A stretch of 64,000 nucleotides of DNA, from the NCBI GenBank assembly GCA_019119495.1, contig DWWX01000003.1, positions 62,001 to 126,000 on the forward strand. Direction: 5' to 3'. Below, piece after piece: positions 1 to 64,000 of this stretch. Numbering within the stretch: the stretch's first letter is position 1; every line of letters starts with the position of its first letter. The position numbers and the translations under genes were made by a program. The notes below the pieces were generated by a model that worked only from the letters and a program-made list of their open reading frames with translations, did not search any database and was not told where the DNA came from. The stretch is from Candidatus Gemmiger stercorigallinarum (lineage in GTDB: Bacteria > Bacillota > Clostridia > Oscillospirales > Ruminococcaceae).

Positions 1-168
1 TTTGTGCACGGACGCGTCCAGGGCGAGTTTACCGCCATCCTGCTGGGCGGCGGCGATTCCACCAGCGTGGAGTGCACCATGCAGGTCAAGGGGCTGGGGC
101 TGTTTGCCAAGCCCAAAAAGCTGCTGGAGGAGCGCATGCAGATGCTGGCCGGCGTGCTGGGCGCCTGA
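1..168 (+). CDS. C-terminal end of an unrecognised protein (truncated by window edge)
   Basis: Frame 1 is open from the first base and ends at a TGA at 166-168, giving 55 residues of a C-terminus. It alternates hydrophobic and polar residues (FTAILLGGG, VECTMQVKGLGLF) and then forms a charged helix (KPKKLLEERMQMLAGVL). A few beta strands followed by one closing helix is how SRPBCC/START-like domains end, but that resemblance is weak and I do not assign a family. A strong terminator follows 18 bases later, so this is the last gene of its transcript. Confidence 0.6.
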   Translation, partial: FVHGRVQGEFTAILLGGGDSTSVECTMQVKGLGLFAKPKKLLEERMQMLAGVLGA

Positions 169-186
169 AAAAGTATTCCGGCAAAG

Positions 187-237
187 GCATCCCCGCCGGG
201 GCGCGGCTTTCTGCCCGCCCGGCGGGGATGCTTTTTT
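187..237 (+). terminator. Rho-independent terminator after the partial first gene
   Basis: A perfect 14-bp stem (GCATCCCCGCCGGG at 187-200 with its complement at 218-231) is followed directly by six T residues at 232-237. Confidence 0.9.
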
Positions 238-248
238 GCCGGCTGCCC

Positions 249-277
249 GCATACGCCGCCGCCCGGCCGCATACCTT
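249..277 (+). promoter_or_regulatory. Candidate sigma-E-type promoter for the spoIVFAB-like pair
   Basis: GCATACG at 249-255, a 14-base gap, then CATACCTT at 270-277. The Bacillus sigma-E consensus is roughly an ATA-containing -35 and a CATACAnT -10 about 14 bases apart, so the -10 matches 7 of 8 positions. It lies 49 bases before the start codon. The spoIVF operon is sigma-E dependent in B. subtilis, which fits. The motif is short, so chance occurrence is possible. Confidence 0.4.
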
Positions 278-325
278 TGACTGTGCGGACAACGCGGGTA
301 CCCCCGCGGGAAGGAGGCAGGCGGC

Positions 326-1156
326 ATGTGGGAGGATGCGACCCCCAAACCGGTACCGGACGCCGGCGACGCGGCGGAGACCGGCCGCCCTGCCGGCGGG
401 CGCCCGGCGCGGGAAAAAGCCGGCGAAAACTATGTGCTGTGGGCGCAGATCATCCTGGTGGCGCTGGCGCTGGCCGGGGTGTTTGCGGCCCGGCAGCTGG
501 GCCTGCCGGCGTACGCCGCGCTGCGCACCGCCTTCCGCCAGGCAATGCAGGAGCAGGGCGTGGACGCCTTTGGCGATGAGCGGGAGCTGGTGCGGTTTAT
601 CCAGACGGGGCTGGCGGACCTGGAACAGGCCGCGGCCCAGGCGGCGGTCCGCCTGGCGGACGGCGCCGCCACGGCCGAAAGCGCCCGCGCCGCCCACGGG
701 CAGCCGGCCCGCGCCGCGCCCGCCGGCGCCAGCACCGAAAGCTACCAGCCCGCCTTTGCGCTGGCCCTGCCGCTGCCGGCGGGCTTTGCCCCCACCTCCG
801 GCTACGGCTGGCGGGACGACCCCCTTACCGCCGACGGCAGCGAGGACTTCCACCTGGGGGCGGACCTGGCCGCCGCCGAGGGCACCCCGGTCTATGCGGC
901 CGCCGACGGCGTGGTGCGCTGGTCCGGCCTGGGGCAAAGCTACGGCAACTACCTGCGCATCCTGCATGCGGACGGCGACGAGACGCTGTACGCCCACATG
1001 CAGTATCTGTTTGTTCATCCGGGGCAGCAGGTCCGCCAGGGGCAGGTGATCGGCACGGTGGGCCAGACCGGAGACGTCACCGGCCCCCACCTGCATTTCG
1101 AGCTGCTGCACGAGGGCATCCGCTATGACCCCGCGGCCGCGCTGGGCCTTGGCTAG
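326..1156 (+). CDS. M23-family (LytM) membrane protein, SpoIVFA-like
   Basis: A 276-residue protein with a strong RBS (AAGGAGG at 311-317) 8 bases before ATG. It has a charged Pro/Ala-rich N-terminus, one membrane segment (about residues 36-56), an Ala-rich linker, and a C-terminal M23/LytM domain from about residue 150. The zinc-ligand motifs appear intact: HLGAD (H-x-G-x-D) and HLHFEL (H-x-H). Intact ligands suggest an active peptidase fold, whereas B. subtilis SpoIVFA is degenerate. The next gene is an M50 membrane protease and the two overlap, which is the spoIVFA-spoIVFB arrangement, where SpoIVFA holds the pro-sigma-K protease in the outer forespore membrane. A general cell-wall M23 endopeptidase is the alternative; the role rests on context. 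Confidence 0.75.
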   Translation: MWEDATPKPVPDAGDAAETGRPAGGRPAREKAGENYVLWAQIILVALALAGVFAARQLGLPAYAALRTAFRQAMQEQGVDAFGDERELVRFIQTGLADLEQAAAQAAVRLADGAATAESARAAHGQPARAAPAGASTESYQPAFALALPLPAGFAPTSGYGWRDDPLTADGSEDFHLGADLAAAEGTPVYAAADGVVRWSGLGQSYGNYLRILHADGDETLYAHMQYLFVHPGQQVRQGQVIGTVGQTGDVTGPHLHFELLHEGIRYDPAAALGLG

Positions 1157-1598
1157 GCGGCTGCGGCTGCGGTCGCCCTGCCTGGTGCTGTTTGCCGGCA
1201 CGCTGGCCCTGCTGGCGGACACCACCGGCGTGCTGCGCATCGGCATCCTGTGCGCGCTGTTGCACGAGTGCGGCCACATTGCGGTGTTCTGCCTGCTGCT
1301 GCGCCGGCCCCCGGTGCTGGAAGTTTCGCTGGCGGGGGTCTGCCTTTCCATGCGGAGCGTTATGCTGCCGCCGGGGCACATGCTGGCCCTGGCTGCCGCG
1401 GGGCCGGCGGTCAACCTGCTGCTGGCCGCCGGCATGCTGGCCTGGATGGACGGGCCGGGGCAGTACGGCTATTTCGGCATGTGGTTCGCCGCCACCCATC
1501 TGCTGGTGGGCGGCTTCAACCTGCTGCCGCTGCCGGGGCTGGACGGCTGGCAGATCGCCGCCAGCCTGCGCGCGCTGGCCGGCCGCCGCAGACCGTGA
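1125..1598 (+). CDS. M50-family membrane metalloprotease, SpoIVFB-like
   Basis: A 157-residue, very hydrophobic protein. HECGH (in LLHECGHIAVF) is the HExxH zinc motif of site-2 proteases, and NLLPLPGLDG near the C-terminus is the second M50 signature carrying the third ligand, Asp. The protein is short and lacks the CBS domain of B. subtilis SpoIVFB. The longest start is ATG 1125, which overlaps the M23 gene by 32 bases; TTG 1149 would leave an 8-base overlap. No good Shine-Dalgarno precedes either, so translation is probably coupled. In Bacillus the homologue cleaves pro-sigma-K; here the substrate is inferred only from the family and the M23 partner. Confidence 0.75.
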   Translation: MTPRPRWALARRLRLRSPCLVLFAGTLALLADTTGVLRIGILCALLHECGHIAVFCLLLRRPPVLEVSLAGVCLSMRSVMLPPGHMLALAAAGPAVNLLLAAGMLAWMDGPGQYGYFGMWFAATHLLVGGFNLLPLPGLDGWQIAASLRALAGRRRP

Positions 1599-1625
1599 CG
1601 CCGGTACCATATAAAATAAGAAAAT

Positions 1626-1697
1626 AAAAACCGCGGAAACGCCCGCCGGGGCAGGGGAGAGGCTCCCTCTGCGCCCGGCGGGCGTTTTGCGGTTTTT
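1626..1697. terminator. Bidirectional terminator between convergent genes
   Basis: Two stacked arms: AAAAACCGC (1626-1634) with GCGGTTTTT (1689-1697), and AAACGCCCGCCGGG (1637-1650) with its complement at 1674-1687. A run of A on one side and T on the other lets it serve both the M50 gene and the minus-strand synthase. Confidence 0.9.
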
Positions 1698-1704
1698 GAT
1701 AGGG

Positions 1705-2598
1705 TCATTCGTAAGTGCGGCGCCCGGCAAACACACACAGCGGCCGTCTGGACTTGCCGGCGTTCATCAGCTGCACGGCGGCGGCCAGCGTGGCGCCGGC
1801 GCTGGTGCAGGCGGGCACGCCGTCAAAAAACAGCACCTCCCGCGCGGCGCGCTCGGCGTCGGCGGTGGAGACGGTCAGCACCGTATCCACCACGTAGGGG
1901 TTGTAGTTTTCCGGCACAAAGCCGGGGCCGATGCCCGCAATGCCGTGGTGGCCGACCATGCCGCCGCTGATGGCCGCGCACTCGCTGGGTTCCACCGCCA
2001 CGATGCGCACCATGCTGTTCCAGGCTTTCAGATACTCGGCCACGCCGGTGATGGTGCCGCCGCTGCCCACGCCAATGACCACCGCGTCGATGCTGTCGCC
2101 GGCGGCTTTCAAGATCTGCGGGCCGGTGACGCGGCGGTGGTATTCGGGGTTGTCGTCGTTGGCAAAGTAGTTGGTAAAATAGCCGTTGTACCGCGCGGCG
2201 GTGTCGGCGGCCACCCGGTCCAGCGCCTTGCGCCCGCCGCTGCTGCACACGACGATGCGCGCGCCCAGGCTTTGCAGATGCTGCCGCCGGCTGACCGGCA
2301 GCGCCTGGGGCACCACCAGGATGCAGGGATGCCCCGTCGTCGCGCAGGAGACCGCCAGCGCCGCGCCAAAGCTGCCGGAGCTGGCTTCCACCACCGGCAT
2401 GCCGGGGCGCAGGGTGCCGCGCTCAGTGGCAAGGGCCAGCATCGTCTCGGCCACGCCGTCCTTGCAGGTGCCGGTGGCGCCGCCAAAGTCCAGATACGCC
2501 GCAATGCTGGCCTGCAGGCCGTGCCGGCCTGAAAAGCCCGACAGTTCCACCACCGGGCACTTGTATACATCCTGATAGTAGCTTTGCAGGATCCCCAC
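1705..2598 (-). CDS. PLP-dependent cysteine synthase-like enzyme
   Basis: A 297-residue fold-type II PLP enzyme of the CysK/cystathionine beta-synthase family. The PLP lysine lies in GATGTCKDGVAE (about residue 46), the phosphate/substrate loop is ASSGSFGAALA, the glycine-rich loop is GVGSGGTITGVAEYLK, and GIAGIGPGFVPE matches the family's C-terminal GIGAGFIP motif. Each motif departs from canonical CysK (SSGSFG for TSGNTG, GVGSGG for GTGTGG), so a substrate other than O-acetylserine is possible. The frame is open further upstream, but a TATAAT at 2660-2665 falls inside that extension. I therefore chose GTG 2598, preceded by GAAAGGTGG at a suitable distance and giving the usual family length. 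Confidence 0.8.
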   Translation of the reverse strand: MGILQSYYQDVYKCPVVELSGFSGRHGLQASIAAYLDFGGATGTCKDGVAETMLALATERGTLRPGMPVVEASSGSFGAALAVSCATTGHPCILVVPQALPVSRRQHLQSLGARIVVCSSGGRKALDRVAADTAARYNGYFTNYFANDDNPEYHRRVTGPQILKAAGDSIDAVVIGVGSGGTITGVAEYLKAWNSMVRIVAVEPSECAAISGGMVGHHGIAGIGPGFVPENYNPYVVDTVLTVSTADAERAAREVLFFDGVPACTSAGATLAAAVQLMNAGKSRRPLCVFAGRRTYE

Positions 2599-2659
2599 AA
2601 ACGCCGACCACCTTTCGCCAAAACTGCATCCACCCTGCCCGCAGGCCGGGACAGTACCT

Positions 2660-2690
2660 ATTATAACATACTTGACGGTGCTTGTGGCAA
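2660..2690 (-). promoter_or_regulatory. Promoter of the cysteine synthase-like gene
   Basis: Read on the minus strand: TTGCCA (2690-2685), 19 bases, TATAAT (2665-2660). The -10 is perfect and the spacing slightly long. It sits about 60 bases upstream of the chosen GTG start. Confidence 0.6.
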
Positions 2691-2740
2691 GTTTCGGCAC
2701 AGTTTTTCAAAAAAGCTGCGCGGCTGGCAGGCAAAACTAC

Positions 2741-2769
2741 TTGACACCCGCCCGTCCCTCTGCTATAAT
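2741..2769 (+). promoter_or_regulatory. Consensus sigma-A promoter of the ylxM-ffh operon
   Basis: TTGACA at 2741-2746, exactly 17 bases, TATAAT at 2764-2769. Both hexamers and the spacing are perfect, as expected for a highly expressed translation/secretion operon. Confidence 0.92.
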
Positions 2770-2841
2770 GGCCAACTGTGAGACTGTAAAGAAAACCACT
2801 TTACACAAATCACATCCACGACCGGCACAGGAGGCGGGAAT

Positions 2842-3240
2842 TTGGCACAGAACCCCAAGGATCTGGAATACTCCATCCTGCTGGACCACTACGGCCCCGT
2901 GCTGACCCAGCGCCAGCGCGACATCCTGACCGAGTATTACGACGAGGATCTGTCCCTGTCTGAGATCGCCGAAAATTTCGGCATCACCCGCCAGGGCGTG
3001 CGGGACGCCATCAAGCATGGCGAGGCCACCCTGCGCCAGATGGAGGACAAGATCGGCAACGCCCGCCGCCATCAGGCCATGCTGGCCGATCTGGAACGGC
3101 TGGAGCAGCTGATCCACGACATCCGCTGCCGGAACACCGGCCTGTACAGCCCGGTGCCCGGCATTACCCGCAGCACCGACGAGATGCTCGCCATCGTGCA
3201 GCGCCTGATCTCCCAGGAGGAACCGCCCAATGGCATTTGA
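2842..3240 (+). CDS. ylxM: YlxM/p13-like helix-turn-helix protein, SRP-associated
   Basis: A 132-residue protein. Its first half is a helix-turn-helix resembling sigma region 4 (LTQRQRDILTEYY, LSLSEIAENFGITRQGVRDA). YlxM proteins are encoded just before ffh in Firmicutes and in streptococci modulate the signal recognition particle. It starts with TTG, fixed by AGGAGG at 2829-2834 and by the absence of a better start. It overlaps ffh by 11 bases, so the two are translationally coupled. Direct regulation of transcription is not implied by the family. Confidence 0.88.
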   Translation: MAQNPKDLEYSILLDHYGPVLTQRQRDILTEYYDEDLSLSEIAENFGITRQGVRDAIKHGEATLRQMEDKIGNARRHQAMLADLERLEQLIHDIRCRNTGLYSPVPGITRSTDEMLAIVQRLISQEEPPNGI

Positions 3241-4573
3241 ATCTTTGACAGAGCGCCTTTCCGGCGTATTCAAAAAGCTGCGCGGCAAGGGCAAGCTGGG
3301 CGAAGCCGACATCAAGGCCGCTATGCGCGAGGTCCGCATGGCCCTGCTGGAAGCCGACGTCAACTATAAAGTGGCCAAGGACTTCTGCAATCAGGTGTCC
3401 CAGCGCGCCATGGGCCAGGAGGTCATGGAAAGCCTGACCCCTGCCCAGCAGGTGGTCAAGATCGTCAACGAGGAACTGACCCGCCTGATGGGCGGCGAGG
3501 AACCGCAGCAGCTGCACATCAAAAACAAGGGCCAGACAGTTTTGATGATGTGCGGCCTGCAGGGCAACGGCAAGACCACCCACGCGGCCAAGCTGGGCAA
3601 GTATTACAAAAAGCTGGGCCGCCGCCCCATGCTGGTGGCCTGCGACATCTACCGCCCCGCAGCCATCGACCAGCTGCGCATCGTGGGCGAGCAGGCCGGC
3701 GTCCCCGTCTTTGAGATGGGCACCGAAAAGCCGGAACTCATCGCCCAGAAGGCGATGGCCTACGCCCGCGACCACGGCAACGACATCGTCATTCTGGACA
3801 CCGCCGGCCGCCTGCAGATCGACGACGCGCTGATGGACGAGCTGGTGCGCATCAAGCAGGCCGTCCAGGTGGACGACACGCTGCTGGTGGTGGACGCCAT
3901 GGCCGGCCAGGAGGCCGTCAACGTGGCGCAGACCTTCAGCGACAAGATCGGCATCGACGGCGTCATCCTGACCAAGACCGACGGCGACACCCGCGGCGGC
4001 GCGGCGCTCTCGGTGCTGGCGGTCACCGGCAAGCCCATCTACTTCCAGGGCATCGGCGAAAAGCTGGACGACCTGGAGCCCTTCTATCCCGCCCGCATGG
4101 CCGGCCGCATCCTGGGCATGGGCGACGTGCTCTCTCTGATCGAGAAAGCGCAGGCCGCCCAGGACGACAAGGAGGCCGAGGAGACCGCCCGGCGGATGAT
4201 GGCCAACAAGTTCGACATGAACGACATGCTGGCCCAGTTCCAGCAGATTAAAAAGATGGGCGGCGCTTCGGCGCTGCTGTCCATGCTGCCCGGCGGCGCC
4301 AAGATCGACGCCGACCAGCTGGACGAGAAAGCCCTGCCCCATATCGAGGCGATCATCTACTCGATGACGCCGGAGGAGCGGGCCAAGCCCTCCATCATCA
4401 ACCCCAAGCGCAAGCGCCGCATCGCCGCCGGCAGCGGCCGCACGGTGGAGGAAGTCAACAAGCTGCTGCGCCAGTACGAGATGATGCAGAAGATGATGAA
4501 GCAGGCCAAGCGCAACCCCAAAGGCTTTATGCGCCGCATGGGCAATATCCCCGGCCTGCGCGGGATGCGGTGA
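3230..4573 (+). CDS. ffh: Signal recognition particle GTPase Ffh
   Basis: A 447-residue protein, the normal length. It has the N domain, the G domain with P-loop GLQGNGKTT (about residue 105), DTAGRLQ, TKTDGDTRGGAALS and the closing GMGDVLSLIEKAQ, then the methionine-rich M domain (MNDMLAQFQQIKKMG to RNPKGFMRRMGNIPGLRGMR) that binds SRP RNA and signal peptides. Ffh with 4.5S/scRNA delivers nascent membrane and secreted proteins to FtsY and SecYEG. It lies inside the ylxM-ffh-rpsP-khpA-rimM-trmD operon. Confidence 0.97.
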   Translation: MAFESLTERLSGVFKKLRGKGKLGEADIKAAMREVRMALLEADVNYKVAKDFCNQVSQRAMGQEVMESLTPAQQVVKIVNEELTRLMGGEEPQQLHIKNKGQTVLMMCGLQGNGKTTHAAKLGKYYKKLGRRPMLVACDIYRPAAIDQLRIVGEQAGVPVFEMGTEKPELIAQKAMAYARDHGNDIVILDTAGRLQIDDALMDELVRIKQAVQVDDTLLVVDAMAGQEAVNVAQTFSDKIGIDGVILTKTDGDTRGGAALSVLAVTGKPIYFQGIGEKLDDLEPFYPARMAGRILGMGDVLSLIEKAQAAQDDKEAEETARRMMANKFDMNDMLAQFQQIKKMGGASALLSMLPGGAKIDADQLDEKALPHIEAIIYSMTPEERAKPSIINPKRKRRIAAGSGRTVEEVNKLLRQYEMMQKMMKQAKRNPKGFMRRMGNIPGLRGMR

Positions 4574-4702
4574 ACGCCCGCTGACGCGGCGGAGCCGCAG
4601 ATGAAACATCGGTATTCCCCTTATGGCTTTTCGGCCCAAAGGGTGATATATACAAAACGGCACCCCAACAAGGGCCGAACAAAAATTTGGAGGAAAGTAA
4701 CC

Positions 4703-4942
4703 ATGGTCAAGATCCGTCTGCGCCGCATGGGCGCCAAGAAAGCCCCCTTCTACCGCGTTGTCGTTGCCGACAGCCGCTTTGCCCGCGATGGCCGCTTCAT
4801 TGAGGAGATCGGCTACTACGACCCCACCAAGGAGCCCTCTGTCATCCAGATCGACGCCGACAAGGCAAAGCAGTGGCTGGCCAACGGCGCCCAGCCCACC
4901 GACACCGTCCGCGTGCTGCTGAAGAAGTCCGAGATCCTGTAA
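4703..4942 (+). CDS. rpsP: 30S ribosomal protein S16
   Basis: A 79-residue protein starting [21 protein letters not shown], the S16 signature. The frame is open for another 34 codons upstream, but the Shine-Dalgarno GGAGGAAAG just before ATG 4703 and the normal length of S16 (about 80) fix the start here. It is separated from ffh by 129 bases with no obvious terminator. Confidence 0.97.
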
Positions 4943-4960
4943 CCAGAACGGAGGCGCACC

Positions 4961-5194
4961 ATGCAGGAACTGCTGATTGCTGTTGCCCGCGGCCTTGTGG
5001 AGAACAAGGACGCGGTGCAGGTCACAGTCGACCCTGTGCGCGAGGATGGCACCGTCGTCTACCACCTGGTGGTGGCCGAGGACGACATGGGCCGTGTGAT
5101 CGGCAAACAGGGCCGCATCGCCAAGGCGATCCGTGTTGTGATGCGGGCCGCCGCCGTCCGCCACGGCGAAAAGATCGTGGTGGAGATCGGCTGA
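4961..5194 (+). CDS. khpA: KH-domain RNA-binding protein KhpA (YlqC)
   Basis: A 77-residue single type II KH domain. The GxxG loop that contacts RNA is clear in DMGRVIGKQGRIAKAIRVVM. KhpA with KhpB/Jag affects small RNAs and division in Gram-positive bacteria, and the gene usually lies between rpsP and rimM as here. RBS GGAGG precedes ATG by 7 bases. A terminator follows, so part of the transcripts may stop after khpA. Confidence 0.93.
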   Translation: MQELLIAVARGLVENKDAVQVTVDPVREDGTVVYHLVVAEDDMGRVIGKQGRIAKAIRVVMRAAAVRHGEKIVVEIG

Positions 5195-5210
5195 CAAGCC
5201 AAAACAGCTG

Positions 5211-5248
5211 GCACCCCGCTGCCGTTCAACGGTGCGGGGTGCTTTTTT
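5211..5248 (+). terminator. Intra-operon terminator/attenuator between khpA and rimM
   Basis: GCACCCCGC (5211-5219) pairs with GCGGGGTGC (5234-5242) and six T follow. No new promoter is obvious before rimM 23 bases later, so it probably lowers expression of rimM-trmD relative to rpsP. Confidence 0.85.
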
Positions 5249-5270
5249 GCACACAACAAAGGAGAACGCC

Positions 5271-5801
5271 ATGCAAACCTATCTGCCCGCCTGCAAGATC
5301 GTCACCACCCACGGCGTCCGCGGCGAGATGAAAGCCCTGCCCCTGTGCGACGGCGCCGCGTTTTTGTCCGGCTTCAAAACGCTGTATGCCTCCGCCGACG
5401 GCGCCGGCCCCCGCAGACTGCTGGGGGTGCGCGCCCAGGGCAATATGCTGCTGGTCCGGCTGGAGGGCGTTGCCGACATGGACGCCGCCCGCGCCATGGT
5501 GGGCCGCACCCTCTACCTGGACAAGGCGGAGGCCAAGCTGCCCCGGGGCCGCTATTTCATCGACGACGTGCTGGGCTGCGCGGTGGTGGACGCCGCCACC
5601 GGCCGGGAGTACGGCACCGTGGCCGAGGTCAGCCGCCCCGCCGCCCAGGATATCTACACCGTGCGGGACGCAGCCGGCGCCGACCACATGATCCCGGTGG
5701 TGCCGGAGTTTGTCCAGACCATCGACATCGAGGCCCGGAAAATTCTGGTGACCCCCATCCCCGGCATGTTCGACCCGCCGGTGAACGGCGACGAGGAGTG
5801 A
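5271..5801 (+). CDS. rimM: 16S rRNA processing protein RimM
   Basis: A 176-residue protein with N-terminal KIVTTHGVRGEMK (the G-x-HG-x-RGE motif of RimM) and a C-terminal PRC-barrel ending MIPVVPEFVQTIDIEARKI. RimM binds S19 and helps mature the 30S head. The frame is open slightly upstream through the terminator T-run, but AAAGGAGA just before ATG 5271 sets the start. It ends 5 bases before trmD. Confidence 0.95.
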   Translation: MQTYLPACKIVTTHGVRGEMKALPLCDGAAFLSGFKTLYASADGAGPRRLLGVRAQGNMLLVRLEGVADMDAARAMVGRTLYLDKAEAKLPRGRYFIDDVLGCAVVDAATGREYGTVAEVSRPAAQDIYTVRDAAGADHMIPVVPEFVQTIDIEARKILVTPIPGMFDPPVNGDEE

Positions 5802-5806
5802 CCCCC

Positions 5807-7054
5807 ATGCGCATTGACATCGTGACGCTGTTCCCGGAACTGTGCGACAGTTTTCTGCACGCCAGCATATTGGGGCGGGCGGCGGCCAAACATCTGTTCG
5901 AGGCCCACTGCCACCAGATCCGGGACTACACCAAAAACAAGCAGAAGCAGACCGACGACTACCCCTACGGCGGCGGCTGCGGCATGGTGCTGTACGCCCA
6001 GCCCATCGCCGACTGCCTGCGGGAGGTCCAGGCCCAGTGCGCCGCCCAGGGACGCGGCAGGCCCCACGTGGTATTTTTGACCGCCGCCGGGAAACCCTAC
6101 AACGAGGACGTCGCCCGCCGCCTGGCAAAATGTGACGCCCTGACGCTGGTCTGCGGCCACTACGAGGGCATCGACCAGCGGGTGATCGACGCCTTTGGCG
6201 ACGAGGAGCTGTCCATCGGCGACTATGTCCTGACCGGCGGCGAGCTGGCCAGCCTGGTGGTGGCCGACAGCGTGCTGCGCCTGCAGCCCGGCGTGCTGGC
6301 CGAGGAAAAGGGCTACCAGGACGAAAGCTACTGGGACGGCCTGCTGGAATACCCCCAGTACACCCGCCCGGAAAACTGGGAGGGCCGCGCGGTGCCCCCG
6401 GTGCTTTTGACCGGCGACCATGACAGGATCGACGCCTGGCGCGCCAAGCAGAGCCACACCCGCACCGCCGCCCGCCGCCCCGACCTGTACGACCGGTGGT
6501 GCCGCACCCACCCGCTGACCCCCGGCCGCTGGAAACGCACCGAGCGCGCCGCTCTTGTCCGCACCGGCGACCAGCTGGACGCCGCCGCGAAAATTTACAG
6601 CGAGAGCTGGCAGCAGTCCCACCGGGAGGTCTGTACGCCGGACTTTTTGGCCGAACACACGCCGGAGGCCATGCGGCAGCGGTTGGAGGCCGACCGCGCC
6701 GCCGGCTGGGCGTTTTACCTGCACAGCACGGCGGGGCAGGCGGACGCCATCGTGGGCGTCTGCCACAAAACCGGCGAGATCGGCAGGCTGTACGTGGCCC
6801 CCGCGGCACAGGGCAGGGGCATCGGCGCAAAGCTGCTGGCCTTTGCCCAAAAAAAGCTGCCGGAGCACGCCCGGACGTTTGTGACGGTGCTGGAGACCAA
6901 CCGCCCCGCCATCGCGCTGTACCTGCGCATGGGCTACCGGGAAGAAGGGGGCGCGCCGGCGGTTTCACCGGATGCACACCAAACTTTCACAAACCGTGTG
7001 CGGGAGCTGAAATTCGTCCGTATACCGCCGGAAAGCGATAAAATGGGCGGCTGA
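5807..7054 (+). CDS. trmD: TrmD (tRNA m1G37 methyltransferase) fused to a C-terminal GNAT acetyltransferase domain
   Basis: A 415-residue protein. Residues 1-230 are a full SPOUT-fold TrmD: MRIDIVTLFPE, YGGGCGMVL, the AdoMet-binding trefoil knot with GHYEGIDQR (117-125) and SIGDYVLTGGE (136-146), and RRPDLYDRW where free TrmD normally nears its end. After a short linker (about 231-248) the same frame runs into a GNAT domain (about 249-405): VRTGDQLDAAAKIYSESW, the acetyl-CoA motif RLYVAPAAQGRGIG (327-340), and ETNRPAIALYLRMGYRE. The normal TrmD length is 240-250. The GNAT target is unknown. There is no stop or new RBS at the junction. rplS, usually next, is absent. Confidence 0.9.
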   Translation: MRIDIVTLFPELCDSFLHASILGRAAAKHLFEAHCHQIRDYTKNKQKQTDDYPYGGGCGMVLYAQPIADCLREVQAQCAAQGRGRPHVVFLTAAGKPYNEDVARRLAKCDALTLVCGHYEGIDQRVIDAFGDEELSIGDYVLTGGELASLVVADSVLRLQPGVLAEEKGYQDESYWDGLLEYPQYTRPENWEGRAVPPVLLTGDHDRIDAWRAKQSHTRTAARRPDLYDRWCRTHPLTPGRWKRTERAALVRTGDQLDAAAKIYSESWQQSHREVCTPDFLAEHTPEAMRQRLEADRAAGWAFYLHSTAGQADAIVGVCHKTGEIGRLYVAPAAQGRGIGAKLLAFAQKKLPEHARTFVTVLETNRPAIALYLRMGYREEGGAPAVSPDAHQTFTNRVRELKFVRIPPESDKMGG

Positions 7055-7145
7055 ACGCCGGTTTTTGGCCGCGGTTTCGGTACTGTTGAACAAGAATGTT
7101 GAAAATTAACTGGTGAACCTGCACAAAGAACGCCGTGAAGGTTTG

Positions 7146-7165
7146 GCAGGATTGCGGAATCCTGC
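7146..7165 (+). other. Small hairpin downstream of trmD, possible weak terminator
   Basis: GCAGGATT (7146-7153) pairs perfectly with AATCCTGC (7158-7165) around a 4-base loop, followed by TAAATTT. The T-tract is poor. It lies between trmD and the next promoter. Confidence 0.4.
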
Positions 7166-7184
7166 TAAATTTGACAAAATCTAC

Positions 7185-7213
7185 TGTACAAAAGGGACAA
7201 AATAGGTTAAAAT
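7185..7213 (+). promoter_or_regulatory. Candidate promoter of ptsH
   Basis: TGTACA (7185-7190), 17 bases, TAAAAT (7208-7213), in an unusually AT-rich stretch. A perfect TTGACA at 7171 has no -10 at standard spacing. The assignment is tentative. Confidence 0.4.
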
Positions 7214-7311
7214 AAAATCAATTCAGGGCGGAATCCACATGTGCAATGCCGCCTGAGGAAGCCCGCGGTGAATACTTGGGCATATTATTTTCGAAATGGG
7301 AGAGAATAACT

Positions 7312-7575
7312 ATGTATGTGAAAGAAGTTACCGTTGAGAATCAGGTTGGTTTGCACGCCCGTCCGGCTACCTTCTTCATCCAGAAGGCGAACGAGTACAA
7401 ATCTTCGATCTGGGTCGAGAAAGAGGAGCGCCGTGTCAACGCCAAGAGCCTTCTGGGCGTGCTGAGCTTGGGCATCGTGGGCGGCACCACCATCCGCATC
7501 ATTGCGGACGGCACCGACGAGCAGGCCGCGGTCGACGGCCTGGTCAAGCTGGTCGAGTCCGGCTTCTCTGAGTGA
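7312..7575 (+). CDS. ptsH: Phosphocarrier protein HPr
   Basis: An 87-residue HPr. GLHARPA places the PEP-dependent phosphorylation site at His15, and NAKSLLGVLSLG places the HPr-kinase site at Ser46, both at the canonical positions. That argues for a true HPr rather than Crh. It carries phosphate from Enzyme I to sugar PTS permeases and, as Ser46-P, helps CcpA in carbon catabolite repression. ATG 7312 follows GGGAGAG; the upstream extension of the frame is not HPr-like. It stands alone, without ptsI, between its own promoter and terminator. Confidence 0.95.
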   Translation: MYVKEVTVENQVGLHARPATFFIQKANEYKSSIWVEKEERRVNAKSLLGVLSLGIVGGTTIRIIADGTDEQAAVDGLVKLVESGFSE

Positions 7576-7604
7576 TCGGTACTTTTTTGAATCATCTTGC
7601 GGCG

Positions 7605-7632
7605 GGCGGGTCAACCACCCGCCGTTTCTTTT
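7605..7632 (+). terminator. Terminator after ptsH
   Basis: GGCGGGT (7605-7611) and ACCCGCC (7617-7623) form a 7-bp stem, followed by the T-rich GTTTCTTTT. Confidence 0.8.
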
Positions 7633-7715
7633 GCCTGCCGCCGGGGCGCGCGGGCCGCCGGCGTTTTTTTGCCTGTCGCGCTTGATTTTCCAGCCCCAAA
7701 AGGAGCCTTTTTTCC

Positions 7716-9560
7716 ATGACCAAAGCCGAACTTTATAAAAAAGCCTGCATGCTGCCGCTGCTGCCCGGCGTCTATATCATCCGGGACAAAAGCGATACCA
7801 TCATCTACATCGGCAAAGCCAAGCGCCTGAAAACCCGCGTCTCGCAGTATTTCCGCGAGGGCGTGCCCCACGACGCCAAGGTCACCCAGATGATCGCCCA
7901 CGCTTTCAGCTTTGACGTCATCGTCTGCCAGTCGGAGTTCGAGGCGCTGGTGCTGGAGGCCAGCCAGATCAAGGCCCACACCCCCAAATACAACATCCTG
8001 CTCAAGGATGACAAGGGCTACAGCTACGTCAAGGTGACGAAAGGGGACTGGCCCCGCCTGTCCGCCGTCTTGCAGAAGGAGGACGACGGCGCCGAGTACA
8101 TCGGCCCCTTCACCTCCGCCTTTGCGGTGCGCCAGATGGTCGAGACCGCCCAGGACTGCTTTCTGCTGCCCCGCTGCAACCGGGAGTTCCCCCGCGACCT
8201 GGGCAAGGGCCGCCCCTGCCTGAACGCCCACATCGGCAAGTGCATGGCGGTGTGCAGCGGCAAGATCAGCCGCGAAGCCTACAACGACGCGGTGCAAAGC
8301 GCCGTCCACATGATCCGCTACGGCAAAAAGGACATCGTCAAGCAGCTGCGCGAAAAGATGGAGGCCGCCGCCGAGCGCCTGGACTTTGAGACCGCCGCCC
8401 TGCTGCGGGACCAGATCGCCGCCATCGACCGGGTGGCCCCCGGCCAGAAGGTGGTGCGCGGCGCCGAGGAGGACATGGACGTGCTGGCCTTTGTCGGCAC
8501 CACCAAAGCGGTCTGCGCGGCCATCCTGCGCTACCGGGGCGGCCGGCTGAGCGACAAGCGGGAGTTTCTGTTCCACGACACCGCCGACATCCCCGCCCTG
8601 CGGGAGGAATTTCTGCCCCAGTATTACCTGGACGGCGAGGAGATCCCCAAGACCATCGCGGTGGACGCTTTGCCCGACGACCACGAGGCCCTGGCCGAAG
8701 CCCTTGCCAAAACGCGGGGCAGCGCGGTCAACCTGTATGTGCCCCGGCGGGGCGACGTGGCCAAGCTGGTGACGATGGCCTACACCAACGCGGTGGAGCG
8801 CCTGGCCCGCGAGAGCGGCCGCTATACCCGCGAGGAAAAGCTGCTGGAGGAGACCGCCCAGATGCTGGGCCTGAAAGCCCCGCCCCGTGTCATCGAGAGC
8901 TACGACATCTCCAACTGGGGCGACGGCTCCAGCGTCTGCGGCATGATCGTGTTCCAGGACGGCAAGCCCTACCGCACCGGGTACCGGCGCTTCCGCATGA
9001 AAACGGTGGCCGGCACCGACGACTACGCCTCCCTGGCCGAGACGCTCTCCCGCCGCGCGGGGGAGTACGCCGCCGCCAAGCGCGGCGAAAAGCCGGACGC
9101 CCCCTCCAACCAGTTCTCGGTGCTGCCTGACCTGATTTTGCTGGACGGCGGCAGGGGGCAGGTGTCGGCCGTGCGCGCGGCGCTGAAAGGCACGCTGCTG
9201 GAGCACGTGCCGCTGTTCGGCATGGTCAAGGACGACCATCACCGCACCCGCGCCATCGTGGACGACGCCGGCGCCGAGATCGCCATCAACCGCAACCGGG
9301 GCATCTTCACCTTCGTCACCTCCATCCAGGACGAGGTGCACCGCTACGCCAACGCCTACCGCAAGCAGATGATGCACAAAAAGTCCTACGCCGCCACCCT
9401 GACGGCGCTGCCCGGCGTGGGCGAAAAGACCTCGGCCGCGCTGCTGGCCCATTTCAAGACGGTGGCAAACGTCCGCGCCGCCTCCATCTCCGACCTGGAG
9501 GAGGTGCCCGGCATCAGCCACAAAAAGGCCGAAGCCATCTACAACGGCCTGCACGGGTAA
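7716..9560 (+). CDS. uvrC: Excinuclease ABC subunit C
   Basis: A 614-residue protein with all UvrC parts in order: GIY-YIG nuclease (LLPGVYIIRDK...IIYIGKAKRLKTRVSQYF) for the 3' cut, the UVR/UvrB-binding helix pair (LREKMEAAAERLDFETAALLRDQI), the RNase-H-like domain for the 5' cut (ESYDISN, LILLDGGRGQV), and tandem helix-hairpin-helix motifs at the C-terminus (ALPGVGEKTSAALL, EVPGISHKKAEAIYNGL). It acts with UvrA and UvrB in nucleotide excision repair. AAAAGGAG precedes ATG 7716. Confidence 0.97.
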   Translation: MTKAELYKKACMLPLLPGVYIIRDKSDTIIYIGKAKRLKTRVSQYFREGVPHDAKVTQMIAHAFSFDVIVCQSEFEALVLEASQIKAHTPKYNILLKDDKGYSYVKVTKGDWPRLSAVLQKEDDGAEYIGPFTSAFAVRQMVETAQDCFLLPRCNREFPRDLGKGRPCLNAHIGKCMAVCSGKISREAYNDAVQSAVHMIRYGKKDIVKQLREKMEAAAERLDFETAALLRDQIAAIDRVAPGQKVVRGAEEDMDVLAFVGTTKAVCAAILRYRGGRLSDKREFLFHDTADIPALREEFLPQYYLDGEEIPKTIAVDALPDDHEALAEALAKTRGSAVNLYVPRRGDVAKLVTMAYTNAVERLARESGRYTREEKLLEETAQMLGLKAPPRVIESYDISNWGDGSSVCGMIVFQDGKPYRTGYRRFRMKTVAGTDDYASLAETLSRRAGEYAAAKRGEKPDAPSNQFSVLPDLILLDGGRGQVSAVRAALKGTLLEHVPLFGMVKDDHHRTRAIVDDAGAEIAINRNRGIFTFVTSIQDEVHRYANAYRKQMMHKKSYAATLTALPGVGEKTSAALLAHFKTVANVRAASISDLEEVPGISHKKAEAIYNGLHG

Positions 9561-9604
9561 AACGTCCGAAAGCCTGCCGCGGCAGCTGCCGTTAACCTGT
9601 GCTA

Positions 9605-9633
9605 TTGACAACGCCCCCTAAAATCAGCATAAT
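9605..9633 (+). promoter_or_regulatory. Promoter of rsmD
   Basis: TTGACA (9605-9610), 17 bases, CATAAT (9628-9633), 5 of 6 at the -10. It lies about 90 bases before the rsmD start. Confidence 0.75.
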
Positions 9634-9721
9634 GGTAAATACCCAGACGAAACTGCACTCTGCCGGGAAAAACAGGCGGCCTTTTGCCCCCTGCGCACCC
9701 CCGGCGGGAAAGGAGCTGCCC

Positions 9722-10270
9722 ATGCGCGTCATTGCAGGAACCGCCCGCGGCAAGGTGCTCAAAGCCCTGCCCGGCCAGGACGTGACCCGCCCCACCATCG
9801 ACCGCGTCAAGGAGGCCATGTTCTCCAGCGTGCAGTTTCTGGTGCCGGGCGCCCGCGTGCTGGACCTGTTTGCCGGCAGCGGCCAGCTGGGCATCGAGGC
9901 GCTGTCCCGCGGGGCGACCACCTGCGATTTTGTGGACGCCTCGCCCCAGGCATTTGCCATCGTGCGGGAAAACTGCCGTGCCGCGCGGGTGGAGATGAAA
10001 AGCAAGCTGCACAACTGCGACGCCTTTGCCTTTCTTTCCGCGGCGCGGGGGCCGTTCGACCTGGTTTTGCTGGACCCGCCCTACGGACATGGTACACTGG
10101 CCAGGGTGCTGCCGGGGCTTTCCCGCGTGGTGGCCCCCGGCGGCGTGGTCCTGTGCGAGAGCGAGCGGGAGGCCGACCTGCCCGAAACGGCGGGGGAGCT
10201 GGTGCGCGCCAGACAGTACGCCTACGGCAAGGTGCTGGTCACCCGCTACGAAAAGCCCCGCCCGGAATGA
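9722..10270 (+). CDS. rsmD: 16S rRNA (guanine-966-N2)-methyltransferase RsmD
   Basis: A 182-residue Rossmann-fold methyltransferase. MRVIAGTARGK and TRPTIDRVKEAMFS are the RsmD N-terminus, LDLFAGSGQLGIEALSRGA binds AdoMet, and LLDPPYGHG is the catalytic (D/N)PPY motif. AAAGGAG precedes ATG 9722. In many Firmicutes coaD follows rsmD; it does not here. Confidence 0.95.
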   Translation: MRVIAGTARGKVLKALPGQDVTRPTIDRVKEAMFSSVQFLVPGARVLDLFAGSGQLGIEALSRGATTCDFVDASPQAFAIVRENCRAARVEMKSKLHNCDAFAFLSAARGPFDLVLLDPPYGHGTLARVLPGLSRVVAPGGVVLCESEREADLPETAGELVRARQYAYGKVLVTRYEKPRPE

Positions 10271-10345
10271 CGGGCCAAACAGCGCGGCACGGCGCGGGCA
10301 CGACCGACGATACACAATGTTTTTCGACACCCTGGAGGTACAGCC

Positions 10346-10819
10346 ATGAACGTGGACGAATTGCTTAACCTGATGGAAGAGACCCTGGAGGAAGGCACCG
10401 CCATGCCTTTCTCGGCCGGCAAGCGCGTGGTGGATGTGGACAAGATGCGCGACATCATCGACGACGTGCGCGCCAACCTGCCCGACGAGATGCGGCAGAG
10501 CAAAAAGATCGTTGAGGACCGCGAGCGCATCGTTCAGGAGGCCCGCCAGGAGGCCGACGGCATCATCAAACAGGCCGAGGAACGGGCCAAGGTCATCACC
10601 TCGGAGCAGGAGATCGTCAAGCGCGCCCAAAAGCGCGGGGTGGAGATCCTGACCACCGCCCAGAACCAGGCCCGCGAGATCAGCAAAAGCGCCACGACCT
10701 ACTGCGAGACCATCCTGAAAAATACCGAGGAGACGATGGCCCGCAGCATTGCCGACGTCAAAAACACCCGCATGAACCTGCGCAGCGCCGCCAACCGCGG
10801 CCAACGCAGGATGAAGTAA
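10346..10819 (+). CDS. Coiled-coil protein of unknown function (ATPase-subunit-H-like)
   Basis: 157 residues, almost entirely charged helix. From about residue 45 to 130 there are heptad-like runs (QSKKIVEDRERIVQEARQEA, IIKQAEERAKVITSEQEIVK) typical of DivIVA-like or V-ATPase subunit H-like (COG2811) proteins. Genes of this kind often follow rsmD/coaD in Clostridia and have no firm function. It has a good RBS (GGAGGT) and lies 75 bases after rsmD. A role in envelope growth or division would be a guess based on the DivIVA resemblance. Confidence 0.75.
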   Translation: MNVDELLNLMEETLEEGTAMPFSAGKRVVDVDKMRDIIDDVRANLPDEMRQSKKIVEDRERIVQEARQEADGIIKQAEERAKVITSEQEIVKRAQKRGVEILTTAQNQAREISKSATTYCETILKNTEETMARSIADVKNTRMNLRSAANRGQRRMK

Positions 10820-10907
10820 GCGCGGCGGCAAAACCCTGCCGCGGCAGGGGGCGTTTGCAGCCTGCCCGCCCGCCGGTTTCCCCGTGTTACAAATATGAAA
10901 ATTTACT

Positions 10908-10945
10908 GCCCGCAGCGGTTTTCGACCGCTGCGGGCTTGTTTTTT
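10908..10945 (+). terminator. Strong terminator before the dcw cluster
   Basis: GCCCGCAGCGGT (10908-10919) pairs perfectly with ACCGCTGCGGGC (10925-10936), followed by TTGTTTTTT. Confidence 0.92.
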
Positions 10946-10965
10946 GCCACGGGATTTGGTATGAT
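10937..10965 (+). promoter_or_regulatory. Candidate promoter of the mraZ/dcw operon
   Basis: TTGTTT (10937-10942), 17 bases, TATGAT (10960-10965) preceded by TGG (10957-10959), an extended -10. The -35 falls in the T-run of the upstream terminator, a compact arrangement. The predicted start near 10972 puts the MraZ boxes immediately downstream. Confidence 0.55.
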
Positions 10966-10974
10966 AATGCTGTG

Positions 10975-11014
10975 ATTGTGGGTAAAAGTGGTTGGCCAGG
11001 GGTAAAAGTGGAGA
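10975..11014 (+). promoter_or_regulatory. Probable MraZ boxes (10-bp-spaced GTGG repeats)
   Basis: Four consecutive 10-base registers begin at 10975, 10985, 10995 and 11005. They read ATTGTGG, AAAGTGG, a degenerate copy, and AAAGTGG, each followed by three free bases. MraZ binds direct repeats of an AAAGTG/TGGG type with 10-bp periodicity upstream of dcw operons in mycoplasmas and other bacteria. The position just past the predicted transcription start suits autorepression by MraZ. Confidence 0.65.
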
Positions 11015-11015
11015 G

Positions 11016-11024
11016 TTATCCACA
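11016..11024 (+). promoter_or_regulatory. Consensus DnaA box in the mraZ leader
   Basis: TTATCCACA is a perfect match to the DnaA box consensus. A one-mismatch copy on the other strand (TGTGGGTAA, 10977-10985) overlaps the first MraZ box. Functional binding is not shown; one 9-mer can occur by chance. Confidence 0.45.
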
Positions 11025-11093
11025 CTTTCAACCGGGTTTTCAACAGCCACATCACAATCCAGCGTGAAAAATTGTCGAAAGGGGAGATGCGCC

Positions 11094-11510
11094 GTGCTGA
11101 TGGGACAGTATGACTATGCCGTCGATGCCAAGGGCCGGTTGAATTTCCCCGCCAAGTTCCGCGACGAGATGGGCGAGACCTTTATCGTCACCTGCTGGCT
11201 GGACCACTGCCTGGCGGCTTTCCCCGCCGCGCAGTTTGAAAAGATCGCCGAAAAGATCGAGGAAAAGGGCCTGGTCAAGGGCCGCAAGGTCACCCGCATG
11301 CTGTACAGCTCGGCCGTGGAGGTCACGCCGGACAAGCAGGGCCGCATCCAGCTGCCCGCCAAGCTGCGGGGCTACGCCGGGCTGGACCACGACGTGACCA
11401 TCATCGGTAACCGCGAGTTTGCCGAGATCTGGAACACCGCCGCCTGGAACGAGCTCCAGGAAGGCGCCGACGAGGATTTCACCGCCGCGATGGAGGACCT
11501 GGACTTTTGA
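11094..11510 (+). CDS. mraZ: Transcriptional regulator MraZ
   Basis: 138 residues with two SpoVT/AbrB-like MraZ repeats: GQYDYAVDAKGRLNFPAKFRDE at the start and SAVEVTPDKQGRIQLPAKLRGYAGL in the middle (each with the DxKGRxxxPxxxR motif). MraZ forms a ring-shaped oligomer that binds repeats ahead of the dcw operon. GTG 11094 is preferred over ATG 11100 because AAAGGGGAG ends 8 bases upstream of it, and the family usually starts M-x-M-G. It heads the dcw cluster directly before rsmH. Confidence 0.95.
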   Translation: MLMGQYDYAVDAKGRLNFPAKFRDEMGETFIVTCWLDHCLAAFPAAQFEKIAEKIEEKGLVKGRKVTRMLYSSAVEVTPDKQGRIQLPAKLRGYAGLDHDVTIIGNREFAEIWNTAAWNELQEGADEDFTAAMEDLDF

Positions 11511-11597
11511 CCGACGGGCGCCGGACGCGCCCTTGCAGCATACGCCCCGGCAGAAATGCTGCCGGGAGACCTCAAAACGGGAAAGGAAGCGGAAAGC

Positions 11598-12521
11598 ATG
11601 GAGTTTCATCACGTTCCCGTTTTGCTCAACGAGTGCATGGACGGGCTGGCCATCGACCCTGCCGGGACCTATCTGGACGGCACGGCGGGCGGCGCTGGCC
11701 ATTCCCGTGAGATTGCAAAGCGCCTGACCACCGGGCGGCTGATCGCGCTCGATCAGGACCCGGATGCGGTGGCAACCGCCACCGAAAGGCTTAAGGGGCT
11801 TCCCGCCCGGGTGGTCAGGGCCAACTTCCGCCAGGCGCCGCAGGTGCTGGCAGAGCTTGGCATCGGGCAGATCAACGGCGCTTTGCTGGACCTGGGCGTT
11901 TCCAGCCACCAGCTGGACGACGCGGCCAGGGGCTTTTCCTACCACGCCGACGCGCCGCTGGACATGCGCATGAGCCAGTCCGGCCCCACGGCGGCGGACC
12001 TGGTCAACACACTGGACCGGGAGGAGCTGACCCGCATCCTGCGGGACTACGGCGAGGAACCCTACGCCTGGCAGATCGCCGGCCGGATCGTCGCCGCCCG
12101 CGCCCAAAGCCCCATCACCACCACGATGGAGCTGGCCGACCTGGTGGCCGGCGCCGTGCCCCCGGCCGAGCGCCGCAAGCACAAAAACCCCGCCCGCCGC
12201 ACCTTTCAGGCCATCCGCATCGCCGTCAACAGCGAGCTGGACGCCCTGAACGAGGGGCTGGACGGCATCTTTGAACTTTTGGCCCCCGGCGGCCGGCTGT
12301 GCGTGATCACCTTCCACAGCCTGGAGGACCGGCTGGTCAAAAACAAGTTCCGCCGCTGGGCGCAGAAATGCACCTGCCCCCCGGAACTGCCGGTCTGCGT
12401 CTGCGGCGGCAAAGCCAAAGCCAGGCTGATCACCCGGCGTCCCATCGAGGCCGAACCCGGCGAGCTGGCGGAAAACCGCCGCAGCCGCTCGGCCAAGCTG
12501 CGGGTGCTGGAAAAACTGTAA
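11598..12521 (+). CDS. rsmH: 16S rRNA (cytosine-1402-N4)-methyltransferase RsmH
   Basis: 307 residues. MEFHHVPVLLNEC, LDGTAGGAGHSREIA (AdoMet site), LLDLGVSSHQLDD and the RGFSY...LDMRMSQ block identify RsmH (MraW). The start is set at ATG 11598 by AAAGGAAG and by the conserved HxPVLL N-terminus; the frame extends 14 codons further upstream without support. Second gene of the dcw cluster. Confidence 0.97.
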   Translation: MEFHHVPVLLNECMDGLAIDPAGTYLDGTAGGAGHSREIAKRLTTGRLIALDQDPDAVATATERLKGLPARVVRANFRQAPQVLAELGIGQINGALLDLGVSSHQLDDAARGFSYHADAPLDMRMSQSGPTAADLVNTLDREELTRILRDYGEEPYAWQIAGRIVAARAQSPITTTMELADLVAGAVPPAERRKHKNPARRTFQAIRIAVNSELDALNEGLDGIFELLAPGGRLCVITFHSLEDRLVKNKFRRWAQKCTCPPELPVCVCGGKAKARLITRRPIEAEPGELAENRRSRSAKLRVLEKL

Positions 12522-12567
12522 CACACATTGCCGCCCCCCGCGGGCGGCCGGAAAGGAGGGCGCCGCA

Positions 12568-13041
12568 ATGACGCAGACTGCCTACGATTTGAGGGAAAAC
12601 AGCACCACGCACTACCGTGCGCCGCGCGTCCGTGCGGTGCGCGGCGGCGCCGGCCGGCTGGACAGGCTGCGCAAGGCGGCCTACGCCATGCGCAGCGTGC
12701 TGGTCACGGCGCTGGTGCTGGGCCTGGTGGTGGCGCTTTTGTACAGCCAGGCCACCATCACCGAGCTTTCGGGCGAGATCGAGTCCGCCCGGCAGGAGCT
12801 GGTGGCCGAGCAGAGCACCTACGACTATCTTTCCGGCCAGATGGACAAGATCACCAGCACCAACAACATCGCCGCCATCGCCGAGGGGCGGCTGGGCCTG
12901 GTCAAGGCCGACCCCAGCCAGATCACCTATCTGGACCTGGAGGACGAGGGCCTGATCGTCCGCAGCGAAAGCGGCTTTTCCAAGCTGCTGTCCAGCTTCC
13001 AGACCGCGGCGCTCAGCCTGATCGGCAACTTTGACCCGTAA
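12568..13041 (+). CDS. ftsL: FtsL-like septum protein
   Basis: 157 residues: a basic cytoplasmic N-terminus (about 1-40), one membrane helix (SVLVTALVLGLVVALLYSQ, about 43-61), then a coiled coil (ELSGEIESARQELVAEQSTY) and a short hydrophobic tail. Size, topology and position between rsmH and the class B PBP identify FtsL, which with DivIB/FtsQ and DivIC activates FtsW/FtsI. Sequence conservation in this family is very low, so context carries the call. AAAGGAGG lies 9 bases before ATG. Confidence 0.85.
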   Translation: MTQTAYDLRENSTTHYRAPRVRAVRGGAGRLDRLRKAAYAMRSVLVTALVLGLVVALLYSQATITELSGEIESARQELVAEQSTYDYLSGQMDKITSTNNIAAIAEGRLGLVKADPSQITYLDLEDEGLIVRSESGFSKLLSSFQTAALSLIGNFDP

Positions 13042-13140
13042 GGCGGCAGGCCGTACAGCCGCCGCCCGCCGTACCGGACGGCGGGGCGGCCCAATTCCGG
13101 GGCGCGGTGCGCCCCCCTCAGCAAAAGGGAACAGCAAACC

Positions 13141-15639
13141 ATGGCCAATACCCCAAAGGACCCACGCAAAAAACCAGTACAAAAGCCCGAATCCGAGCTC
13201 TACGGCACCTCCAACGGGATGCGTATCCGCACGCTGATCCTGGTCGCGGCCTTCCTGATCTTCGGTTTCGGGCTGCTGATTTATCAGCTGTATGTGCTGC
13301 AGATCCGCGACTACGAGAGTTACCGCGTCGACGCCACCATGCAGCAGCTTTCGGACACCACCATCCCCGCCGCGCGGGGCAGCATTTACAGCTCCACCGG
13401 GGCGCTGCTGGCCCGCAGCAGCGTGGTGTGGAACATTGTGGCCGATCCCTCCCGCTGCGACGAGGCCTACATCCAGCAGGCGGCCGAAAAGATCGCCGAG
13501 CTCAGCGGCGGCGCCGCCGACGCGGACAGCATCGCCAGCAACCTTTCCATGAGCGAGCGCAAATACCGGGTGCTGGTGCGCGGCATGGATATGCCCACCA
13601 CCGAGGCGATCCTGCAGTATGCCGACGACCTGAACGAGCAGGCCGGCAAAACGGTGCTGTACCTGTATACCGAGCAGTCCTCCACCCGTGAATACCCCTA
13701 CGGGGCGTTCCTGTCCACGGTGCTGGGCTTCCTGGACGCCGACGGCAACGGCCGCTACGGACTGGAGGCCTACTACAACGAGGAGCTGGCCGGCACCCCC
13801 GGCCGCAGCGTGGCGCTGGAAAGCGCCGGCGGCATCGTGCTGGACGACTCCGAGGCCGAATACCACGAGGCCATCGACGGCCAGAACCTCTACCTGACCA
13901 TCGACGAGAATGTGCAGGAAGTGGTGGAACGCTACCTGGGCCAGGCCATCGAGGATTACAACGTCAAGGGCCGCGCCTGCGCCATTGTGATGAACGTCAA
14001 CACCGGCGCGATCCTGGCCATGGCCAACATGAACCAGTTTGACCCCAACGACCCCAACACCATCTACGACAGCGACCTGCAGACCATCCTGGACAGCGAA
14101 TCGCTGACCGAGGAGACCACCGACACCCTGGTAAGCTACCTGGGCGAGACCGACCGCATCCAGGAGATCGTGGCGGACGGCCTGATCGACGATGACGAGT
14201 ACAGCGAGGTCCAGGGCATGCTGCGCGAGGCCCAGTGGCGCAACAAGGCCATCAGCGACCTGTACTACCCCGGCTCGGTGTTCAAGGTGGTCACCGCCGC
14301 CGCGGCGCTGGATTCCGGCACGCTGACTGCCGACCAGCAGTTTGTCTGCACCGCCGACGGCTGGACCATCAACGCCGGCAGCGACCTGTACGAGCATACC
14401 TACCACTGCGCCAACGGCACGGTCCACGGCTGGCAGAACATGGCCGCCGCGCTGAACAACAGCTGCAACATCTACTTTATCCAGGTGGGCCTGGCGCTGG
14501 GGGCGCAGACCTTCTACGATTATTTCGAGGCGTTCGGCTTTACCCAGCGCACCGGCGTCGACCTGCCCTCCGAGGCCCGATACATGATCTACCACGACGC
14601 CGACGCCCTGGCCCTTACCGAAGCCAACCTGGACTCCAGCTCCTTCGGCCAGGCCCAGACCTGCACCCCGCTGCAGATGGCCACCGCCATCGCCGCGGCC
14701 GTCAACGGCGGCTACCTGGTCACCCCCTACGTGGTGGGCAGCATCACCGACGCCGACGGCAACGTGGTCTCCACCACCGAGACCACCATCCGCCGCCAGG
14801 TCATCTCGGAGGAAGTCAGCGCCCAGATCCGCACCATGATGGAGCAGGTGGTGGGCGGCGGCGTCCAGGGCGAGACCTCCGGCGGCGGCCGCAACGCCTA
14901 TGTGGCAGGCTACCGCATCGGCGGCAAGTCCGGCACGTCCGAGAACCTGGGCCGCGACGAGCGGTCGGACGGCGATTACTACAAGCAGATCAGCTTTTCC
15001 GCCGTGCTGCCCATCGACGACCCGGAGATCGAGGTCTTTGTGATGATCGACGACCCTCGCTGGGAAAACGACTACGCCAACAGCATCGTGGCCCCCGTGG
15101 TGGGCAACATCATCAGCGAGATCGCCCCCTACCTGGGCATCGAGCGCGACCCGGAATACGACACCAGCGCCACCGTCCGCGTGCCGCCCATCGTCGGCAC
15201 CAACAACGATTCCTGGGTCAACGCCCAGGTGGAGCTGAACAAGGTGGGCCTTTCCCACGAGCTGGTGGGCGGCACCGGCACCGTCATTTACATGTACCCC
15301 GGCACCGCCACCGAGCTGCCGGTGGGCTCCACCGTCTACCTGTACACCCAGTCCACCACCGACGAGATGACCACCGTGCCCAATGTGGTGGGCAAAAGCG
15401 GCGACTTTGCTGTGCAGATGCTGAAAGCCTCCGGCATCAACGCCAGCCTGGAGGGCGACGGCAGCGCGCTGGTCACCTCTCAAAGCGTTGCCGAAGGGGA
15501 GAGCGTCCCCAAGGGCACCCTCATCACCATCACGACGGCCTCCGCCGGCAGCGGCGACGCTGCGGCCGAGCCGTCCGGCGATACCGGCGGGGCAGGGGAC
15601 GATACCTCCCAGGACGCCCCGTCCGACGGCGGCGAATGA
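13141..15639 (+). CDS. Class B penicillin-binding protein with two PASTA domains (FtsI/SpoVD type)
   Basis: 832 residues: one N-terminal membrane anchor (about 29-51), a dimerisation domain (AARGSIYSSTGALLARS), and the transpeptidase. The catalytic SVFK is at Ser379, SCN at 441-443 and KSGT at 596-599. Two PASTA repeats follow at about 678-742 and 743-800 (VPPIVG, VPNVVGKSGDFAVQML), then an Asp/Gly/Ser tail. In Bacillus this dcw slot holds pbpB and spoVD, both PASTA-bearing. Only one gene is present here, so it may serve vegetative septation, spore cortex, or both. An insertion rich in acidic residues sits between the anchor domain and SxxK. Confidence 0.92.
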   Translation: MANTPKDPRKKPVQKPESELYGTSNGMRIRTLILVAAFLIFGFGLLIYQLYVLQIRDYESYRVDATMQQLSDTTIPAARGSIYSSTGALLARSSVVWNIVADPSRCDEAYIQQAAEKIAELSGGAADADSIASNLSMSERKYRVLVRGMDMPTTEAILQYADDLNEQAGKTVLYLYTEQSSTREYPYGAFLSTVLGFLDADGNGRYGLEAYYNEELAGTPGRSVALESAGGIVLDDSEAEYHEAIDGQNLYLTIDENVQEVVERYLGQAIEDYNVKGRACAIVMNVNTGAILAMANMNQFDPNDPNTIYDSDLQTILDSESLTEETTDTLVSYLGETDRIQEIVADGLIDDDEYSEVQGMLREAQWRNKAISDLYYPGSVFKVVTAAAALDSGTLTADQQFVCTADGWTINAGSDLYEHTYHCANGTVHGWQNMAAALNNSCNIYFIQVGLALGAQTFYDYFEAFGFTQRTGVDLPSEARYMIYHDADALALTEANLDSSSFGQAQTCTPLQMATAIAAAVNGGYLVTPYVVGSITDADGNVVSTTETTIRRQVISEEVSAQIRTMMEQVVGGGVQGETSGGGRNAYVAGYRIGGKSGTSENLGRDERSDGDYYKQISFSAVLPIDDPEIEVFVMIDDPRWENDYANSIVAPVVGNIISEIAPYLGIERDPEYDTSATVRVPPIVGTNNDSWVNAQVELNKVGLSHELVGGTGTVIYMYPGTATELPVGSTVYLYTQSTTDEMTTVPNVVGKSGDFAVQMLKASGINASLEGDGSALVTSQSVAEGESVPKGTLITITTASAGSGDAAAEPSGDTGGAGDDTSQDAPSDGGE

Positions 15640-15677
15640 CCGCCGGCCCAAAAACATTCCCGAAGGAGAGATGCACG

Positions 15678-17033
15678 ATGAAACCGATCCCTGCCAACCA
15701 GCTGCTGGCCGGCCTTGCCCTGGCCGGGCCGGAGCCGATCACCGACGTTGTCACCGACAGCCGCAAGGTCACGCCCGGCTGCGTTTTCGTCTGCTTCCCC
15801 GGCGAGCATGTGGACGGGCACGACTACGCGGCGGCCGCCTGCAAGGCCGGCGCAGCCTACATCGTGGCCAACCGCCCGATGGACGGCGTGCCGGAGGACC
15901 GCCTTGTGGTGGTGCCTTCCAGCCACCATGCCATGGTGCGCATGGCCTCCAACTACCGCATGCTGTTCAGCCCGCTGATGATCGGCGTCACCGGCAGCGT
16001 GGGCAAGACCACCACCAAGGAGTTCTGCTATGCGGTGCTGTCCGCGTTTGGCAATACCTTAAAGACCGAGGGCAACCAGAACAACGAGATCGGCCTGCCC
16101 AACACGCTGTTCCGCCTGGACGACGCCACCGAGTACGCGGTGGTGGAGATGGGCATGAGCGCCCTGGGCGAGATCGAGCGCCTGGCCCGCGCGGCCCGGC
16201 CCTCGGCGGGCATCATCACCAAGATCGGCGTCAGCCATCTGGAAAACCTTGGCAGCCGCGAGAATATACTGAAAGCAAAGCTGGAACTCTGCTACGGCCT
16301 GCCGGACGGTGCGCCGCTGGTGCTGAACGCCGACGACGACCTGCTGCCCGCCGCCAAGCTGCCCGACCGGCTGCGCCCGGTGTGGTTCGGCATCGAGAAC
16401 GGATCCGCCGACGTCCGCGCCGTGGACATCCGGCAGGAGGGCGGGGGCACCCGCTTTGTCCTGTCCGACCGGGAATACGGCGACTTTCCGGCCGTTATCC
16501 CCACCGTGGGGCTGCACACCGTCAGCGACGCGCTGGCGGCCTACACCGCAGCCACCCGCCTGGGGCTGGATCCGGCCCGTGCGGCGGCGGCGCTGGCGGA
16601 CTACCGCACCACCGGCATGCGCCAGCACATTGTGCAAAAGGGCGGCGTGACCGTGGTGGAGGACTGCTACAACGCCAGCCCGGACAGCATGCGCGCGGCG
16701 CTGGCCGTGCTGCAGGGGCTGCCGGCCAAACGGCACATCGCCCTGCTGGGGGATATGCTGGAACTGGGCGCCGTCAGCGAGCAGGCCCACCGCCAGGTGG
16801 GCGAATGGGCGGCCGAGGCCGGCGTGGACCTGCTGATCGCCTACGGCCCGCGCAGCCGGGCCGCCGCCGAAGCCGCCCGCGCAAAAGGTGTAACATCTTT
16901 GCATTGCAATACCGAGGACGAAGTGGTAGGATATGTAAGGCAAAACGTCCGCCCCGGCGACGCGCTGCTGGCCAAGGCCAGCCACGCCATGAAGCTGGAC
17001 GACGTGCTTGCCCGGTTCTATCAGACACTGTAA
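15678..17033 (+). CDS. murF: UDP-N-acetylmuramoyl-tripeptide-D-alanyl-D-alanine ligase MurF
   Basis: 451 residues. ITDVVTDSRKVTPGCVF is the Mur N-domain, GVTGSVGKTTTKEF the ATP P-loop, and KTEGNQNNEIGLPNTLF the MurF-specific loop that separates it from MurE. A C-terminal domain with VVEDCYNASPDSMRAAL completes the ligase. It adds D-Ala-D-Ala to the UDP-MurNAc-tripeptide. GAAGGAGAG precedes ATG 15678. murE, normally between ftsI and murF, is missing. Confidence 0.95.
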   Translation: MKPIPANQLLAGLALAGPEPITDVVTDSRKVTPGCVFVCFPGEHVDGHDYAAAACKAGAAYIVANRPMDGVPEDRLVVVPSSHHAMVRMASNYRMLFSPLMIGVTGSVGKTTTKEFCYAVLSAFGNTLKTEGNQNNEIGLPNTLFRLDDATEYAVVEMGMSALGEIERLARAARPSAGIITKIGVSHLENLGSRENILKAKLELCYGLPDGAPLVLNADDDLLPAAKLPDRLRPVWFGIENGSADVRAVDIRQEGGGTRFVLSDREYGDFPAVIPTVGLHTVSDALAAYTAATRLGLDPARAAAALADYRTTGMRQHIVQKGGVTVVEDCYNASPDSMRAALAVLQGLPAKRHIALLGDMLELGAVSEQAHRQVGEWAAEAGVDLLIAYGPRSRAAAEAARAKGVTSLHCNTEDEVVGYVRQNVRPGDALLAKASHAMKLDDVLARFYQTL

Positions 17034-17103
17034 ACAAGCAATGCAATACGCCGTGCGGCGGGCGGCCCTGCCGTGCGGCATACGATAATGGGGGAGAGTT
17101 TGC

Positions 17104-18117
17104 ATGGGGATGATGGTCTCCTGGATGCTGGTCGCCGCGGCGGTCGGCGCATTTTCGATCACGGCGCTGTCCGGCTGTGTGCTGATCCCGCTGCTGCACC
17201 GTCTGCATTTCGGGCAGACCATCCGGGAAAGCGGCCCGACCTGGCACAACAAAAAGCAGGGCACCCCCACCATGGGCGGGTTCTGCTTTATCCTGGGCAT
17301 TCTGCTGTCGCTGGTGCTGGTGTTTGTGGGGTTCCGCCGCTATGCGCCGGACCTGGTGGGCAGCCAGCAGATCCAGGCGGTGCTGCTGGTGCTGTTTTTG
17401 GCGCTGGGCTCCGGGCTGATCGGCTTTCTGGATGACTTTGTCAAGGTGGTCCGCCACCGCAACCTGGGCCTGGTGGCCTGGCAGAAACTGATCGTGCAGT
17501 TTGCCGTTACCGGCGGCTTTATGGCGGGGCTGAACGCCCTGGGCCTGCTGACCACCGTCATCACGCTGCCGGGGGGCGGCTCCATTGACCTGGGGCTGCT
17601 GTACTATCCCATCGCCTTTTTCGGCATCATCTTCATGGTCAACGCCGTCAACCTGACCGACGGTCTGGACGGCCTGGATTCCTGCGTCACCTTTGTGGCC
17701 ATGCTGGGCTATCTGGTGGGCGCCAGCCTGCTGGGCTACTACCATGTTTCCATCCTGGCCACCGCCACGGCCGGCGCCTGCGCCGGGTTCCTGGTTTGGA
17801 ACTTCTACCCGGCCAAGGTCTTTATGGGCGACACCGGCAGCATGTTTCTGGGCGGCATCGTCACGGCGCTGGCCTTTGTGCTCTGCCGGCCGGAGCTGGT
17901 GCTGTTTTTCGGCATCGTCTACATCTGGGACGCCATGACCGTTGTGATCCAGCGGGTCTACTTCAAGCTCACCCACGGCAGGCGCATCTTCCGCATGACG
18001 CCCATCCACCATGCCTTTGAGATGCGCGGCTGGCGCGAGGTGAAGATCGACGCCTTTTTCAGCCTGATCGCCCTGATCGGCGCGGCCATGGGCGTGCTGT
18101 ACATTTACCTGACCTGA
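17104..18117 (+). CDS. mraY: Phospho-N-acetylmuramoyl-pentapeptide-transferase MraY
   Basis: 337 residues, about ten membrane helices. TPTMGGFCF, DDFVKVV, NAVNLTDGLDGLDS, FMGDTGSMFLGG and the HHAFEMRGW histidine motif are all present. It makes lipid I from undecaprenyl phosphate and UDP-MurNAc-pentapeptide. The start is ATG 17104 after GGGGGAGAG. murD, which commonly follows, is not in this cluster. Confidence 0.96.
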   Translation: MGMMVSWMLVAAAVGAFSITALSGCVLIPLLHRLHFGQTIRESGPTWHNKKQGTPTMGGFCFILGILLSLVLVFVGFRRYAPDLVGSQQIQAVLLVLFLALGSGLIGFLDDFVKVVRHRNLGLVAWQKLIVQFAVTGGFMAGLNALGLLTTVITLPGGGSIDLGLLYYPIAFFGIIFMVNAVNLTDGLDGLDSCVTFVAMLGYLVGASLLGYYHVSILATATAGACAGFLVWNFYPAKVFMGDTGSMFLGGIVTALAFVLCRPELVLFFGIVYIWDAMTVVIQRVYFKLTHGRRIFRMTPIHHAFEMRGWREVKIDAFFSLIALIGAAMGVLYIYLT

Positions 18118-18159
18118 ACCGCCGCCCCGGCCGCAGGGGCAGAAGGAGGGATACGGACC

Positions 18160-19443
18160 TTGACAGTTTCCGACCTGTTACAATTTATCTTCCGGCCAGC
18201 GGTCGAGCTGTTCCGTGACCTGCCTCTGCGCAAAAAGGACCGGGGCCCGCTGTCCTGGTATTTTGTCGCCACGCTGCTGGTGATCCTGGCCTACGGGCTG
18301 GTGATCCTGTTTTCGGCCAGCTACTCGCTGTCCTACCAGGAGACCGGCGACAGCCTGAGCCAGATCCGCCAGCAGGTCATCTTTGCGGCGGTGGGCGTGG
18401 CGGCCATGTTTGTGATCGCCACGCTGGATTACCGCGCGCTGCGCCACATGACCTGGTATCTGTACGTGCTGACGCTGATCCTGCTCACGGCCGCCCTGTT
18501 TGACGAAAACCCCACCAACCTGGAAGCCGACTGCTACCGCTGGGTGCAGGTGTTCGGCGTTACCTTCCAGCCGTCGGAGCTGGCCAAATTTTCGGTGATT
18601 TTGGGCACGGCCAATTTTGTGGATGCCCACCAGAACCGGCGCGGCAGCCTGCTGTATGGCATCCTGCTGCCGGCGCTGCCGCTGGCGCCCATCCTGATCC
18701 TGATCCTGCGCCAGCCCCATTACTCGGCCATCATCCTGATCCTGATGATCTTTGTCACCATGCTGCTCTGCGGCGGCTGCGGCCTGAAATGGATGCCGGT
18801 CATGCTCACGCTGGGCGTGGCGGTGGTGGTGGTCTACCTCTACTCGCAGGAAAACTACGTCCAGACCCGCCTGGACGGCTGGCAGCTGTTTTCCTATGAT
18901 ACCTCCACCATGAACGACCAGAACCGGCAGAGCGTCTACTCCATCGCGTCTGGCGGGCTGTTCGGGCTGGGCATCGGCAACAGCCGCCAGAAACACCAGT
19001 GGCTGGCCGAGGTCGCCAACGACTTTATCTTCCCCGTCATCTGCGAGGAGCTGGGCTTTATCGGCGCGGTGGTCTGCCTGGTGCTGTTTGCGGCGCTGAT
19101 CGTGCAGGGCATCCTGATCGCCCTGCGCGCGCCCGACCTGTTCGGCAGCATGATGGGCATCGGCATCATGGGGCAGATCGGCTGGCAGGTGTTCTGCAAC
19201 GTGGGCGTTGTCACCAACACCATCCCCAACACCGGCATCAGCCTGCCCTTCTTCTCGTCGGGCGGCACCAGCCTGCTGATGCTGCTGGGCGAGATGGGCA
19301 TCATGCTCAGCATCTCCCGCGTGGGCAACGCCCGCATCGAGGAGCGCCGCCGCCGCAAGCGCGAGGCCTTTGCCAGCCGGCTGAACGCCGCCCCCCGGCG
19401 CACCACCTACCGCCGCGGCGGCAGCACGGCCCGCACCATCTGA
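18160..19443 (+). CDS. ftsW: Lipid II polymerase FtsW (SEDS family)
   Basis: 427 residues with about ten membrane helices. PSELAKFSVILG and the C-terminal TGISLPFFSSGGTSLLMLLGEMG are SEDS signatures. A basic cytoplasmic tail follows (RRRRKREAFASRL). FtsW polymerises septal glycan together with the class B PBP encoded upstream. The start is TTG at 18160, 9 bases after AAGGAGGG. Position between mraY and murG fits FtsW rather than RodA or SpoVE, though a spore-specific role cannot be excluded. Confidence 0.92.
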   Translation: MTVSDLLQFIFRPAVELFRDLPLRKKDRGPLSWYFVATLLVILAYGLVILFSASYSLSYQETGDSLSQIRQQVIFAAVGVAAMFVIATLDYRALRHMTWYLYVLTLILLTAALFDENPTNLEADCYRWVQVFGVTFQPSELAKFSVILGTANFVDAHQNRRGSLLYGILLPALPLAPILILILRQPHYSAIILILMIFVTMLLCGGCGLKWMPVMLTLGVAVVVVYLYSQENYVQTRLDGWQLFSYDTSTMNDQNRQSVYSIASGGLFGLGIGNSRQKHQWLAEVANDFIFPVICEELGFIGAVVCLVLFAALIVQGILIALRAPDLFGSMMGIGIMGQIGWQVFCNVGVVTNTIPNTGISLPFFSSGGTSLLMLLGEMGIMLSISRVGNARIEERRRRKREAFASRLNAAPRRTTYRRGGSTARTI

Positions 19444-19453
19444 ACAAAAACGG

Positions 19454-19502
19454 GCTGGCCGCACCCTGGTTTGGACTGTCAAACGGGTGCAGCCGGCTTT
19501 TT
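19454..19502 (+). terminator. Terminator-like hairpin between ftsW and murG
   Basis: GCTGGCCGCACCC (19454-19466) pairs with GGGTGCAGCCGGC (19485-19497) with one G-T pair and one mismatch, followed by five T. Being inside the dcw operon, it probably causes only partial termination. Confidence 0.6.
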
Positions 19503-19560
19503 GGCGTATTTTTGGCATGTCAGTCCGGGCCGCCGGCCCGCCCCGAAGGAGGAACCCCCC

Positions 19561-20676
19561 ATGCGTGTACTCATTGCAGCCGGCGGTACGGCCGGGCACA
19601 TCAATCCCGCGCTTGCCATTGCCGGCGCGCTGAAGGCCGCCGACCCCGCGGCCGAGATCCACTTTGCCGGACGGCGGGAGGGCATGGAGTACGGCCTGGT
19701 CACCAGGGCGGGCTATCCCTTCCATCACATCGAGATCAACGGCTTCCAGCGCCGGCTGACGCCGGAAAACATCCGCCGCAACCTTCTGGCGGCCTGGCAC
19801 CTGGCCGTCAGCGGCCCCCGGTGCGCGGCCATCCTGCGGGAGGTAAAGCCCGATCTGGTCATCGGCTGCGGCGGCTATGTCAGCGGGCCCATCGTGCGGG
19901 CGGCGGCCAAACGGGGCATCCATACCGCCATCCATGAGCAGAACGCCTTCCCCGGCGTGACCAACAAGCTGCTGGCCAAAGAGGTGGACCTGGTCATGGC
20001 CGCCAGCGCCGCCGCGGTGGAAAAGCTGGGCGCGCCCCAAAAGACCATTGTGGTGGGCAACCCGGTGCGGCCGGAACTGTTCACCCAGGACCGGGCCGCC
20101 GCCCGCGCCAAACTGAACGCCGGCACCGACACCGTCATCCTCAGTTTCGGCGGCAGCCTGGGCGCCCGCCGCATCAACGAGGTGGTGGCCGACCTGTGCG
20201 CCTGGGAGCAGGCGACCGGCCAGCCGGTCGTCCACCTGCACGCCACCGGCAGCCGGGGCGTGGAGCTCTTCCGCGACCTTGGCAGGCAAAAGGGCTTTGC
20301 GCCGGGCAGCCGCCTGGCGGTGCGGGAGTACATCGACAACATGCCGGAACTGCTGGCCGCCGCCGACCTGGTCATTTCCCGTTCCGGCGCGCTGACGCTG
20401 GCCGAGCTGGAGGCCATGGGCCGGGCGTCCATCCTGATCCCCAGCCCCAATGTGGCCGAAAACCACCAGTATTACAACGCCCTGGAGCTGGAACAGGCCG
20501 GCGCCGCCGTGGTGATCGAGGAAAAGGACCTGACGGGGGATAAGCTCATCGCCACGGTGCAGGAGCTGATGTCCCGGCCGGGCAGGCTGCGGCAGATGGG
20601 CCTGCAGGCTAAAACATTGGGCCAGCCGGACAGCCTGGAAAAGATCACCGCCGCGCTGCAGAAACTCTGCGGCTGA
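19561..20676 (+). CDS. murG: UDP-GlcNAc:lipid I N-acetylglucosaminyltransferase MurG
   Basis: 371 residues, GT-B fold. MRVLIAAGGTAGHINPALAIA is the first glycine-rich loop, then IGCGGYVSGPIVRAA, HEQNAFPGVTNK, SFGGSLGARRINE, and the UDP-GlcNAc-binding SRSGALTLAELEAMGRASILIP. It converts lipid I to lipid II at the inner membrane face. The start is ATG 19561 after GAAGGAGGA; the frame extends 30 codons upstream into the ftsW-murG spacer without support. Confidence 0.97.
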   Translation: MRVLIAAGGTAGHINPALAIAGALKAADPAAEIHFAGRREGMEYGLVTRAGYPFHHIEINGFQRRLTPENIRRNLLAAWHLAVSGPRCAAILREVKPDLVIGCGGYVSGPIVRAAAKRGIHTAIHEQNAFPGVTNKLLAKEVDLVMAASAAAVEKLGAPQKTIVVGNPVRPELFTQDRAAARAKLNAGTDTVILSFGGSLGARRINEVVADLCAWEQATGQPVVHLHATGSRGVELFRDLGRQKGFAPGSRLAVREYIDNMPELLAAADLVISRSGALTLAELEAMGRASILIPSPNVAENHQYYNALELEQAGAAVVIEEKDLTGDKLIATVQELMSRPGRLRQMGLQAKTLGQPDSLEKITAALQKLCG

Positions 20677-20712
20677 CCCCGCACAAACACAACACCGAAG
20701 GGAGGCTGACGC

Positions 20713-22110
20713 ATGGACCGCGACCAACAAAGCCGCAGGCAAAAATCCGGCGCGGCCTCCCGCTCTGTGTCCCGGCCCAAAAACCGCGCCCCCCAGCGGC
20801 CCCGCCAGGCGGTGCCGCCCAAGCGCGGGCTGGGCAGCCGCGTGGGGCTGGAAAAGCGGGCCGACCGCAGCCCGACCCGCCCCGCCCGGCAGGCCCCGGC
20901 CCAAAAGGCTGCCGCCCCGGCGCAGCAGCCGCGCGCCGCGTCGGCCCGCGGTGCTTCCCGCCCGCAGGCCCGGAACCAGCCGCCCGCCCGGAGCGCGCCG
21001 CCCCCGGCGCGCCCTGCGCCGCAAAGCCGGCCCCGCCCCAACCCTGCGCCGCCCGCATCCGGCCAGAATCCCCAAAGCGCCGCCTACCGCCCCGGCGCGC
21101 CGCGGCACCGCCGCCGCGTGACCCAGGTGGAAAAAATGCGCATCCGCCGCCGGCGCAAGCTGGTGGGCATTGCCTGCGTGGCAGGCGTGCTGCTGCTGGG
21201 GGTGGTGCTGTCCATCAACCTGCTGTTCAAGGTCACCGATTTCCGCATCGAGAACACCGACCGCACCACCCCCGCCAACACCGGCATTTATACCGAGGAG
21301 CAGATCCTGGACCTGCTGGGCGTGCAGGTGGGGGACAACCTGTTCGGCTTTTCCACCAGCCAGAAATCCCGGGAGCTGCAGGCCCAGCTGCCCTACCTGG
21401 ACGTGGTGCAGGTGGACATCCAGATGCCCGGCACCGTGGTGGTCAAGGTGCAGCCCGCCACCGAGCGGTTCGCCATACAGACCGCTGCCGGCTGGCTGGT
21501 GCTCAGCGACGGGCTGAAGGTGCTGCGCAGCGACTCTGCCCAGCCGGAAGGCCTGATCCAGCTGCAGGTCAACCTGGACCCCCGCCTGTCCCAGACGCCG
21601 GGCAGCTATCTCTCCCTGCTGGACAGCGCCGACGCCGTCATTGCCGCCACCGCCGAGACCGCCACCGCCGAAACTGCCACCGATGAGGACGCCGCTGCCA
21701 GCCGTGCCGACACCGCCCTGGACCAGCTGGTGCAGCAGCTGGAGGATACCGGCCTGCTGGACGGTGTGACCCTGATCTCGCTGCAGGACATGGAGGAGAT
21801 CAACTTCCTTTACCAGGGCCGGGTCTCGGTGGTGCTGGGCACCGCCAACAACCTGCCCTACAAGCTGCAGATCGCATCCCGCATTGTGCTGGATACCGAC
21901 GGCACCGGCCTGGCCTCCACCGACCGGGGCACGCTGGACGTATCCTACCAGCGCAGCGACGGCAGCATCGTGGGGTACTTCACGCCGGCCCAGACCGCCG
22001 CTTCCGACACAACGGCGGGCGATGACAGCGCGGACGCATCCGGCCAGGACGGCAGCGCCGCCGGCACAGACAGCGCCGGCGCCGGCCAGACGGACGGCGA
22101 GACCGGCTGA
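20713..22110 (+). CDS. ftsQ: Cell division protein FtsQ/DivIB
   Basis: 465 residues. The first 140 or so are an extremely basic, Pro/Ala/Arg-rich cytoplasmic tail, much longer than in most DivIB proteins. One membrane helix follows (VGIACVAGVLLLGVVLSINLLF), then a POTRA domain (VTDFRIENT...YTEEQILDLLGVQVGDNLFGF) and the beta domain (YLDVVQVDIQMPGTVVVKV). The C-terminal 40 residues are a Ser/Asp/Gly/Ala spacer. It completes the FtsQLB-like complex. Last gene of this dcw cluster: ftsA and ftsZ are not here. Confidence 0.9.
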   Translation: MDRDQQSRRQKSGAASRSVSRPKNRAPQRPRQAVPPKRGLGSRVGLEKRADRSPTRPARQAPAQKAAAPAQQPRAASARGASRPQARNQPPARSAPPPARPAPQSRPRPNPAPPASGQNPQSAAYRPGAPRHRRRVTQVEKMRIRRRRKLVGIACVAGVLLLGVVLSINLLFKVTDFRIENTDRTTPANTGIYTEEQILDLLGVQVGDNLFGFSTSQKSRELQAQLPYLDVVQVDIQMPGTVVVKVQPATERFAIQTAAGWLVLSDGLKVLRSDSAQPEGLIQLQVNLDPRLSQTPGSYLSLLDSADAVIAATAETATAETATDEDAAASRADTALDQLVQQLEDTGLLDGVTLISLQDMEEINFLYQGRVSVVLGTANNLPYKLQIASRIVLDTDGTGLASTDRGTLDVSYQRSDGSIVGYFTPAQTAASDTTAGDDSADASGQDGSAAGTDSAGAGQTDGETG

Positions 22111-22135
22111 GCCGGCCTTTGCACCAGACAAAAAA

Positions 22136-22186
22136 AGACACCGCCCGCTTCCTGCAGCAAATGCCGGGGAAGCGGGCGGTGTTTTG
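22136..22186. terminator. Bidirectional terminator ending the dcw cluster
   Basis: ACACCGCCCGCTTCC (22138-22152) pairs perfectly with its 15-base complement at 22168-22182, with A-rich sequence before it and TTTTG after. It serves ftsQ and the convergent channel gene. Confidence 0.92.
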
Positions 22187-22228
22187 TGGTTTTGTATGGG
22201 CAAGCGCCCGAAACGGGGCGGCCTGCCC

Positions 22229-23311
22229 TTACGGGTCGTTCTTTTCCAGGTAGACGGTGGTGGAGGGGAAGGCAAAGTCGCAGCCGTCCTGCGCCACCAG
22301 GTCCATGATCTTGCGGTTCAGCTTGTCCTTCAGCGCGCGGAAGGCGGCGCCGCCCAGCGCGGTGGTGTAGCAGCGCACGTCGATGTCGATGCTGGAGGCG
22401 TTGAACGCGGACAGCGTCGCCTCGGCGCTGCCGTCGATCACCTGGTCGTCGGCGTTCATCATGGCCACCAGATCGGTGCACAGCCGCTCCAGCGTCTCCC
22501 GCGGGGTGTCGTAGGTCAGGCCCACGGTGCAGCTGAACAGCCGGTTGGAACGGGTGGTGGTGTTGCAGATATACTCGGCGCTGACCTTGGAGTTCTCCAC
22601 CGTGATCACGCTGTTGTCCAGCGCGCGGATGCGGGTGGAGCGGAAGGAGATGTCCTCCACCGTGCCCTCAAAGCTGCCCAGCACGATCCAGTCCCCGATG
22701 CCGAAGGGCCGCTCGATCACCAGCGCCACCCCGGCGATCAGGTTGGACAGGGTGGACTGTGCGCCCAGCGACACCGCAATGCCCACAACGCCGGCGCCGG
22801 CGATCAGCGCATTGACGTCAAAGCCCAAAATCGTCAGGATCTGGATACAGCCGAACAGGAACACCAAAGCCCGGTAGATCTTTTCAAAGAAAAGATTCAT
22901 CGTCTTGTTGGTCTCCAGATCCAGCTTGTTCTGGGTGCTGCGCAAAAGCAGCTGGCAGATGCGGGCCGAGTTCCAAAGCCCCCGCGTCAGCAGCAGCGCC
23001 GCCGCAATGGACAGCACCGTGGCGGCACCGCCGGTCAGGCCGGGAACCCAGCTTGCCGGCCAGGGCAGCGCCAAAAAGGCAGAATACCACAAAAGGCATC
23101 GCCCAAACAGGATGGTCGGCTCGGTAAAGCCGTTGAACAGGATCTGCACCCATTCCGGCCAGTGGGGCTCGAACCGGGCCCGGATCAGCTGGAACAGCGC
23201 CCGGAAAGCCCGCGCGCCCAGCAGGCCGGCCAGCACCAAAACCGCCGCCAGCACGATGCGCAGCAGCGTGGAATAGGCCGTGACCCAAACGACAATGTTG
23301 GATTCGCTCAT
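22229..23311 (-). CDS. Small-conductance mechanosensitive channel, MscS family
   Basis: 360 residues with four or five membrane helices. The pore helix and beta domain are recognisable: ALIAGAGVVGIAVSLGAQSTLSNLIAG, then RPFGIGDWIVLGSFEGTVEDISFRSTRIRALDNSVITVENS. MscS channels open under membrane tension to release solutes after osmotic downshock. The frame is open 80 codons further upstream but runs through the promoter; the start is taken at ATG 23311 behind AAGGGAG. It is divergent from the riboflavin transporter locus. Confidence 0.93.
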   Translation of the reverse strand: MSESNIVVWVTAYSTLLRIVLAAVLVLAGLLGARAFRALFQLIRARFEPHWPEWVQILFNGFTEPTILFGRCLLWYSAFLALPWPASWVPGLTGGAATVLSIAAALLLTRGLWNSARICQLLLRSTQNKLDLETNKTMNLFFEKIYRALVFLFGCIQILTILGFDVNALIAGAGVVGIAVSLGAQSTLSNLIAGVALVIERPFGIGDWIVLGSFEGTVEDISFRSTRIRALDNSVITVENSKVSAEYICNTTTRSNRLFSCTVGLTYDTPRETLERLCTDLVAMMNADDQVIDGSAEATLSAFNASSIDIDVRCYTTALGGAAFRALKDKLNRKIMDLVAQDGCDFAFPSTTVYLEKNDP

Positions 23312-23435
23312 GGCAAAGCTCCCTTCTGCACCGGCAGGCCGCACGGGCGCTGCCGGGTGGTTGTCAAACGCAGGGGCCTGCCCTGCGCGGCAGCGCGGCG
23401 CGCCGTCCGGGGCCGCGCGGTAAATGCCTGCCTGT

Positions 23436-23464
23436 ATTGTACCACAGCGGGTTGCATTTTTCAA
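23436..23464 (-). promoter_or_regulatory. Promoter of the mscS-type gene
   Basis: Minus strand: TTGAAA (23464-23459), 17 bases, TACAAT (23441-23436). It overlaps the divergent promoter of the FMN riboswitch transcript. Confidence 0.78.
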
Positions 23465-23479
23465 AATGCCTGCTATAAT
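23452..23479 (+). promoter_or_regulatory. Promoter of the FMN riboswitch-ribU transcript
   Basis: TTGCAT (23452-23457), 16 bases, TATAAT (23474-23479). The transcript would begin just before the RFN aptamer. Confidence 0.75.
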
Positions 23480-23492
23480 AGGGGATAGAAAG

Positions 23493-23626
23493 TCTGTTTC
23501 AGGGCGGGGTGCAATTCCCCACCGGCGGTACAGCCCGCGACCGCCTGGCACGTTGGTAAAAACGCGCCAGGCGCTGACCCGGTGAGATTCCGGGGCCGAC
23601 GGTATAGTCCGGATGGAAGAAACGGA
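23493..23626 (+). promoter_or_regulatory. FMN riboswitch (RFN element)
   Basis: The conserved RFN blocks are all present in order: AGGGCGGGGTG, AATTCCCCACCGGCGGT, CCGCGACC, GGTGAGATTCCGG, CCGACGGTATAGTCCGGATG. Closing helix P1 forms between TCTGTTTC (23493-23500) and GAAACGGA (23619-23626). FMN binding should favour the terminator that follows, switching off riboflavin uptake when FMN is plentiful. Confidence 0.96.
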
Positions 23627-23649
23627 AGCTGTTTGCCATGCCAGCAGTT

Positions 23650-23687
23650 CGCCCTGTCAGTGTTTTCACTGGCAGGGCGTTTTGTTT
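23650..23687 (+). terminator. Riboswitch-controlled terminator
   Basis: CGCCCTGTCAGTG (23650-23662) pairs with CACTGGCAGGGCG (23667-23679), one G-T pair, with a 4-base loop and TTTTGTTT following. It is the expression platform of the RFN element. Confidence 0.9.
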
Positions 23688-23862
23688 GCAGGATAAAGAC
23701 CTCCCGGTTCCAACAAGCTGTTGCCGGCTTTCCCGCGGCGTATCCGGCTCCCCCAAACTTTGGGCGGACCCCGGTACACCCGATCCGTGCAGCCCCTTGG
23801 GGCTGGTTTACCCATTGCATCGGCCGGCGCACACTGCACCGCCGGCCAGGGAGGTATTTGTT

Positions 23863-24480
23863 ATGCAGGCAAAAAGTTCCATCCGTCCCCTTGCCGTCAC
23901 CGCCATGCTGTCCGCCGTGGGCTGCGTGCTGATGATGCTGGATTTCCCCATCCCCATGCTCATCCCGTCCTTTGTCAAAATGGACGTGTCCGAGCTGCCC
24001 GCCCTGCTGGCGTCCTTCAGCCTGGGGCCCGGCTACGGCGTGGCCGTCTGCCTGGTCAAAAACGTGCTGGCGGCGCTGTTCCACGGCTCCACCGGCGGTA
24101 TCGGCGAGGTCTGCAACTTTTTGATCGGCGCGGCGTTCACCGGCGTGGCGGGCCTTTTGTACCGCCGCAACAAGACCCGCCGCGGCGCGGTCGTCGCCTC
24201 GCTGGCGGGGGCCGTGGTCATGGCGCTGGTCAGCGTGCCGGTCAACTTTTTCATCAGCTACCCGGTGTACGCCACCATGTACGGCGGCATGGACGCCATC
24301 CTGGCCGCTTACCGGGAGATCAACCCCGGCATGGGCAGCCTGCTGGCCTGCCTGCTGGTGTTCAACATGCCCTTCACGCTGGTCAAGGGGCTGGTGGATT
24401 CGGTGCTCTGCTTCCTGATCTACAAGCCGCTTTCGCCCATTCTGCACGGCCGGCAGGCCCGCGCCGCCCGCGGCGTCTGA
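23863..24480 (+). CDS. ribU: Riboflavin ECF transporter substrate-binding subunit RibU
   Basis: 205 residues and six membrane helices. SIRPLAVTAMLSAVGCVLMM, PSFVKMDVSELPALLASFSLGP, and the charged loops typical of ECF S components are visible; the FxKxDxSExPALL stretch is characteristic of RibU. The upstream FMN riboswitch confirms riboflavin as the substrate. It works with the general EcfAA'T energising module encoded elsewhere. GGGAGGT precedes ATG 23863. Confidence 0.95.
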   Translation: MQAKSSIRPLAVTAMLSAVGCVLMMLDFPIPMLIPSFVKMDVSELPALLASFSLGPGYGVAVCLVKNVLAALFHGSTGGIGEVCNFLIGAAFTGVAGLLYRRNKTRRGAVVASLAGAVVMALVSVPVNFFISYPVYATMYGGMDAILAAYREINPGMGSLLACLLVFNMPFTLVKGLVDSVLCFLIYKPLSPILHGRQARAARGV

Positions 24481-24543
24481 CACAGAAAACGGCCAAATGG
24501 GCAAAGATTGCCCAAACTGCTTGAAATGTGCAACGCCCACCCG

Positions 24544-24572
24544 TTGACAATTCCGCAGCGAAATGATATGAT
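24544..24572 (+). promoter_or_regulatory. Promoter of the SAM riboswitch-metK transcript
   Basis: TTGACA (24544-24549), 17 bases, TATGAT (24567-24572). Confidence 0.85.
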
Positions 24573-24663
24573 TTCACTCGCAAGCCCAAGGGAAAGCCCG
24601 AAACACGGCGGTCCTGCCGCGCCAGGTGTCCCCGGAAGGCTGGCCTTTACATCAGAATAGCAA

Positions 24664-24759
24664 CTTATCAAGAGTGGCTGAGGGAACAGGCCCTGTGAAG
24701 CCCGGCAACCTGCGCGGCAAGCGTAAGGTGCCAATTCCTGCGGGGAACCGAAAGATAAG
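24664..24759 (+). promoter_or_regulatory. SAM-I (S-box) riboswitch
   Basis: CTTATCAAGAGTGGCTGAGG opens the aptamer, followed by GGCCCTGTGAAGCCCGGCAACC, AAGGTGCCAATTCC and the closing GAAAGATAAG. P1 is CTTATC with GATAAG. S-adenosylmethionine binding should promote the terminator just downstream and so lower metK expression. Confidence 0.96.
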
Positions 24760-24763
24760 CGCG

Positions 24764-24803
24764 GGCGCGCAGGCTCTTTTGGACCTGCGCGCCTTTTGTT
24801 TTG
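24764..24803 (+). terminator. S-box-controlled terminator
   Basis: GGCGCGCAGG (24764-24773) pairs with CCTGCGCGCC (24784-24793), followed by TTTTGTTTTG. It is the expression platform of the S-box. Confidence 0.9.
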
Positions 24804-24925
24804 TATACGCCAAAACGATCCCGGCAGTTGCGTTTTCTGAGCAAACCACACCAGGGCAGGGACCCGGCGGGGCGCAGGTGCGCCCCCAACCGCCCGGCCC
24901 GCCAACTGACAGGGAGGAAACACCT

Positions 24926-26080
<1,155 letters not shown>

Positions 26081-26113
26081 CACCCGCCGGCATCCATCCC
26101 CAAAACGCGCAAG

Positions 26114-26163
26114 ACTGCGCCCGCACCGGCAGAACGATCTGCCCGGCGGGCGCAGCCTTTTTT
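26114..26163 (+). terminator. Terminator after metK
   Basis: ACTGCGCCCGC plus ACCGGC (26114-26130) pairs with GCCCGGCGGGCGCAG (26141-26155) with minor irregularity, then CC and six T (26158-26163). Confidence 0.85.
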
Positions 26164-26184
26164 CTGTTTTTGTGCCCGCCCGCC

Positions 26185-26214
26185 TTGACAGGCAGGGCGG
26201 GCATCTGGTATAGT
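26185..26214 (+). promoter_or_regulatory. Promoter of the tetR-type gene
   Basis: TTGACA (26185-26190), 18 bases, TATAGT (26209-26214). Confidence 0.8.
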
Positions 26215-26226
26215 GGATACATACCA
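26206..26226 (+). promoter_or_regulatory. Probable TetR operator overlapping the tetR -10
   Basis: TGGTAT (26206-26211) and ATACCA (26221-26226) form an inverted repeat over the -10. The right part contains ATACATACC (26217-26225), the same 9-mer as in the left arm of the large palindrome at 27295-27329 ahead of the exporter gene. Shared operator sequence suggests autoregulation. Confidence 0.5.
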
Positions 26227-26265
26227 AGAGAATGTAAACGGCGGCACGACCCGCGGGGGGCAGAT

Positions 26266-26964
26266 ATGGCACGCAACAAATACCCGGAAGTGACGGTGGA
26301 ACGCATTTTGGACGCGGCCCAGCGGCTTTTTCTGGAAAAAGGCTACGACAACACCACCATCCAGGACATTGTGGACGAGCTGGGCGGCCTGACCAAAGGC
26401 GCGGTCTACCACCATTTCAAGTCCAAGGAGGAGATCCTGGACGCGGTGGGGGACCGGATGTTTTTCCGGAACAACCCCTTCGAGGCGGTGCGCAAACGCG
26501 CCGACCTGAACGGCCTGCAAAAGCTGCAGGAAGCGGTGCGGCTGAACCAGGCCGACACTGCCCGCACCAGCATGACCATCCAGTCCATCCCGCTGAACCG
26601 CAACCCCCGCATGCTGGTGGAAATGCTGGAGTCCAACCGCCGCATCCTGACGCCCTATTACCGGCAGCTGATCGAGGAGGGCAACCGGGACGGCTCGATG
26701 CACACCGCCTACGCCCGCGAGATCTCGGAGCTGATGCCGCTTTTGACCAGCCTGTGGCTGCTGCCGTCGGTCTACCCGGCCACGCGGGAGCAGATGAAAA
26801 ACAAGTTCCGCTTTTTGGGCGATATGCTGGAAAAGATGGGCGTGCCCCTGATGGACGATTCCATCCGCCGCCTGGTGGAGGACTTTTTTGCCCAAATGCC
26901 GGAGGAGCCGGAAGGGGAGCAAAGCGAACCGTCAGCCGGCAAAAATCCGCCGGAAGCGGAATAA
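26266..26964 (+). CDS. TetR/AcrR-family transcriptional regulator
   Basis: 232 residues. The N-terminal helix-turn-helix is textbook TetR: VERILDAAQRLFLEKGYDNTTIQDIVDELGGLTKGAVYHHFKSKEEIL. The C-terminal ligand domain (about 65-215) is unrelated to named regulators I know, and the tail is acidic. The next gene on the same strand is an MFS exporter 411 bases away, preceded by a large palindrome sharing sequence with this gene's own promoter. Inferred role: repressor of itself and the exporter, released by an exported compound. Confidence 0.9.
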   Translation: MARNKYPEVTVERILDAAQRLFLEKGYDNTTIQDIVDELGGLTKGAVYHHFKSKEEILDAVGDRMFFRNNPFEAVRKRADLNGLQKLQEAVRLNQADTARTSMTIQSIPLNRNPRMLVEMLESNRRILTPYYRQLIEEGNRDGSMHTAYAREISELMPLLTSLWLLPSVYPATREQMKNKFRFLGDMLEKMGVPLMDDSIRRLVEDFFAQMPEEPEGEQSEPSAGKNPPEAE

Positions 26965-27294
26965 AGCCGCCGGCGGCGGAGTGAGCGGAACAGGGGAGCC
27001 GGCCGGCGGCGCAAAGCGGGCAAATCGCCGCTTTGCGTTGGAAACGGCCGCCCTCAAATGGGAAAAATCCCCCGCGTCCGCAGGGGACAGCGCGGCCTGT
27101 CTTGCCCGCCCCGGCGGCCGGCCGCGTTCCCGGTTCTGCCGTTCGCCGGCGCTGTGATCCAGTGCGGGCGCGCCTGCCGGGGATGCCCGCGCCACCGAAA
27201 CAACACGCCGCCGCAGCAGGACCACATCCAACCGCATACAAGGGCGCACGCGGTGCGGCCCGTCCGCCAGCCACCGCAGCGCCCTTTTATGATA

Positions 27295-27329
27295 CCCATA
27301 TACATACCGTATGAAGGTATGTATATGGG
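27295..27329 (+). promoter_or_regulatory. Perfect 14-bp inverted repeat, probable TetR operator
   Basis: CCCATATACATACC (27295-27308), a 7-base centre, GGTATGTATATGGG (27316-27329). Arms are perfect and much more AT-rich than their surroundings. The rest of the 411-base gap (26965-27375) is GC-rich, contains one T-less hairpin (27010-27037), and shows no gene. Confidence 0.65.
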
Positions 27330-27375
27330 CGGTCCGCACTCTACCCACCGACATCTGCAGCAGAAGGAGGCAGCA

Positions 27376-28791
27376 ATGACAAAACAGAAATTGGACGGCA
27401 AGAGGGAACCGGCGGCGCCCCGCCCGGAGCGCGGCGCGGAGGCCGCCGCCGGCCGCCCGCTTTCCGGCGATGCAACAAGGGAACGGAAGCACAGCCAGGA
27501 GGAAGCCTTGAAACACAAAACGAAAGCCCGATCCACCCTGTTCACCCGCAACTTTACGCTGCTGGTGCTGGGGCAGGTCAGCTCGCTGCTGGGCAACTAT
27601 ACGCTGAAATTTGCGCTGTCCATGTATGTGCTGGAGCGCACCGGCTCAGCGTCGGTGTTTGCGGGGCTGCTGGCCGCCGCCATGGCGCCCACCATCCTGC
27701 TGTCGCCGGTGGGCGGCGTGCTGGCCGACCGCGCCGACCGCCGCCGCATCATGGTAACGCTGGACGCGCTTTCCGGGCTGGCAGTGCTGGCGGCCGCCGC
27801 GGCCATGCAGGCGGCGGACCACATCGCGGTCATTGCGGCGCTGCTGTTCGTGCTGTCCATCCTGGGCGCGTTCGAGTCGCCCACCGTGCAGGCCTGCGTG
27901 CCCCAGATGCTTTCCGGCGACGACCTGCTGAAAGGCAACGCGGTGGTCGGCCAGGTGCAGGCGGTGGCCGGGCTGGTCACGCCGTTTTTGGGCAGCGTGT
28001 TTTACGCCGCTTTCGGGCTGGGGCCGGTGTTTGCGGCGGCGGTGGTCTGCTTTTTTGTCACTGCCGGGTTCGAGTGCCTGCTGCGCCTGGACCCGCCCGA
28101 ACGGCAGGTGGACGGCGGCAAAAGCGCCGCCGCCATCCTGCGCGCCGACCTGGCCGAAAGCCTGCGTTTCCTGCGCCGGGACCAGCCCGCCGTCTGCAAG
28201 CTGCTGCTGTTGGCCGCACTGGTCAGCATGGTACTGGTCAGCCTGGCGTCGGTGGGCTTTCCCTACCTGGTGCGCACGGTGCTGGGACTTTCGGCACAGC
28301 TGTACGGCGCGGCCGAGAGCGCCATGGGCGTGGCGGCCATCGCCGGCAGCGCGGCGGTCGGCCTGCTGGCCGGCAGGCTGCGGCCGGGGCGGATGCACTG
28401 GCTGGTGGCTGCGGCCGGGCTGTGCCTGCTGCCGGCAGGGGCGGCGTTCCTGCTGCCGGTCGGCGTTATGGGCCGGTATCTGGTATTGCTGGCGGCCTTC
28501 TGCGGGTGCCAGCTGGCTGCGGGGATGTTTTCCATCTGTGCGGTGTCGCTCGTCCAGCAGCGCACGCCCCGGCACCTGACCGGCAAGGTGATGGCCTTTG
28601 TCTACACCATCCCGCTGTGCGCCCAGCCGGTGGGTCAGCTGCTGTGTGGCGCGCTGCTGGATGCGTTTGCCGGCAGCGTCTGGCTGGTGCTGCTGCCCGG
28701 CGGCCTGCTGATCTGCGCGGCGGGCCTGGCCTCGGCAAAGCTCTTTGCGGGGATGGAGCGGGATCAGCCGCCCAAACCGCAGGGGACTTGA
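27376..28791 (+). CDS. MFS-family drug/compound exporter
   Basis: 471 residues; about twelve membrane helices begin near residue 58. GGVLADRADRRRIMV is the MFS motif A loop between helices 2 and 3. The N-terminal 50 residues are hydrophilic and charged, unusual for this family. ATG 27376 follows AGAAGGAGG, but a second strong RBS (AGGAGG, 27498-27503) precedes an in-frame TTG at 27508, which would remove the hydrophilic tail. MFS proteins of this MefA/MdtG-like type export macrolides or other hydrophobic compounds; the substrate is unknown. Probably controlled by the upstream TetR protein. Confidence 0.88.
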   Translation: MTKQKLDGKREPAAPRPERGAEAAAGRPLSGDATRERKHSQEEALKHKTKARSTLFTRNFTLLVLGQVSSLLGNYTLKFALSMYVLERTGSASVFAGLLAAAMAPTILLSPVGGVLADRADRRRIMVTLDALSGLAVLAAAAAMQAADHIAVIAALLFVLSILGAFESPTVQACVPQMLSGDDLLKGNAVVGQVQAVAGLVTPFLGSVFYAAFGLGPVFAAAVVCFFVTAGFECLLRLDPPERQVDGGKSAAAILRADLAESLRFLRRDQPAVCKLLLLAALVSMVLVSLASVGFPYLVRTVLGLSAQLYGAAESAMGVAAIAGSAAVGLLAGRLRPGRMHWLVAAAGLCLLPAGAAFLLPVGVMGRYLVLLAAFCGCQLAAGMFSICAVSLVQQRTPRHLTGKVMAFVYTIPLCAQPVGQLLCGALLDAFAGSVWLVLLPGGLLICAAGLASAKLFAGMERDQPPKPQGT

Positions 28792-28807
28792 GCGGACGCA
28801 ACACAAG

Positions 28808-28867
28808 CCAAAAGCCCTGCCTCCGGCGGGCGTCCTGCGCGGACGCTGCGGAAACAGGGCTTTTTGG
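28808..28867. terminator. Bidirectional terminator between the MFS gene and udk
   Basis: CCAAAAGCCCTG (28808-28819) pairs with CAGGGCTTTTTGG (28855-28867), with an extra hairpin in the loop. Confidence 0.82.
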
Positions 28868-28908
28868 TTGTGCTTTTGCATCGGGGCAGGGGCAGGGGGC
28901 CCGCGGGG

Positions 28909-29529
28909 TCACACCCCCTGCAGATGGTTGGACACCCACTTGATCAGCATGTCCAGCGCCACGGCGTTTTTGCCGCCCTCCGGGATGATCAGGTCGGCCT
29001 TGCGCTTGCTGGGCTCCACAAACTGCTCGTGCATCGGCTTGACGGTGGTCAGGTACTGGGTCACCACGCTGTCCAGCGTGCGGCCGCGGCTTTTTACGTC
29101 CCGGACGATGCGCCGCAGAATGCGCACGTCGGCGTCGGTGTCCACAAACACTTTGATGTCCATCAGGTCGCACAGCTCCTGGCTGGCAAAGATCAGGATG
29201 CCCTCCACAATGATGACCGGCGCGGGGTCCACCGTCACCGTCTTGTCGCTGCGGTTGTGGATGGTGTAGTCGTACACCGGCATGCGGATGCTTTGGCCGG
29301 CGCGCAGCTGCTTCAGGTGCTGCACCATCAGGTCGGTGTCAAAGCTGTCCGGGTGGTCGTAGTTGAGCTTGCAGCGTTCCTCGTAGGGCAGCTCGTCGTG
29401 GCGCTTGTAGTAGCTGTCGTGGTTGATGACGCTGACTTCCTGCTGGCCAAAATGCTCCCGCAGCCGCCGCGTCAGGGTGGTCTTGCCGCTGCCGGTGCCG
29501 CCGGCGATGCCGATCACGATGGTGTTCAT
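28909..29529 (-). CDS. udk: Uridine kinase
   Basis: 206 residues, the usual length. GIAGGTGSGKTTLTRRL is the P-loop, INHDSYYKRHDELP and NYDHPDSFDTDL are the uridine-kinase substrate motifs, and VIIVEGILIFASQEL the Walker B region. It phosphorylates uridine and cytidine to UMP/CMP in pyrimidine salvage. GGAAGGAAC precedes the start. It lies 73 bases after the dCMP deaminase gene on the same strand, giving a small pyrimidine operon. Confidence 0.95.
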   Translation of the reverse strand: MNTIVIGIAGGTGSGKTTLTRRLREHFGQQEVSVINHDSYYKRHDELPYEERCKLNYDHPDSFDTDLMVQHLKQLRAGQSIRMPVYDYTIHNRSDKTVTVDPAPVIIVEGILIFASQELCDLMDIKVFVDTDADVRILRRIVRDVKSRGRTLDSVVTQYLTTVKPMHEQFVEPSKRKADLIIPEGGKNAVALDMLIKWVSNHLQGV

Positions 29530-29602
29530 GTTCCTTCCGCCTCTTCCTTATTCTGTGCGCGGTGTTTTTATGTCCCGCTGCCTGCGGCGCGGGACCGCGC
29601 CC

Positions 29603-30082
29603 TTACACGTCCAATGTCAGCTCCCGCCCGGTGGGGTGGTAGGCCCGGTATTTGACGCCGGTCATGTTGAACAGCCGGCGGCTGGCGACGCTCAGCGGCT
29701 CGTCGTGGTACTTGTCCGAGTAATAGATGATCTCTTTGATGCCGCTTTGGATGATGGCCTTGGCGCACTCGTTGCAGGGGAACAGCGTCACATACACCCG
29801 CGCGCCCTTGAGGTTGCTGTGGGCCGAGTTGAGGATGGCGTTCAGCTCCGCGTGGCAGACATACATGTATTTGGTCTCCAGCGGGTCGCCCTCCCGCTCC
29901 CAGGGCATATCGTCGTCGTTGCAGCCGATGGGCATGCCATTGTAGCCCAGCGACAGGATCTTGTTTTCCGGGCTGACGATGCAGGCCCCCACCTGGCTGT
30001 TGCTGTCCTTCGACCGCATGGCCGAGAGCAGCGCGATGCCCATAAAGTATTCGTCCCAGCTGATATAGTCCTTGCGTTTCAT
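29603..30082 (-). CDS. dCMP deaminase (ComEB-like)
   Basis: 159 residues. CHAELNAIL (His and catalytic Glu) and PCNECAKAII (two Cys) are the zinc-dependent cytidine/deoxycytidylate deaminase motifs; the long insert with NDDDMPWEREGDPLETKYMYV is typical of dCMP deaminases. It makes dUMP for thymidylate synthesis. It lies upstream of udk on the same strand. Bacillus ComEB is the closest named homologue, but a role in competence is not implied. Confidence 0.92.
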   Translation of the reverse strand: MKRKDYISWDEYFMGIALLSAMRSKDSNSQVGACIVSPENKILSLGYNGMPIGCNDDDMPWEREGDPLETKYMYVCHAELNAILNSAHSNLKGARVYVTLFPCNECAKAIIQSGIKEIIYYSDKYHDEPLSVASRRLFNMTGVKYRAYHPTGRELTLDV

Positions 30083-30160
30083 GTTACACGACCTTTCCGG
30101 CGCTGCCTGGCCGCGCCCCGGCGGGGCTGCGGCAAAACGGACACAGTTTCTTTACGAACA

Positions 30161-30472
30161 TTATACAGTCTGTGCAGGCCCTGCGCAAGACTTTTCGGCG
30201 GGCAGGTCGGGCGGATGCAGCGCATTTTGCCGCAGGAATTTCTGCCGCGTCGCCTCGCCGCCGCGCAGGTGGCGTTCGGCCTTGTTTTTCTGCAGGACCT
30301 GCTGCACCTCCCGCCACAGGGCGGGGGACTGCCGCCGCAGCCGGGTCTGGTCCTTCCACACGGTGCTTTTGCTCACGCCGAAAACGGCCGCGGTGGCCCG
30401 CACCGTCGCGCCGCTGCGCACGATATACCGCCCGATCTCCACCGCGCGTTCGTCTGCGTCGCCCATCCTCAT
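30161..30472 (-). CDS. spoIIID: Stage III sporulation protein D, transcription factor SpoIIID
   Basis: 103 residues. The helix-turn-helix VRATAAVFGVSKSTVWKD and the diagnostic RHLRGGEATRQKF are the SpoIIID signature; the family is about 90 residues. SpoIIID regulates many mother-cell genes during engulfment in Bacillus and Clostridium. The start is chosen at the ATG 30472 because GGGAGGGG lies 6-7 bases upstream; the frame opens 23 codons further without support. A short extra C-terminal tail follows the conserved part. Its presence argues that this lineage keeps a sporulation programme. Confidence 0.93.
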   Translation of the reverse strand: MRMGDADERAVEIGRYIVRSGATVRATAAVFGVSKSTVWKDQTRLRRQSPALWREVQQVLQKNKAERHLRGGEATRQKFLRQNALHPPDLPAEKSCAGPAQTV

Positions 30473-30558
30473 GCACGCCCCTCCCTGCCGGGCGGGCCGC
30501 GCCTGCCGCCGGCCCGCCGTGTGCTGCTGCGCCCGCGGCAAGCGCGGGCTTTTGCCAC

Positions 30559-30587
30559 ACTGTATGCGGCGCCGGGCAGGGGATAGA
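30559..30587 (-). promoter_or_regulatory. Candidate sigma-E promoter of spoIIID
   Basis: Minus strand: TCTATCC (30587-30581), 14 bases, CATACAGT (30566-30559). The -10 matches the sigma-E consensus CATACAnT at every fixed position; the -35 is only partial. It is 86 bases upstream of the start. spoIIID is sigma-E dependent in Bacillus. Confidence 0.45.
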
Positions 30588-30610
30588 ACGGGCGCGGGGC
30601 AAGGGGGAAA

Positions 30611-30678
30611 AAACTGTCAAAAACATTTGACAGTTTGCCGGCCTTCTGCTATACTGAAACTGTCAAAAGGGTTTGACA
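30611..30678 (+). promoter_or_regulatory. Promoter bracketed by two palindromic operators
   Basis: Promoter: TTGACA (30627-30632), 17 bases, TATACT (30650-30655). Operator 1: AAACTGTCAAA (30611-30621), 4 bases, TTTGACAGTTT (30626-30636), a perfect 11-bp inverted repeat whose right arm contains the -35. Operator 2: TGTCAAA (30661-30667), 4 bases, TTTGACA (30672-30678), at the expected transcription start. Centres are 46 bp apart. Likely bound by the XRE protein encoded downstream. Confidence 0.75.
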
Positions 30679-30793
30679 TCTGCGGCGCGGCCGCACGCAG
30701 GTGGCGGCTCTTGCGGCGGCGCCCGCCGCGGCCGGGTGGGCGCTTTTTTGCAGAAACAAAGTTTCCCCCTTTGATCCCAACGGAGGTGATCGT

Positions 30794-31111
30794 ATGGATA
30801 TTTCTTCCGAGTCCTGGCTGATCATGATCGTATGCCTGCTGTTTTTCGCCGCCTGCTGGGCGGTCATTGCGTATGTGTTTGTCACGCTGGCCCGCCAGGG
30901 GGACGAGCGCCGCAGAATGATCGTCGGACGGGCAGCCGCGGCCTGTTTCCCGGTTTTTCTTCTGTACCTGGTATTTCATGTGGCCGAGGATGTGTACCGG
31001 TCCGTCACCGGCGGGGAGGCGGACGGCGTCAATCCGTTTTCCACTTTGCTGGTGTTCTCGATTTTGTACGCCATCGAACTGCTTTACTACAAACGGAAAT
31101 TTGGTGACTGA
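30794..31111 (+). CDS. Small membrane protein paired with an XRE regulator
   Basis: 105 residues with three hydrophobic helices (WLIMIVCLLFFAACWAVIAYVF, AAACFPVFLLYLVFH, FSTLLVFSILYAIELLYY) and short charged loops. GGAGGTGAT precedes ATG 30794. It resembles the DUF-type membrane proteins often encoded just before small YozG-like XRE regulators in Firmicutes; the function of that pairing is not established. The next gene starts 3 bases after its stop, so the two are co-translated. Confidence 0.75.
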   Translation: MDISSESWLIMIVCLLFFAACWAVIAYVFVTLARQGDERRRMIVGRAAAACFPVFLLYLVFHVAEDVYRSVTGGEADGVNPFSTLLVFSILYAIELLYYKRKFGD

Positions 31112-31114
31112 CCC

Positions 31115-31315
31115 ATGCAGAACTGCATCCGCGAGCTTCGCAGGCAGAAAGGCGTCTCGCAGGAGGCGCTGGCCAAAGCCTGCGGCGTGACCCGCCAGAC
31201 GGTCAACGCCATCGAGAACAACAAGTACGACCCCACCCTGGCCCTGGCCTTTGCCCTGGCGCGGGAGCTGGGCACCACGGTGGACGCCCTGTTCACGCCC
31301 TGCCCGCCCGCCTGA
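31115..31315 (+). CDS. Small XRE-family (YozG-like) transcriptional regulator
   Basis: 66 residues, essentially one Cro/CI helix-turn-helix: NCIRELRRQKGVSQEALAKACGVTRQTVNAIENNKYDPTLALAFALARELGTTVDALF. There is no extra effector domain. It is coupled to the membrane protein gene before it. Inferred to bind the TGTCAAA-N4-TTTGACA operators around the shared promoter. Confidence 0.92.
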   Translation: MQNCIRELRRQKGVSQEALAKACGVTRQTVNAIENNKYDPTLALAFALARELGTTVDALFTPCPPA

Positions 31316-31371
31316 GCGCACAGGGCGGGGGATACGAAAAAACGCCAGCCAATTTTAGCGGAGGCCGAACC

Positions 31372-31791
31372 ATGGACTTTGTAAAGATCAAACCGGAAGA
31401 TTTTGAAACACTGGCCGAATTGCAGAAAGCGTATAAAGCGGAGATCGGGGAGGCTGAGCCGGCCGACGCCGAACTGGAAAGCTTGAAACAGGCCATCGGG
31501 GCCGGCCGGATCCAGTTTTACGGGTGCCTGTGCGGCGGCGCGCTGGTGGCGTGCTGCTCTGTCTGCGAGACCTACTCGACCTTCCATTACGGCAGGTCCG
31601 GCGTACTGGAGGATTTTTATATCCGGCCGGCGTACCGCCATAAAGGCATCGCGCGCAAGCTGGTCGCCTTTGCGTATGCGCAAAGCGGCGCAGGCTCCCT
31701 GACCGTCGGATGCGCCGACTGCGACCTGCCCATGTACCGGGCGATCGGGTTCAAAACGCCACTGGGGAACCTGCTGGCGTACGGGGAGTGA
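31372..31791 (+). CDS. GNAT-family N-acetyltransferase
   Basis: 139 residues. VLEDFYIRPAYRHKGIARKLVAFAY is the acetyl-CoA-binding motif A (R/Q-x-x-G-x-G/A), and CDLPMYRAIGFKTP is the usual C-terminal GF motif. GCGGAGG precedes ATG 31372. The substrate is unknown. It follows the XRE gene by 56 bases without a terminator, so it could be the third gene of that transcript. Confidence 0.85.
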   Translation: MDFVKIKPEDFETLAELQKAYKAEIGEAEPADAELESLKQAIGAGRIQFYGCLCGGALVACCSVCETYSTFHYGRSGVLEDFYIRPAYRHKGIARKLVAFAYAQSGAGSLTVGCADCDLPMYRAIGFKTPLGNLLAYGE

Positions 31792-31817
31792 CCCGCCGTA
31801 CAAAAAGCGTTCCAACG

Positions 31818-31866
31818 GCAAAAGCCCGCCCGCGGCACTGTGACTGCCGCAGGCGGGCTTTTGCTG
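31818..31866. terminator. Terminator after the GNAT gene
   Basis: GCAAAAGCCCGCC (31818-31830) pairs with GGCGGGCTTTTGC (31852-31864), with an internal secondary stem. It is near-symmetric and could serve both strands. The 169 bases that follow up to the minus-strand gene hold only GC-rich sequence. Confidence 0.82.
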
Positions 31867-32035
31867 TTGTGCGCCCCGGGCGTGGCGGCCCGCGGGCTGT
31901 GTAGGCGCCGGACTTTTCTGCCGGGAGCGCACAGGGATGCTGCGGGATCGCTGCCTGCGCAGCATGGCCAAAGCGTCCCTGGGCGTTCTCCGCGTTCGGC
32001 GCAAGGCGGGCGGCGCCCGCCGGGGTGCCCCTGCG

Positions 32036-32260
32036 TTACGGGGCGTTGGGCTCCCGGTTTTCGCGGGGGCCGGACATGAACAGCGAGGGGATCAGCGCGA
32101 TGGCTGCCAGCCCCACCACGATGAACACCGCGCGGGCCAGCCAGCTCAGGCTTCCGCCCAGCAGCCAGCCCACCGCGTCAAAGCCCCAGATGCCGTAGAT
32201 GCCCCAGTTCAGCCCGCCGATGATGACGAGCAGCAGCAGGATCTTGCGAAATAAGGACAT
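32036..32260 (-). CDS. DUF378 (YuzA-like) membrane protein
   Basis: 74 residues with two membrane helices. LLLVIIGGLNWGIYGIWGFDAVGWLLGG is the DUF378 signature (GGLNWG and GFD), and LARAVFIVVGLAAIALIPSLF the second helix. The function is unknown. Its Shine-Dalgarno (GGAAGGGAGGA) is entirely contained in one arm of a perfect 17-bp hairpin (32262-32308), suggesting control of translation or readthrough from the UPF0210 gene upstream. Confidence 0.9.
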   Translation of the reverse strand: MSLFRKILLLLVIIGGLNWGIYGIWGFDAVGWLLGGSLSWLARAVFIVVGLAAIALIPSLFMSGPRENREPNAP

Positions 32261-32261
32261 A

Positions 32262-32308
32262 AAACATCCTCCCTTCCGCCGTTAGCATTGCCGGAAGGGA
32301 GGATGTTT
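32262..32308 (-). promoter_or_regulatory. Perfect 17-bp hairpin sequestering the DUF378 ribosome-binding site
   Basis: On the minus strand, AAACATCCTCCCTTCCG (32308-32292) and CGGAAGGGAGGATGTTT (32278-32262) are perfect complements around a 13-base loop. The 3' arm is the RBS of DUF378, two bases before its ATG. It is followed by only a short T run (TTTTA), so it could also act as a weak terminator for the UPF0210 operon. Confidence 0.7.
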
Positions 32309-32351
32309 ATACATGATCTTGGATCTTGCCGGGACGCCGCCCGGCCCGCGC

Positions 32352-33719
32352 TCAGTTTTTCAGCGCCTGCATCGGGGCGGGGATGCGCCCGCCGCGGCGG
32401 ATCATCACCGCGGGGCTGAACTTGCTGATGGGCATGATGGGCGCATGGCCCAGCAGGCCGCCAAAGTCCAGCACGTCGCCGGCCTCGTGGCCGATGGCGG
32501 GGATGACGCGCACGGCGGTGGTCTTGCTGTTCACCATGCCGATGGCCGCCTCGTCGGCGATCAGCGCGCTGATGACCTCGGCCGGGGTGTCGCCGGGGAT
32601 GACCACCATGTCGATGCCCACCGAGCAGACCGCCGTCATGGCTTCCAGCTTCTCCAGCGTCAGGCTGCCGCACTCGGCGGCCTTGATCATGCCGTCGTCC
32701 TCCGATACCGGGATGAACGCGCCGGACAGGCCGCCCACATGGTTGGAGGCCATCACGCCGCCCTTTTTGACCGCGTCGTTCAGCAGGGCCAGGCAGGCGG
32801 TGGTGCCGCAGCAGCCGCAGCTTTCCAGGCCCATCTCCTCCAAGATGTTTGCCACGCTGTCGCCGATGGCCGGGGTGGGCGCCAGCGACAGGTCGATGAT
32901 GCCCGCCGGCACGCCCAGATACTCGCTGGCCAGGTTGGCCACCAGCTGGCCCAGCCGCGTGATCTTGAAGGCGGTGCGCTTGACCAGCTCGGCCACCTCG
33001 TCCATGGGGGCGTCCTTGGGCAGCTTGGCCAGCGCGGCGCGCACCGCGCCGGGGCCGGAAACGCCCACGTGGATCTCGCAGTCCGGCTCGCCGGGGCCGT
33101 GGAACGCGCCGGCCATAAAGGGGTTGTCCTCCGGCGCGTTGCAGAACACAACCAGCTTGGCGTCGCCCATGCACATGTTGTCCTTGGTGCGTTCGGCGGT
33201 GTCCCGGATGACCCGGCCCATCATGGCCACGGCGTCCATGTTGATGCCCGACTTGGTGGACCCCACGTTGATGCTGGAACAGACCAGGTCGGTCTCGGCC
33301 AGCGCGCGGGGGATACTCTCGATCAGGCGCTTGTCGCCGGCCGAAAAGCCCTTGTGCACCAGCGCACCGTAGCCGCCGATAAAGTTGACGCCCACCGCCT
33401 TGGCCGCGGCGTCCAGCGCCTTGGCGTAATCCACCGGGTCGGCGTCAGGCGCTGCGCCCAGCAGCATCGACACCGGCGTCACGCTGATGCGCTTGTTGAC
33501 GATGGGGATGCCGTATTCCCTGGCGATGGCGTCCACCACCGGCACCAGGTTTTTTGCCTTGGAGGTGATCTTGTGATAGATCTTCTCGCAGGCTTTTTTG
33601 CCGTCCGGGTCGATGCAGTCCAGCAGGCTGATGCCCATGGTCACGGTGCGCACGTCGAGATTTTCGCTGGTCAGCATCTCGATGGTCTCCATGATGTCGC
33701 CGGTATTCAAAATCCGCAT
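32352..33719 (-). CDS. UPF0210/DUF711 family protein (PFL-like)
   Basis: 455 residues, full length for UPF0210 proteins. [25 protein letters not shown] at the N-terminus and the glycine-rich [25 protein letters not shown]-like and [13 protein letters not shown] stretches match the family. Members are distant relatives of pyruvate formate-lyase-like folds with no proven reaction. It is encoded 17 bases after the ACT-domain UPF0237 gene, the standard pairing in Firmicutes, where the small ACT protein presumably senses an amino acid for it. Confidence 0.92.
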
Positions 33720-33736
33720 AGTTCCTGCCCCTTTCG

Positions 33737-34006
33737 TCAGATCTTGTGCATCGCGTCAAACACTTCCTGGCGCGTCAGGGTCACCTGCATCTTCATCTCC
33801 TGGCCCAGCTGCTCAAAGCGGGTGCGGACGGCGTCGGGGGCGGCGTTTGTTCTGGACAGGTCCACCAGCATGATCATGCAGAACATCTCCTGCAAAATGC
33901 TTTGGGTCACGTCCTCAATGTTGATGTTCAGCTCGGCGCAGACGGCGCTGACCTTGGCCACGACGCCCACGGTGTCCCGGCCGATGACGGTGATAACAGC
34001 TTTCAT
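33737..34006 (-). CDS. ACT-domain protein, UPF0237 family
   Basis: 89 residues, a single ACT domain: [41 protein letters not shown] domains bind amino acids or other small ligands. The start is ATG 34006, behind GGAGG at 7 bases; a longer frame starting 5 codons earlier lacks an RBS. Paired with the UPF0210 gene downstream. Confidence 0.93.
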
Positions 34007-34066
34007 GGAAGTTCCTCCCATCCCATATCGTTACAGACATACCGGTTTTGCAATTTGCGTACTGCC

Positions 34067-34075
34067 ATTATACCA
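34067..34075 (-). promoter_or_regulatory. Extended -10 promoter of the UPF0237-UPF0210 operon
   Basis: Minus strand TGGTATAAT (34075-34067) is an extended -10 with a perfect TATAAT; no good -35 is visible. It lies about 60 bases before the start. Confidence 0.6.
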
Positions 34076-34184
34076 GATTCCGCCCCGTTTGGATACCGCG
34101 CGCGCAAAAAATCCCGTTTTTTGTACAGTTGTGCCCGGCAAAGGACCTCGCGCCGCAAAAATGGGTGCAATCTGCCAAAAGCTA

Positions 34185-34193
34185 TGCTATAAT
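34185..34193 (+). promoter_or_regulatory. Extended -10 promoter of the Lrp-aminotransferase operon
   Basis: TGCTATAAT (34185-34193) is an extended -10 with perfect TATAAT; the -35 (TGCAAT at 34166) is weak. It is 107 bases before the start. Confidence 0.6.
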
Positions 34194-34300
34194 AACACCA
34201 TATACACCCTGCCGCGCCGCACGCCGCCCGGCGAGTCCGGCCGGCGGGGGGGACATTCTGCCGCGCGCCCCAAAGACCTGGGGCGGGAAAGGAGCCGATG

Positions 34301-34789
34301 ATGGAAAAAATGCAGGAACTGCTTCAGATCTTGGAGAAGAACGCCCGGCTTTCGCTGGAGGACATCGCCGCCATGATGGACGTTTCCGCCGCGCAGGCGG
34401 CCGCCATGCTGGACGAGGCCAACGAGAAGGGCTACATCCACGGCTACCAGGCCCTGGTGGACTGGGAGAAGGCCGGCGTCAACCAGGTGGAGGCCATGAT
34501 CGAGCTGCATGTTTCGCCCCGCAAGGACCGCGGCTTTGAGGAGATCGCCGCCGCCATCGCCGCCTTTGAGGAGGTGGACGCCGTCATGCTGATGAGCGGC
34601 GGTTACGACCTGCTGGTCAGCATCAAGGGCAAAAGCTTCCAGGAGATCGCGCTGTTTGTGGCAAAGCGGCTGTCGCCCTTGGACGACGTGCTGTCCACCG
34701 CCACCAGCTTTGTGCTGCGCACCTACAAGCGCGGCGGCGTGCTGTTCCAGGACGAGGAGATCGACGAAAGAGAGTGTACGGTACTGTGA
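34301..34789 (+). CDS. Lrp/AsnC-family transcriptional regulator
   Basis: 162 residues: N-terminal winged helix (ILEKNARLSLEDIAAMMDVSAAQAAAMLDEANEKGYIHGYQALVDW) and C-terminal RAM/ACT-like ligand domain (about 65-145). The second of two adjacent ATG codons (34301) has the better spacing from AAAGGAG. The downstream aminotransferase gene overlaps its stop (TGATG), so the two are translationally coupled. It probably senses an amino acid and controls the aminotransferase, the common Firmicutes arrangement. Confidence 0.9.
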   Translation: MEKMQELLQILEKNARLSLEDIAAMMDVSAAQAAAMLDEANEKGYIHGYQALVDWEKAGVNQVEAMIELHVSPRKDRGFEEIAAAIAAFEEVDAVMLMSGGYDLLVSIKGKSFQEIALFVAKRLSPLDDVLSTATSFVLRTYKRGGVLFQDEEIDERECTVL

Positions 34790-35973
34790 TGGATTATGAT
34801 TCTTTGCTTGCGCCGGCGGCCAAGGAGATGCGTCCGTCCGGGATCCGCAAGTTTTTCGATCTGGCTGCCGAGATGCCGGAGTGCATCTCGCTGGGTGTGG
34901 GCGAGCCGGACTTCAAAACGCCCTGGAGCGTGCGGGACGCGGCCATCCGCACCCTGCAGCAGGGCCGCACCCGCTACACCGCCAACGCGGGCATGAAGGA
35001 GCTGCGGGTGGAGATCTGCAACTATCTGGCCCGCCGGTTTGACCTGCATTACCGCCAGGAGGACGAGATCCTGGTCACGGTGGGCGGCAGCGAGGCCATC
35101 GACCTTTCCATCCGCGCGCTGGTGCAGCCGGGGGACGAGGTCATCATCCCGGAACCCTGCTTTGTCTGCTACGAGCCGATCACCTCCCTCACCGGCGGCG
35201 TGCCGGTGCACATCGCCACCCGGCCGGAGGACCAGTTCCGCCTCAGGCCCGAACAGCTGAAAAACGCCATCACCCCCCGCACCAAGCTGCTGATTTTGCC
35301 CTACCCCAACAACCCCACCGGCGGCGTGATGGAGCGGCAGGACCTGGAGGCCATCGCCGAGGTGCTGCGCGGCACCGACGTGATGGTCCTGTCGGACGAG
35401 ATCTACTCCGAGCTGACCTACGGCAAAGAGCGCCACGTCAGCATCGCGTCGCTGCCCGGCATGGCCGAGCGCACCATTGTGGTCAACGGATTTTCCAAGT
35501 CCTACGCCATGACCGGCTGGCGGCTGGGCTACGCGGCGGGGCCTGCGCCCGTCCTGAAGGTGATGACCAAGATCCACCAGAGCTGCATCATGTCCGCCCC
35601 CACCACCAGCCAGTACGCGGCCATCGTGGCATTGCAGCAGTGCGACGACCAGATCGTCAAGATGCGGGACGAGTACAACCGCCGCCGCCGCTTCCTGGTC
35701 AAGGCGCTCAACGAGATGGGGCTGGACTGCTTTACCCCGCTGGGGGCGTTCTATGTGTTCCCCAGCATCCAGCGCACCGGCCTGACCAGCGCCCAGTTCT
35801 GCGAGCAGCTTTTGCAGGAAAAACACGTGGCCATCGTCCCCGGCGACGCCTTCGGCGCTTCCGGCGAGGGCTACGCCCGCATCAGCTACGCCTACAGCGT
35901 CGAGTATCTGGAGACCGCCATCAAGCGCATCCGCGCCTTTTTGAAAGAGCACGGCTGGCTGAAACAGGATTGA
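34789..35973 (+). CDS. Class I/II PLP-dependent aminotransferase
   Basis: 394 residues. ISLGVGEPDFKTP, ILVTVGGSEAIDLSIRALVQPGDEV, LPYPNNPTGG, VLSDEIYSELTY and the PLP lysine in NGFSKSYAMTGWRLGYAAGP (Lys237) are the aspartate/aromatic aminotransferase motifs of fold type I. Exact substrates cannot be told from sequence; alanine, aspartate or aromatic amino acids are typical. ATG 34789 overlaps the stop of the Lrp-type gene. A GTG 15 bases earlier is also in frame but less plausible. Confidence 0.93.
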   Translation: MDYDSLLAPAAKEMRPSGIRKFFDLAAEMPECISLGVGEPDFKTPWSVRDAAIRTLQQGRTRYTANAGMKELRVEICNYLARRFDLHYRQEDEILVTVGGSEAIDLSIRALVQPGDEVIIPEPCFVCYEPITSLTGGVPVHIATRPEDQFRLRPEQLKNAITPRTKLLILPYPNNPTGGVMERQDLEAIAEVLRGTDVMVLSDEIYSELTYGKERHVSIASLPGMAERTIVVNGFSKSYAMTGWRLGYAAGPAPVLKVMTKIHQSCIMSAPTTSQYAAIVALQQCDDQIVKMRDEYNRRRRFLVKALNEMGLDCFTPLGAFYVFPSIQRTGLTSAQFCEQLLQEKHVAIVPGDAFGASGEGYARISYAYSVEYLETAIKRIRAFLKEHGWLKQD

Positions 35974-35989
35974 AAAAGGGGAGATCCCG

Positions 35990-36895
35990 ATGCAAAAACA
36001 GAGCGTAACGGTCCTGGCGCCGGCAAAGCTCAACCTTTCGCTGGACGTGCGGGGGCTTTTGCCAAACGGCTACCACGATTTGGACATGGTCATGCAGGCC
36101 ATCACGCTGCGGGAACAGCTGACGCTGCGCCGCAGCGAGACCCTTACCGTCCGCATGCCCGGCAGCTTTGTGCCGGTCAACGACAAAAACACCGCCGTCA
36201 AGGCGGCATTGGCCTTTTTTGATTATACCGGCCTGCTGGCCGGGGTGGACATCACCATCCGCAAGGTCACGCCGGTGCGCGCCGGCATGGCCGGCGGCAG
36301 CGCCGACGCCGCCGGCGTGCTGGTGGGCATGAACGAGCTGTACAGCGCGCGCCTGTCCATGAGCGAGCTGTGCGCTTTGGGCGCGGCCATCGGCGCCGAC
36401 GTGCCCTTTGCGCTGCTGGGCGGCACCTGCCGGGTGCAGGGCGTGGGCGATCTGATGAAAGCCCTGCCGCCCTGCCCGGACTGCTGGTTTGTCATCGTCA
36501 TGCCGTCGGTGGGGGTGTCCACGCCGGAGGCCTTTGCCCGGTACGACACCATGGGCAGCCCCGTCCACCCCGACTGCCAGGCCCAGGAGGACGCCATCCG
36601 CGCCGGCAGCCTGACGGCCCTGTGCGCCGCGGCGGGCAACGCCCTGGAGCATTGCAGCGGCGCGAAGGAGACCCCCGCCATCTGCGCCCTTTTGAACAGC
36701 CACGGCGCCCTGACCAGCCAGATGACCGGGTCCGGCGCGGCGGTGTTCGGCGTGTTTGACGACGAGGCCAAAGCCAAAGCCGCCCGCGCCGCACTGCAAA
36801 AGCAGTACAAAAAGGTCTATCTGGCCCAGCCGGACAGGGGCGGCGCGCGGGTGATCCACACCCGGCCGGCCCGCCCTCGCCCGGCCGTGCGGTAA
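35990..36895 (+). CDS. ispE: 4-diphosphocytidyl-2-C-methyl-D-erythritol kinase IspE
   Basis: 301 residues of the GHMP kinase superfamily. VLAPAKLNLSLDVRGLLPNGYHDLDMVM is the IspE N-terminal signature, VRAGMAGGSADAAGVLVGMN the ATP loop, and TGSGAAVFGVF the C-terminal motif. Fourth step of the methylerythritol-phosphate isoprenoid pathway, supplying undecaprenyl phosphate. It follows the aminotransferase by 16 bases, RBS GGGGAGA. Confidence 0.95.
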   Translation: MQKQSVTVLAPAKLNLSLDVRGLLPNGYHDLDMVMQAITLREQLTLRRSETLTVRMPGSFVPVNDKNTAVKAALAFFDYTGLLAGVDITIRKVTPVRAGMAGGSADAAGVLVGMNELYSARLSMSELCALGAAIGADVPFALLGGTCRVQGVGDLMKALPPCPDCWFVIVMPSVGVSTPEAFARYDTMGSPVHPDCQAQEDAIRAGSLTALCAAAGNALEHCSGAKETPAICALLNSHGALTSQMTGSGAAVFGVFDDEAKAKAARAALQKQYKKVYLAQPDRGGARVIHTRPARPRPAVR

Positions 36896-37014
36896 AGCTT
36901 CCTTGTGCGCGCTCCGCTAAGCCGGGGCGGCGGGCAAAAGCGCCCCAATGCCCCGCGCGCTCCCGCCGGTTTGAAAAAAACGGCGGGGCATTTGGAGGCG
37001 CGGCGGGAAACATC

Positions 37015-37044
37015 TGCATAAACCCTCCCGGCGGGAGCCATACT
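37015..37044 (+). promoter_or_regulatory. Candidate forespore sigma (F/G-type) promoter of spoIIR
   Basis: TGCATA (37015-37020), 18 bases, CATACT (37039-37044) resembles the sigma-G pattern (about TGnATA, 18, CATACTA), which overlaps sigma-F specificity. It is 94 bases upstream of spoIIR, a forespore-expressed gene in Bacillus. Confidence 0.45.
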
Positions 37045-37138
37045 CCGGGTGTCGGCCGGCGCCTGCCCTGCGGCAGACCGGGCCGCCGGAACATACGGCT
37101 TTGCGGCGCTTTTGCGCCGCCCCACCGGGAGGTTTTTT

Positions 37139-37780
37139 ATGGATACGAACAGACTGCAGCCGGCGGGCGCCCGCCGCCCGCTGATCCGCCGCGGCGCCGC
37201 CGAACTGGGCGCGGCGCTGGGGCTTGTGTTGACCGTCTTACTTACCGCGGCGCTCTGGTACGGCGAGCAGACCCGCGCCGCCGTCTGCGCCGACACGCTG
37301 CGGCTGCACATCCTTGCCAACAGCAACAGCGTGGACGACCAGCTGCTGAAGCTGAAAGTCCGCGACGCCGTGCTGGAGGAGATGCCCGCCATTTTGCAAA
37401 ACGCCGCCACCAAGCAGGAGGCCGAGACCGCGGTGTCCGGCGCGCTGTGGCGGCTGCAGCAGGTGGCGCAGCGCACCGTCCGCCGCGCCGGCAGCAGCCA
37501 GACGGTGCGGGTGCGGCTGGAGCAGGCCGACTTTGCCGCCAGGGACTACGGCAGTTTCCGCCTGCCCGCCGGCGAGTACACCGCCCTGCGCATCGAGCTG
37601 GGGGCGGCCGCCGGCCACAACTGGTTCTGCGTGCTCTACCCGGAGCTGTGCGTCGGCGCCAGCCAGGCCCGCTACGACACCCCCGCCGAGAACGCCCTGG
37701 TGTTCGGCCGGTTTGAGGTGCGCTCCGCTTTGTGGGACGAGCTGCAGCGCCTGGCCGCCTGGGCGGCAGGGGAGGGGTGA
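37139..37780 (+). CDS. spoIIR: Stage II sporulation protein R
   Basis: 213 residues, close to family length. After a basic tail and one membrane/signal helix (AELGAALGLVLTVLLTAALWY), LRLHILANSNSVDDQLLKLKVRDAVLEEM is the SpoIIR hallmark, and LPAGEYTALRIELGAAAGHNWFCVLYPELC the second. In Bacillus SpoIIR is secreted from the forespore and triggers SpoIIGA to activate pro-sigma-E. GGGAGG precedes ATG 37139. The frame is open 30 codons upstream but passes through the promoter. Expected partner genes (spoIIGA, sigE) are not in this window. Confidence 0.93.
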   Translation: MDTNRLQPAGARRPLIRRGAAELGAALGLVLTVLLTAALWYGEQTRAAVCADTLRLHILANSNSVDDQLLKLKVRDAVLEEMPAILQNAATKQEAETAVSGALWRLQQVAQRTVRRAGSSQTVRVRLEQADFAARDYGSFRLPAGEYTALRIELGAAAGHNWFCVLYPELCVGASQARYDTPAENALVFGRFEVRSALWDELQRLAAWAAGEG

Positions 37781-37884
37781 GACCGCCGCACACCCCTTCG
37801 CAGGGGCGGATGCTTGCATCGGCCCGCCGCCGGGCCTGTACGGCGGGATCCCGCTTGCCTGCGGCCGCCCGCCTGCGGGCGATT

Positions 37885-37963
37885 TGCAGGCCGGGCGATC
37901 TCGCCCGCCGAAAACCCCGCGCCGCCGCAGCCTTCCCCGGCGGGCGTGAACGCCCGCCCTACA
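37885..37963 (+). repeat. MITE-like palindromic element, copy 1 (degenerate left end)
   Basis: TGCAGGCCGGGC at the left and GCCCGCCCTACA at the right, with two internal 9-bp palindromes. The left end differs from the other copies, so the terminal repeat is imperfect. Confidence 0.6.
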
Positions 37964-38154
37964 TCCGCAGGCAAACGTGCGGCAAGACCGGAAACGGCAG
38001 GCCGACGCAAAGCCCGCGCAACGAGTTCCGCTTCAGGCAAAACTGTACCGAGCCACACACCACCCCTGCGTAGGGGCCGATGCTTGCATCCGCCCGCCGC
38101 CGGGCCTGTGCGGCGCGACCCCGCTTGCCCGTCGCCGCCCGCCGGCGGGCGATT

Positions 38155-38233
38155 TGTAGGGCGGGCAATCTTGCCCGCCGGAAACCCTGCGCCGCCGCAG
38201 CCTTCCCCGGCGGGCGTGAACGCCCGCCCTACA
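38155..38233 (+). repeat. MITE-like palindromic element, copy 2
   Basis: TGTAGGGCGGGC at the left and its exact complement GCCCGCCCTACA at the right, 79 bp apart, with GGCGGGCAA-TC-TTGCCCGCC and GGCGGGCGT-GA-ACGCCCGCC inside. The two bases that differ from copy 3 in the first palindrome (CAA for CGA) change together on both arms, so pairing is kept. Confidence 0.7.
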
Positions 38234-38418
38234 TCCTCCGGCAAACAAACGGCAAGACCGAAAACGGCAGGCCGGCGCAAAGCCCGCGCAACGAGTTCCG
38301 CTTCAGGCAAAAACTGTACCGAGCCCCCCTTCGTAGGGGCCGATGATTTTCATCGGCCCGCCGCCGGGCTTTTGCGGGTAAATACCGCTTACCTGCCGCC
38401 GCCCGCCTGCGGGCGATT

Positions 38419-38496
38419 TGTAGGGCGGGCGATCTCGCCCGCCGGAAACCCCGCGCCGCCGCAGCCTCCCCCGGCGGGCGTGAACGCCCGCCCTAC
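38419..38496 (+). repeat. MITE-like palindromic element, copy 3
   Basis: TGTAGGGCGGGC and GCCCGCCCTACA bound a 78-bp element containing two perfect 9-bp palindromes with 2-base loops. No transposase is nearby. A fourth, decayed copy lies at about 38685-38765. Confidence 0.7.
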
Positions 38497-38856
38497 ATCC
38501 GCAGGCAAACGTGCGGCAAGACCGAAAACGGCAGGCCGGCGCAAAGCCCGCGCAACGAGTTCTGCTTCAGGCAAAACTGTACCGAGCCACACACCCCTCT
38601 GCGTAGGGGCCGATGATTTTCATCCGCCCGCCGCCGGGCCTGTGCGGCGGGACCCCGCTTGCCCGTCGCCGCCCGCCTGCGGGCAATTTGCAGGGCCGGG
38701 CGATCTCGCCCGCCGACCGCCCCGCGCCGCCGCAAGCTCCCCCGGCGGGTGTGAACGCCCGCCCCGCGTTCTGCCCCGCGGCCCTCTCTTTCGCTCCGCG
38801 TAAATCAGACCTAGCCTTTCAAAAAATCATGCCGCCCTGCCGGAAAGGAGGTTCCC

Positions 38857-39495
38857 ATGCCCTACGATTTCAAAAAAGAGCAAAAAGAACTCTATCAGCC
38901 CAAGACCGCGCCCGCCCTGGTACATGTGCCCAAAATGAACTATCTGGCCGTCCGCGGCAAGGGCGACCCCAACGACCCGGACGGCGAGTACGCCCGCTCC
39001 ATCCCGCTGCTGTACGGCGTGGCCTACACCCTGAAAATGAGCCCCAAAGCCGGGCACGCCATCGACGGATTTTTCGACTACACCGTCCCGCCGCTGGAGG
39101 GCTTCTGGTGGCAGCCGGGTCTGGCCGGGGTGGACTATGCCAACAAGGCCGGGTTCCAGTTTCTGTCGCTGCTGCGCCTGCCGGACTTTGTGACCAGGGC
39201 CGACTTTGACTGGGCGGTGGAAAGCGCCACGGCCAAGAAAAAGATGGATCTCTCCCCGGTGGAGTTTTTCCCCTACGACGAGGGCCTCTGCGTGCAGTGT
39301 ATGCACCTGGGCCCCTACGACGCTGAGCCGCAGACCGCCGCCAAAATGCACGACTTTATGCGGCGGCAGGGCTATGCGCTGGACATCACCGACGCCCGCT
39401 ACCACCACGAGATCTATCTCTCCGACCCGCGCAAATGCGACCCCGCCCGGTTAAAGACCGTCCTGCGCCACCCCGTCCGCCCGGCGGACGGCTGA
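38857..39495 (+). CDS. GyrI-like small-molecule-binding domain protein
   Basis: 212 residues. MPYDFKKEQKELYQPKTAP, VHVPKMNYLAVRGKGDPN, PLEGFWWQ, YHHEIYLSDPRKCDPARLKTVLRHPV fit the stand-alone GyrI-like (COG4832) family, whose SOUL/GyrI fold binds drugs or other small molecules. There is no DNA-binding domain. AAAGGAGG precedes ATG 38857. It sits between the repeat array and addB; no functional link with either is evident. Confidence 0.85.
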   Translation: MPYDFKKEQKELYQPKTAPALVHVPKMNYLAVRGKGDPNDPDGEYARSIPLLYGVAYTLKMSPKAGHAIDGFFDYTVPPLEGFWWQPGLAGVDYANKAGFQFLSLLRLPDFVTRADFDWAVESATAKKKMDLSPVEFFPYDEGLCVQCMHLGPYDAEPQTAAKMHDFMRRQGYALDITDARYHHEIYLSDPRKCDPARLKTVLRHPVRPADG

Positions 39496-39562
39496 CCCGG
39501 CGGCTGCTCCGGGCTTTCGCGCTTTGCCCGCACCTAAGTTTCATCCCCTGAAAGGACATCCC

Positions 39563-42500
39563 ATGCTCACCCTGATCTTAGGCCCTTCCGGCAGCGGCAA
39601 GTCGTCGCTTTTGCGCCGGCAGCTGAAAGAAAACGCCGCCGCCGGCCGCCGCAGCATCCTGATCGTGCCGGAACAGTTCACCTCCTCCACCGAAGGCGCG
39701 CTCTACCGCCTGCTGGGGGATACCCTGTCCGGCTATGTGGAAAGTTACTCCTTCACCTCGCTGGCCGAGACGCTGCTGCGCCGGTACGGCGGCGCGGCGG
39801 TGCCCACCCTGACCGAGGCCGGCCGCGCCGTGCTGGTGCGCCGCGCGCTGGACTCGCTGCTGGACAAGGTGGTCTATTACAGCCGCCAGCGCCAGAGCGC
39901 CGCCTTCTGCGAGAAGGCCGCCCGGACCATCGACGAGCTGAAAAGCGCCGGCGTCACCCCCGACGCCCTGGCCGCCTACGCCAACGCCCCCGGCGCCGAC
40001 CGGGACAAGCTGTCCGAGCTGGCGCTGATCTACGCCGCCTACCAGGGGCTTTTGGCCAACACCGGCATGGACCCCGGCGACCGGGTGGAACTGGCCGCCA
40101 AACAGCTGGACGCGGACTTTTTTGCCGGCCGCGGCGTGTACATTGACGAGTTTGATACCTTCAACGCCTCCAAGCGGGCGATGCTGGCGGCCATGCTGCC
40201 GGCGGCCGACGTGACGGTGGCGCTTTGCTGCGACGGCCCGCAGGACCGGGACGGCGGCATGGGGCTGTTTTCCGGCGCAAAGCGGGTGGCGGCCCAGCTG
40301 CGCCGCATGGCGGAACAGGCCGGCGTGCCCTGCCGCACCCGGACCCTGACCGACGACCCCCGCCATGGCGAAAGCCCCGCCCTGGCCGAGCTTTCGCTGC
40401 TGCTGGCAGACCCCACCTACACCCCGCAGCGCACGGTGGACCCGCAGCGCCCGGCCATCCTGTACCATGCGGCCGACAGCCGCCAGGAGGAAGCCAAGGC
40501 CGCGGCCGCCGCGGTGCGCGCCTGCGCCCAAAGGGGCGTGCCCTACCGGCGCATGGCGGTCATCTGCCGGGACGCCGCCTCCTACCTGCCCGCCCTGCGG
40601 TACGAGTTCCGCCTGGCGGGCATCCCGCTGTTCTGCGACGAGCCCACCACCCCGGAAAACACCGCCCCCGCCCGCGCCGTCCACGCGGCGCTGGACCTGC
40701 TGCGGGGCGGCGTCAATACCGCCGCCATCCTGCGGCTGGTCAAGACCGGCCTGGTCGACCTTCCGCCCGAAGCCCAGTGCGCGCTGGAAAACTACGCCTA
40801 TACCTGGACGCTCTCGGCCGCGGACTGGCGCGCCGAGTTCACCCGCAGTCCCGGCGGCTACAACGCCCGCGGCGACGCGCAGGAGGCCGGGGAGCTGGCC
40901 CTGGCCGAGCAGGCCCGCGCCTTTTTGATGCCCCGCATCCGGCGGTTTGCGGACGGCGCCAAAGGCGCCGACGTCACGGCGCTGACCCGGCGCATCTACG
41001 GCTTTCTGGAATCGCTGGGCGCGCCCGACGCCCTGAACGCCCTGGCGGAACAGCTGCGCGCGGCGGGGGAGCTGCCCGCCGCCGACGAGGCTTTGCGGGA
41101 GTGGAACGTGGTCATGTCCCTGCTGGACCAGATGGTGCGCCTGGCGGGGGCGGACGGCGCGGTGCTTTCCGCCGCCGAGTACGCCGACCTGTTCACGCTG
41201 CTTCTGCGCACCAGCGACATGGGGCACATCCCCCAAAGCATGGACAGCGTCATCTTTACCACCGCCGGCCGCATGCGCCTGCCGGAGACCGACGCCTGCT
41301 TTGTGCTGGGCCTGGCGGAGGGCGAGTTCCCCCAGACCCCCGGTGACAGCGGCCTGCTGACCCACGCCGACCGGGACGCCATGATCGCCCAGGGCGCCGA
41401 CCTGCCCGACTGCTTTGAAAACCGCGTTATCCGCGAGCAGGTCTGCTTTTACAAGGCGCTGACGGCGGCGCGGCGGTTCGTCTGGCTGTCCTGGCCGGGC
41501 GGCGCGGCGGGGCTGCCGGTCTCGGCGGCGCTGGCCCCGGCGCTGGAGCTGCTGGCGGTGCCCGCCGCGCAGCTTGCCCCGCGGGACCTGGCCGCCACCC
41601 CGGCGGCCGCGTTGGACCTGCTGGGCAGCCTGTGGCAGCAGGACACCCCCCGGCGCGCCGCCGTGCAGGCCGCGCTGGAGGCAGTGGAGGGCACCCCCGC
41701 CGCCGCCCCCGGCTTTGCCGCCGTGCAGCGGGCCGCCCGCCGCGACCCCGCCGCCGTGCAGGACCTGCAGGCGCTGGAGGAGCTTTTGGGCCGCAGCATC
41801 CGCGTCAGCCCCACCCGGTTCGAGCGGTACGCGGTCTGCCCCTTCGGCTATTTTATGGAGTATGTGCTGCGGGCCAGGCCCCGCCAGAAAGCCGAGCTGG
41901 CCCCCAACATCAGCGGCACGCTGACCCACTGGGTGCTGGAACAGGCGCTTGCCCGCCAGGGCAGCGCGTTTTTGGACCTGGACGAAACGGAACTTTCCGA
42001 TCTGGTGGACGCGCTGGTCAAGGAATATGCAGACCAGAACCTGCCCGGCCGCGGCGTGCGGATGGAATACCTGATCGACCGCATCCGCCGCAACCTGAAA
42101 AGCCTGCTGGCCTTTGTGCAGCGGGACCTGCGCCAGTCCGGCTTTGCCCCGGCGGCGCTGGAACTGCGCATCGACGACCGCCCCGACCCCGACGACCCGG
42201 ACGCCCCCCGCATCCCGCCGGTGGAGCTGACGGACGGCCAAGGGCATACCGTGCGCATCGTGGGCGCGGTGGACCGGCTGGATGTGATGAAGCTGGGCGA
42301 TACCGCCTACCTGCGGGTGGTGGATTATAAGACCGGCACCAAAAAGTTTGACCTGCGGGAGGTCTGGTACGGCCTGGACTGCCAGATGCTGATGTACCTG
42401 TTTACATTGGAGCGAAATGCCGACGCGCTGCGCCCGCTTTTGGGCGACAGGGCGGCGGAGCAGGTGCGGGCCGCCGGCGTGGAATACCTGTGGGCCGACC

Positions 42501-42988
42501 CCAGCCCCGCCACCCAGCCCCGCCCGGACGCCGACGCCGATACCGCCGCCAAGACCTACCCGATGGAGGGCCTTTTGCTGGACGAGGAGAGCGTCTACCG
42601 CGCCATGGACACCGCGGGCAGCGGCGAATTTTCGCCGCTTGCCTACAAAAACGGCAAGGTATACTATGCCAGCGCCAAAAAGTCGCTGGCCGGGGCGGAC
42701 AAGCTGGCCCGCATCCGGGACCACCTGGACGGCCTGCTGCGGCGTATGGCCGAAAACCTTTACGCCGGCCGCATCGCCGCCGAACCGCTCTGCCCCGGCG
42801 GCAGCCGCACCCCCTGCGACTGGTGCGACTACCGGGCGGTCTGCCGCCATGCCGACGGCGTGGCCGAGCGCAGCGCCCCATTGCCGGAGGACCCCTTCGC
42901 CGCGCCGCCGGCGGGGGAGACCGGCACAGACAAAACGCCCGGCGCAGGGCAGGACCCTGCGCCCGAAGGAGGTGGGACCCATGGCTGA
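39563..42988 (+). CDS. addB: ATP-dependent helicase/deoxyribonuclease subunit B
   Basis: 1141 residues. The N-terminus MLTLILGPSGSGKSSLL carries a P-loop, then IVPEQFTSSTEGALY. The C-terminal nuclease has GAVDRLDVMKLGDTAYLRVVDYKTG. Cysteines for a 4Fe-4S cluster are visible: one in AVCPFGYFMEY and three in CDWCDYRAVC. With AddA it resects double-strand breaks and loads RecA. ATG 39563 follows AAAGGAC; the frame opens 13 codons upstream without a better RBS. It overlaps addA by 8 bases. Confidence 0.95.
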   Translation: MLTLILGPSGSGKSSLLRRQLKENAAAGRRSILIVPEQFTSSTEGALYRLLGDTLSGYVESYSFTSLAETLLRRYGGAAVPTLTEAGRAVLVRRALDSLLDKVVYYSRQRQSAAFCEKAARTIDELKSAGVTPDALAAYANAPGADRDKLSELALIYAAYQGLLANTGMDPGDRVELAAKQLDADFFAGRGVYIDEFDTFNASKRAMLAAMLPAADVTVALCCDGPQDRDGGMGLFSGAKRVAAQLRRMAEQAGVPCRTRTLTDDPRHGESPALAELSLLLADPTYTPQRTVDPQRPAILYHAADSRQEEAKAAAAAVRACAQRGVPYRRMAVICRDAASYLPALRYEFRLAGIPLFCDEPTTPENTAPARAVHAALDLLRGGVNTAAILRLVKTGLVDLPPEAQCALENYAYTWTLSAADWRAEFTRSPGGYNARGDAQEAGELALAEQARAFLMPRIRRFADGAKGADVTALTRRIYGFLESLGAPDALNALAEQLRAAGELPAADEALREWNVVMSLLDQMVRLAGADGAVLSAAEYADLFTLLLRTSDMGHIPQSMDSVIFTTAGRMRLPETDACFVLGLAEGEFPQTPGDSGLLTHADRDAMIAQGADLPDCFENRVIREQVCFYKALTAARRFVWLSWPGGAAGLPVSAALAPALELLAVPAAQLAPRDLAATPAAALDLLGSLWQQDTPRRAAVQAALEAVEGTPAAAPGFAAVQRAARRDPAAVQDLQALEELLGRSIRVSPTRFERYAVCPFGYFMEYVLRARPRQKAELAPNISGTLTHWVLEQALARQGSAFLDLDETELSDLVDALVKEYADQNLPGRGVRMEYLIDRIRRNLKSLLAFVQRDLRQSGFAPAALELRIDDRPDPDDPDAPRIPPVELTDGQGHTVRIVGAVDRLDVMKLGDTAYLRVVDYKTGTKKFDLREVWYGLDCQMLMYLFTLERNADALRPLLGDRAAEQVRAAGVEYLWADPSPATQPRPDADADTAAKTYPMEGLLLDEESVYRAMDTAGSGEFSPLAYKNGKVYYASAKKSLAGADKLARIRDHLDGLLRRMAENLYAGRIAAEPLCPGGSRTPCDWCDYRAVCRHADGVAERSAPLPEDPFAAPPAGETGTDKTPGAGQDPAPEGGGTHG

Positions 42989-45900
42989 CGCCGCACAAAA
43001 GCCGATCCGATTTACCCCCGCCCAGGCGGCGGCCATCTCCGCCCGCGGCGGCAGCCTGCTGGTATCCGCCGCGGCCGGTTCCGGCAAGACCCGCGTGCTG
43101 GTGGAGCGGGTGGTGGGCCTGATCACCGACCCCGGCTGCCCGGCGGAGGCCGACAGCCTTCTGATCATGACCTTTACCAACGCCGCCGCCGCCAAGCTGC
43201 GGGCCGACATCACCGAGCGCCTTGGCCGCGAAGTCCGCGCCCACCCCGACGACCTGCGCCTGCGCCGCCAGCAGATGCGGCTGCAAAGGGCGTCCATCGG
43301 CACGGTGGACGCCTTCTGCCTGCGGTTCGTGCAGCAGCATTTTGCCTCGCTGGACATCCCGCCCGACTTTACCACCGCCGACGACGCCGACCTGTTCCGC
43401 ATCCGCCAGCAGGTGCTGGAAGAAACGCTGGAGCAGGCCTATCAGGACCCGGATTTCCGCGCCTTTGCCGACCTGTTCGACCGGGGCCGCACCGATGCCA
43501 CCGCCGGCCAGACGGTGCTGGCGCTCTATGATTTCAGCCGCACCCTGCCTTACCCGCAACGATCGCTGCAGGACTTTGCGGCCATGTGGCAGACCGGCGC
43601 GCCGCCGCAGGACACCCTGTGGGGCAAAACGCTGCTGGCCGCGGCGCTGGCCCGCGTGCAGGGCGCCCGCCGGCTGCTGGCCGCCGCCATGGAGCGCGCC
43701 GCCCGCGACGATGCCGTCAGCGCCGCCTACGCCGCCGCCCTGATCGACGACGACGCCGGCCTGGAACGGCTGGAGCGCCGCCTGGCTGCCGGCGACTGGG
43801 ACGCCGCCGTGCAGGAGGCCGCCGGCTTTGGCTGGGCCAGGCTGGGGCGCATCAAGGGCGGCAAGGCGGGCAATCCCGCCGCCTTTGCGGCCAGCGAGCT
43901 GCGCACCCGCGCCAAAAAGCGCATCGATCAGCTCAAAACCGACCTGCTGCTGTGCACCGGGGCGGAGTTTGCCGCCGACCGGGCGGCCGCCGCGCTGCTG
44001 GCGGCTGCGCTGGTGCGGGCGGTGCAGGACTTTTCCGGGCGCTATTTTGAGGCCAAAGTGGCCGAAAAGCTGCTGGACTACGCCGACTACGAGCATCTGA
44101 CGCTGGAACTGCTGCAGGATGCCGACGGGCGGCGCACCCCGCTGTGCGCCACCGTGTCGGCGCAGTATTCGGCGGTGCTGGTGGACGAGTACCAGGACAC
44201 AAACGCCCTGCAGGACGCCATCTACTATGCGCTGGCCAAACCGGACGCCTCCAACCTGTTCTTTGTGGGGGACATCAAGCAGAGCATCTACCGCTTCCGC
44301 CAGGCCGAGCCCTCGGTCTTTATCGAAAAGCAGAAAGCCTGGCCCGCCTGGCCGGTGGCGGAAGGCCCTGCCACCATCGCGCTGGACGCCAATTTCCGCA
44401 GCGCGCCCAATGTCATTGCCGGCGTCAACTACATTTTCGAGACCATCTTCTCCGCGCAGCTGGGCGGCGTGGACTACGGCCCCGGCCAGCGGCTGGTGGT
44501 GGGCAGGGAAGGGGACTACCCCGGCCTGTGCGAGCTGGACGTCATCGACGGCGCCGACGCCGCCGGGGACGCCCGCGCCATCGCGGCCCGCATCGGGGAG
44601 CTGTGCGCCGCGGGCTTTGCGGTGCGGGACGGCGGCGCCACCCGCCCCTGCACCCCCGGCGACTGCTGCATCCTGCTGCGCACCCGCGCCGACTTTGCCG
44701 TTTACGAGGCCGCTTTGCTCCGGGCGGGCATCCCGGTCTATGCCGACACCGCCGCCGACCTGCTGGACGCGCCCCATGTGCGCCCCTTTGCGGCGCTTTT
44801 GGAGGTCATCGACAACCCGGCCCAGGACGTGGCGCTGGCGGCGGTGCTGCTCAGCCCCATGTTCCCCTTCACGCCGGACGACCTGGTCCGCCTGCGCCGG
44901 CAGGTGCGGGGCGGCAGCCTGTACGGCGCGGTGCTTTCCGGCGCGGACCCCAAGTTCAAAGCCTTTGCCGATACTTTGGCCGAGTACCGCCGCCTGGCCC
45001 GCACCCTGCCGGTGGACGCGCTGATCGAGGAGCTGTTCGCCCGCACCGGCTACCTGGCCGCGGCGGGCGCCATGCCGGACGGCGCCCGCTGCCGGGACGA
45101 CCTGCGCGCCTTTGCCGCCTGGGCCTCCGGCGCGGGGCGGGCCGGCCTGCCGGCGCTGGTGCGGGCCATGCGCGCCGCGCGGCAAAACGGCGGCCTGACC
45201 CAGTCCGCCGCCAGCCAGGCCAGACCGGGCTGCGTCACCATCATGACGGTGCACCGCTCCAAGGGGCTGGAATTTCCCGTCGTGTTCGTGGCGGGCACCT
45301 CCCACCGGTTCAATAACGCCGACACCCTAAGCCCGGTCCTGTTCCACCGGGAGCTGGGCGTGGGTATGACGCTGCGCGCCCCCGGCGGCGCCAGCCGCTA
45401 CAAGACGCTGCCCTACGCGGCGCTTTCCCAGACCATCCGCACCGAGACCCTCAGCGAGGAGATGCGCATTTTATATGTGGCCCTGACCCGCGCGCAGGAC
45501 GCGCTGTTCATCACCCTGCCATTGAAGGACGCCGCCGGCGCCCTCAAGGCACCGGCCCTGTATGCCAACGCCGGCATGACCGGCCCCGAAGCCCTGCAGG
45601 ATTTCCAAAGCTGGTCGGGCTGGCTGCTGACCGCCGCGCTGCGCCACCCGGACAGCGGCGCGCTGTGGGCAAAGACCGACTTTCTGCCCAGCCAGGGGGA
45701 CAGCGCCGCGCCGCTGTCCATCCGGGTGCTGGACGCGCCGGACGCGCTGCCCGAACCCGAAGCCCCGCCGCCCCCCGCGCCGGACGCGGCGCTGCAGGCC
45801 GCTCTGCTGGAAAACTTTGCCTGGCACAGCCCGGACGAGGCTTTGCAGGACGTGCCGGTCAAGGTCAGCGTCAGCGACGTGACCCACGCCGCGCGCCAGG

Positions 45901-46448
45901 CTGCGCTGGAGCGCCCGGCCTTCCTGCAGAAAAGCGGCATGACCGGCGCCGAGCGCGGCACCGCCATCCATGCGTTTTTGCAGGGGGTGCCCTTTGCCGC
46001 CGATGCGCCCGACCTGGCCGCCGAGGTGGAGCGGCAGAAGCGACTGCGCCTGCTGGACCCCGCCCTGGCCGACGTGCTGGACCTGGACGCGGTGCGCCCC
46101 TTCTTTGAAAGCGCCGTCTACCGCCGCATCCGCCATGCGGCGGAGGTATTGCGGGAGGAACCCTTCATCACCGCGCTGCCCGCCGCCGAGATCAAGCCCG
46201 GCGCGCCCGCCGGCGCCGAGGTGCTGGTGCAGGGCATTGCCGACCTGGTGCTGGTGTTTGACGACCACGCCGAGATCCTGGACTACAAGACCGACAAACA
46301 GACCGACCCGCAGTATTACGTGGACGCCTACGCCGCCCAGCTGCGGCTGTACCGCCGCGCCTTTGCGCTGCGGCTGAAAGTGCCGGTGACCAGGCTGACC
46401 ATCTACAGCTTTGCTCTGGCCGGCGAGATCGACGTGCCGCTGGCCTAG
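42981..46448 (+). CDS. addA: ATP-dependent helicase/nuclease subunit A
   Basis: 1155 residues of the UvrD/Rep superfamily 1A. Helicase motifs in order: FTPAQAAAISARGGSLLVSAAAGSGKTRVLVERV (Q motif and motif I), LIMTFTNAAAAKLR (Ia), AVLVDEYQDTN (II), DIKQSIYRFRQAEP (III), MTVHRSKGLEFPVVFVAG (V), EEMRILYVALTRAQDALF (VI). The C-terminal RecB-type nuclease ends GIADLVLVFDDHAEILDYKTDKQTD. It partners AddB, whose stop it overlaps; GGAGGTGGG precedes ATG 42981. Confidence 0.96.
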   Translation: MADAAQKPIRFTPAQAAAISARGGSLLVSAAAGSGKTRVLVERVVGLITDPGCPAEADSLLIMTFTNAAAAKLRADITERLGREVRAHPDDLRLRRQQMRLQRASIGTVDAFCLRFVQQHFASLDIPPDFTTADDADLFRIRQQVLEETLEQAYQDPDFRAFADLFDRGRTDATAGQTVLALYDFSRTLPYPQRSLQDFAAMWQTGAPPQDTLWGKTLLAAALARVQGARRLLAAAMERAARDDAVSAAYAAALIDDDAGLERLERRLAAGDWDAAVQEAAGFGWARLGRIKGGKAGNPAAFAASELRTRAKKRIDQLKTDLLLCTGAEFAADRAAAALLAAALVRAVQDFSGRYFEAKVAEKLLDYADYEHLTLELLQDADGRRTPLCATVSAQYSAVLVDEYQDTNALQDAIYYALAKPDASNLFFVGDIKQSIYRFRQAEPSVFIEKQKAWPAWPVAEGPATIALDANFRSAPNVIAGVNYIFETIFSAQLGGVDYGPGQRLVVGREGDYPGLCELDVIDGADAAGDARAIAARIGELCAAGFAVRDGGATRPCTPGDCCILLRTRADFAVYEAALLRAGIPVYADTAADLLDAPHVRPFAALLEVIDNPAQDVALAAVLLSPMFPFTPDDLVRLRRQVRGGSLYGAVLSGADPKFKAFADTLAEYRRLARTLPVDALIEELFARTGYLAAAGAMPDGARCRDDLRAFAAWASGAGRAGLPALVRAMRAARQNGGLTQSAASQARPGCVTIMTVHRSKGLEFPVVFVAGTSHRFNNADTLSPVLFHRELGVGMTLRAPGGASRYKTLPYAALSQTIRTETLSEEMRILYVALTRAQDALFITLPLKDAAGALKAPALYANAGMTGPEALQDFQSWSGWLLTAALRHPDSGALWAKTDFLPSQGDSAAPLSIRVLDAPDALPEPEAPPPPAPDAALQAALLENFAWHSPDEALQDVPVKVSVSDVTHAARQAALERPAFLQKSGMTGAERGTAIHAFLQGVPFAADAPDLAAEVERQKRLRLLDPALADVLDLDAVRPFFESAVYRRIRHAAEVLREEPFITALPAAEIKPGAPAGAEVLVQGIADLVLVFDDHAEILDYKTDKQTDPQYYVDAYAAQLRLYRRAFALRLKVPVTRLTIYSFALAGEIDVPLA

Positions 46449-46540
46449 CCCGGCGGCGCGGCGGGGCAGGCAGAGCCGCGCAATGCGCGGGGCGCCGCCC
46501 CCGCCGCACGAAATACCGGCAGAAATTGCGCCTGCCCCCC

Positions 46541-46570
46541 TTGACTTTTGCCGGGGCAATGTGCTAGTAT
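46541..46570 (+). promoter_or_regulatory. Promoter of the rpmG-secE-nusG operon
   Basis: TTGACT (46541-46546), 18 bases, TAGTAT (46565-46570). A leader of about 95 bases with a T-rich stretch separates it from rpmG. No tRNA gene is seen here. Confidence 0.65.
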
Positions 46571-46668
46571 GATATCACCTCTTTTGCGGGTTTATTTTTT
46601 GTGCCCTTTTTTGGGGCCGACCGCAAGCACGAGGGAGGCTTTAGAAACCGTTAATTGGAGGTGCCGAA

Positions 46669-46818
46669 ATGACTGTCAAAATCACTCTTGCCTGCACGGA
46701 ATGCAAACAGCGCAACTATAACAAGACCAAGAACAAGAAGAACAACCCGGATCGTCTTGAAGTGAAGAAGTACTGCCGCTTCTGCAAGAAGCACACGGTC
46801 CACCGCGAGACGAAGTAA
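46669..46818 (+). CDS. rpmG: 50S ribosomal protein L33
   Basis: 49 residues: [20 protein letters not shown] and [15 protein letters not shown]. Two CxxC pairs show the zinc-binding (C+) form of L33. AATTGGAGGTG precedes ATG 46669. It lies directly before secE as in most Firmicutes. Confidence 0.97.
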
Positions 46819-46836
46819 GAAAGGCGGAGCTGTAAC

Positions 46837-47145
46837 ATGGCTGACAAGAAAGCTGTAAGCGCCGCTGCAAAGGGCGACCAGGCGGAAAAGAAAGCCGACA
46901 AGAAGGACGACAAAAAGTCCGGCAAAAAACCCGGCTTCTTTGCCAAGGTCAAAGACTTCTTTGTGCGCCTGGGCAAGTATTTCAAAGATACCAAAAGCGA
47001 GCTGAAAAAGGTCGTCTGGCCCAGCAAAAAGCAGGTTCGCATCAACACCATCACCGTCCTGGTCGTCGTGCTGATCGCTGCGGTGGTGCTGGTCGTCCTG
47101 GACCTGGTGTTCGGCGGCGTTATCCATCTGCTGATCGGCGGCTGA
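46837..47145 (+). CDS. secE: Preprotein translocase subunit SecE
   Basis: 102 residues. A Lys/Ala-rich tail of about 40 residues precedes the conserved amphipathic helix and single membrane span: KYFKDTKSELKKVVWPSKKQV followed by ITVLVVVLIAAVVLVVLDLVF. SecE clamps SecY in the translocon. The N-terminal extension is longer than in Bacillus SecE but has no recognisable domain. It lies between rpmG and nusG. Confidence 0.95.
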   Translation: MADKKAVSAAAKGDQAEKKADKKDDKKSGKKPGFFAKVKDFFVRLGKYFKDTKSELKKVVWPSKKQVRINTITVLVVVLIAAVVLVVLDLVFGGVIHLLIGG

Positions 47146-47165
47146 CAAAACGGGAGGTGTGATCC

Positions 47166-47705
47166 ATGGCGGAACAGGCTTACTGGTATGTCGTGCATAC
47201 CTATTCCGGTTACGAGAACAAAGTGGCCCAGGACCTGATGACGATGGTGGAGAACCGCCGCCTCCAGGATCTGATCTGTGATGTCAAGGTCCCCACCGAG
47301 ACCGTCATCGAGGACAAGCTGGATAAAAGCGGCAACAAGATCGGCGAAAAAGAGGTCCAGCACAAGATCTACCCCGGTTATGTCTTTGTCAAAATGGTCA
47401 TGAACGACAATACCTGGTACATTGTCCGCAACACCCGCGGCTGCACCGGCTTTGTCGGCCCGGCCTCCAAGCCGGAGCCCCTGACCGAGGACGAGGTCGC
47501 CAAGCTGGGCGTCGAGATCGTCTCCGGGCCGCGCGTCGACTACGCGGTGGGCGACACGGTCGAGCTGACCGGCGGCCCCATGGCCGGTTCCGTCGGCGTG
47601 GTCGAGGAGATCGACACCCAGGCCCGCAAGGTCCGCGTCAAGATCTCGATGTTCGGCCGCGAGACCCCTGCCGAGCTGGACCTCTCGCAGGTCAAGCTGC
47701 TGTGA
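47166..47705 (+). CDS. nusG: Transcription termination/antitermination factor NusG
   Basis: 179 residues. YWYVVHTYSGYENKVAQDL opens the NGN domain, KIYPGYVFVKMVMND and WYIVRNTRGCTGFVG continue it, and the KOW domain is GDTVELTGGPMAGSVGVVEEID. NusG binds RNA polymerase and couples it to ribosome or Rho. GGGAGGTGTG precedes ATG. Confidence 0.97.
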   Translation: MAEQAYWYVVHTYSGYENKVAQDLMTMVENRRLQDLICDVKVPTETVIEDKLDKSGNKIGEKEVQHKIYPGYVFVKMVMNDNTWYIVRNTRGCTGFVGPASKPEPLTEDEVAKLGVEIVSGPRVDYAVGDTVELTGGPMAGSVGVVEEIDTQARKVRVKISMFGRETPAELDLSQVKLL

Positions 47706-47768
47706 CCCCCCGGCCGGGCACAGCATGCCCGGCGCCCGCGCCCCTGGCGGCGCAAACGAATTTCCGGT

Positions 47769-47790
47769 AAAAACCGCACGCGGTTTTTAT
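47769..47790 (+). terminator. Short terminator-like hairpin between nusG and rplK
   Basis: AAAAACCG (47769-47776), 4-base loop, CGGTTTTT (47781-47788). The stem itself ends in T, giving a plausible weak terminator/attenuator before the L11 operon leader. Confidence 0.5.
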
Positions 47791-47812
47791 AGAGCGCGCG
47801 TTCTGCGTGCTC

Positions 47813-47847
47813 GTGGGAGGCCCGCGCCGCGGGCCGCAACTCACCAC
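47813..47847 (+). promoter_or_regulatory. Probable L1-binding leader site upstream of rplK
   Basis: GTGGGAGGCCCGC (47813-47825) and GCGGGCC...CTCACCAC (47829-47847) form GGCCCGC/GCGGGCC topped by GAG/CTC and GTGG/CCAC with internal irregularity. The 9-mer GTGGGAGGC is, from memory, identical to the start of the L1-binding helix 76-77 region of 23S rRNA. L1 is known to repress the L11-L1 operon by binding such a mimic. Confidence 0.65.
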
Positions 47848-47870
47848 AAATTTTGGAGGTGCAAACTACA

Positions 47871-48296
47871 ATGGCACAGAAAATCACTGGCTACATCAAG
47901 CTGCAGATCCCCGCCGGCAAGGCAACTCCGGCACCGCCCGTCGGCCCCGCTCTCGGCCAGAAGGGCGTCAACATCATGGCTTTCACCAAGGAGTTCAACG
48001 AGCGTACCAAGAACCAGATCGGCTACATCATCCCGGTCGTCATCACCGTCTACGCCGACCGCTCCTTCAGCTTCATCACCAAGACTCCGCCGGCCCCGGT
48101 CCTGATCAAGAAGGCCGCCGGCATCGAGACTGCTTCCGGCGTGCCGAACAAGAACAAAGTCGGCTCCATCACCCTGGCCCAGGCCGAGGAGATCGCCAAG
48201 CAGAAGATGCCCGACCTGAACGCCGCTTCCCTGGAAGCCGCCGTCAGCATGATCAAGGGCACCTGCCGCAGCATGGGCGTCACCGTTGAGGAGTAA
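47871..48296 (+). CDS. rplK: 50S ribosomal protein L11
   Basis: 141 residues: [35 protein letters not shown] is the L11 N-terminus with its conserved prolines, [16 protein letters not shown] the linker. The start is ATG 47871 after TTGGAGGTG; six codons upstream are open but unsupported. Forms the GTPase-associated stalk base. Confidence 0.98.
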
Positions 48297-48311
48297 GCCC
48301 TGCAACATCAT

Positions 48312-48340
48312 GTGGGAGGAATTGATCCGATAACCACCAC
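48312..48340 (+). promoter_or_regulatory. Second probable L1-binding site, between rplK and rplA
   Basis: GTGGGAGGA (48312-48320), a 5-base loop, TCC (48326-48328), then CCACCAC (48334-48340): GGA pairs with TCC and GTGG with CCAC. It has the same GTGGGAGG core and CCAC closing strand as the site before rplK. Confidence 0.6.
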
Positions 48341-48356
48341 ACAGGAGGAATGAGTA

Positions 48357-49049
48357 ATGAATCACGGTAAGAAATATGCCGAAAGCGCCAAGCTGATCGA
48401 CCGTACCAAAGTCTATGACCCGCAGGAGGCGCTGGACCTCTGCTGCAAGACCGCCCATGCCAAGTTTGACGAGACCGTCGAGCTGCACGTCCGCCTGGGC
48501 GTTGACAGCCGCCACGCCGACCAGCAGGTCCGCGGCGCCGTCGTCCTGCCCAACGGCACCGGCAAAAATGTCCGCGTCATCGCCATCTGCAAGGGCGACG
48601 CCGCCAAGGCCGCCGAGGCGGCCGGCGCTCAGGAGGTCGGCGACGACGACCTGATCGCCAAGATCCAGGGCGGCTACCTGGACTTCGACGTGCTGGTCAC
48701 CACCCCGGACATGATGGGCCGTGTCGGCCGTCTGGGCAAGATCCTGGGCCCTCGCGGCCTGATGCCCAACCCCAAGGCCGGCACCGTCACCCCCGACGTG
48801 GGCCGCGCTGTCACCGAGGCCAAGGCCGGTAAGATCGAGTACCGCCTGGACAAGCAGAACATCATCCATGTGCCCATCGGCAAGGCTTCCTTCGGTGCCG
48901 ACAAGCTGATGACCAACCTGGACACCGTCCTGGAAGCCATCGCCAAGGCCAAGCCCGCCGCCGCCAAGGGCCAGTACTTCAAGAGCGCCACCGTCGCCAC
49001 CACCATGGGCCCCGGCGTCCGCGTCAACACCCTGAAGTACGGCGTCTGA
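48357..49049 (+). CDS. rplA: 50S ribosomal protein L1
   Basis: 230 residues. [61 protein letters not shown] and the C-terminal MGPGVRVNT are L1 hallmarks. L1 forms the mobile stalk at the E site and is the likely autoregulator of rplK-rplA. GGAGGAATGAGTA precedes ATG 48357. Confidence 0.98.
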
Positions 49050-49076
49050 TTTTTGCCCAAACGGCAAAAATAATGC

Positions 49077-49105
49077 TTGACAACGCCGCCTTTCTGCGGT
49101 AATAT
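49077..49105 (+). promoter_or_regulatory. Promoter of the rplJ-rplL operon
   Basis: TTGACA (49077-49082), 17 bases, TAATAT (49100-49105); an overlapping TATAAT at 49103-49108 would need a 20-base spacer. It starts the L10 leader transcript. Confidence 0.8.
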
Positions 49106-49114
49106 AATAAAGCT

Positions 49115-49180
49115 GTTTTGAAGACAGCAGGTGCTGATCTCAGCATAATTGACTCGCTCAGCCTGCCGAGAAACGTGGCG
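49115..49180 (+). promoter_or_regulatory. Ribosomal protein L10 leader
   Basis: AAGACAGCAGGTGCTGATCT ... GCCTGCCGAGAAA is the Firmicutes L10-leader core: CAGCAGG pairs with CCTGC, and CCGAG is the conserved kink-turn side. L10(L12)4 binds it and represses its own operon. The terminator that follows is the expression platform. Confidence 0.85.
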
Positions 49181-49201
49181 TTTGACTGCATATGCATTTA
49201 C

Positions 49202-49242
49202 AAAGCCTCTTTCCCGGTTTCGGCCTGGGAAAGAGGCTTTTT
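49202..49242 (+). terminator. Leader terminator before rplJ
   Basis: AAAGCCTCTTTCCC (49202-49215) pairs perfectly with GGGAAAGAGGCTTT (49227-49240), followed by T to 49242. Controlled by the L10 leader. Confidence 0.92.
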
Positions 49243-49274
49243 CAAATTCCGGAAACGAAATGAGGTGAATCCAA

Positions 49275-49790
49275 ATGCCCAGCAAAAAGATTCTGGCTGC
49301 CAAGCAGGCGTATGTCCAGGAACTCAACGAGAAGCTGAACAACGCCATGGCCGGCGTCGTCGTTTCCTACAACGGCATCAGCGTCGCTGACGACACCAAG
49401 CTCCGCAAGGAACTGCGTGAGGCCGGCGTCGAGTACACCGTCGTCAAGAACACCATGCTGCGTCTGGCCGTCAAGGGCACCAAGTACGAGGCTCTGTCCG
49501 AGTATTTCAAGGGCGATACCGCCATTGCAATCTCCCCGGAGGACCCTGCCGCCGCTGCCCGCATCCTGTGCAAGTTCGCCGATGCTGACCGCACCAAGCG
49601 GTTCAACGTCAAGGGCGGCTTCTGCGACGGTCAGGTCATGGATGCCGCAGGCGTCCGCAGCCTGTCCACCATGCCCAACCGCGAAGGTCTGCTGTCCATG
49701 CTGGCCGGCTCTCTGTCCGGCATCATCGGCGGTCTGGCCGTCAGCCTGCAGGCTGTTATCGACAAGCAGAGCGAAGAGCCCGCTGCGTAA
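49275..49790 (+). CDS. rplJ: 50S ribosomal protein L10
   Basis: 171 residues: [43 protein letters not shown] is the L10 globular domain; the C-terminal helix ([20 protein letters not shown]) holds L7/L12 dimers. GAGGTGAATCC precedes ATG. First gene of the stalk operon. Confidence 0.98.
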
Positions 49791-49877
49791 CGGCTGCATG
49801 ACCCCGGCCGCTTAGCGGCCGCAAAACCCCATCATTCGATCTGCAACAGATCAAAATTTTAAACGGAGGTAATTATC

Positions 49878-50255
49878 ATGGCTTCTGAGAAGATCACTGC
49901 CATTATCGAGTCTGTCAAGACTATGACTGTTCTTGAGCTGAAAGAGCTCGTTGACACCATCTGCGAGGAGTTCGGCGTTTCCGCTGTGGCCGCTGCTGCT
50001 CCCGCCGCTGCCGGCGCTGCCGCTGCTCCCGCTGAGGAGGAGAAGACCGAGTTCGACGTCGTTCTGGTCGACGTGGGCGCTTCCAAGATGCAGGTCATCA
50101 AGACCGTCAAGGAGCTGACCGGCGCTTCCCTGATGGAGGCCAAGAAGCTGGTCGAGACCCCCAACGCCAAGCTGAAGGAGAACGCTTCCAAGGCCGACGC
50201 CGAGGAGATCCAGAAGAAGCTGGAAGAGGTCGGCGCCAAGGTCGAGCTGAAGTAA
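49878..50255 (+). CDS. rplL: 50S ribosomal protein L7/L12
   Basis: 125 residues: N-terminal dimerisation helices ([18 protein letters not shown]), an Ala-rich hinge, and C-terminal domain ([39 protein letters not shown]) that recruits translation GTPases. GGAGGTAATT precedes ATG. Confidence 0.98.
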
Positions 50256-50278
50256 GCTTTTCTTACTGGGACCACCAC

Positions 50279-50319
50279 AAAGCCCGCTGCGAGGTTTTTG
50301 CCCCGCAGCGGGCTTTTCT
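50279..50319 (+). terminator. Terminator after rplL
   Basis: AAAGCCCGCTGCG (50279-50291) pairs perfectly with CGCAGCGGGCTTT (50304-50316), then TTCTG. Confidence 0.92.
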
Positions 50320-50336
50320 GTGTTTGCGTCGCCCGC

Positions 50337-50368
50337 AAAAATCCCGCCCCGGAACATCCGGGGCGGGA
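50337..50368 (-). terminator. Terminator of the CBS-domain gene
   Basis: TCCCGCCCCGGA and TCCGGGGCGGGA (50342-50353, 50357-50368) form a perfect 12-bp stem; on the minus strand five T (50341-50337) follow. Confidence 0.9.
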
Positions 50369-50403
50369 GGCAGCTTTGTGGTTGCGATGCGGGGGATATG
50401 CTT

Positions 50404-50871
50404 TCAGGACTGTGCCTGCATCAGCTTTTTCTTGATGGCGCGGGTGGAGATCTGCGTCGTCTCGCTGGATGCATCCATCCGCCGCACCATGTACTTGATG
50501 ATGGCGGTACGGGGGACAATGCCGATAAACACGTTGCGGTCATCCACCACCGGGACAAAGTTCTGGTCCACGGCGGTCTCCATCAGGGTGCGCATGTCGG
50601 TGGTCACCGGCACGGCCTTGTAGTTGCGGCGGCGGGGAAAGCTGGAGATGGGCACATCCTCGCTGGTGTCCAGGTCCAGGCCGTGGATGTTCTTGATGCC
50701 CCACAAAAGGTCCCCCTCGCTGATGATGCCCACGTACTCGCCGTTGCGGCGCAGCACCGGGATGGTGGCGTAACGCTGGTTGGACCACTTTTCCAGCGCC
50801 TGACGCAGGGTAAAATCTTCGTACACATATAACACGTCCTGTTTTGGGGTCAGGAAAAACAGCAGGTTCAT
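50404..50871 (-). CDS. CBS-domain-pair protein
   Basis: 155 residues made of two CBS motifs: DFTLRQALEKWSNQRYATIPVLRRNGEYVGIISEGDLLW and DMRTLMETAVDQNFVPVVDDRNVFIGIVPRTAIIKYMV. CBS pairs bind adenosine nucleotides or SAM and usually regulate something else; a stand-alone pair gives no target. The start at ATG 50871 lies behind AAAGGAGAG; the frame opens 31 codons upstream without an RBS. Confidence 0.92.
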   Translation of the reverse strand: MNLLFFLTPKQDVLYVYEDFTLRQALEKWSNQRYATIPVLRRNGEYVGIISEGDLLWGIKNIHGLDLDTSEDVPISSFPRRRNYKAVPVTTDMRTLMETAVDQNFVPVVDDRNVFIGIVPRTAIIKYMVRRMDASSETTQISTRAIKKKLMQAQS

Positions 50872-51211
50872 AGGCGGAAGGTCTCTCCTTTGTATGGTCT
50901 TGCCGGGGCCGGGCCGGGCAGCACCCGGCGCCCGCATCGGCTGATGCCGGGCCCCGTCTTGCACGGACCGGGCTTGCCTCCGGTCCTTTCCCTCTAAGTA
51001 TACGCGCCGGTCAAGGCAACTTTGTGAATGGATTGTAAACTATTCTTTGCCAGAATTGACGAAAAAACCGCCAAGATTTTTGGCCGAAAAAACGCCGGAA
51101 CCTGCCTTTTGCCACTGTTCAAACGCGGCGGGATGGTGTATAATAAAGAAGATTCTATGGTCGGGGCGGCTGCAGCATGGCCCCGGCGCCAAAACGTAAG
51201 GAGGTCCGGCG
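50872..51211. other. Intergenic region between divergent CBS and Asp23 genes
   Basis: This 340-base gap contains two weak promoter candidates: a minus-strand TATACT (51002-50997) for the CBS gene, and a plus-strand TATAAT (51139-51144) for the Asp23 operon with no good -35. The middle (51025-51120) is AT-richer than its surroundings. I see no RNA gene or small ORF with a good start. Confidence 0.6.
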
Positions 51212-51565
51212 ATGATCACCAAGGTGAACCCCAGCGGGAGCATCTCTTTGACAAATGAATATTTTTCCGGTCTGGTCGCCCAGGCGGCCCGCAACTGCTA
51301 CGGCATTGCGGCCATGGGCCAGAACACGCCGTCCGGCACGGTGCGCTCGGCGCTGCGCCACGGCAGCCTGCCCCAGCAGGGCGTTACAGTCGAGGAGGAA
51401 AACGGCGCGCTGAAGATCTCGCTGCACATTGCAGTGGGCTATGGCCTGAACATCGCCTCCATCACCCAGAGCATCACCCACCGCGTGCGCGATGAAGTCG
51501 AGCATGCCACCGGCCTGAAGGTGGCCCGCGTGGATGTGTATGTGGACGATATCGCCGCCGACTGA
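51212..51565 (+). CDS. Asp23/Gls24 family protein
   Basis: 117 residues. GSISLTNEYFSGLVAQAARNCYGIAAMG and LKISLHIAVGYGLNIASITQSITHRVRDEVEHATGLKVARVDVYVDDI are the Asp23 domain. Family members (YloU, YqhY) influence envelope stress or fatty-acid metabolism; YloU-type genes sit directly before fakA as here. AAGGAGGT precedes ATG. Confidence 0.93.
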   Translation: MITKVNPSGSISLTNEYFSGLVAQAARNCYGIAAMGQNTPSGTVRSALRHGSLPQQGVTVEEENGALKISLHIAVGYGLNIASITQSITHRVRDEVEHATGLKVARVDVYVDDIAAD

Positions 51566-51608
51566 CGCGGCCCTGTCCGTCAATAGTCCAATGATTGAGG
51601 TGTAATAC

Positions 51609-53303
51609 ATGATTACTGGCAAAATTCTGCGTGACGCAATGATCTCTGGCGCCAACAACATTTCCAACCAGCGCACCCGCGTTGACGAGCTGAATGTTTT
51701 CCCTGTGCCCGACGGCGATACCGGCACCAACATGAGCATGACCATCGGCGCGGCCCGCACCGAGCTGGAAAACATGGCCGATACCTGCACCGTAGCCGAG
51801 GTCAGCAAGAGCGCCGCCTCCGCCATGCTGCGGGGCGCCCGCGGCAACTCCGGCGTGATCACCAGCCTGCTGTTCCGCGGCTTTTCCAAGGCGCTGAAAG
51901 GCAAGACCGAGGCGGACGCCGCCGACATTGCCGCCGCGCTGAAAATGGGCGTGGACGCCGCCTACAAGGCTGTGATGAAGCCCACCGAGGGCACCATCCT
52001 GACCGTTACCCGCCTGGCTGCCGAGGCCGCCGAGGCCAGCACCCAGACCGAGGTCCCCGCTTTGTGGGACGAGGTCCTGGCCGCCGGCCAGAAAGCCCTG
52101 GAGGACACCCCCAACCTGCTGCCCGTGCTGAAAAAGGCCGGCGTGGTGGACGCGGGCGGCCAGGGCATCATGCTGGTGTTCGAGGGCATGAAGCAGGTGT
52201 TCGACGGCGGCGAGATCGTGGGCGGCGTCGAGGTCGCCGCCAAGCCCAAGGTCTCCAGCTCCGCCGCCGGCAAAGGCGTCTTTACCGACGACCTGATGAA
52301 GGTGGAGGACATCAAGAACGGCTACTGCACCCAGTTCTTGCTGCACAAGGACCCCGGCGCCAGCGTTGCCCGCCTGCGCGCTTTCCTGGAGTCCAACGGC
52401 GACTCGGTGGTGGTCATTGAGGATGACGACGTGGCCAACTGCCACGTGCACACCTCCGACCCCGGCATGATGCTCAGCGAGGCCATCAAGTACGGCTACC
52501 TGACCAACTTCAAGATCGAAAACATGCACGAGCAGTTCCTGGCCCGCCAGGCCCAGGGCAAGGGCCTGGAAAAGCAGGCCGCCGCCGAGGAAAATGCCAC
52601 CGGCAGCGCCGACGAGTTTGTCTATGCCGCCGTTGACCCGGAGCAGGACTACGGCTTTGTGGCCGTGGCTGCCGGCGAGGGCCTGAAGGGCGTGTTCACC
52701 GACCTGGGCGTGGCTGCGGTCGTTTCCGGCGGCCAGACCATGAACCCCGCCACCGAGGATATCCTGGCCGCGATCCAGAGCGTGCCCGCCAAAACGGTGT
52801 TTGTGCTGCCCAACAACAAAAACATCATCATGGCGGCCGAGCAGGCCCAGAAGCTGGCCGACCGCAAGGTGGTGGTGCTGCCCACCCGCACCGTGCCCCA
52901 GGGCATGACCGCCATGCTCAACTTTGACCCCGGCCTTTCCGCCGATGAGAACGCCGTCAACATGATGTCCGCGGCCGAGCATGTGGACACCGGCCTGATC
53001 ACCTACGCCGCCCGCGACAGCGAGTATGACGGCCGCTCCATCAAAAAGGGCGAGATCATGGCCCTGCAGAACGGCAAGATCGTCTCCACCGGCACGGACA
53101 TCACCAAGATGACCTACCGCCTGGCCCGCAGCATGAAGAAGAAGGACACCCAGTTCATCACCGTCATCTCCGGCTGCGACGTCAGCGACGAGGACGCCGA
53201 AAAGACCACCGACCTGGTCCGCGCCAAGTGCGGCGGCAGCATCGAGGTCAGCCACATCAGCGGCGGCCAGCCGGTCTACTATTATATGATCTCCGTCGAG
53301 TAA
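51609..53303 (+). CDS. fakA: Fatty acid kinase subunit FakA (DAK2-domain protein)
   Basis: 564 residues. RVDELNVFPVPDGDTGTNMSMTI is the DAK2/DhaL nucleotide-binding signature, RGARGNSGVITSLLFRGFSKAL continues it, and the C-terminal half (VSGGQTMNPATEDILAAIQ, LPNNKNIIMAAEQA) is the FakA/YloV part. FakA with a FakB subunit phosphorylates exogenous fatty acids. GAGGTGTAA precedes ATG. It lies in the usual order Asp23-fakA-recG. Confidence 0.93.
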   Translation: MITGKILRDAMISGANNISNQRTRVDELNVFPVPDGDTGTNMSMTIGAARTELENMADTCTVAEVSKSAASAMLRGARGNSGVITSLLFRGFSKALKGKTEADAADIAAALKMGVDAAYKAVMKPTEGTILTVTRLAAEAAEASTQTEVPALWDEVLAAGQKALEDTPNLLPVLKKAGVVDAGGQGIMLVFEGMKQVFDGGEIVGGVEVAAKPKVSSSAAGKGVFTDDLMKVEDIKNGYCTQFLLHKDPGASVARLRAFLESNGDSVVVIEDDDVANCHVHTSDPGMMLSEAIKYGYLTNFKIENMHEQFLARQAQGKGLEKQAAAEENATGSADEFVYAAVDPEQDYGFVAVAAGEGLKGVFTDLGVAAVVSGGQTMNPATEDILAAIQSVPAKTVFVLPNNKNIIMAAEQAQKLADRKVVVLPTRTVPQGMTAMLNFDPGLSADENAVNMMSAAEHVDTGLITYAARDSEYDGRSIKKGEIMALQNGKIVSTGTDITKMTYRLARSMKKKDTQFITVISGCDVSDEDAEKTTDLVRAKCGGSIEVSHISGGQPVYYYMISVE

Positions 53304-53320
53304 GCCGGCGGTTCACCGTA

Positions 53321-53382
53321 CAAAAAAGGACGAATTTGGCTCCATGACCGCCTGCGGCGTGCAGCCGGGTTCGTCCTTTTTG
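53321..53382. terminator. Terminator after fakA
   Basis: AAAAAGGACGAA (53323-53334) pairs perfectly with TTCGTCCTTTTT (53370-53381), with GC-rich loop sequence. recG therefore needs readthrough or its own promoter. Confidence 0.85.
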
Positions 53383-53516
53383 CACCGCAGCGCCCGGCGC
53401 AGGGGCAGAGGCAGCCTGCAGCCGGCGAACCCGCAATTCCCTGGCGGGGGCCGACAGATCAAAAGTGCCGGGGAGCGATCCGATATACCCAAATTGCAGC
53501 GAAAGGAGGTCCCGCC

Positions 53517-55562
53517 ATGCCAAAACTGGATGACAACATCCAATACCTGAAAGGCGTCGGCCCGGCGCTTGCCAAAAAGTTTGCCAAACTGGGCGTCCAT
53601 ACCGTGCGGGATCTGCTGTTCCACTATCCGCGCCGCTATGTGGACTATACCAGGCCCTACGCCGTGGCCGAGGCCCCCTACGACGTGGACTGCTGCGTCA
53701 GGGCCGAGGTTTTGCAGAAGGAACCGCCCCGCCGTATCAAGGGCGGCCGGGTGCTGACCAGGGTGCTGGCCGCCGACGATTCCGGCACGCTGACGCTCTC
53801 CTGGTTCAACGCCCCCTATGTGGCCGAGCACCTGGAGATCGGGCAAAGCTATTATTTCGAGGGCCGCGTGGGCGGCAGCCTGACCCGTCGGGAAATTCTG
53901 CACCCTGCCATCCGCACCCAGGCCGACGTGGCCGCCGCCCCGCTGGTGCCGGTCTATCCCAGCACCGAGGGGCTGCCCAGCGGGCGCATCGCCCGTGCGG
54001 CCGCCGCCGCGCTGGACGCCGCCGACGACCTGCCCGACCCGCTGCCGGCTTTTCTGCTGACCAGATACCGCATGCCCTCCCGCGCGGCGGCCATCCGCGC
54101 CATCCACGCCCCCAAAAGCGCCGAGGACGCGGCCGCCGCCCGCCGCCGCCTGATTTTTGAGGAACTGTATGTTTTGCAGCTGGGCATCTTCCTGCTGCGG
54201 GGGCACGGCCGGCAGCAGACCGGCGCGCCGATGCACCCGGTGGACCTTTCGCCCTTCTGGCGCAGTCTGCCCTATGCGCCCACAAACGCCCAGCGCCGCG
54301 CCACCGGGGAGATCTGCCGCGACCTTTGCGGCCGGGTGCCCATGAACCGCCTTTTGCAGGGCGATGTGGGCAGCGGCAAAACGCTGGTGGCGGCGGCGGC
54401 CATCTGGCATGCGGCGCAAAACGGCTGGCAGAGCGCCATGCTGGCCCCCACCGAGCTGCTGGCCCGCCAGCACGCCGCCACCCTGGCCGACCGGCTGGAG
54501 CCTTTCGGCGTCAACGTCACGCTGCTGGTGGGCGGCATGAAAGCCGCCGAGCGCCGGGTGGCGCTTTCCGCCATCGCGGACGGCCGCGCCGGGCTGGTGG
54601 TGGGCACCCATGCGGTGCTGACCGACAAGGTACAGTTCAAAAACCTGGGCCTTGCCATCGTGGACGAGCAGCACCGCTTTGGCGTGCGGCAGCGGGGCAT
54701 CCTGGCCGGCAAGGCCAAAAGCCCCCACCTGCTGGTCATGAGCGCCACGCCCATCCCCCGCACGCTGGGGCTGCTGCTCTACGGCGACCTGGACATCTCG
54801 GTTCTGGACGAGCTGCCCCCCGGCCGCAAGCCCATCCGGACCTGGTTCATCACCGGGCGCAAGCGGCGGGACATGTACGGCTTTCTGGAAAAGCAGATCG
54901 CCGCCGGCCACCAGGTCTATATCGTCTGCCCGGCCATCGAGGACAACGAACTGGACGCCGGCATCCAGTCGGTAAAAAGCTACTACGAAAAAACCGCCTG
55001 CCCGCTTTTGCCCGGCCGCCGGGTGGGGCTTTTGCACGGCAAGCTCAAGCCCAAAGAGAAGGACGCCGTCATGCAGGCGTTCAAGGCGGGGGAGCTGGAC
55101 GTGCTGGTGTCCACCACCGTCATCGAGGTGGGGGTGGACGTGCCCAACGCCACCGTCATGGTCATCGAGAACGCCGAGCGGTTCGGCCTGTCGGCTCTGC
55201 ACCAGCTGCGGGGCCGGGTGGGGCGCGGTGCGGCGGATTCCTGCTGCATCCTGATTTCGGACAACGAGGGCGAGAGCGTGCGCAAACGGCTTTCCTTCCT
55301 CTGCCACACCCAGGACGGCTTTGCGGTGGCAAAGTACGACCTGGAGACCCGCGGCCCCGGTGATTTCTTCGGCGAGGCCCAGCACGGCCTGCCCACGCTG
55401 CGGGTGGCCAGCCTGGTGGAGGACACCCGCACCCTGACAGTGGCCCAGCAGGAGGCAAAGGACCTGCTGGCCGCCGACCCCGGCCTGGCCGCGCCGGAGC
55501 ACCGTCTGCTGGCCGACGAGGTCGAGCGCCTGTTTTCCGCTGCCGCCGGCACCATGAACTGA
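53517..55562 (+). CDS. recG: ATP-dependent DNA helicase RecG
   Basis: 681 residues. The wedge domain begins YLKGVGPALAKKFAKLGVHTVRDLLFHYPRRYVD. Helicase motifs: LLQGDVGSGKT (I), APTELLARQHA (Ia), IVDEQHRFGVRQR (II, DEQH), MSATPIPRTL (III), VSTTVIEVGVDVPNATVMVIENAERFGLSALHQLRGRVGRG (V-VI). RecG regresses stalled forks and branch-migrates Holliday junctions. GAAAGGAGGT precedes ATG. Confidence 0.97.
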   Translation: MPKLDDNIQYLKGVGPALAKKFAKLGVHTVRDLLFHYPRRYVDYTRPYAVAEAPYDVDCCVRAEVLQKEPPRRIKGGRVLTRVLAADDSGTLTLSWFNAPYVAEHLEIGQSYYFEGRVGGSLTRREILHPAIRTQADVAAAPLVPVYPSTEGLPSGRIARAAAAALDAADDLPDPLPAFLLTRYRMPSRAAAIRAIHAPKSAEDAAAARRRLIFEELYVLQLGIFLLRGHGRQQTGAPMHPVDLSPFWRSLPYAPTNAQRRATGEICRDLCGRVPMNRLLQGDVGSGKTLVAAAAIWHAAQNGWQSAMLAPTELLARQHAATLADRLEPFGVNVTLLVGGMKAAERRVALSAIADGRAGLVVGTHAVLTDKVQFKNLGLAIVDEQHRFGVRQRGILAGKAKSPHLLVMSATPIPRTLGLLLYGDLDISVLDELPPGRKPIRTWFITGRKRRDMYGFLEKQIAAGHQVYIVCPAIEDNELDAGIQSVKSYYEKTACPLLPGRRVGLLHGKLKPKEKDAVMQAFKAGELDVLVSTTVIEVGVDVPNATVMVIENAERFGLSALHQLRGRVGRGAADSCCILISDNEGESVRKRLSFLCHTQDGFAVAKYDLETRGPGDFFGEAQHGLPTLRVASLVEDTRTLTVAQQEAKDLLAADPGLAAPEHRLLADEVERLFSAAAGTMN

Positions 55563-55658
55563 CCGCCCGGCCGCCCCGGCTGAATGCGCATTCTGCATCC
55601 CTGCCGCGCGGGGCGCCCAAATTCCACATTTCTGCACCTTTTCGTCAAAAGCATTTTT

Positions 55659-55673
55659 TGGTATACTATACCA
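55659..55673 (+). promoter_or_regulatory. Promoter of the carboxypeptidase gene with a palindromic -10
   Basis: TATACT (55662-55667) preceded by TTTTTTGG is the likely -10. It sits within a 15-bp perfect palindrome TGGTATA-C-TATACCA (55659-55673) that could be an operator. The -35 is not clear. Confidence 0.5.
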
Positions 55674-55751
55674 TATCCCAAAAACCTGTTTTGCGGCGGG
55701 ACGTTTTTGCCGCCTGCCGCAGCGCGATCGATATAAGGAATCTGCCTGCCT

Positions 55752-57116
55752 ATGAAAAAACGTCTTGCCGCTGTGCTTGCCATGCTGCTGCTGGCAGCTG
55801 CACTGGCGCTGCCTGCCGCAGCCATGGAGGGCTACGCCCCCGAAACCGAACCCAGCGCCGAGGGCGCTTATGTGGTCAACCTGGACACCAACATTGTGGT
55901 GTACGAAAAAAACAGCGAGACCCCCCTGACCGCCGCCAGCCTGACCAAGCTGATGACCATGCTGCTGATGCTGAAAAACTACCAGGACCAGCTGGATACC
56001 ATCACCGTCACGGCGCCCGTATATGTCTTTAACATCCTGTACGGGCTGGACGCCTCCAACGCGGATATCCGGGCGGGGGAGACGCTTACGCTGCGCAACC
56101 TGCTGTATGCCATGGAGCTGCCCTCCGCCAACGAGGCCGCCTACATGGTGGCGGACTACATGGGCGGCGGCAGTGTCGATGCCTTTGTGGCCATGATGAA
56201 CGCCGAGGCCGAGGCCATCGGCTGCACCGGCACGGTGTTCACAGACCCCTGCGGCCTGGATGAAGGCAACATGACCACCGCCCGCGATATGTACCTGATC
56301 CTGCGGGCGCTGCTGGAATACGACGCCTTTGTGGAGGCGGCGGGAGCATTCACCTACCAAATGCCCGCCAATGTCCACCACGACGCCCCCTATACGATCC
56401 GGAGCACCAACAGCATGATCAGCCCCAACTCCGACTATATGCGGGAATACACCCAGGGCGGCAAGACCGGCAACCTCCAGGCAGGCTGGCAGAACTTTGC
56501 CAGCTGGCATACCCAGAACGGCGAGACCTACATCAGCGTGCTGCTGCACAGCAGCCAGGAGGTGGCCGACCCGAAAGGCGGCCGCCCCGCCCTTGCCGAG
56601 ACCTGCACCCTGATGGACTGGGTGTTTGCCACCTTTACCATCGCGCCGGCGCTGGACACCACCGCCCCCATCACCGAGCGGCCGGTCCGCTACTCCACCG
56701 ACGCCGACACCATCATGCTGTACCCGGCCGACAATATGCAGACCCTGCTGCCGGCCGAGGGCGGCGCAGAGCTGACCCAGCAGACCTTTGACCTGCCGGA
56801 GTATCTGACCGCGCCCATCCAGCAGGGGGATGTGGTGGGCACCGTGACGCTGTCCATCAACGGCGAAAACCTGGGCACGGTGGATCTGATCGCCGGCAGT
56901 ACCGTCACCCGCAACCAGGTGCTGTACACCCTGACCAAAGTGGGGGAGTTTTTCTCCAGCAGCTATTTCAGGGTGGTGGTCATCCTGACCGTCATTGTCA
57001 TTGCGGTGTACGCCTTTGTGTGGGTGTGCGCCATCCTGCTGGGCGGCAGCAAGGGCGGCAAGGGCCGCCCCGGCAGCCGGCCCCGCCGTCCCGCCCGCCC
57101 GGACACGCAGCGGTGA
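55752..57116 (+). CDS. D-alanyl-D-alanine carboxypeptidase (PBP5/DacA-DacF type)
   Basis: 454 residues. A signal peptide (MKKRLAAVLAMLLLAAALALPAAA) leads into a peptidase S11 domain with SLTK (SxxK, about residue 63), SANEAA (SxN) and GGKTGN (KTG). A beta-rich C-terminal domain follows and then, unusually, a full membrane span (VVVILTVIVIAVYAFVWVCAILL) with a basic tail instead of the amphipathic anchor of PBP5. It trims the last D-Ala of stem peptides. Vegetative DacA and sporulation DacF/DacB cannot be separated by eye. Confidence 0.92.
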   Translation: MKKRLAAVLAMLLLAAALALPAAAMEGYAPETEPSAEGAYVVNLDTNIVVYEKNSETPLTAASLTKLMTMLLMLKNYQDQLDTITVTAPVYVFNILYGLDASNADIRAGETLTLRNLLYAMELPSANEAAYMVADYMGGGSVDAFVAMMNAEAEAIGCTGTVFTDPCGLDEGNMTTARDMYLILRALLEYDAFVEAAGAFTYQMPANVHHDAPYTIRSTNSMISPNSDYMREYTQGGKTGNLQAGWQNFASWHTQNGETYISVLLHSSQEVADPKGGRPALAETCTLMDWVFATFTIAPALDTTAPITERPVRYSTDADTIMLYPADNMQTLLPAEGGAELTQQTFDLPEYLTAPIQQGDVVGTVTLSINGENLGTVDLIAGSTVTRNQVLYTLTKVGEFFSSSYFRVVVILTVIVIAVYAFVWVCAILLGGSKGGKGRPGSRPRRPARPDTQR

Positions 57117-57188
57117 CCGCCGCGCCGTCCGTTTTTGACCGTCTGACCGCCGGCGCGCTGCCGGCCCCAAGAAGGGAAGTTGAGCCAT

Positions 57189-58637
57189 ATGCTGGATATC
57201 GCCCGCAACCTGACCACCATGACCGACTTTTACGAGCTGACCATGTCCGCCGGCTACCTGGACGAGGGCTACCAGGACAAATGGGCCGTCTTTGACATGT
57301 TCTTCCGCAAGGTGCCGGACGGCGGCGGCTACGCCATCATGGCGGGCCTGCAGCAGTTCATGGACGCGGTGGACCATCTCCGGTTCACCAAAGAGGATAT
57401 CGACTACCTGCGCGCCACCGGCTCCTTCAACGAGCAGTTCCTGGATTACCTGGCAAACTTCCGGCTGCACTGCAACATCTGGGCCATCGAGGAGGGCATG
57501 CCCATCTTCCCCCACGAGCCCATCGTCACGGTGGAAGGCCCCGCCATCGAATGCCAGCTGCTGGAAACGCTGATGCTGGTCACCTTCAACCACCAGTGCC
57601 TCATCGCCACCAAGTCCAACCGCATCGTCCGCGCGGCGGCCGGCCGCCCGGTCATGGAGTTCGGCGCCCGCCGCGCCCAGGGGTACGACGCCGCCTACTT
57701 CGGCGCGCGGGCGGCCTACATCGGCGGCTGCGCCTCCACCTCCTGCGTTATGGCCGCGCGGGACTTCGGCATCCCGGCCTCCGGCACCATGGCCCACAGC
57801 TGGGTGCAGATGTTCCCCACCGAGTACGATGCCTTCAAAAAATACGCCGAGCTTTACCCCGACGCCTGCGTGCTGCTGGTGGACACCTACAACGTGCTGC
57901 GCCACGGCATCCCCGACGCCATCCGCGTCTTTGACGAGGTGCTCAAGCCCATGGGCAAGCGGCCCAAGGGGGTGCGCATCGACTCCGGCGACATCGCCTA
58001 CCTGTCCAAGAAAGCCCGCAAGATGCTGGACGCCGCCGGCTACCAGGACTGCCCCATCTGCGCCTCCAACAGTTTGGACGAGTATCTGGTCCGTGACCTG
58101 ATCTTGCAGGGGGCCAGGGTGGACAGCTTTGGCATCGGCGAGAACATGATCACCGCCAAGAGCGACCCGGTGTTCGGCGGCGTGTACAAGCTGGCCGCCG
58201 TGCGGGACGACGAGACCGGCGAGTATATCCCCAAAATGAAACTGTCCGAGACTGCCGAGAAGATCACCATCCCCTGCCTGAAAAAGGTCTGGCGCATCTA
58301 TGACGAGGACGGCAAGGCCATGGCCGACCTGGTCACCCTGGCGGACGAGCCGGTGGAGACCAAAAACGGCATCACGCTGTTTGACCCGGTGGAGACCTGG
58401 AAGGAGCGCACCTACGTCAACTGCACCGCCCGCTGCCTGTCCACCCCCATCTATCAGGAGGGAAAGCGGGTCTATGTCTCGCCGGCGCTGGACGACATCC
58501 GCAAGTTCTGCAAGGCCCAGGTCAACACCCTGTGGGACGAGGTCAAACGCTTCGAGAACCCCCACCGCTATTACGTGGACCTGAGCCAGAAACTGTGGGA
58601 CACCCGCAGCGCCCTGCTGAAAGAGCTGTCCAAATGA
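57189..58637 (+). CDS. pncB: Nicotinate phosphoribosyltransferase
   Basis: 482 residues. TDFYELTMSAGYLDEG, FDMFFRKVPDGGGYAIMAGLQQ, ATKSNRIVRAA, EFGARRAQGYDAA and GTMAHSWVQMF are the NAPRTase motifs; VRIDSGDIAYLSKKARKML lies near the phosphate site. It converts nicotinate to nicotinate mononucleotide for NAD salvage. ATG 57189 is 9 bases after AAGGGAAG; an in-frame TTG 9 bases earlier is too close to the RBS. Confidence 0.95.
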   Translation: MLDIARNLTTMTDFYELTMSAGYLDEGYQDKWAVFDMFFRKVPDGGGYAIMAGLQQFMDAVDHLRFTKEDIDYLRATGSFNEQFLDYLANFRLHCNIWAIEEGMPIFPHEPIVTVEGPAIECQLLETLMLVTFNHQCLIATKSNRIVRAAAGRPVMEFGARRAQGYDAAYFGARAAYIGGCASTSCVMAARDFGIPASGTMAHSWVQMFPTEYDAFKKYAELYPDACVLLVDTYNVLRHGIPDAIRVFDEVLKPMGKRPKGVRIDSGDIAYLSKKARKMLDAAGYQDCPICASNSLDEYLVRDLILQGARVDSFGIGENMITAKSDPVFGGVYKLAAVRDDETGEYIPKMKLSETAEKITIPCLKKVWRIYDEDGKAMADLVTLADEPVETKNGITLFDPVETWKERTYVNCTARCLSTPIYQEGKRVYVSPALDDIRKFCKAQVNTLWDEVKRFENPHRYYVDLSQKLWDTRSALLKELSK

Positions 58638-58667
58638 CCGCCGCGGCGCCCCGCCGCAGCTCATCCC

Positions 58668-58700
58668 CGCGCCGGAAGGCTTTTCCGGCGCGGCTTTTTG
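58668..58700 (+). terminator. Terminator after pncB
   Basis: CGCGCCGGAA (58669-58678) pairs with TTCCGGCGCG (58684-58693), then GC and TTTTT (58696-58700). Confidence 0.9.
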
Positions 58701-58842
58701 CGTCTGCCGGGGCAGGGGGCGGAAAAAACTGCCAGTTCCGTGACAAAATGGTTACTTTGCCGTGCGCCGGCGCACAATATCGGTATCCTGCCGGCGCGGC
58801 GCGGCCGCCCGCCGGAAAATACCATGCGGGAGGATACCGGGG

Positions 58843-59271
58843 ATGGTGCAAGATCAAAGGCGGCGGTTTGCGCTGCCGGAACAGTTTTTTCTGTTTGCCA
58901 TGGGCGGCGCGGCCTACCTGGCGGCGGAACTGGTCTGGCGGGGGGAGACCCACTGGACCATGTTCTTTGCGGGCGGGGCCTGTTTCTGCCTGCTGGTGTG
59001 GCTGGAAGCCCGGCCCGGCCTGACGGTGGCGGCGGGGGCCGCCTGGGGCGCGGCGGGCATCACGGTGCTGGAGCTGGCGGTGGGGCAGGCCTGCCTGACG
59101 CTGCTGGGCGTGCGGGTGTGGGACTACCGCGCCGAGTGGGCGGACATCGCCGGCTTTGTCTGCCCCAAATACACGGTGCTGTGGTATCTTTTGTGTTTGT
59201 GGCTGCTTTCGTGCCTGCGGCTGGCGCGCACCTTGCCGCAGCGGCTGCCCCAGCCTGCCGCCGGGTTTTGA
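58843..59271 (+). CDS. CmpB-like putative ABC-transporter membrane protein
   Basis: 142 residues, about four membrane helices. WRGETHWTMFFAGGACFCLLVWLE, AAGITVLELAVGQACL, VWDYRAEWADIAGFVCPKYTVLWYLL match the PF06541 (ABC_trans_CmpB) pattern of W-x-THW-M, ITxxEL and VWDY. The function is unproven. ATG 58843 is 9 bases after GGGAGG; the frame is open 27 codons upstream. A perfect 14-bp palindrome, GTGCGCC-GGCGCAC (58762-58775), lies in its leader. Confidence 0.75.
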   Translation: MVQDQRRRFALPEQFFLFAMGGAAYLAAELVWRGETHWTMFFAGGACFCLLVWLEARPGLTVAAGAAWGAAGITVLELAVGQACLTLLGVRVWDYRAEWADIAGFVCPKYTVLWYLLCLWLLSCLRLARTLPQRLPQPAAGF

Positions 59272-59380
59272 AAGTCCCTGCAATGGGACACGGCAAACCG
59301 CCGCCGCAGGGCAAAGTCCCGTTTAACGGCCTTCCTTTTTGCTATACTGGAACCAGCAAAAAGGAAAGGTGGTCCCCCCT

Positions 59381-59494
59381 ATGTCTGTTCAGTTTCGCAA
59401 TGTCTGCGGCCACATCGAAGTGTACGACGCCAGCGGCTCGTTTTTGTTTTCTGCCGACACCATGGAGGAAGCCTGGCAGGAGCTTTGCGCCTGA
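59381..59494 (+). CDS. Small protein of 37 residues, unknown function
   Basis: ATG 59381 to TGA 59494, behind GGAAAGGTGG. The protein begins MSVQFRNVCGHIEVYDASGS and continues with a FLFSADTMEEAWQEL stretch: alternating hydrophobic beta-like strands and one short helix. TATACT at 59343-59348, with an upstream TGC, is a likely -10. I recall similar GHIEVYD...FSADT mini-proteins annotated as hypothetical in related gut Clostridia, but cannot verify this. Confidence 0.65.
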   Translation: MSVQFRNVCGHIEVYDASGSFLFSADTMEEAWQELCA

Positions 59495-59557
59495 AGCGCG
59501 CTTTCGGCACATCCCGTCTCCGGCGCGGCGCAAACGGCACAAAATGCCCCGCAGCTC

Positions 59558-59586
59558 TTGCCTTTTTGGGCAAAAACGGGTATGCT
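59558..59586 (+). promoter_or_regulatory. Candidate promoter of the glycosyltransferase gene
   Basis: TTGCCT (59558-59563), 17 bases, TATGCT (59581-59586). The 224 bases between the small protein and the glycosyltransferase hold otherwise only GC-rich sequence. Confidence 0.4.
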
Positions 59587-59718
59587 GTACTGTATAAGCA
59601 GACGCCGCGCCCTGCGGCGCGCCGCGCCGGCGTCCGGGTCCCGGCAGCCATGCCCGCCGGGCCGGGCGCATCGGGCCTGCCACGGCGGCCCCCGAAACCG
59701 GAGAATGGAGTGTAACCC

Positions 59719-60738
59719 ATGAAACTGATCACCTTTACTGTGCCCTGCTACAATTCCGCCGCCTACATGGACCGCTGCATCGAGACGCTGCTGCCCGCCG
59801 GCGAGGAAGCCGAGATCATCCTGGTGGACGACGGCTCCACCGACGACACCGGCCGCATTGCCGACGAGTACGCCGCCAAGTACCCGGACATCGTCCGCGT
59901 CATCCATCAGGAGAACGGCGGCCATGGCGAGGGCGTCAACCAGGGCGTGCGCAACGCCAGCGGCCTCTATTTCAAGGTCGTGGATTCCGACGACTGGCTG
60001 GACGGCAAGGCCCTGGCCGAGGTCATGGACCGCCTGCGGGAGTTTGCTGCCATGGAGCAGCCGGTGGACCTGCTTTTGTGCAACTATGTCTACGAGCATG
60101 TTGTCGACAACACCCGCCACGTCATCTCCTACAAGGGCATCCTGCCGGAAGGTCGCCCCTTTGTGTGGGAGGAGTGCGGCAAGTTCCCCCCCAGCCAGAA
60201 CATCCTGATGCACAGCGTCATCTACCGCACCCAGGTGCTGCGGGACTGCGGCATCCAGCTGCCCAAGCATACTTTCTATGTGGACAACATCTTTGTCTAC
60301 CAGCCGCTGCCCTACGTCAACACGCTGTACTACCTTGACCGGGACCTCTACCGCTATTACATCGGCCGCGAGGACCAGAGCGTCAACGAAAAGATCATGG
60401 TCAAGCGGGTGGACCAGCAGGTGCGCATCACCAAGATCATGATCGACGCGGTGGACCTGTACGCCCTGCCGCCGGAGCAGAAAAAGCTGCGCGCCTATAT
60501 GTTCAACTACCTGTTCATGATGATGACCATCTCGCTGGTGTTTTTGACCATGGACGGCAGCGCCGAGGCTCTGGAGAAAAAGAAACTGCTGTGGGCCTAT
60601 CTGCGCCACCGGGATGTGCGCGTTTACAAAAAGTGCCGCCGCTCCATTGCCGGCCTGTGCGACCTGCCCGGCGCCGTCGGCCGCAAGATCTGCCTGGGCG
60701 GCTACCGCATCGCCCAAAAGATCTTCAAGTTCAACTGA
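59719..60738 (+). CDS. Family 2 glycosyltransferase
   Basis: 339 residues, GT-A fold. TFTVPCYNSAAYMDRCIETLL, ILVDDGSTDDTGRIADEY and the DxD-type KVVDSDDWLDGKAL are the nucleotide-sugar-binding motifs of GT2. The second half has one hydrophobic stretch (MFNYLFMMMTISLVFLTM) and a basic C-terminus, so it may sit at the membrane. The acceptor is unknown. GGAG lies 8 bases before ATG. It stands alone with no capsule or teichoic-acid cluster around it. Confidence 0.9.
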   Translation: MKLITFTVPCYNSAAYMDRCIETLLPAGEEAEIILVDDGSTDDTGRIADEYAAKYPDIVRVIHQENGGHGEGVNQGVRNASGLYFKVVDSDDWLDGKALAEVMDRLREFAAMEQPVDLLLCNYVYEHVVDNTRHVISYKGILPEGRPFVWEECGKFPPSQNILMHSVIYRTQVLRDCGIQLPKHTFYVDNIFVYQPLPYVNTLYYLDRDLYRYYIGREDQSVNEKIMVKRVDQQVRITKIMIDAVDLYALPPEQKKLRAYMFNYLFMMMTISLVFLTMDGSAEALEKKKLLWAYLRHRDVRVYKKCRRSIAGLCDLPGAVGRKICLGGYRIAQKIFKFN

Positions 60739-60757
60739 TCTCTTGCCATAAAGCAGG

Positions 60758-60796
60758 GCAGCGCCCGCAGCGCCGTTTTGACGCTGCGGGCGCTGC
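60758..60796. terminator. Hairpin between convergent genes, probable terminator
   Basis: GCAGCGCCCGCAGCG (60758-60772) pairs perfectly with its complement at 60782-60796. The T-tract is poor on both sides (TGTCTG and CCTGCTTTAT), so termination strength is uncertain. Confidence 0.55.
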
Positions 60797-60860
60797 TGTC
60801 TGCCGGGCGGCGGGGCCTTTTGGGGCCTGCGCCGCCCGGCGGCGAGAAAAAAGGAGGCGA

Positions 60861-61772
60861 TCACTTTTTGCGGCTGCTGCCGCGCTTGCCGTTCTCGTTC
60901 CAGGTCAGGTAGTAGCTGCGCACCAGCATGGCCGCTGCTGCCGCCGCCAGCGAGGCCAGCAGCACCCAGCCGCCCGGCTCCTGCACCAGCCAGGGCAGGT
61001 TCGGCCACAAAAACAGCAGCGCCAGCGCCAGGACCACCAGGGCGGGCAGCCCGAACCGGACCAGCCACTGGGTCAGCCGCCGGCCTTTGCCGGCCGGGGG
61101 CAGCAGGCTGTCCGGGTCGGCGGCGGTACACAGCACCGACGCCACCGGCACGCCCTGCACGCTGGTATAGTTGCGCTGCGCGGTGAAAGCCACGCCGTCG
61201 ATGGTAAACTCCGGGTACATGCTCTCTTTGGTGATGACGATGTCCAGCCCGTTCTCCCGCCCGTAGGCCAGCAGCGCGTCGGTGAACTCCTGCGGGGTGG
61301 TCACCGCGCCGTCGGGGAAAAAGGTGAACCGTGCCTCGTGGTGGGCGTGGGCAAAGGCCTTGTAGTCGTTGACCCAGCCGGTAAAGTAGCCCTGCCCGGC
61401 GGTGCGGCCGTCCGCGCCGGCCAGCAGCGCGTCCACGTCCAGAGCGTCGGGGTCGGCGGACTGCAATACGTCGCACAGCGCCATGGCGGCCTGCAGCTGC
61501 TCGGCCTGGCGGGCCAGCGACTGCTTTTGCAGCGCCGCCGCGTCGGACAGCGTGCGGCTGCCCTCCAGCACGGCGCGCACGTCGTCCAGCGGCATATCCA
61601 GCATCCGCAGCATCCGGATGCGCTTGAGCACGTCCACGTCCGCGGGGGTGTAGGTGCGGTAGTCGTTTTCGGCGTTGCGGGCCGGGTGCAAAAGACCCTG
61701 CTTTTCATAAAACCGGATGTTCTGCCGGGATACGCCGCTGAGTTCCTCGGCCTGTTTGATGTTCATACTCAT
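60861..61772 (-). CDS. MerR-family regulator with C-terminal membrane helices
   Basis: 303 residues. The N-terminal winged helix is classic MerR: IKQAEELSGVSRQNIRFYEKQGLLHPARNAENDYRTYTPADVDVLKRIRMLRMLDMPLDDVRAVLEG, then a coiled coil. The middle (about 130-230: WVNDYKAFAHAHHEARFTFFPDG, EFTIDGVAFTAQRNY) is not a domain I recognise. Two hydrophobic spans follow (LVRFGLPALVVLALALLFLWP and WVLLASLAAAAAAMLV) and a basic tail. A membrane-bound MerR protein is rare. AAAGGAGC precedes ATG 61772; a longer frame upstream lacks support. Confidence 0.88.
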   Translation of the reverse strand: MSMNIKQAEELSGVSRQNIRFYEKQGLLHPARNAENDYRTYTPADVDVLKRIRMLRMLDMPLDDVRAVLEGSRTLSDAAALQKQSLARQAEQLQAAMALCDVLQSADPDALDVDALLAGADGRTAGQGYFTGWVNDYKAFAHAHHEARFTFFPDGAVTTPQEFTDALLAYGRENGLDIVITKESMYPEFTIDGVAFTAQRNYTSVQGVPVASVLCTAADPDSLLPPAGKGRRLTQWLVRFGLPALVVLALALLFLWPNLPWLVQEPGGWVLLASLAAAAAAMLVRSYYLTWNENGKRGSSRKK

Positions 61773-61904
61773 GGGGACGCTCCTTTCTTTTGGCTCTTTC
61801 GGGAAAATACGGCAAAGCGGGTGGCTTTCGTGCGGGAAATGTGCTAGGATGAAGGTATCTGGTAAGGGAAGCCTGGCGCGCACCGGGCAAAAGGAGGGAC
61901 TGAA

Positions 61905-62222
61905 ATGGCATATCCTGACGACGGTACCGTGCAGACCTGGCTGGACGCCCTGCACGGGCTGAATATCCGGCTGAAAAAGATGTTTGGCTGCTACTGCGTC
62001 TACTGCGACGGCGTGGCGGTGGGCTGGCTGAGCGGCGAGGTGTTCTCGCTGCGGGAGGTGGGGCTGGATCTCCTGCCCGCCGGCCTTCGGCGTCCCGCGC
62101 CGGGCGACAGCATCCAGGAGATCGTCATTCCCCTGGACGAGTACGCCGCACCCTGGCTGCCCAAAGCCGTGCAGGCGACCGCCGACAGGCTGAAGGCGGA
62201 CCCCAGCCGTCGCCGCCGCTGA
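61905..62222 (+). CDS. TfoX N-terminal domain-like protein
   Basis: 105 residues. LNIRLKKMFGCYCVYCDGVAVGWLSGEVFSLRE matches the TfoX/Sxy N-terminal pattern (KxMFGGxxxYxDGxxxG). Stand-alone TfoX-N proteins occur in many bacteria without a role in competence being shown. AAAGGAGGG precedes ATG 61905. It is divergent from the MerR gene. Confidence 0.82.
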   Translation: MAYPDDGTVQTWLDALHGLNIRLKKMFGCYCVYCDGVAVGWLSGEVFSLREVGLDLLPAGLRRPAPGDSIQEIVIPLDEYAAPWLPKAVQATADRLKADPSRRRR

Positions 62223-62366
62223 CGGCTGGCCGTGGGGGCGGGGACCTCTCTTTCTACTCACAATATAAACCTTCGACTCACTGCAAGGTCAAGTGTTTTT
62301 GCAAAAAAACTTCGGGCAGGGCCGGATCTTTTCCGCCGGGCCGCCCGGACAGGGGGACAGACCCGT

Positions 62367-63134
62367 ATGAAGATCGTTACGTTTAATATCCGCGGCGATT
62401 TCGGCATCGACGGCGCCAACAATTTCGACTGCCGCAAACCGCTGATCCTCCGCCGCCTGGCAGCCGAACAGCCGGATATCATCGGCTTTCAGGAGGTCAT
62501 GCCCCACGTGCAGCGGTGGCTGCGGCAAAGTTTGCCCGGCTACACGGTGGTGGGCTGCGGCCGCACCGCCGACTACGCCGACGAGGCCATGACCCTGGCG
62601 ATCCGCAATGACGCCGCCGAGCTGCTGGGGCTGGATGTGTTCTGGCTCTCGCCGGAGCCGTACCGCCCCGGCAGCCGCTACGCCCACCAGAGCGAATGCC
62701 CCCGCACCTGCGCGGCGGCCATCGTCAATGCGGCGAAGCTGGGGCGGCCGGTCCGGGTGTACAACACCCACCTGGACCACCTGGACGCCGAGGCCCGCCT
62801 GCTGGGCCTGCGCCAGATTTTGCGCCGCATGGAGGCGGATGCCGCTCGGCTGCCCATGCCCGCTGTGCTGATGGGGGACTTTAACGCCACACCCGGCTCG
62901 CCGGAGCTGGCGCCGCTGGCGGGGGAGGACCCGCCCCTGGGCCTGCGGGACCTGACGGCGCAGCTGCCCCTGACCTTCCACAACTTTTACCGCGGGCAGG
63001 AGCCCTGCTGCAAGATCGACTATCTGTTTGCCACGCCCCAGTGGAAGTCTGCCGGGGTCTGCCGCTGGATGGACGAGGAAAACGGCGTCTATCTTTCCGA
63101 CCATTACCCCATCTGCGCCCGGCTGACGCTGTAA
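62367..63134 (+). CDS. Endonuclease/exonuclease/phosphatase (EEP) family hydrolase
   Basis: 255 residues. MKIVTFNIRGD (Asn), DIIGFQEVMPH (catalytic Glu for metal), VYNTHLDHLDAEARLLGLRQIL (His), VLMGDFNATPGSPEL (Asp/Asn) and LSDHYPICARLTL (terminal Asp-His) are the complete EEP motif set. Such proteins cleave phosphodiesters in lipids, nucleotides or DNA; this sub-type resembles secreted-type metal-dependent hydrolases but has no signal peptide. The preceding 144 bases hold no clear promoter. Confidence 0.9.
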   Translation: MKIVTFNIRGDFGIDGANNFDCRKPLILRRLAAEQPDIIGFQEVMPHVQRWLRQSLPGYTVVGCGRTADYADEAMTLAIRNDAAELLGLDVFWLSPEPYRPGSRYAHQSECPRTCAAAIVNAAKLGRPVRVYNTHLDHLDAEARLLGLRQILRRMEADAARLPMPAVLMGDFNATPGSPELAPLAGEDPPLGLRDLTAQLPLTFHNFYRGQEPCCKIDYLFATPQWKSAGVCRWMDEENGVYLSDHYPICARLTL

Positions 63135-63164
63135 GGCGGCCGGCCAGGGCAAAACGAGACAGCG

Positions 63165-63980
63165 ATGAGCGAGACACAAAGCGGCACGCGGAACGAACAG
63201 ACCGCGCGGGACATCAACACGCTGGGGGCGTTCTGCGGCAGGCGGGACCTGCCCGCACTGACCCGCAGCGCCGTCCGGCAGGCCTGCGGCACCGACCGGG
63301 TGGATGTGATGGTGCTGTTCGGCGGAAGCATCCTGGCCGGCGGCGACCTGCTGGCCGACGCCATCCGGCAGGGCATCGCCCGGCGGTATGTGATCGTGGG
63401 CGGAGCCGGACACACCACCGGGGCGCTGCGCCGCAGGCTGCACGCCGAGCGCCCCGACATTGAGACCGAGGGCCTGCCGGAAGCCGAGCTGTTCCAGCGG
63501 TATCTGGCGGCGGTGCATGGCTGCCGGGCCGACCTGCTGGAGACCCGCTCCACCAACTGCGGCAACAACATCACGCTGCTCTTGGCGCTGCTGGAGCGGG
63601 AACAGGTGCCGTTTACAAGCATCCTTCTCTGCCAGGACGCGGCGATGCAGCTGCGGATGGACGCCGGTATGCGGCTGCACTGCCCCGGCGGCGTGCGCAT
63701 CCTCAACTACGCGGCCTACCGGGCCGAGGTGGTGTGGGACAGCGGCGCGCTGGCCTACGCCCGGCCCATCCACGGCATGTGGCCGATGGAACGCTATGTG
63801 GAACTGCTGCTGGGCGAGATCCCCCGCCTGACCGACGACGCCGGCGGCTACGGCCCCAGGGGCAAGGGGTTCATCGCCCATGTGGACGTCCCCGCCCCGG
63901 TGCAGGCGGCTTACGCCCGGCTGCGGCAGACTTTCGGCATGGCGACGCGGGCGGCCGACCCGCAGTTCGCCACCCGCTGA
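63165..63980 (+). CDS. ydcF: YdcF family protein (DUF218/ElyC-like)
   Basis: 271 residues. VDVMVLFGGSILAGGDLL, YVIVGGAGHTTGALRRRL, ETRSTNCGNNITLLLALL, SILLCQDAAMQLRMDAG and MWPMERYVELLLGEIPRLTDDAGGYGPRGKGFIAHVDVPAPV follow E. coli YdcF along its whole length, as far as I remember that sequence. YdcF binds S-adenosylmethionine; its reaction is unknown. There are no membrane helices. The gene ends 20 bases before the window edge and follows the EEP gene by 30 bases; the RBS is weak. Confidence 0.88.
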   Translation: MSETQSGTRNEQTARDINTLGAFCGRRDLPALTRSAVRQACGTDRVDVMVLFGGSILAGGDLLADAIRQGIARRYVIVGGAGHTTGALRRRLHAERPDIETEGLPEAELFQRYLAAVHGCRADLLETRSTNCGNNITLLLALLEREQVPFTSILLCQDAAMQLRMDAGMRLHCPGGVRILNYAAYRAEVVWDSGALAYARPIHGMWPMERYVELLLGEIPRLTDDAGGYGPRGKGFIAHVDVPAPVQAAYARLRQTFGMATRAADPQFATR

Positions 63981-64000
63981 ACCCCGCCGCATACGCAATT

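What the first reader, a model, noticed from the sequence alone, without database searches (positions are those of the whole stretch)
5807..7054. TrmD fused in frame to a GNAT acetyltransferase
Seen: one uninterrupted frame holds a complete TrmD core (knot motifs at 117-125 and 136-146) and, from about residue 249, a full GNAT domain with RLYVAPAAQGRGIG. The TrmD C-terminal tail is replaced and rplS, the normal next gene, is missing. Known: TrmD makes m1G37 and is essential; GNAT enzymes include ribosomal-protein and tRNA acetyltransferases. Inference: acetylation may be coupled to tRNA or translation, or the GNAT domain may only be tethered for co-expression.
Basis: partly seen in the sequence, partly recalled or inferred. 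Interest (0 to 1): 0.72.

Follow-up and report, generated by a model that had tools for sequence, protein, structure and literature searches.

The report
tRNA methylase fused to an acetyltransferase
In a group of gut bacteria an important tRNA-methylating enzyme carries an extra, apparently working acetyltransferase on its tail; similar joins with only distantly related acetyltransferases occur in other gut bacteria, so a hidden link between acetylation and tRNA handling is worth testing.

Summary
The fusion is real. Window 5807-7054 (+) is one 415-aa frame: complete TrmD (residues 1-228), conserved linker (229-250), complete GNAT acetyltransferase domain (about 251-385). It is the only TrmD found in this draft genome. 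One frame holds both domains in 32 of 35 genus genomes and 14 of 31 of a neighbouring genus with Faecalibacterium-titled records. Both halves are under purifying selection (dN/dS 0.04 and 0.13); four key GNAT motif residues are all kept in 41 of 43 sequences. New: TrmD appears to have gained distinct GNAT domains about five times in Clostridia, and other partners, including an MTA/SAH nucleosidase. The lineage also lost rimI, but tested unfused members lack it too, and fused genomes elsewhere keep it, so RimI replacement is not favoured. The GNAT substrate is unknown. I favour an active acetyltransferase tethered to tRNA-binding TrmD; co-expression only is nearly as likely.

The parts
5807..7054 (+). 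trmD-GNAT fusion gene, 415 aa plus stop
   Evidence: translation; Pfam/NCBIfam; only TrmD found in the own draft genome
5807..6490 (+). TrmD (m1G37 tRNA methyltransferase) domain, residues 1-228, with knot motifs CGHYEGID and SIGDYVLTGGE
   Evidence: NF000648 292 bits over residues 1-228; alignment to solved TrmDs; AlphaFold pLDDT 77-98 in 10-residue blocks up to residue 230, except 63 and 59 at 161-180, the interdomain loop
6491..6556 (+). Linker, residues 229-250; W231 C232 H235 P236 W242 K243 R244 E246 invariant in 43 fused proteins
   Evidence: dN/dS 0.095; resembles the basic tails of unfused TrmDs
6557..6961 (+). GNAT acetyltransferase domain, about residues 251-385
   Evidence: PF00583/PF13508/PF13673 above cut-off; complete GNAT fold, pLDDT 80, pTM 0.74; the 50 PDB matches listed are all acetyltransferases
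6785..6826 (+). Acetyl-CoA pyrophosphate-binding motif RLYVAPAAQGRGIG, residues 327-340
   Evidence: sequence; G338 and G340 invariant in 43, G336 in 40 of 43; the role is recalled GNAT knowledge
6899..6922 (+). GNAT motif NRPAIALY, residues 365-372; Y372 is the usual general-acid position
   Evidence: N365 43 of 43, Y372 41 of 43; the role is recalled GNAT knowledge
5232..5801 (+). rimM, upstream neighbour
   Evidence: PF01782 and PF24986
7246..7575 (+). ptsH (HPr), downstream neighbour where rplS stands in some other Clostridia
   Evidence: PF00381; same neighbour in fused and unfused relatives, rplS there in other loci such as L047, L085 and L107

Best explanation
A genuine bifunctional fusion protein. 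SHOWN BY SEQUENCE: a complete TrmD, expected to make m1G37 in tRNA as a knotted homodimer, is joined through a conserved 22-residue linker to a complete GNAT domain with intact acetyl-CoA motifs. It is the only TrmD found, it is present in every genus genome where the gene could be read whole, and both halves evolve under purifying selection. INFERRED: a GNAT gene was captured between trmD and ptsH and the basic C-terminal tail of TrmD became the linker, so every TrmD dimer carries two acetyltransferase domains next to its tRNA-binding surface. MOST LIKELY FUNCTION (inference): an active N-acetyltransferase whose work is tied to the place or supply of TrmD, acetylating an amine on or near the tRNA/translation machinery (a protein, a tRNA-bound amine, or a tRNA-associated polyamine; the fold neighbours include PaiA).
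For: Domains and motifs. One frame in 32 of 35 genus genomes and 14 of 31 of g81. Summed dN/dS over up to 20 pairs that I chose (17-20 usable per region): TrmD 0.04, linker 0.095, GNAT N-part 0.14, GNAT core 0.13, last 33 residues 0.31. Eight linker residues invariant in 43 of 43. 14 of 43, the window among them, have no in-frame ATG/GTG/TTG at residues 229-264, so separate translation of the GNAT from such a start there is not possible in those. Recurrence with distinct GNATs: types B, C, D and E.
Against: No substrate is known. 16 of 31 g81 genomes show TrmD without this GNAT. The N-terminal helices, where GNATs usually hold substrate, vary: W268 with H272 in only 6 of 43; Y372 is lost in 2 and G336 changed in 3 of 43. 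29 of 43 do have an in-frame start-type codon at 229-264. In the whole-protein model residues 241-261 and 267-284 have pLDDT under 50, so no fixed domain arrangement is predicted. In one type-B subclade the domain has decayed past Pfam recognition (L168).
Confidence: 0.5

Rival explanations
1. Co-expression only: a small-molecule GNAT (detoxifying or polyamine type) was captured behind trmD and rides on its expression; the tether has no functional meaning.
For: The nearest free-standing relative met is an ordinary GNAT at G327:C1:1751518-1751895, open frame 212 aa, 34-37% identity. Fold neighbours are general GNATs including PaiA and resistance enzymes. Putative substrate helices diverge. TrmD also fuses to unrelated partners.
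Against: About five TrmD-GNAT joins; an invariant linker; no stand-alone GNAT in the downstream flanks searched, except at L105, which already has a fused one.
Confidence: 0.35
2. RimI replacement: the GNAT took over N-terminal acetylation of a ribosomal protein (bS18) after rimI was lost in this lineage.
For: rimI passes its cut-off in 17 of 17 relatives of other genera and in 0 of 41 g1+g81 genomes tested. polA-rimI-tsaD has become polA-tsaD in 11 of 11 g1/g81 genomes looked at, while 2 of 2 outgroups keep rimI.
Against: 8 of 8 unfused g81 genomes tested also lack rimI. 15 of 15 tested genomes with type B, C or E tails (3 of them decayed) keep rimI. The window GNAT scores 35 bits against a RimI cut-off of 86.
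Confidence: 0.08
3. Acetyl-CoA sensor: the GNAT mainly binds acetyl-CoA and tunes TrmD activity to metabolism.
For: TrmD can be affected by a small metabolite: cAMP binds S. aureus TrmD and is proposed to compete with AdoMet (PMC5217690, passages). Acetyl-CoA motifs are conserved.
Against: The catalytic-type Tyr (41 of 43) and the whole fold are kept. A type-B subclade lost the motif but kept the domain.
Confidence: 0.06
4. Assembly or annotation artefact.
For: Own genome is a draft in 44 contigs, 86.6% complete.
Against: Same frame in 31 other genus genomes and in several single-contig genomes.
Confidence: 0.01

Closest known systems
TrmD, tRNA (guanosine(37)-N1)-methyltransferase
   Same: Full-length TrmD above curated cut-offs, conserved knot motifs and CTD, single copy found in the genome.
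   Different: Carries a C-terminal GNAT domain. The residue aligned with the catalytic Asp169 (named in PMC9508554, passages) is Glu173, also Glu in the 8 fused TrmDs and nearly invariant.
TrmD-Tm1570 fusion (Calditerrivibrio nitroreducens, Desulfovibrio; PDB 8b1n)
   Same: TrmD with an extra enzyme domain fused at the C-terminus (PMC11187310 and PMC1829167, passages; structure hit).
   Different: The partner there is a second SPOUT methyltransferase, not an acetyltransferase.
PaiA-like / general GNAT N-acetyltransferases (PDB 3fnc, 1wk4, 1tiq)
   Same: GNAT fold and acetyl-CoA motifs.
   Different: Only 17-18% identity; covalently joined to TrmD; no shared substrate shown.
RimI, bS18-alanine N-acetyltransferase
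   Same: GNAT superfamily; weak match to TIGR01575.
   Different: 35 bits against a cut-off of 86.4; does not sit in the polA-rimI-tsaD site.
tRNA-acting GNATs (TacT, AtaT toxins)
   Same: GNAT fold acting on a tRNA-borne amine (search listing with abstract openings only).
   Different: Fused to a housekeeping enzyme; no antitoxin was searched for; activity on tRNA untested.

Membership tests
TrmD | Full-length match above NCBIfam equivalog cut-off | tested here: met
   NF000648 292.3 against 220; TIGR00088 273.2 against 195
TrmD | Catalytic Asp169 and Arg154 (E. coli numbering) | tested here: inconclusive
   Arg is kept (R158, 43 of 43); the Asp169 position aligns with Glu173 in 43 of 43, a conservative change also seen in other Clostridial TrmDs. 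Arg154 is recalled, Asp169 from PMC9508554 passages
TrmD | m1G37 methylation activity and homodimer | not testable with these tools
   needs biochemistry
GNAT superfamily | Pfam GNAT match above cut-off and GNAT fold | tested here: met
GNAT superfamily | Q/RxxGxG/A acetyl-CoA motif and N..A..LY motif | tested here: met
   G338, G340, N365 and Y372 all present in 41 of 43
RimI | TIGR01575 score over 86.4 bits | tested here: not met
   35.1 bits
TrmD-Tm1570 fusion | Second SPOUT domain at the C-terminus | tested here: not met
   the Pfam hits after TrmD are GNAT only
aminoacyl-tRNA-acetylating GNAT toxin | Acetylates charged tRNA; paired antitoxin | not tested
   no antitoxin gene was searched for; neighbours are rimM and ptsH; P0001 has no PADLOC match at E 0.01

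The most novel reading that the evidence does not exclude
TrmD is a recurrent docking platform in Clostridia: distinct GNATs have been fused to it again and again because it delivers tRNA. The window protein is then a tRNA-tethered acetyltransferase that acetylates a tRNA-borne or translation-linked amine in step with m1G37 formation, coupling acetyl-CoA supply to reading-frame fidelity.
Probability: 0.15. Interest if true: 0.85.

Novelty: new variant of a known kind. Interest (0 to 1): 0.5.

Why it matters
TrmD is reported as essential (PMC5217690, passages) and m1G37 suppresses frameshifting (PMC8643618, abstract opening). A stable second enzyme on it, kept across a genus of gut bacteria and part of a neighbouring genus with records titled Faecalibacterium, and apparently arrived at about five times with distinct GNATs, points to an unrecognised link between acetylation and tRNA methylation. 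It also gives split, delete and swap constructs that can test whether gene fusions of this kind mean functional coupling or only co-expression.

Tried and rejected
(1) Artefact: rejected by recurrence. (2) rplS loss tied to the fusion: rejected; ptsH follows trmD in fused and unfused relatives alike. (3) Fusion of a neighbouring gene still separate in relatives: a GNAT profile over 991 translated stretches (up to 2,500 bases downstream of trmD in the loci then held) hit only L105, which already has a fused GNAT. (4) RimI replacement: not favoured. (5) Viral carriers: no relative in two scans of viral contigs. (6) PADLOC: no match. (7) Transfer of the fused gene into g81: the TrmD tree joins fused g81 with g1 (95/89, 95/87), while flanking genes (rimM+ptsH+uvrC) put all g81 together (100/99) and reject fused g81 + g1 (p-AU 2e-64). 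But the TrmD data do not reject a single g81 clade (p-AU 0.40), so transfer and ancestral fusion with losses both stay open. The clade test (p 0.006) was mis-set: one Faecalibacterium-titled row (L035) was labelled 'other'; one search corrects it. (8) Enrichment of GNAT among partners: of the 80 loci, 10 have a TrmD frame over 300 aa. I grouped them by eye into about six origins, three of them GNAT; binomial P is 0.00002 to 0.0005 for an assumed 1-3% share of GNAT genes. This is post hoc, the query itself held a GNAT, and the 1-3% was not measured.

Limits. Match lists are cut at about 150 rows, and the A1 profile holds GNAT sequence, so fusion counts are lower bounds and biased to GNAT. In g81 14 are fused, 16 have a TrmD match that ends by residue 249, and 1 (G330) is cut by a contig end and cannot be told; I read the gene itself in 3 of the 16 (L011-L013). 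The 43-row alignment holds 29 of the 31 other fused genus genomes and 13 of the 14 fused g81 genomes, those with loci; L113 in it is cut by a contig end. dN/dS pairs were chosen by me. Types A-E were grouped by eye and BLAST, not by a full GNAT tree. Family names for the unnamed groups f13 and f26 (Oscillospiraceae, Lachnospiraceae) are inferred from titled loci that carry the same type.

Full report
OBSERVATION. The frame at 5807-7054 (+) encodes 415 residues without interruption. Residues 1-228 are TrmD above both NCBIfam equivalog cut-offs; residues 265-377 match the Pfam GNAT family PF00583, and related GNAT models also pass their cut-offs. It is the only TrmD found in the draft genome (2,058,008 bases, 44 contigs, 86.6% complete).

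CLADE. Of 35 genomes of the genus (own included), 32 hold both domains in one frame (G310's runs into a contig end near residue 395), 2 (G312, G321) hold pieces on different contigs, and 1 (G302, 82% complete) has no match. In neighbouring genus g81, 14 of 31 are fused, 16 show a TrmD match ending by residue 249, and 1 (G330) is cut by a contig end. Records titled Faecalibacterium fall with g81: L036 is identical to G081's TrmD over the 228 residues used, and L034, L035 and L036 lie in the g81 clade of the flanking-gene tree. That the window's genus is Gemmiger is my recollection and rests on no call. In a family draw of 297 genomes (list cut at about 150 rows) a match reaching through the GNAT was listed only for five g1 genomes and one g81 genome.

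ANATOMY AND SELECTION. In 43 aligned fused proteins (window, 29 g1, 13 g81) W231, C232, H235, P236, W242, K243, R244 and E246 of the linker are invariant; G338, G340 and N365 are invariant, Y372 is Tyr in 41, G336 is Gly in 40. Summed dN/dS over up to 20 chosen pairs is 0.04 (TrmD), 0.095 (linker), 0.14 and 0.13 (GNAT N-part and core) and 0.31 (last 33 residues). The putative substrate helices vary: W268 with H272 in only 6 of 43. A free GNAT in G327 keeps SWxxSH there. AlphaFold gives the GNAT alone pLDDT 80, pTM 0.74; the 50 PDB matches listed, of 1168, are all acetyltransferases. In the whole protein, mean pLDDT 76, pTM 0.54, most of the junction (241-261, 267-284) is under 50.

CONTEXT. 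trmD lies between rimM and ptsH in fused and unfused relatives of the family wherever enough sequence was held; rplS sits at G000:C7:67719-68042. So the missing rplS is an older arrangement. Unfused relatives end in short, often basic tails, and the linker resembles such a tail.

RECURRENCE. Other TrmDs carry distinct GNATs. Type B, in family f13: L038, L040, L152, L153, L155, L158, with a related subclade L054, L165, L168, L170 whose tail looks decayed by eye and has no Pfam GNAT match in the one scanned (L168). Type C: L077 (Eisenbergiella porci) and L208, L214, L216, L217, L239, L242, L243 of family f26 (L216 is just below the PF00583 cut-off, 20.5 against 20.7; L241, with a shorter tail, has no GNAT match). 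Type D: L105. Type E: L236 from G370. BLAST similarity between types is weak (A to B E 0.002 to 4; A to C 0.0002 at best; A to D 2e-10 at best; 12-sequence database); the TrmD halves lie in different lineages with unfused relatives between, which is why I count separate joins, but no full GNAT tree was made. TrmD frames also join a NifS/IscS-like cysteine desulfurase (L042 by Pfam and NCBIfam; L073 and L101 by eye), an Fe-S protein (L240), an MTA/SAH nucleosidase (L252) and an ASCH domain (L253). In the phylum draw of 348 genomes, of about 150 rows listed only the own genome had a full match; G370 (type E) had a long partial one and G365 a decayed type-B tail, so the fusion looks rare outside these clades.

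rimI. The curated RimI model passes in 17 of 17 relatives outside g1 and g81, and in 0 of 19 g1, 0 of 14 fused g81 and 0 of 8 unfused g81 genomes tested. By tblastn with one outgroup RimI, polA and tsaD are neighbours without rimI in 11 of 11 g1/g81 genomes, and with rimI in 2 of 2 outgroups. But of 67 genomes of other families, chosen to include fused ones, 65 keep rimI, among them all 15 with type B, C or E tails, 3 of those decayed; the 2 misses are unfused. So rimI loss marks this lineage but does not explain the fusions.

HISTORY. The TrmD domain tree groups fused g81 with g1 (95/89; 95/87). Flanking genes group all g81 (100/99). A single transfer of the fused gene, or ancestral fusion with losses, both remain possible because TrmD alone does not reject a g81 clade (p-AU 0.40).

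FUNCTION. [quoted passage not shown] I favour an active, tethered acetyltransferase with a translation-linked substrate, with co-expression only as the main rival.

LITERATURE. Searches for TrmD with GNAT, acetyltransferase, fusion, Faecalibacterium or Clostridial names showed no paper on a TrmD-GNAT fusion in what they listed (all hits; 20 of 151; 10 of 7,536). The TrmD-Tm1570 fusion is known (passages). Only open-licence PMC papers were searched, and family databases may already list the architecture.

Noticed in passing
TrmD makes SAH, so the partner would remove its product.
   Followed up: partly
L042:4001-5860, L073:4001-5875, L101:4001-5881: TrmD frames continuing into a NifS/IscS-like cysteine desulfurase (L042 by Pfam and NCBIfam; L073 and L101 by eye).
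   Followed up: partly
L253:1511-2701 (+): TrmD fused to an ASCH domain (PF04266, E 4.6e-24).
   Followed up: no
L240:1531-2955 (+): TrmD frame continuing into a protein with 4Fe-4S binding domains.
   Followed up: no
g1 and g81 genomes, e.g. L280 (own genome, polA-tsaD): rimI is missing from the polA-rimI-tsaD site in the 11 genomes of both genera looked at.
   Followed up: yes
L054, L165, L168, L170: A TrmD tail related to the type-B GNAT that by eye has lost the acetyl-CoA motif but keeps its length.
   Followed up: partly
window 6323-6325 (Glu173): The residue aligned with the catalytic Asp169 of E. coli/H. influenzae TrmD is Glu here and in other aligned Clostridial TrmDs.
   Followed up: no
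L105, reading frame opening about 138 bases downstream of the fused trmD: A second frame with a weak GNAT match (E 3e-6) follows the TrmD-GNAT gene.
   Followed up: no
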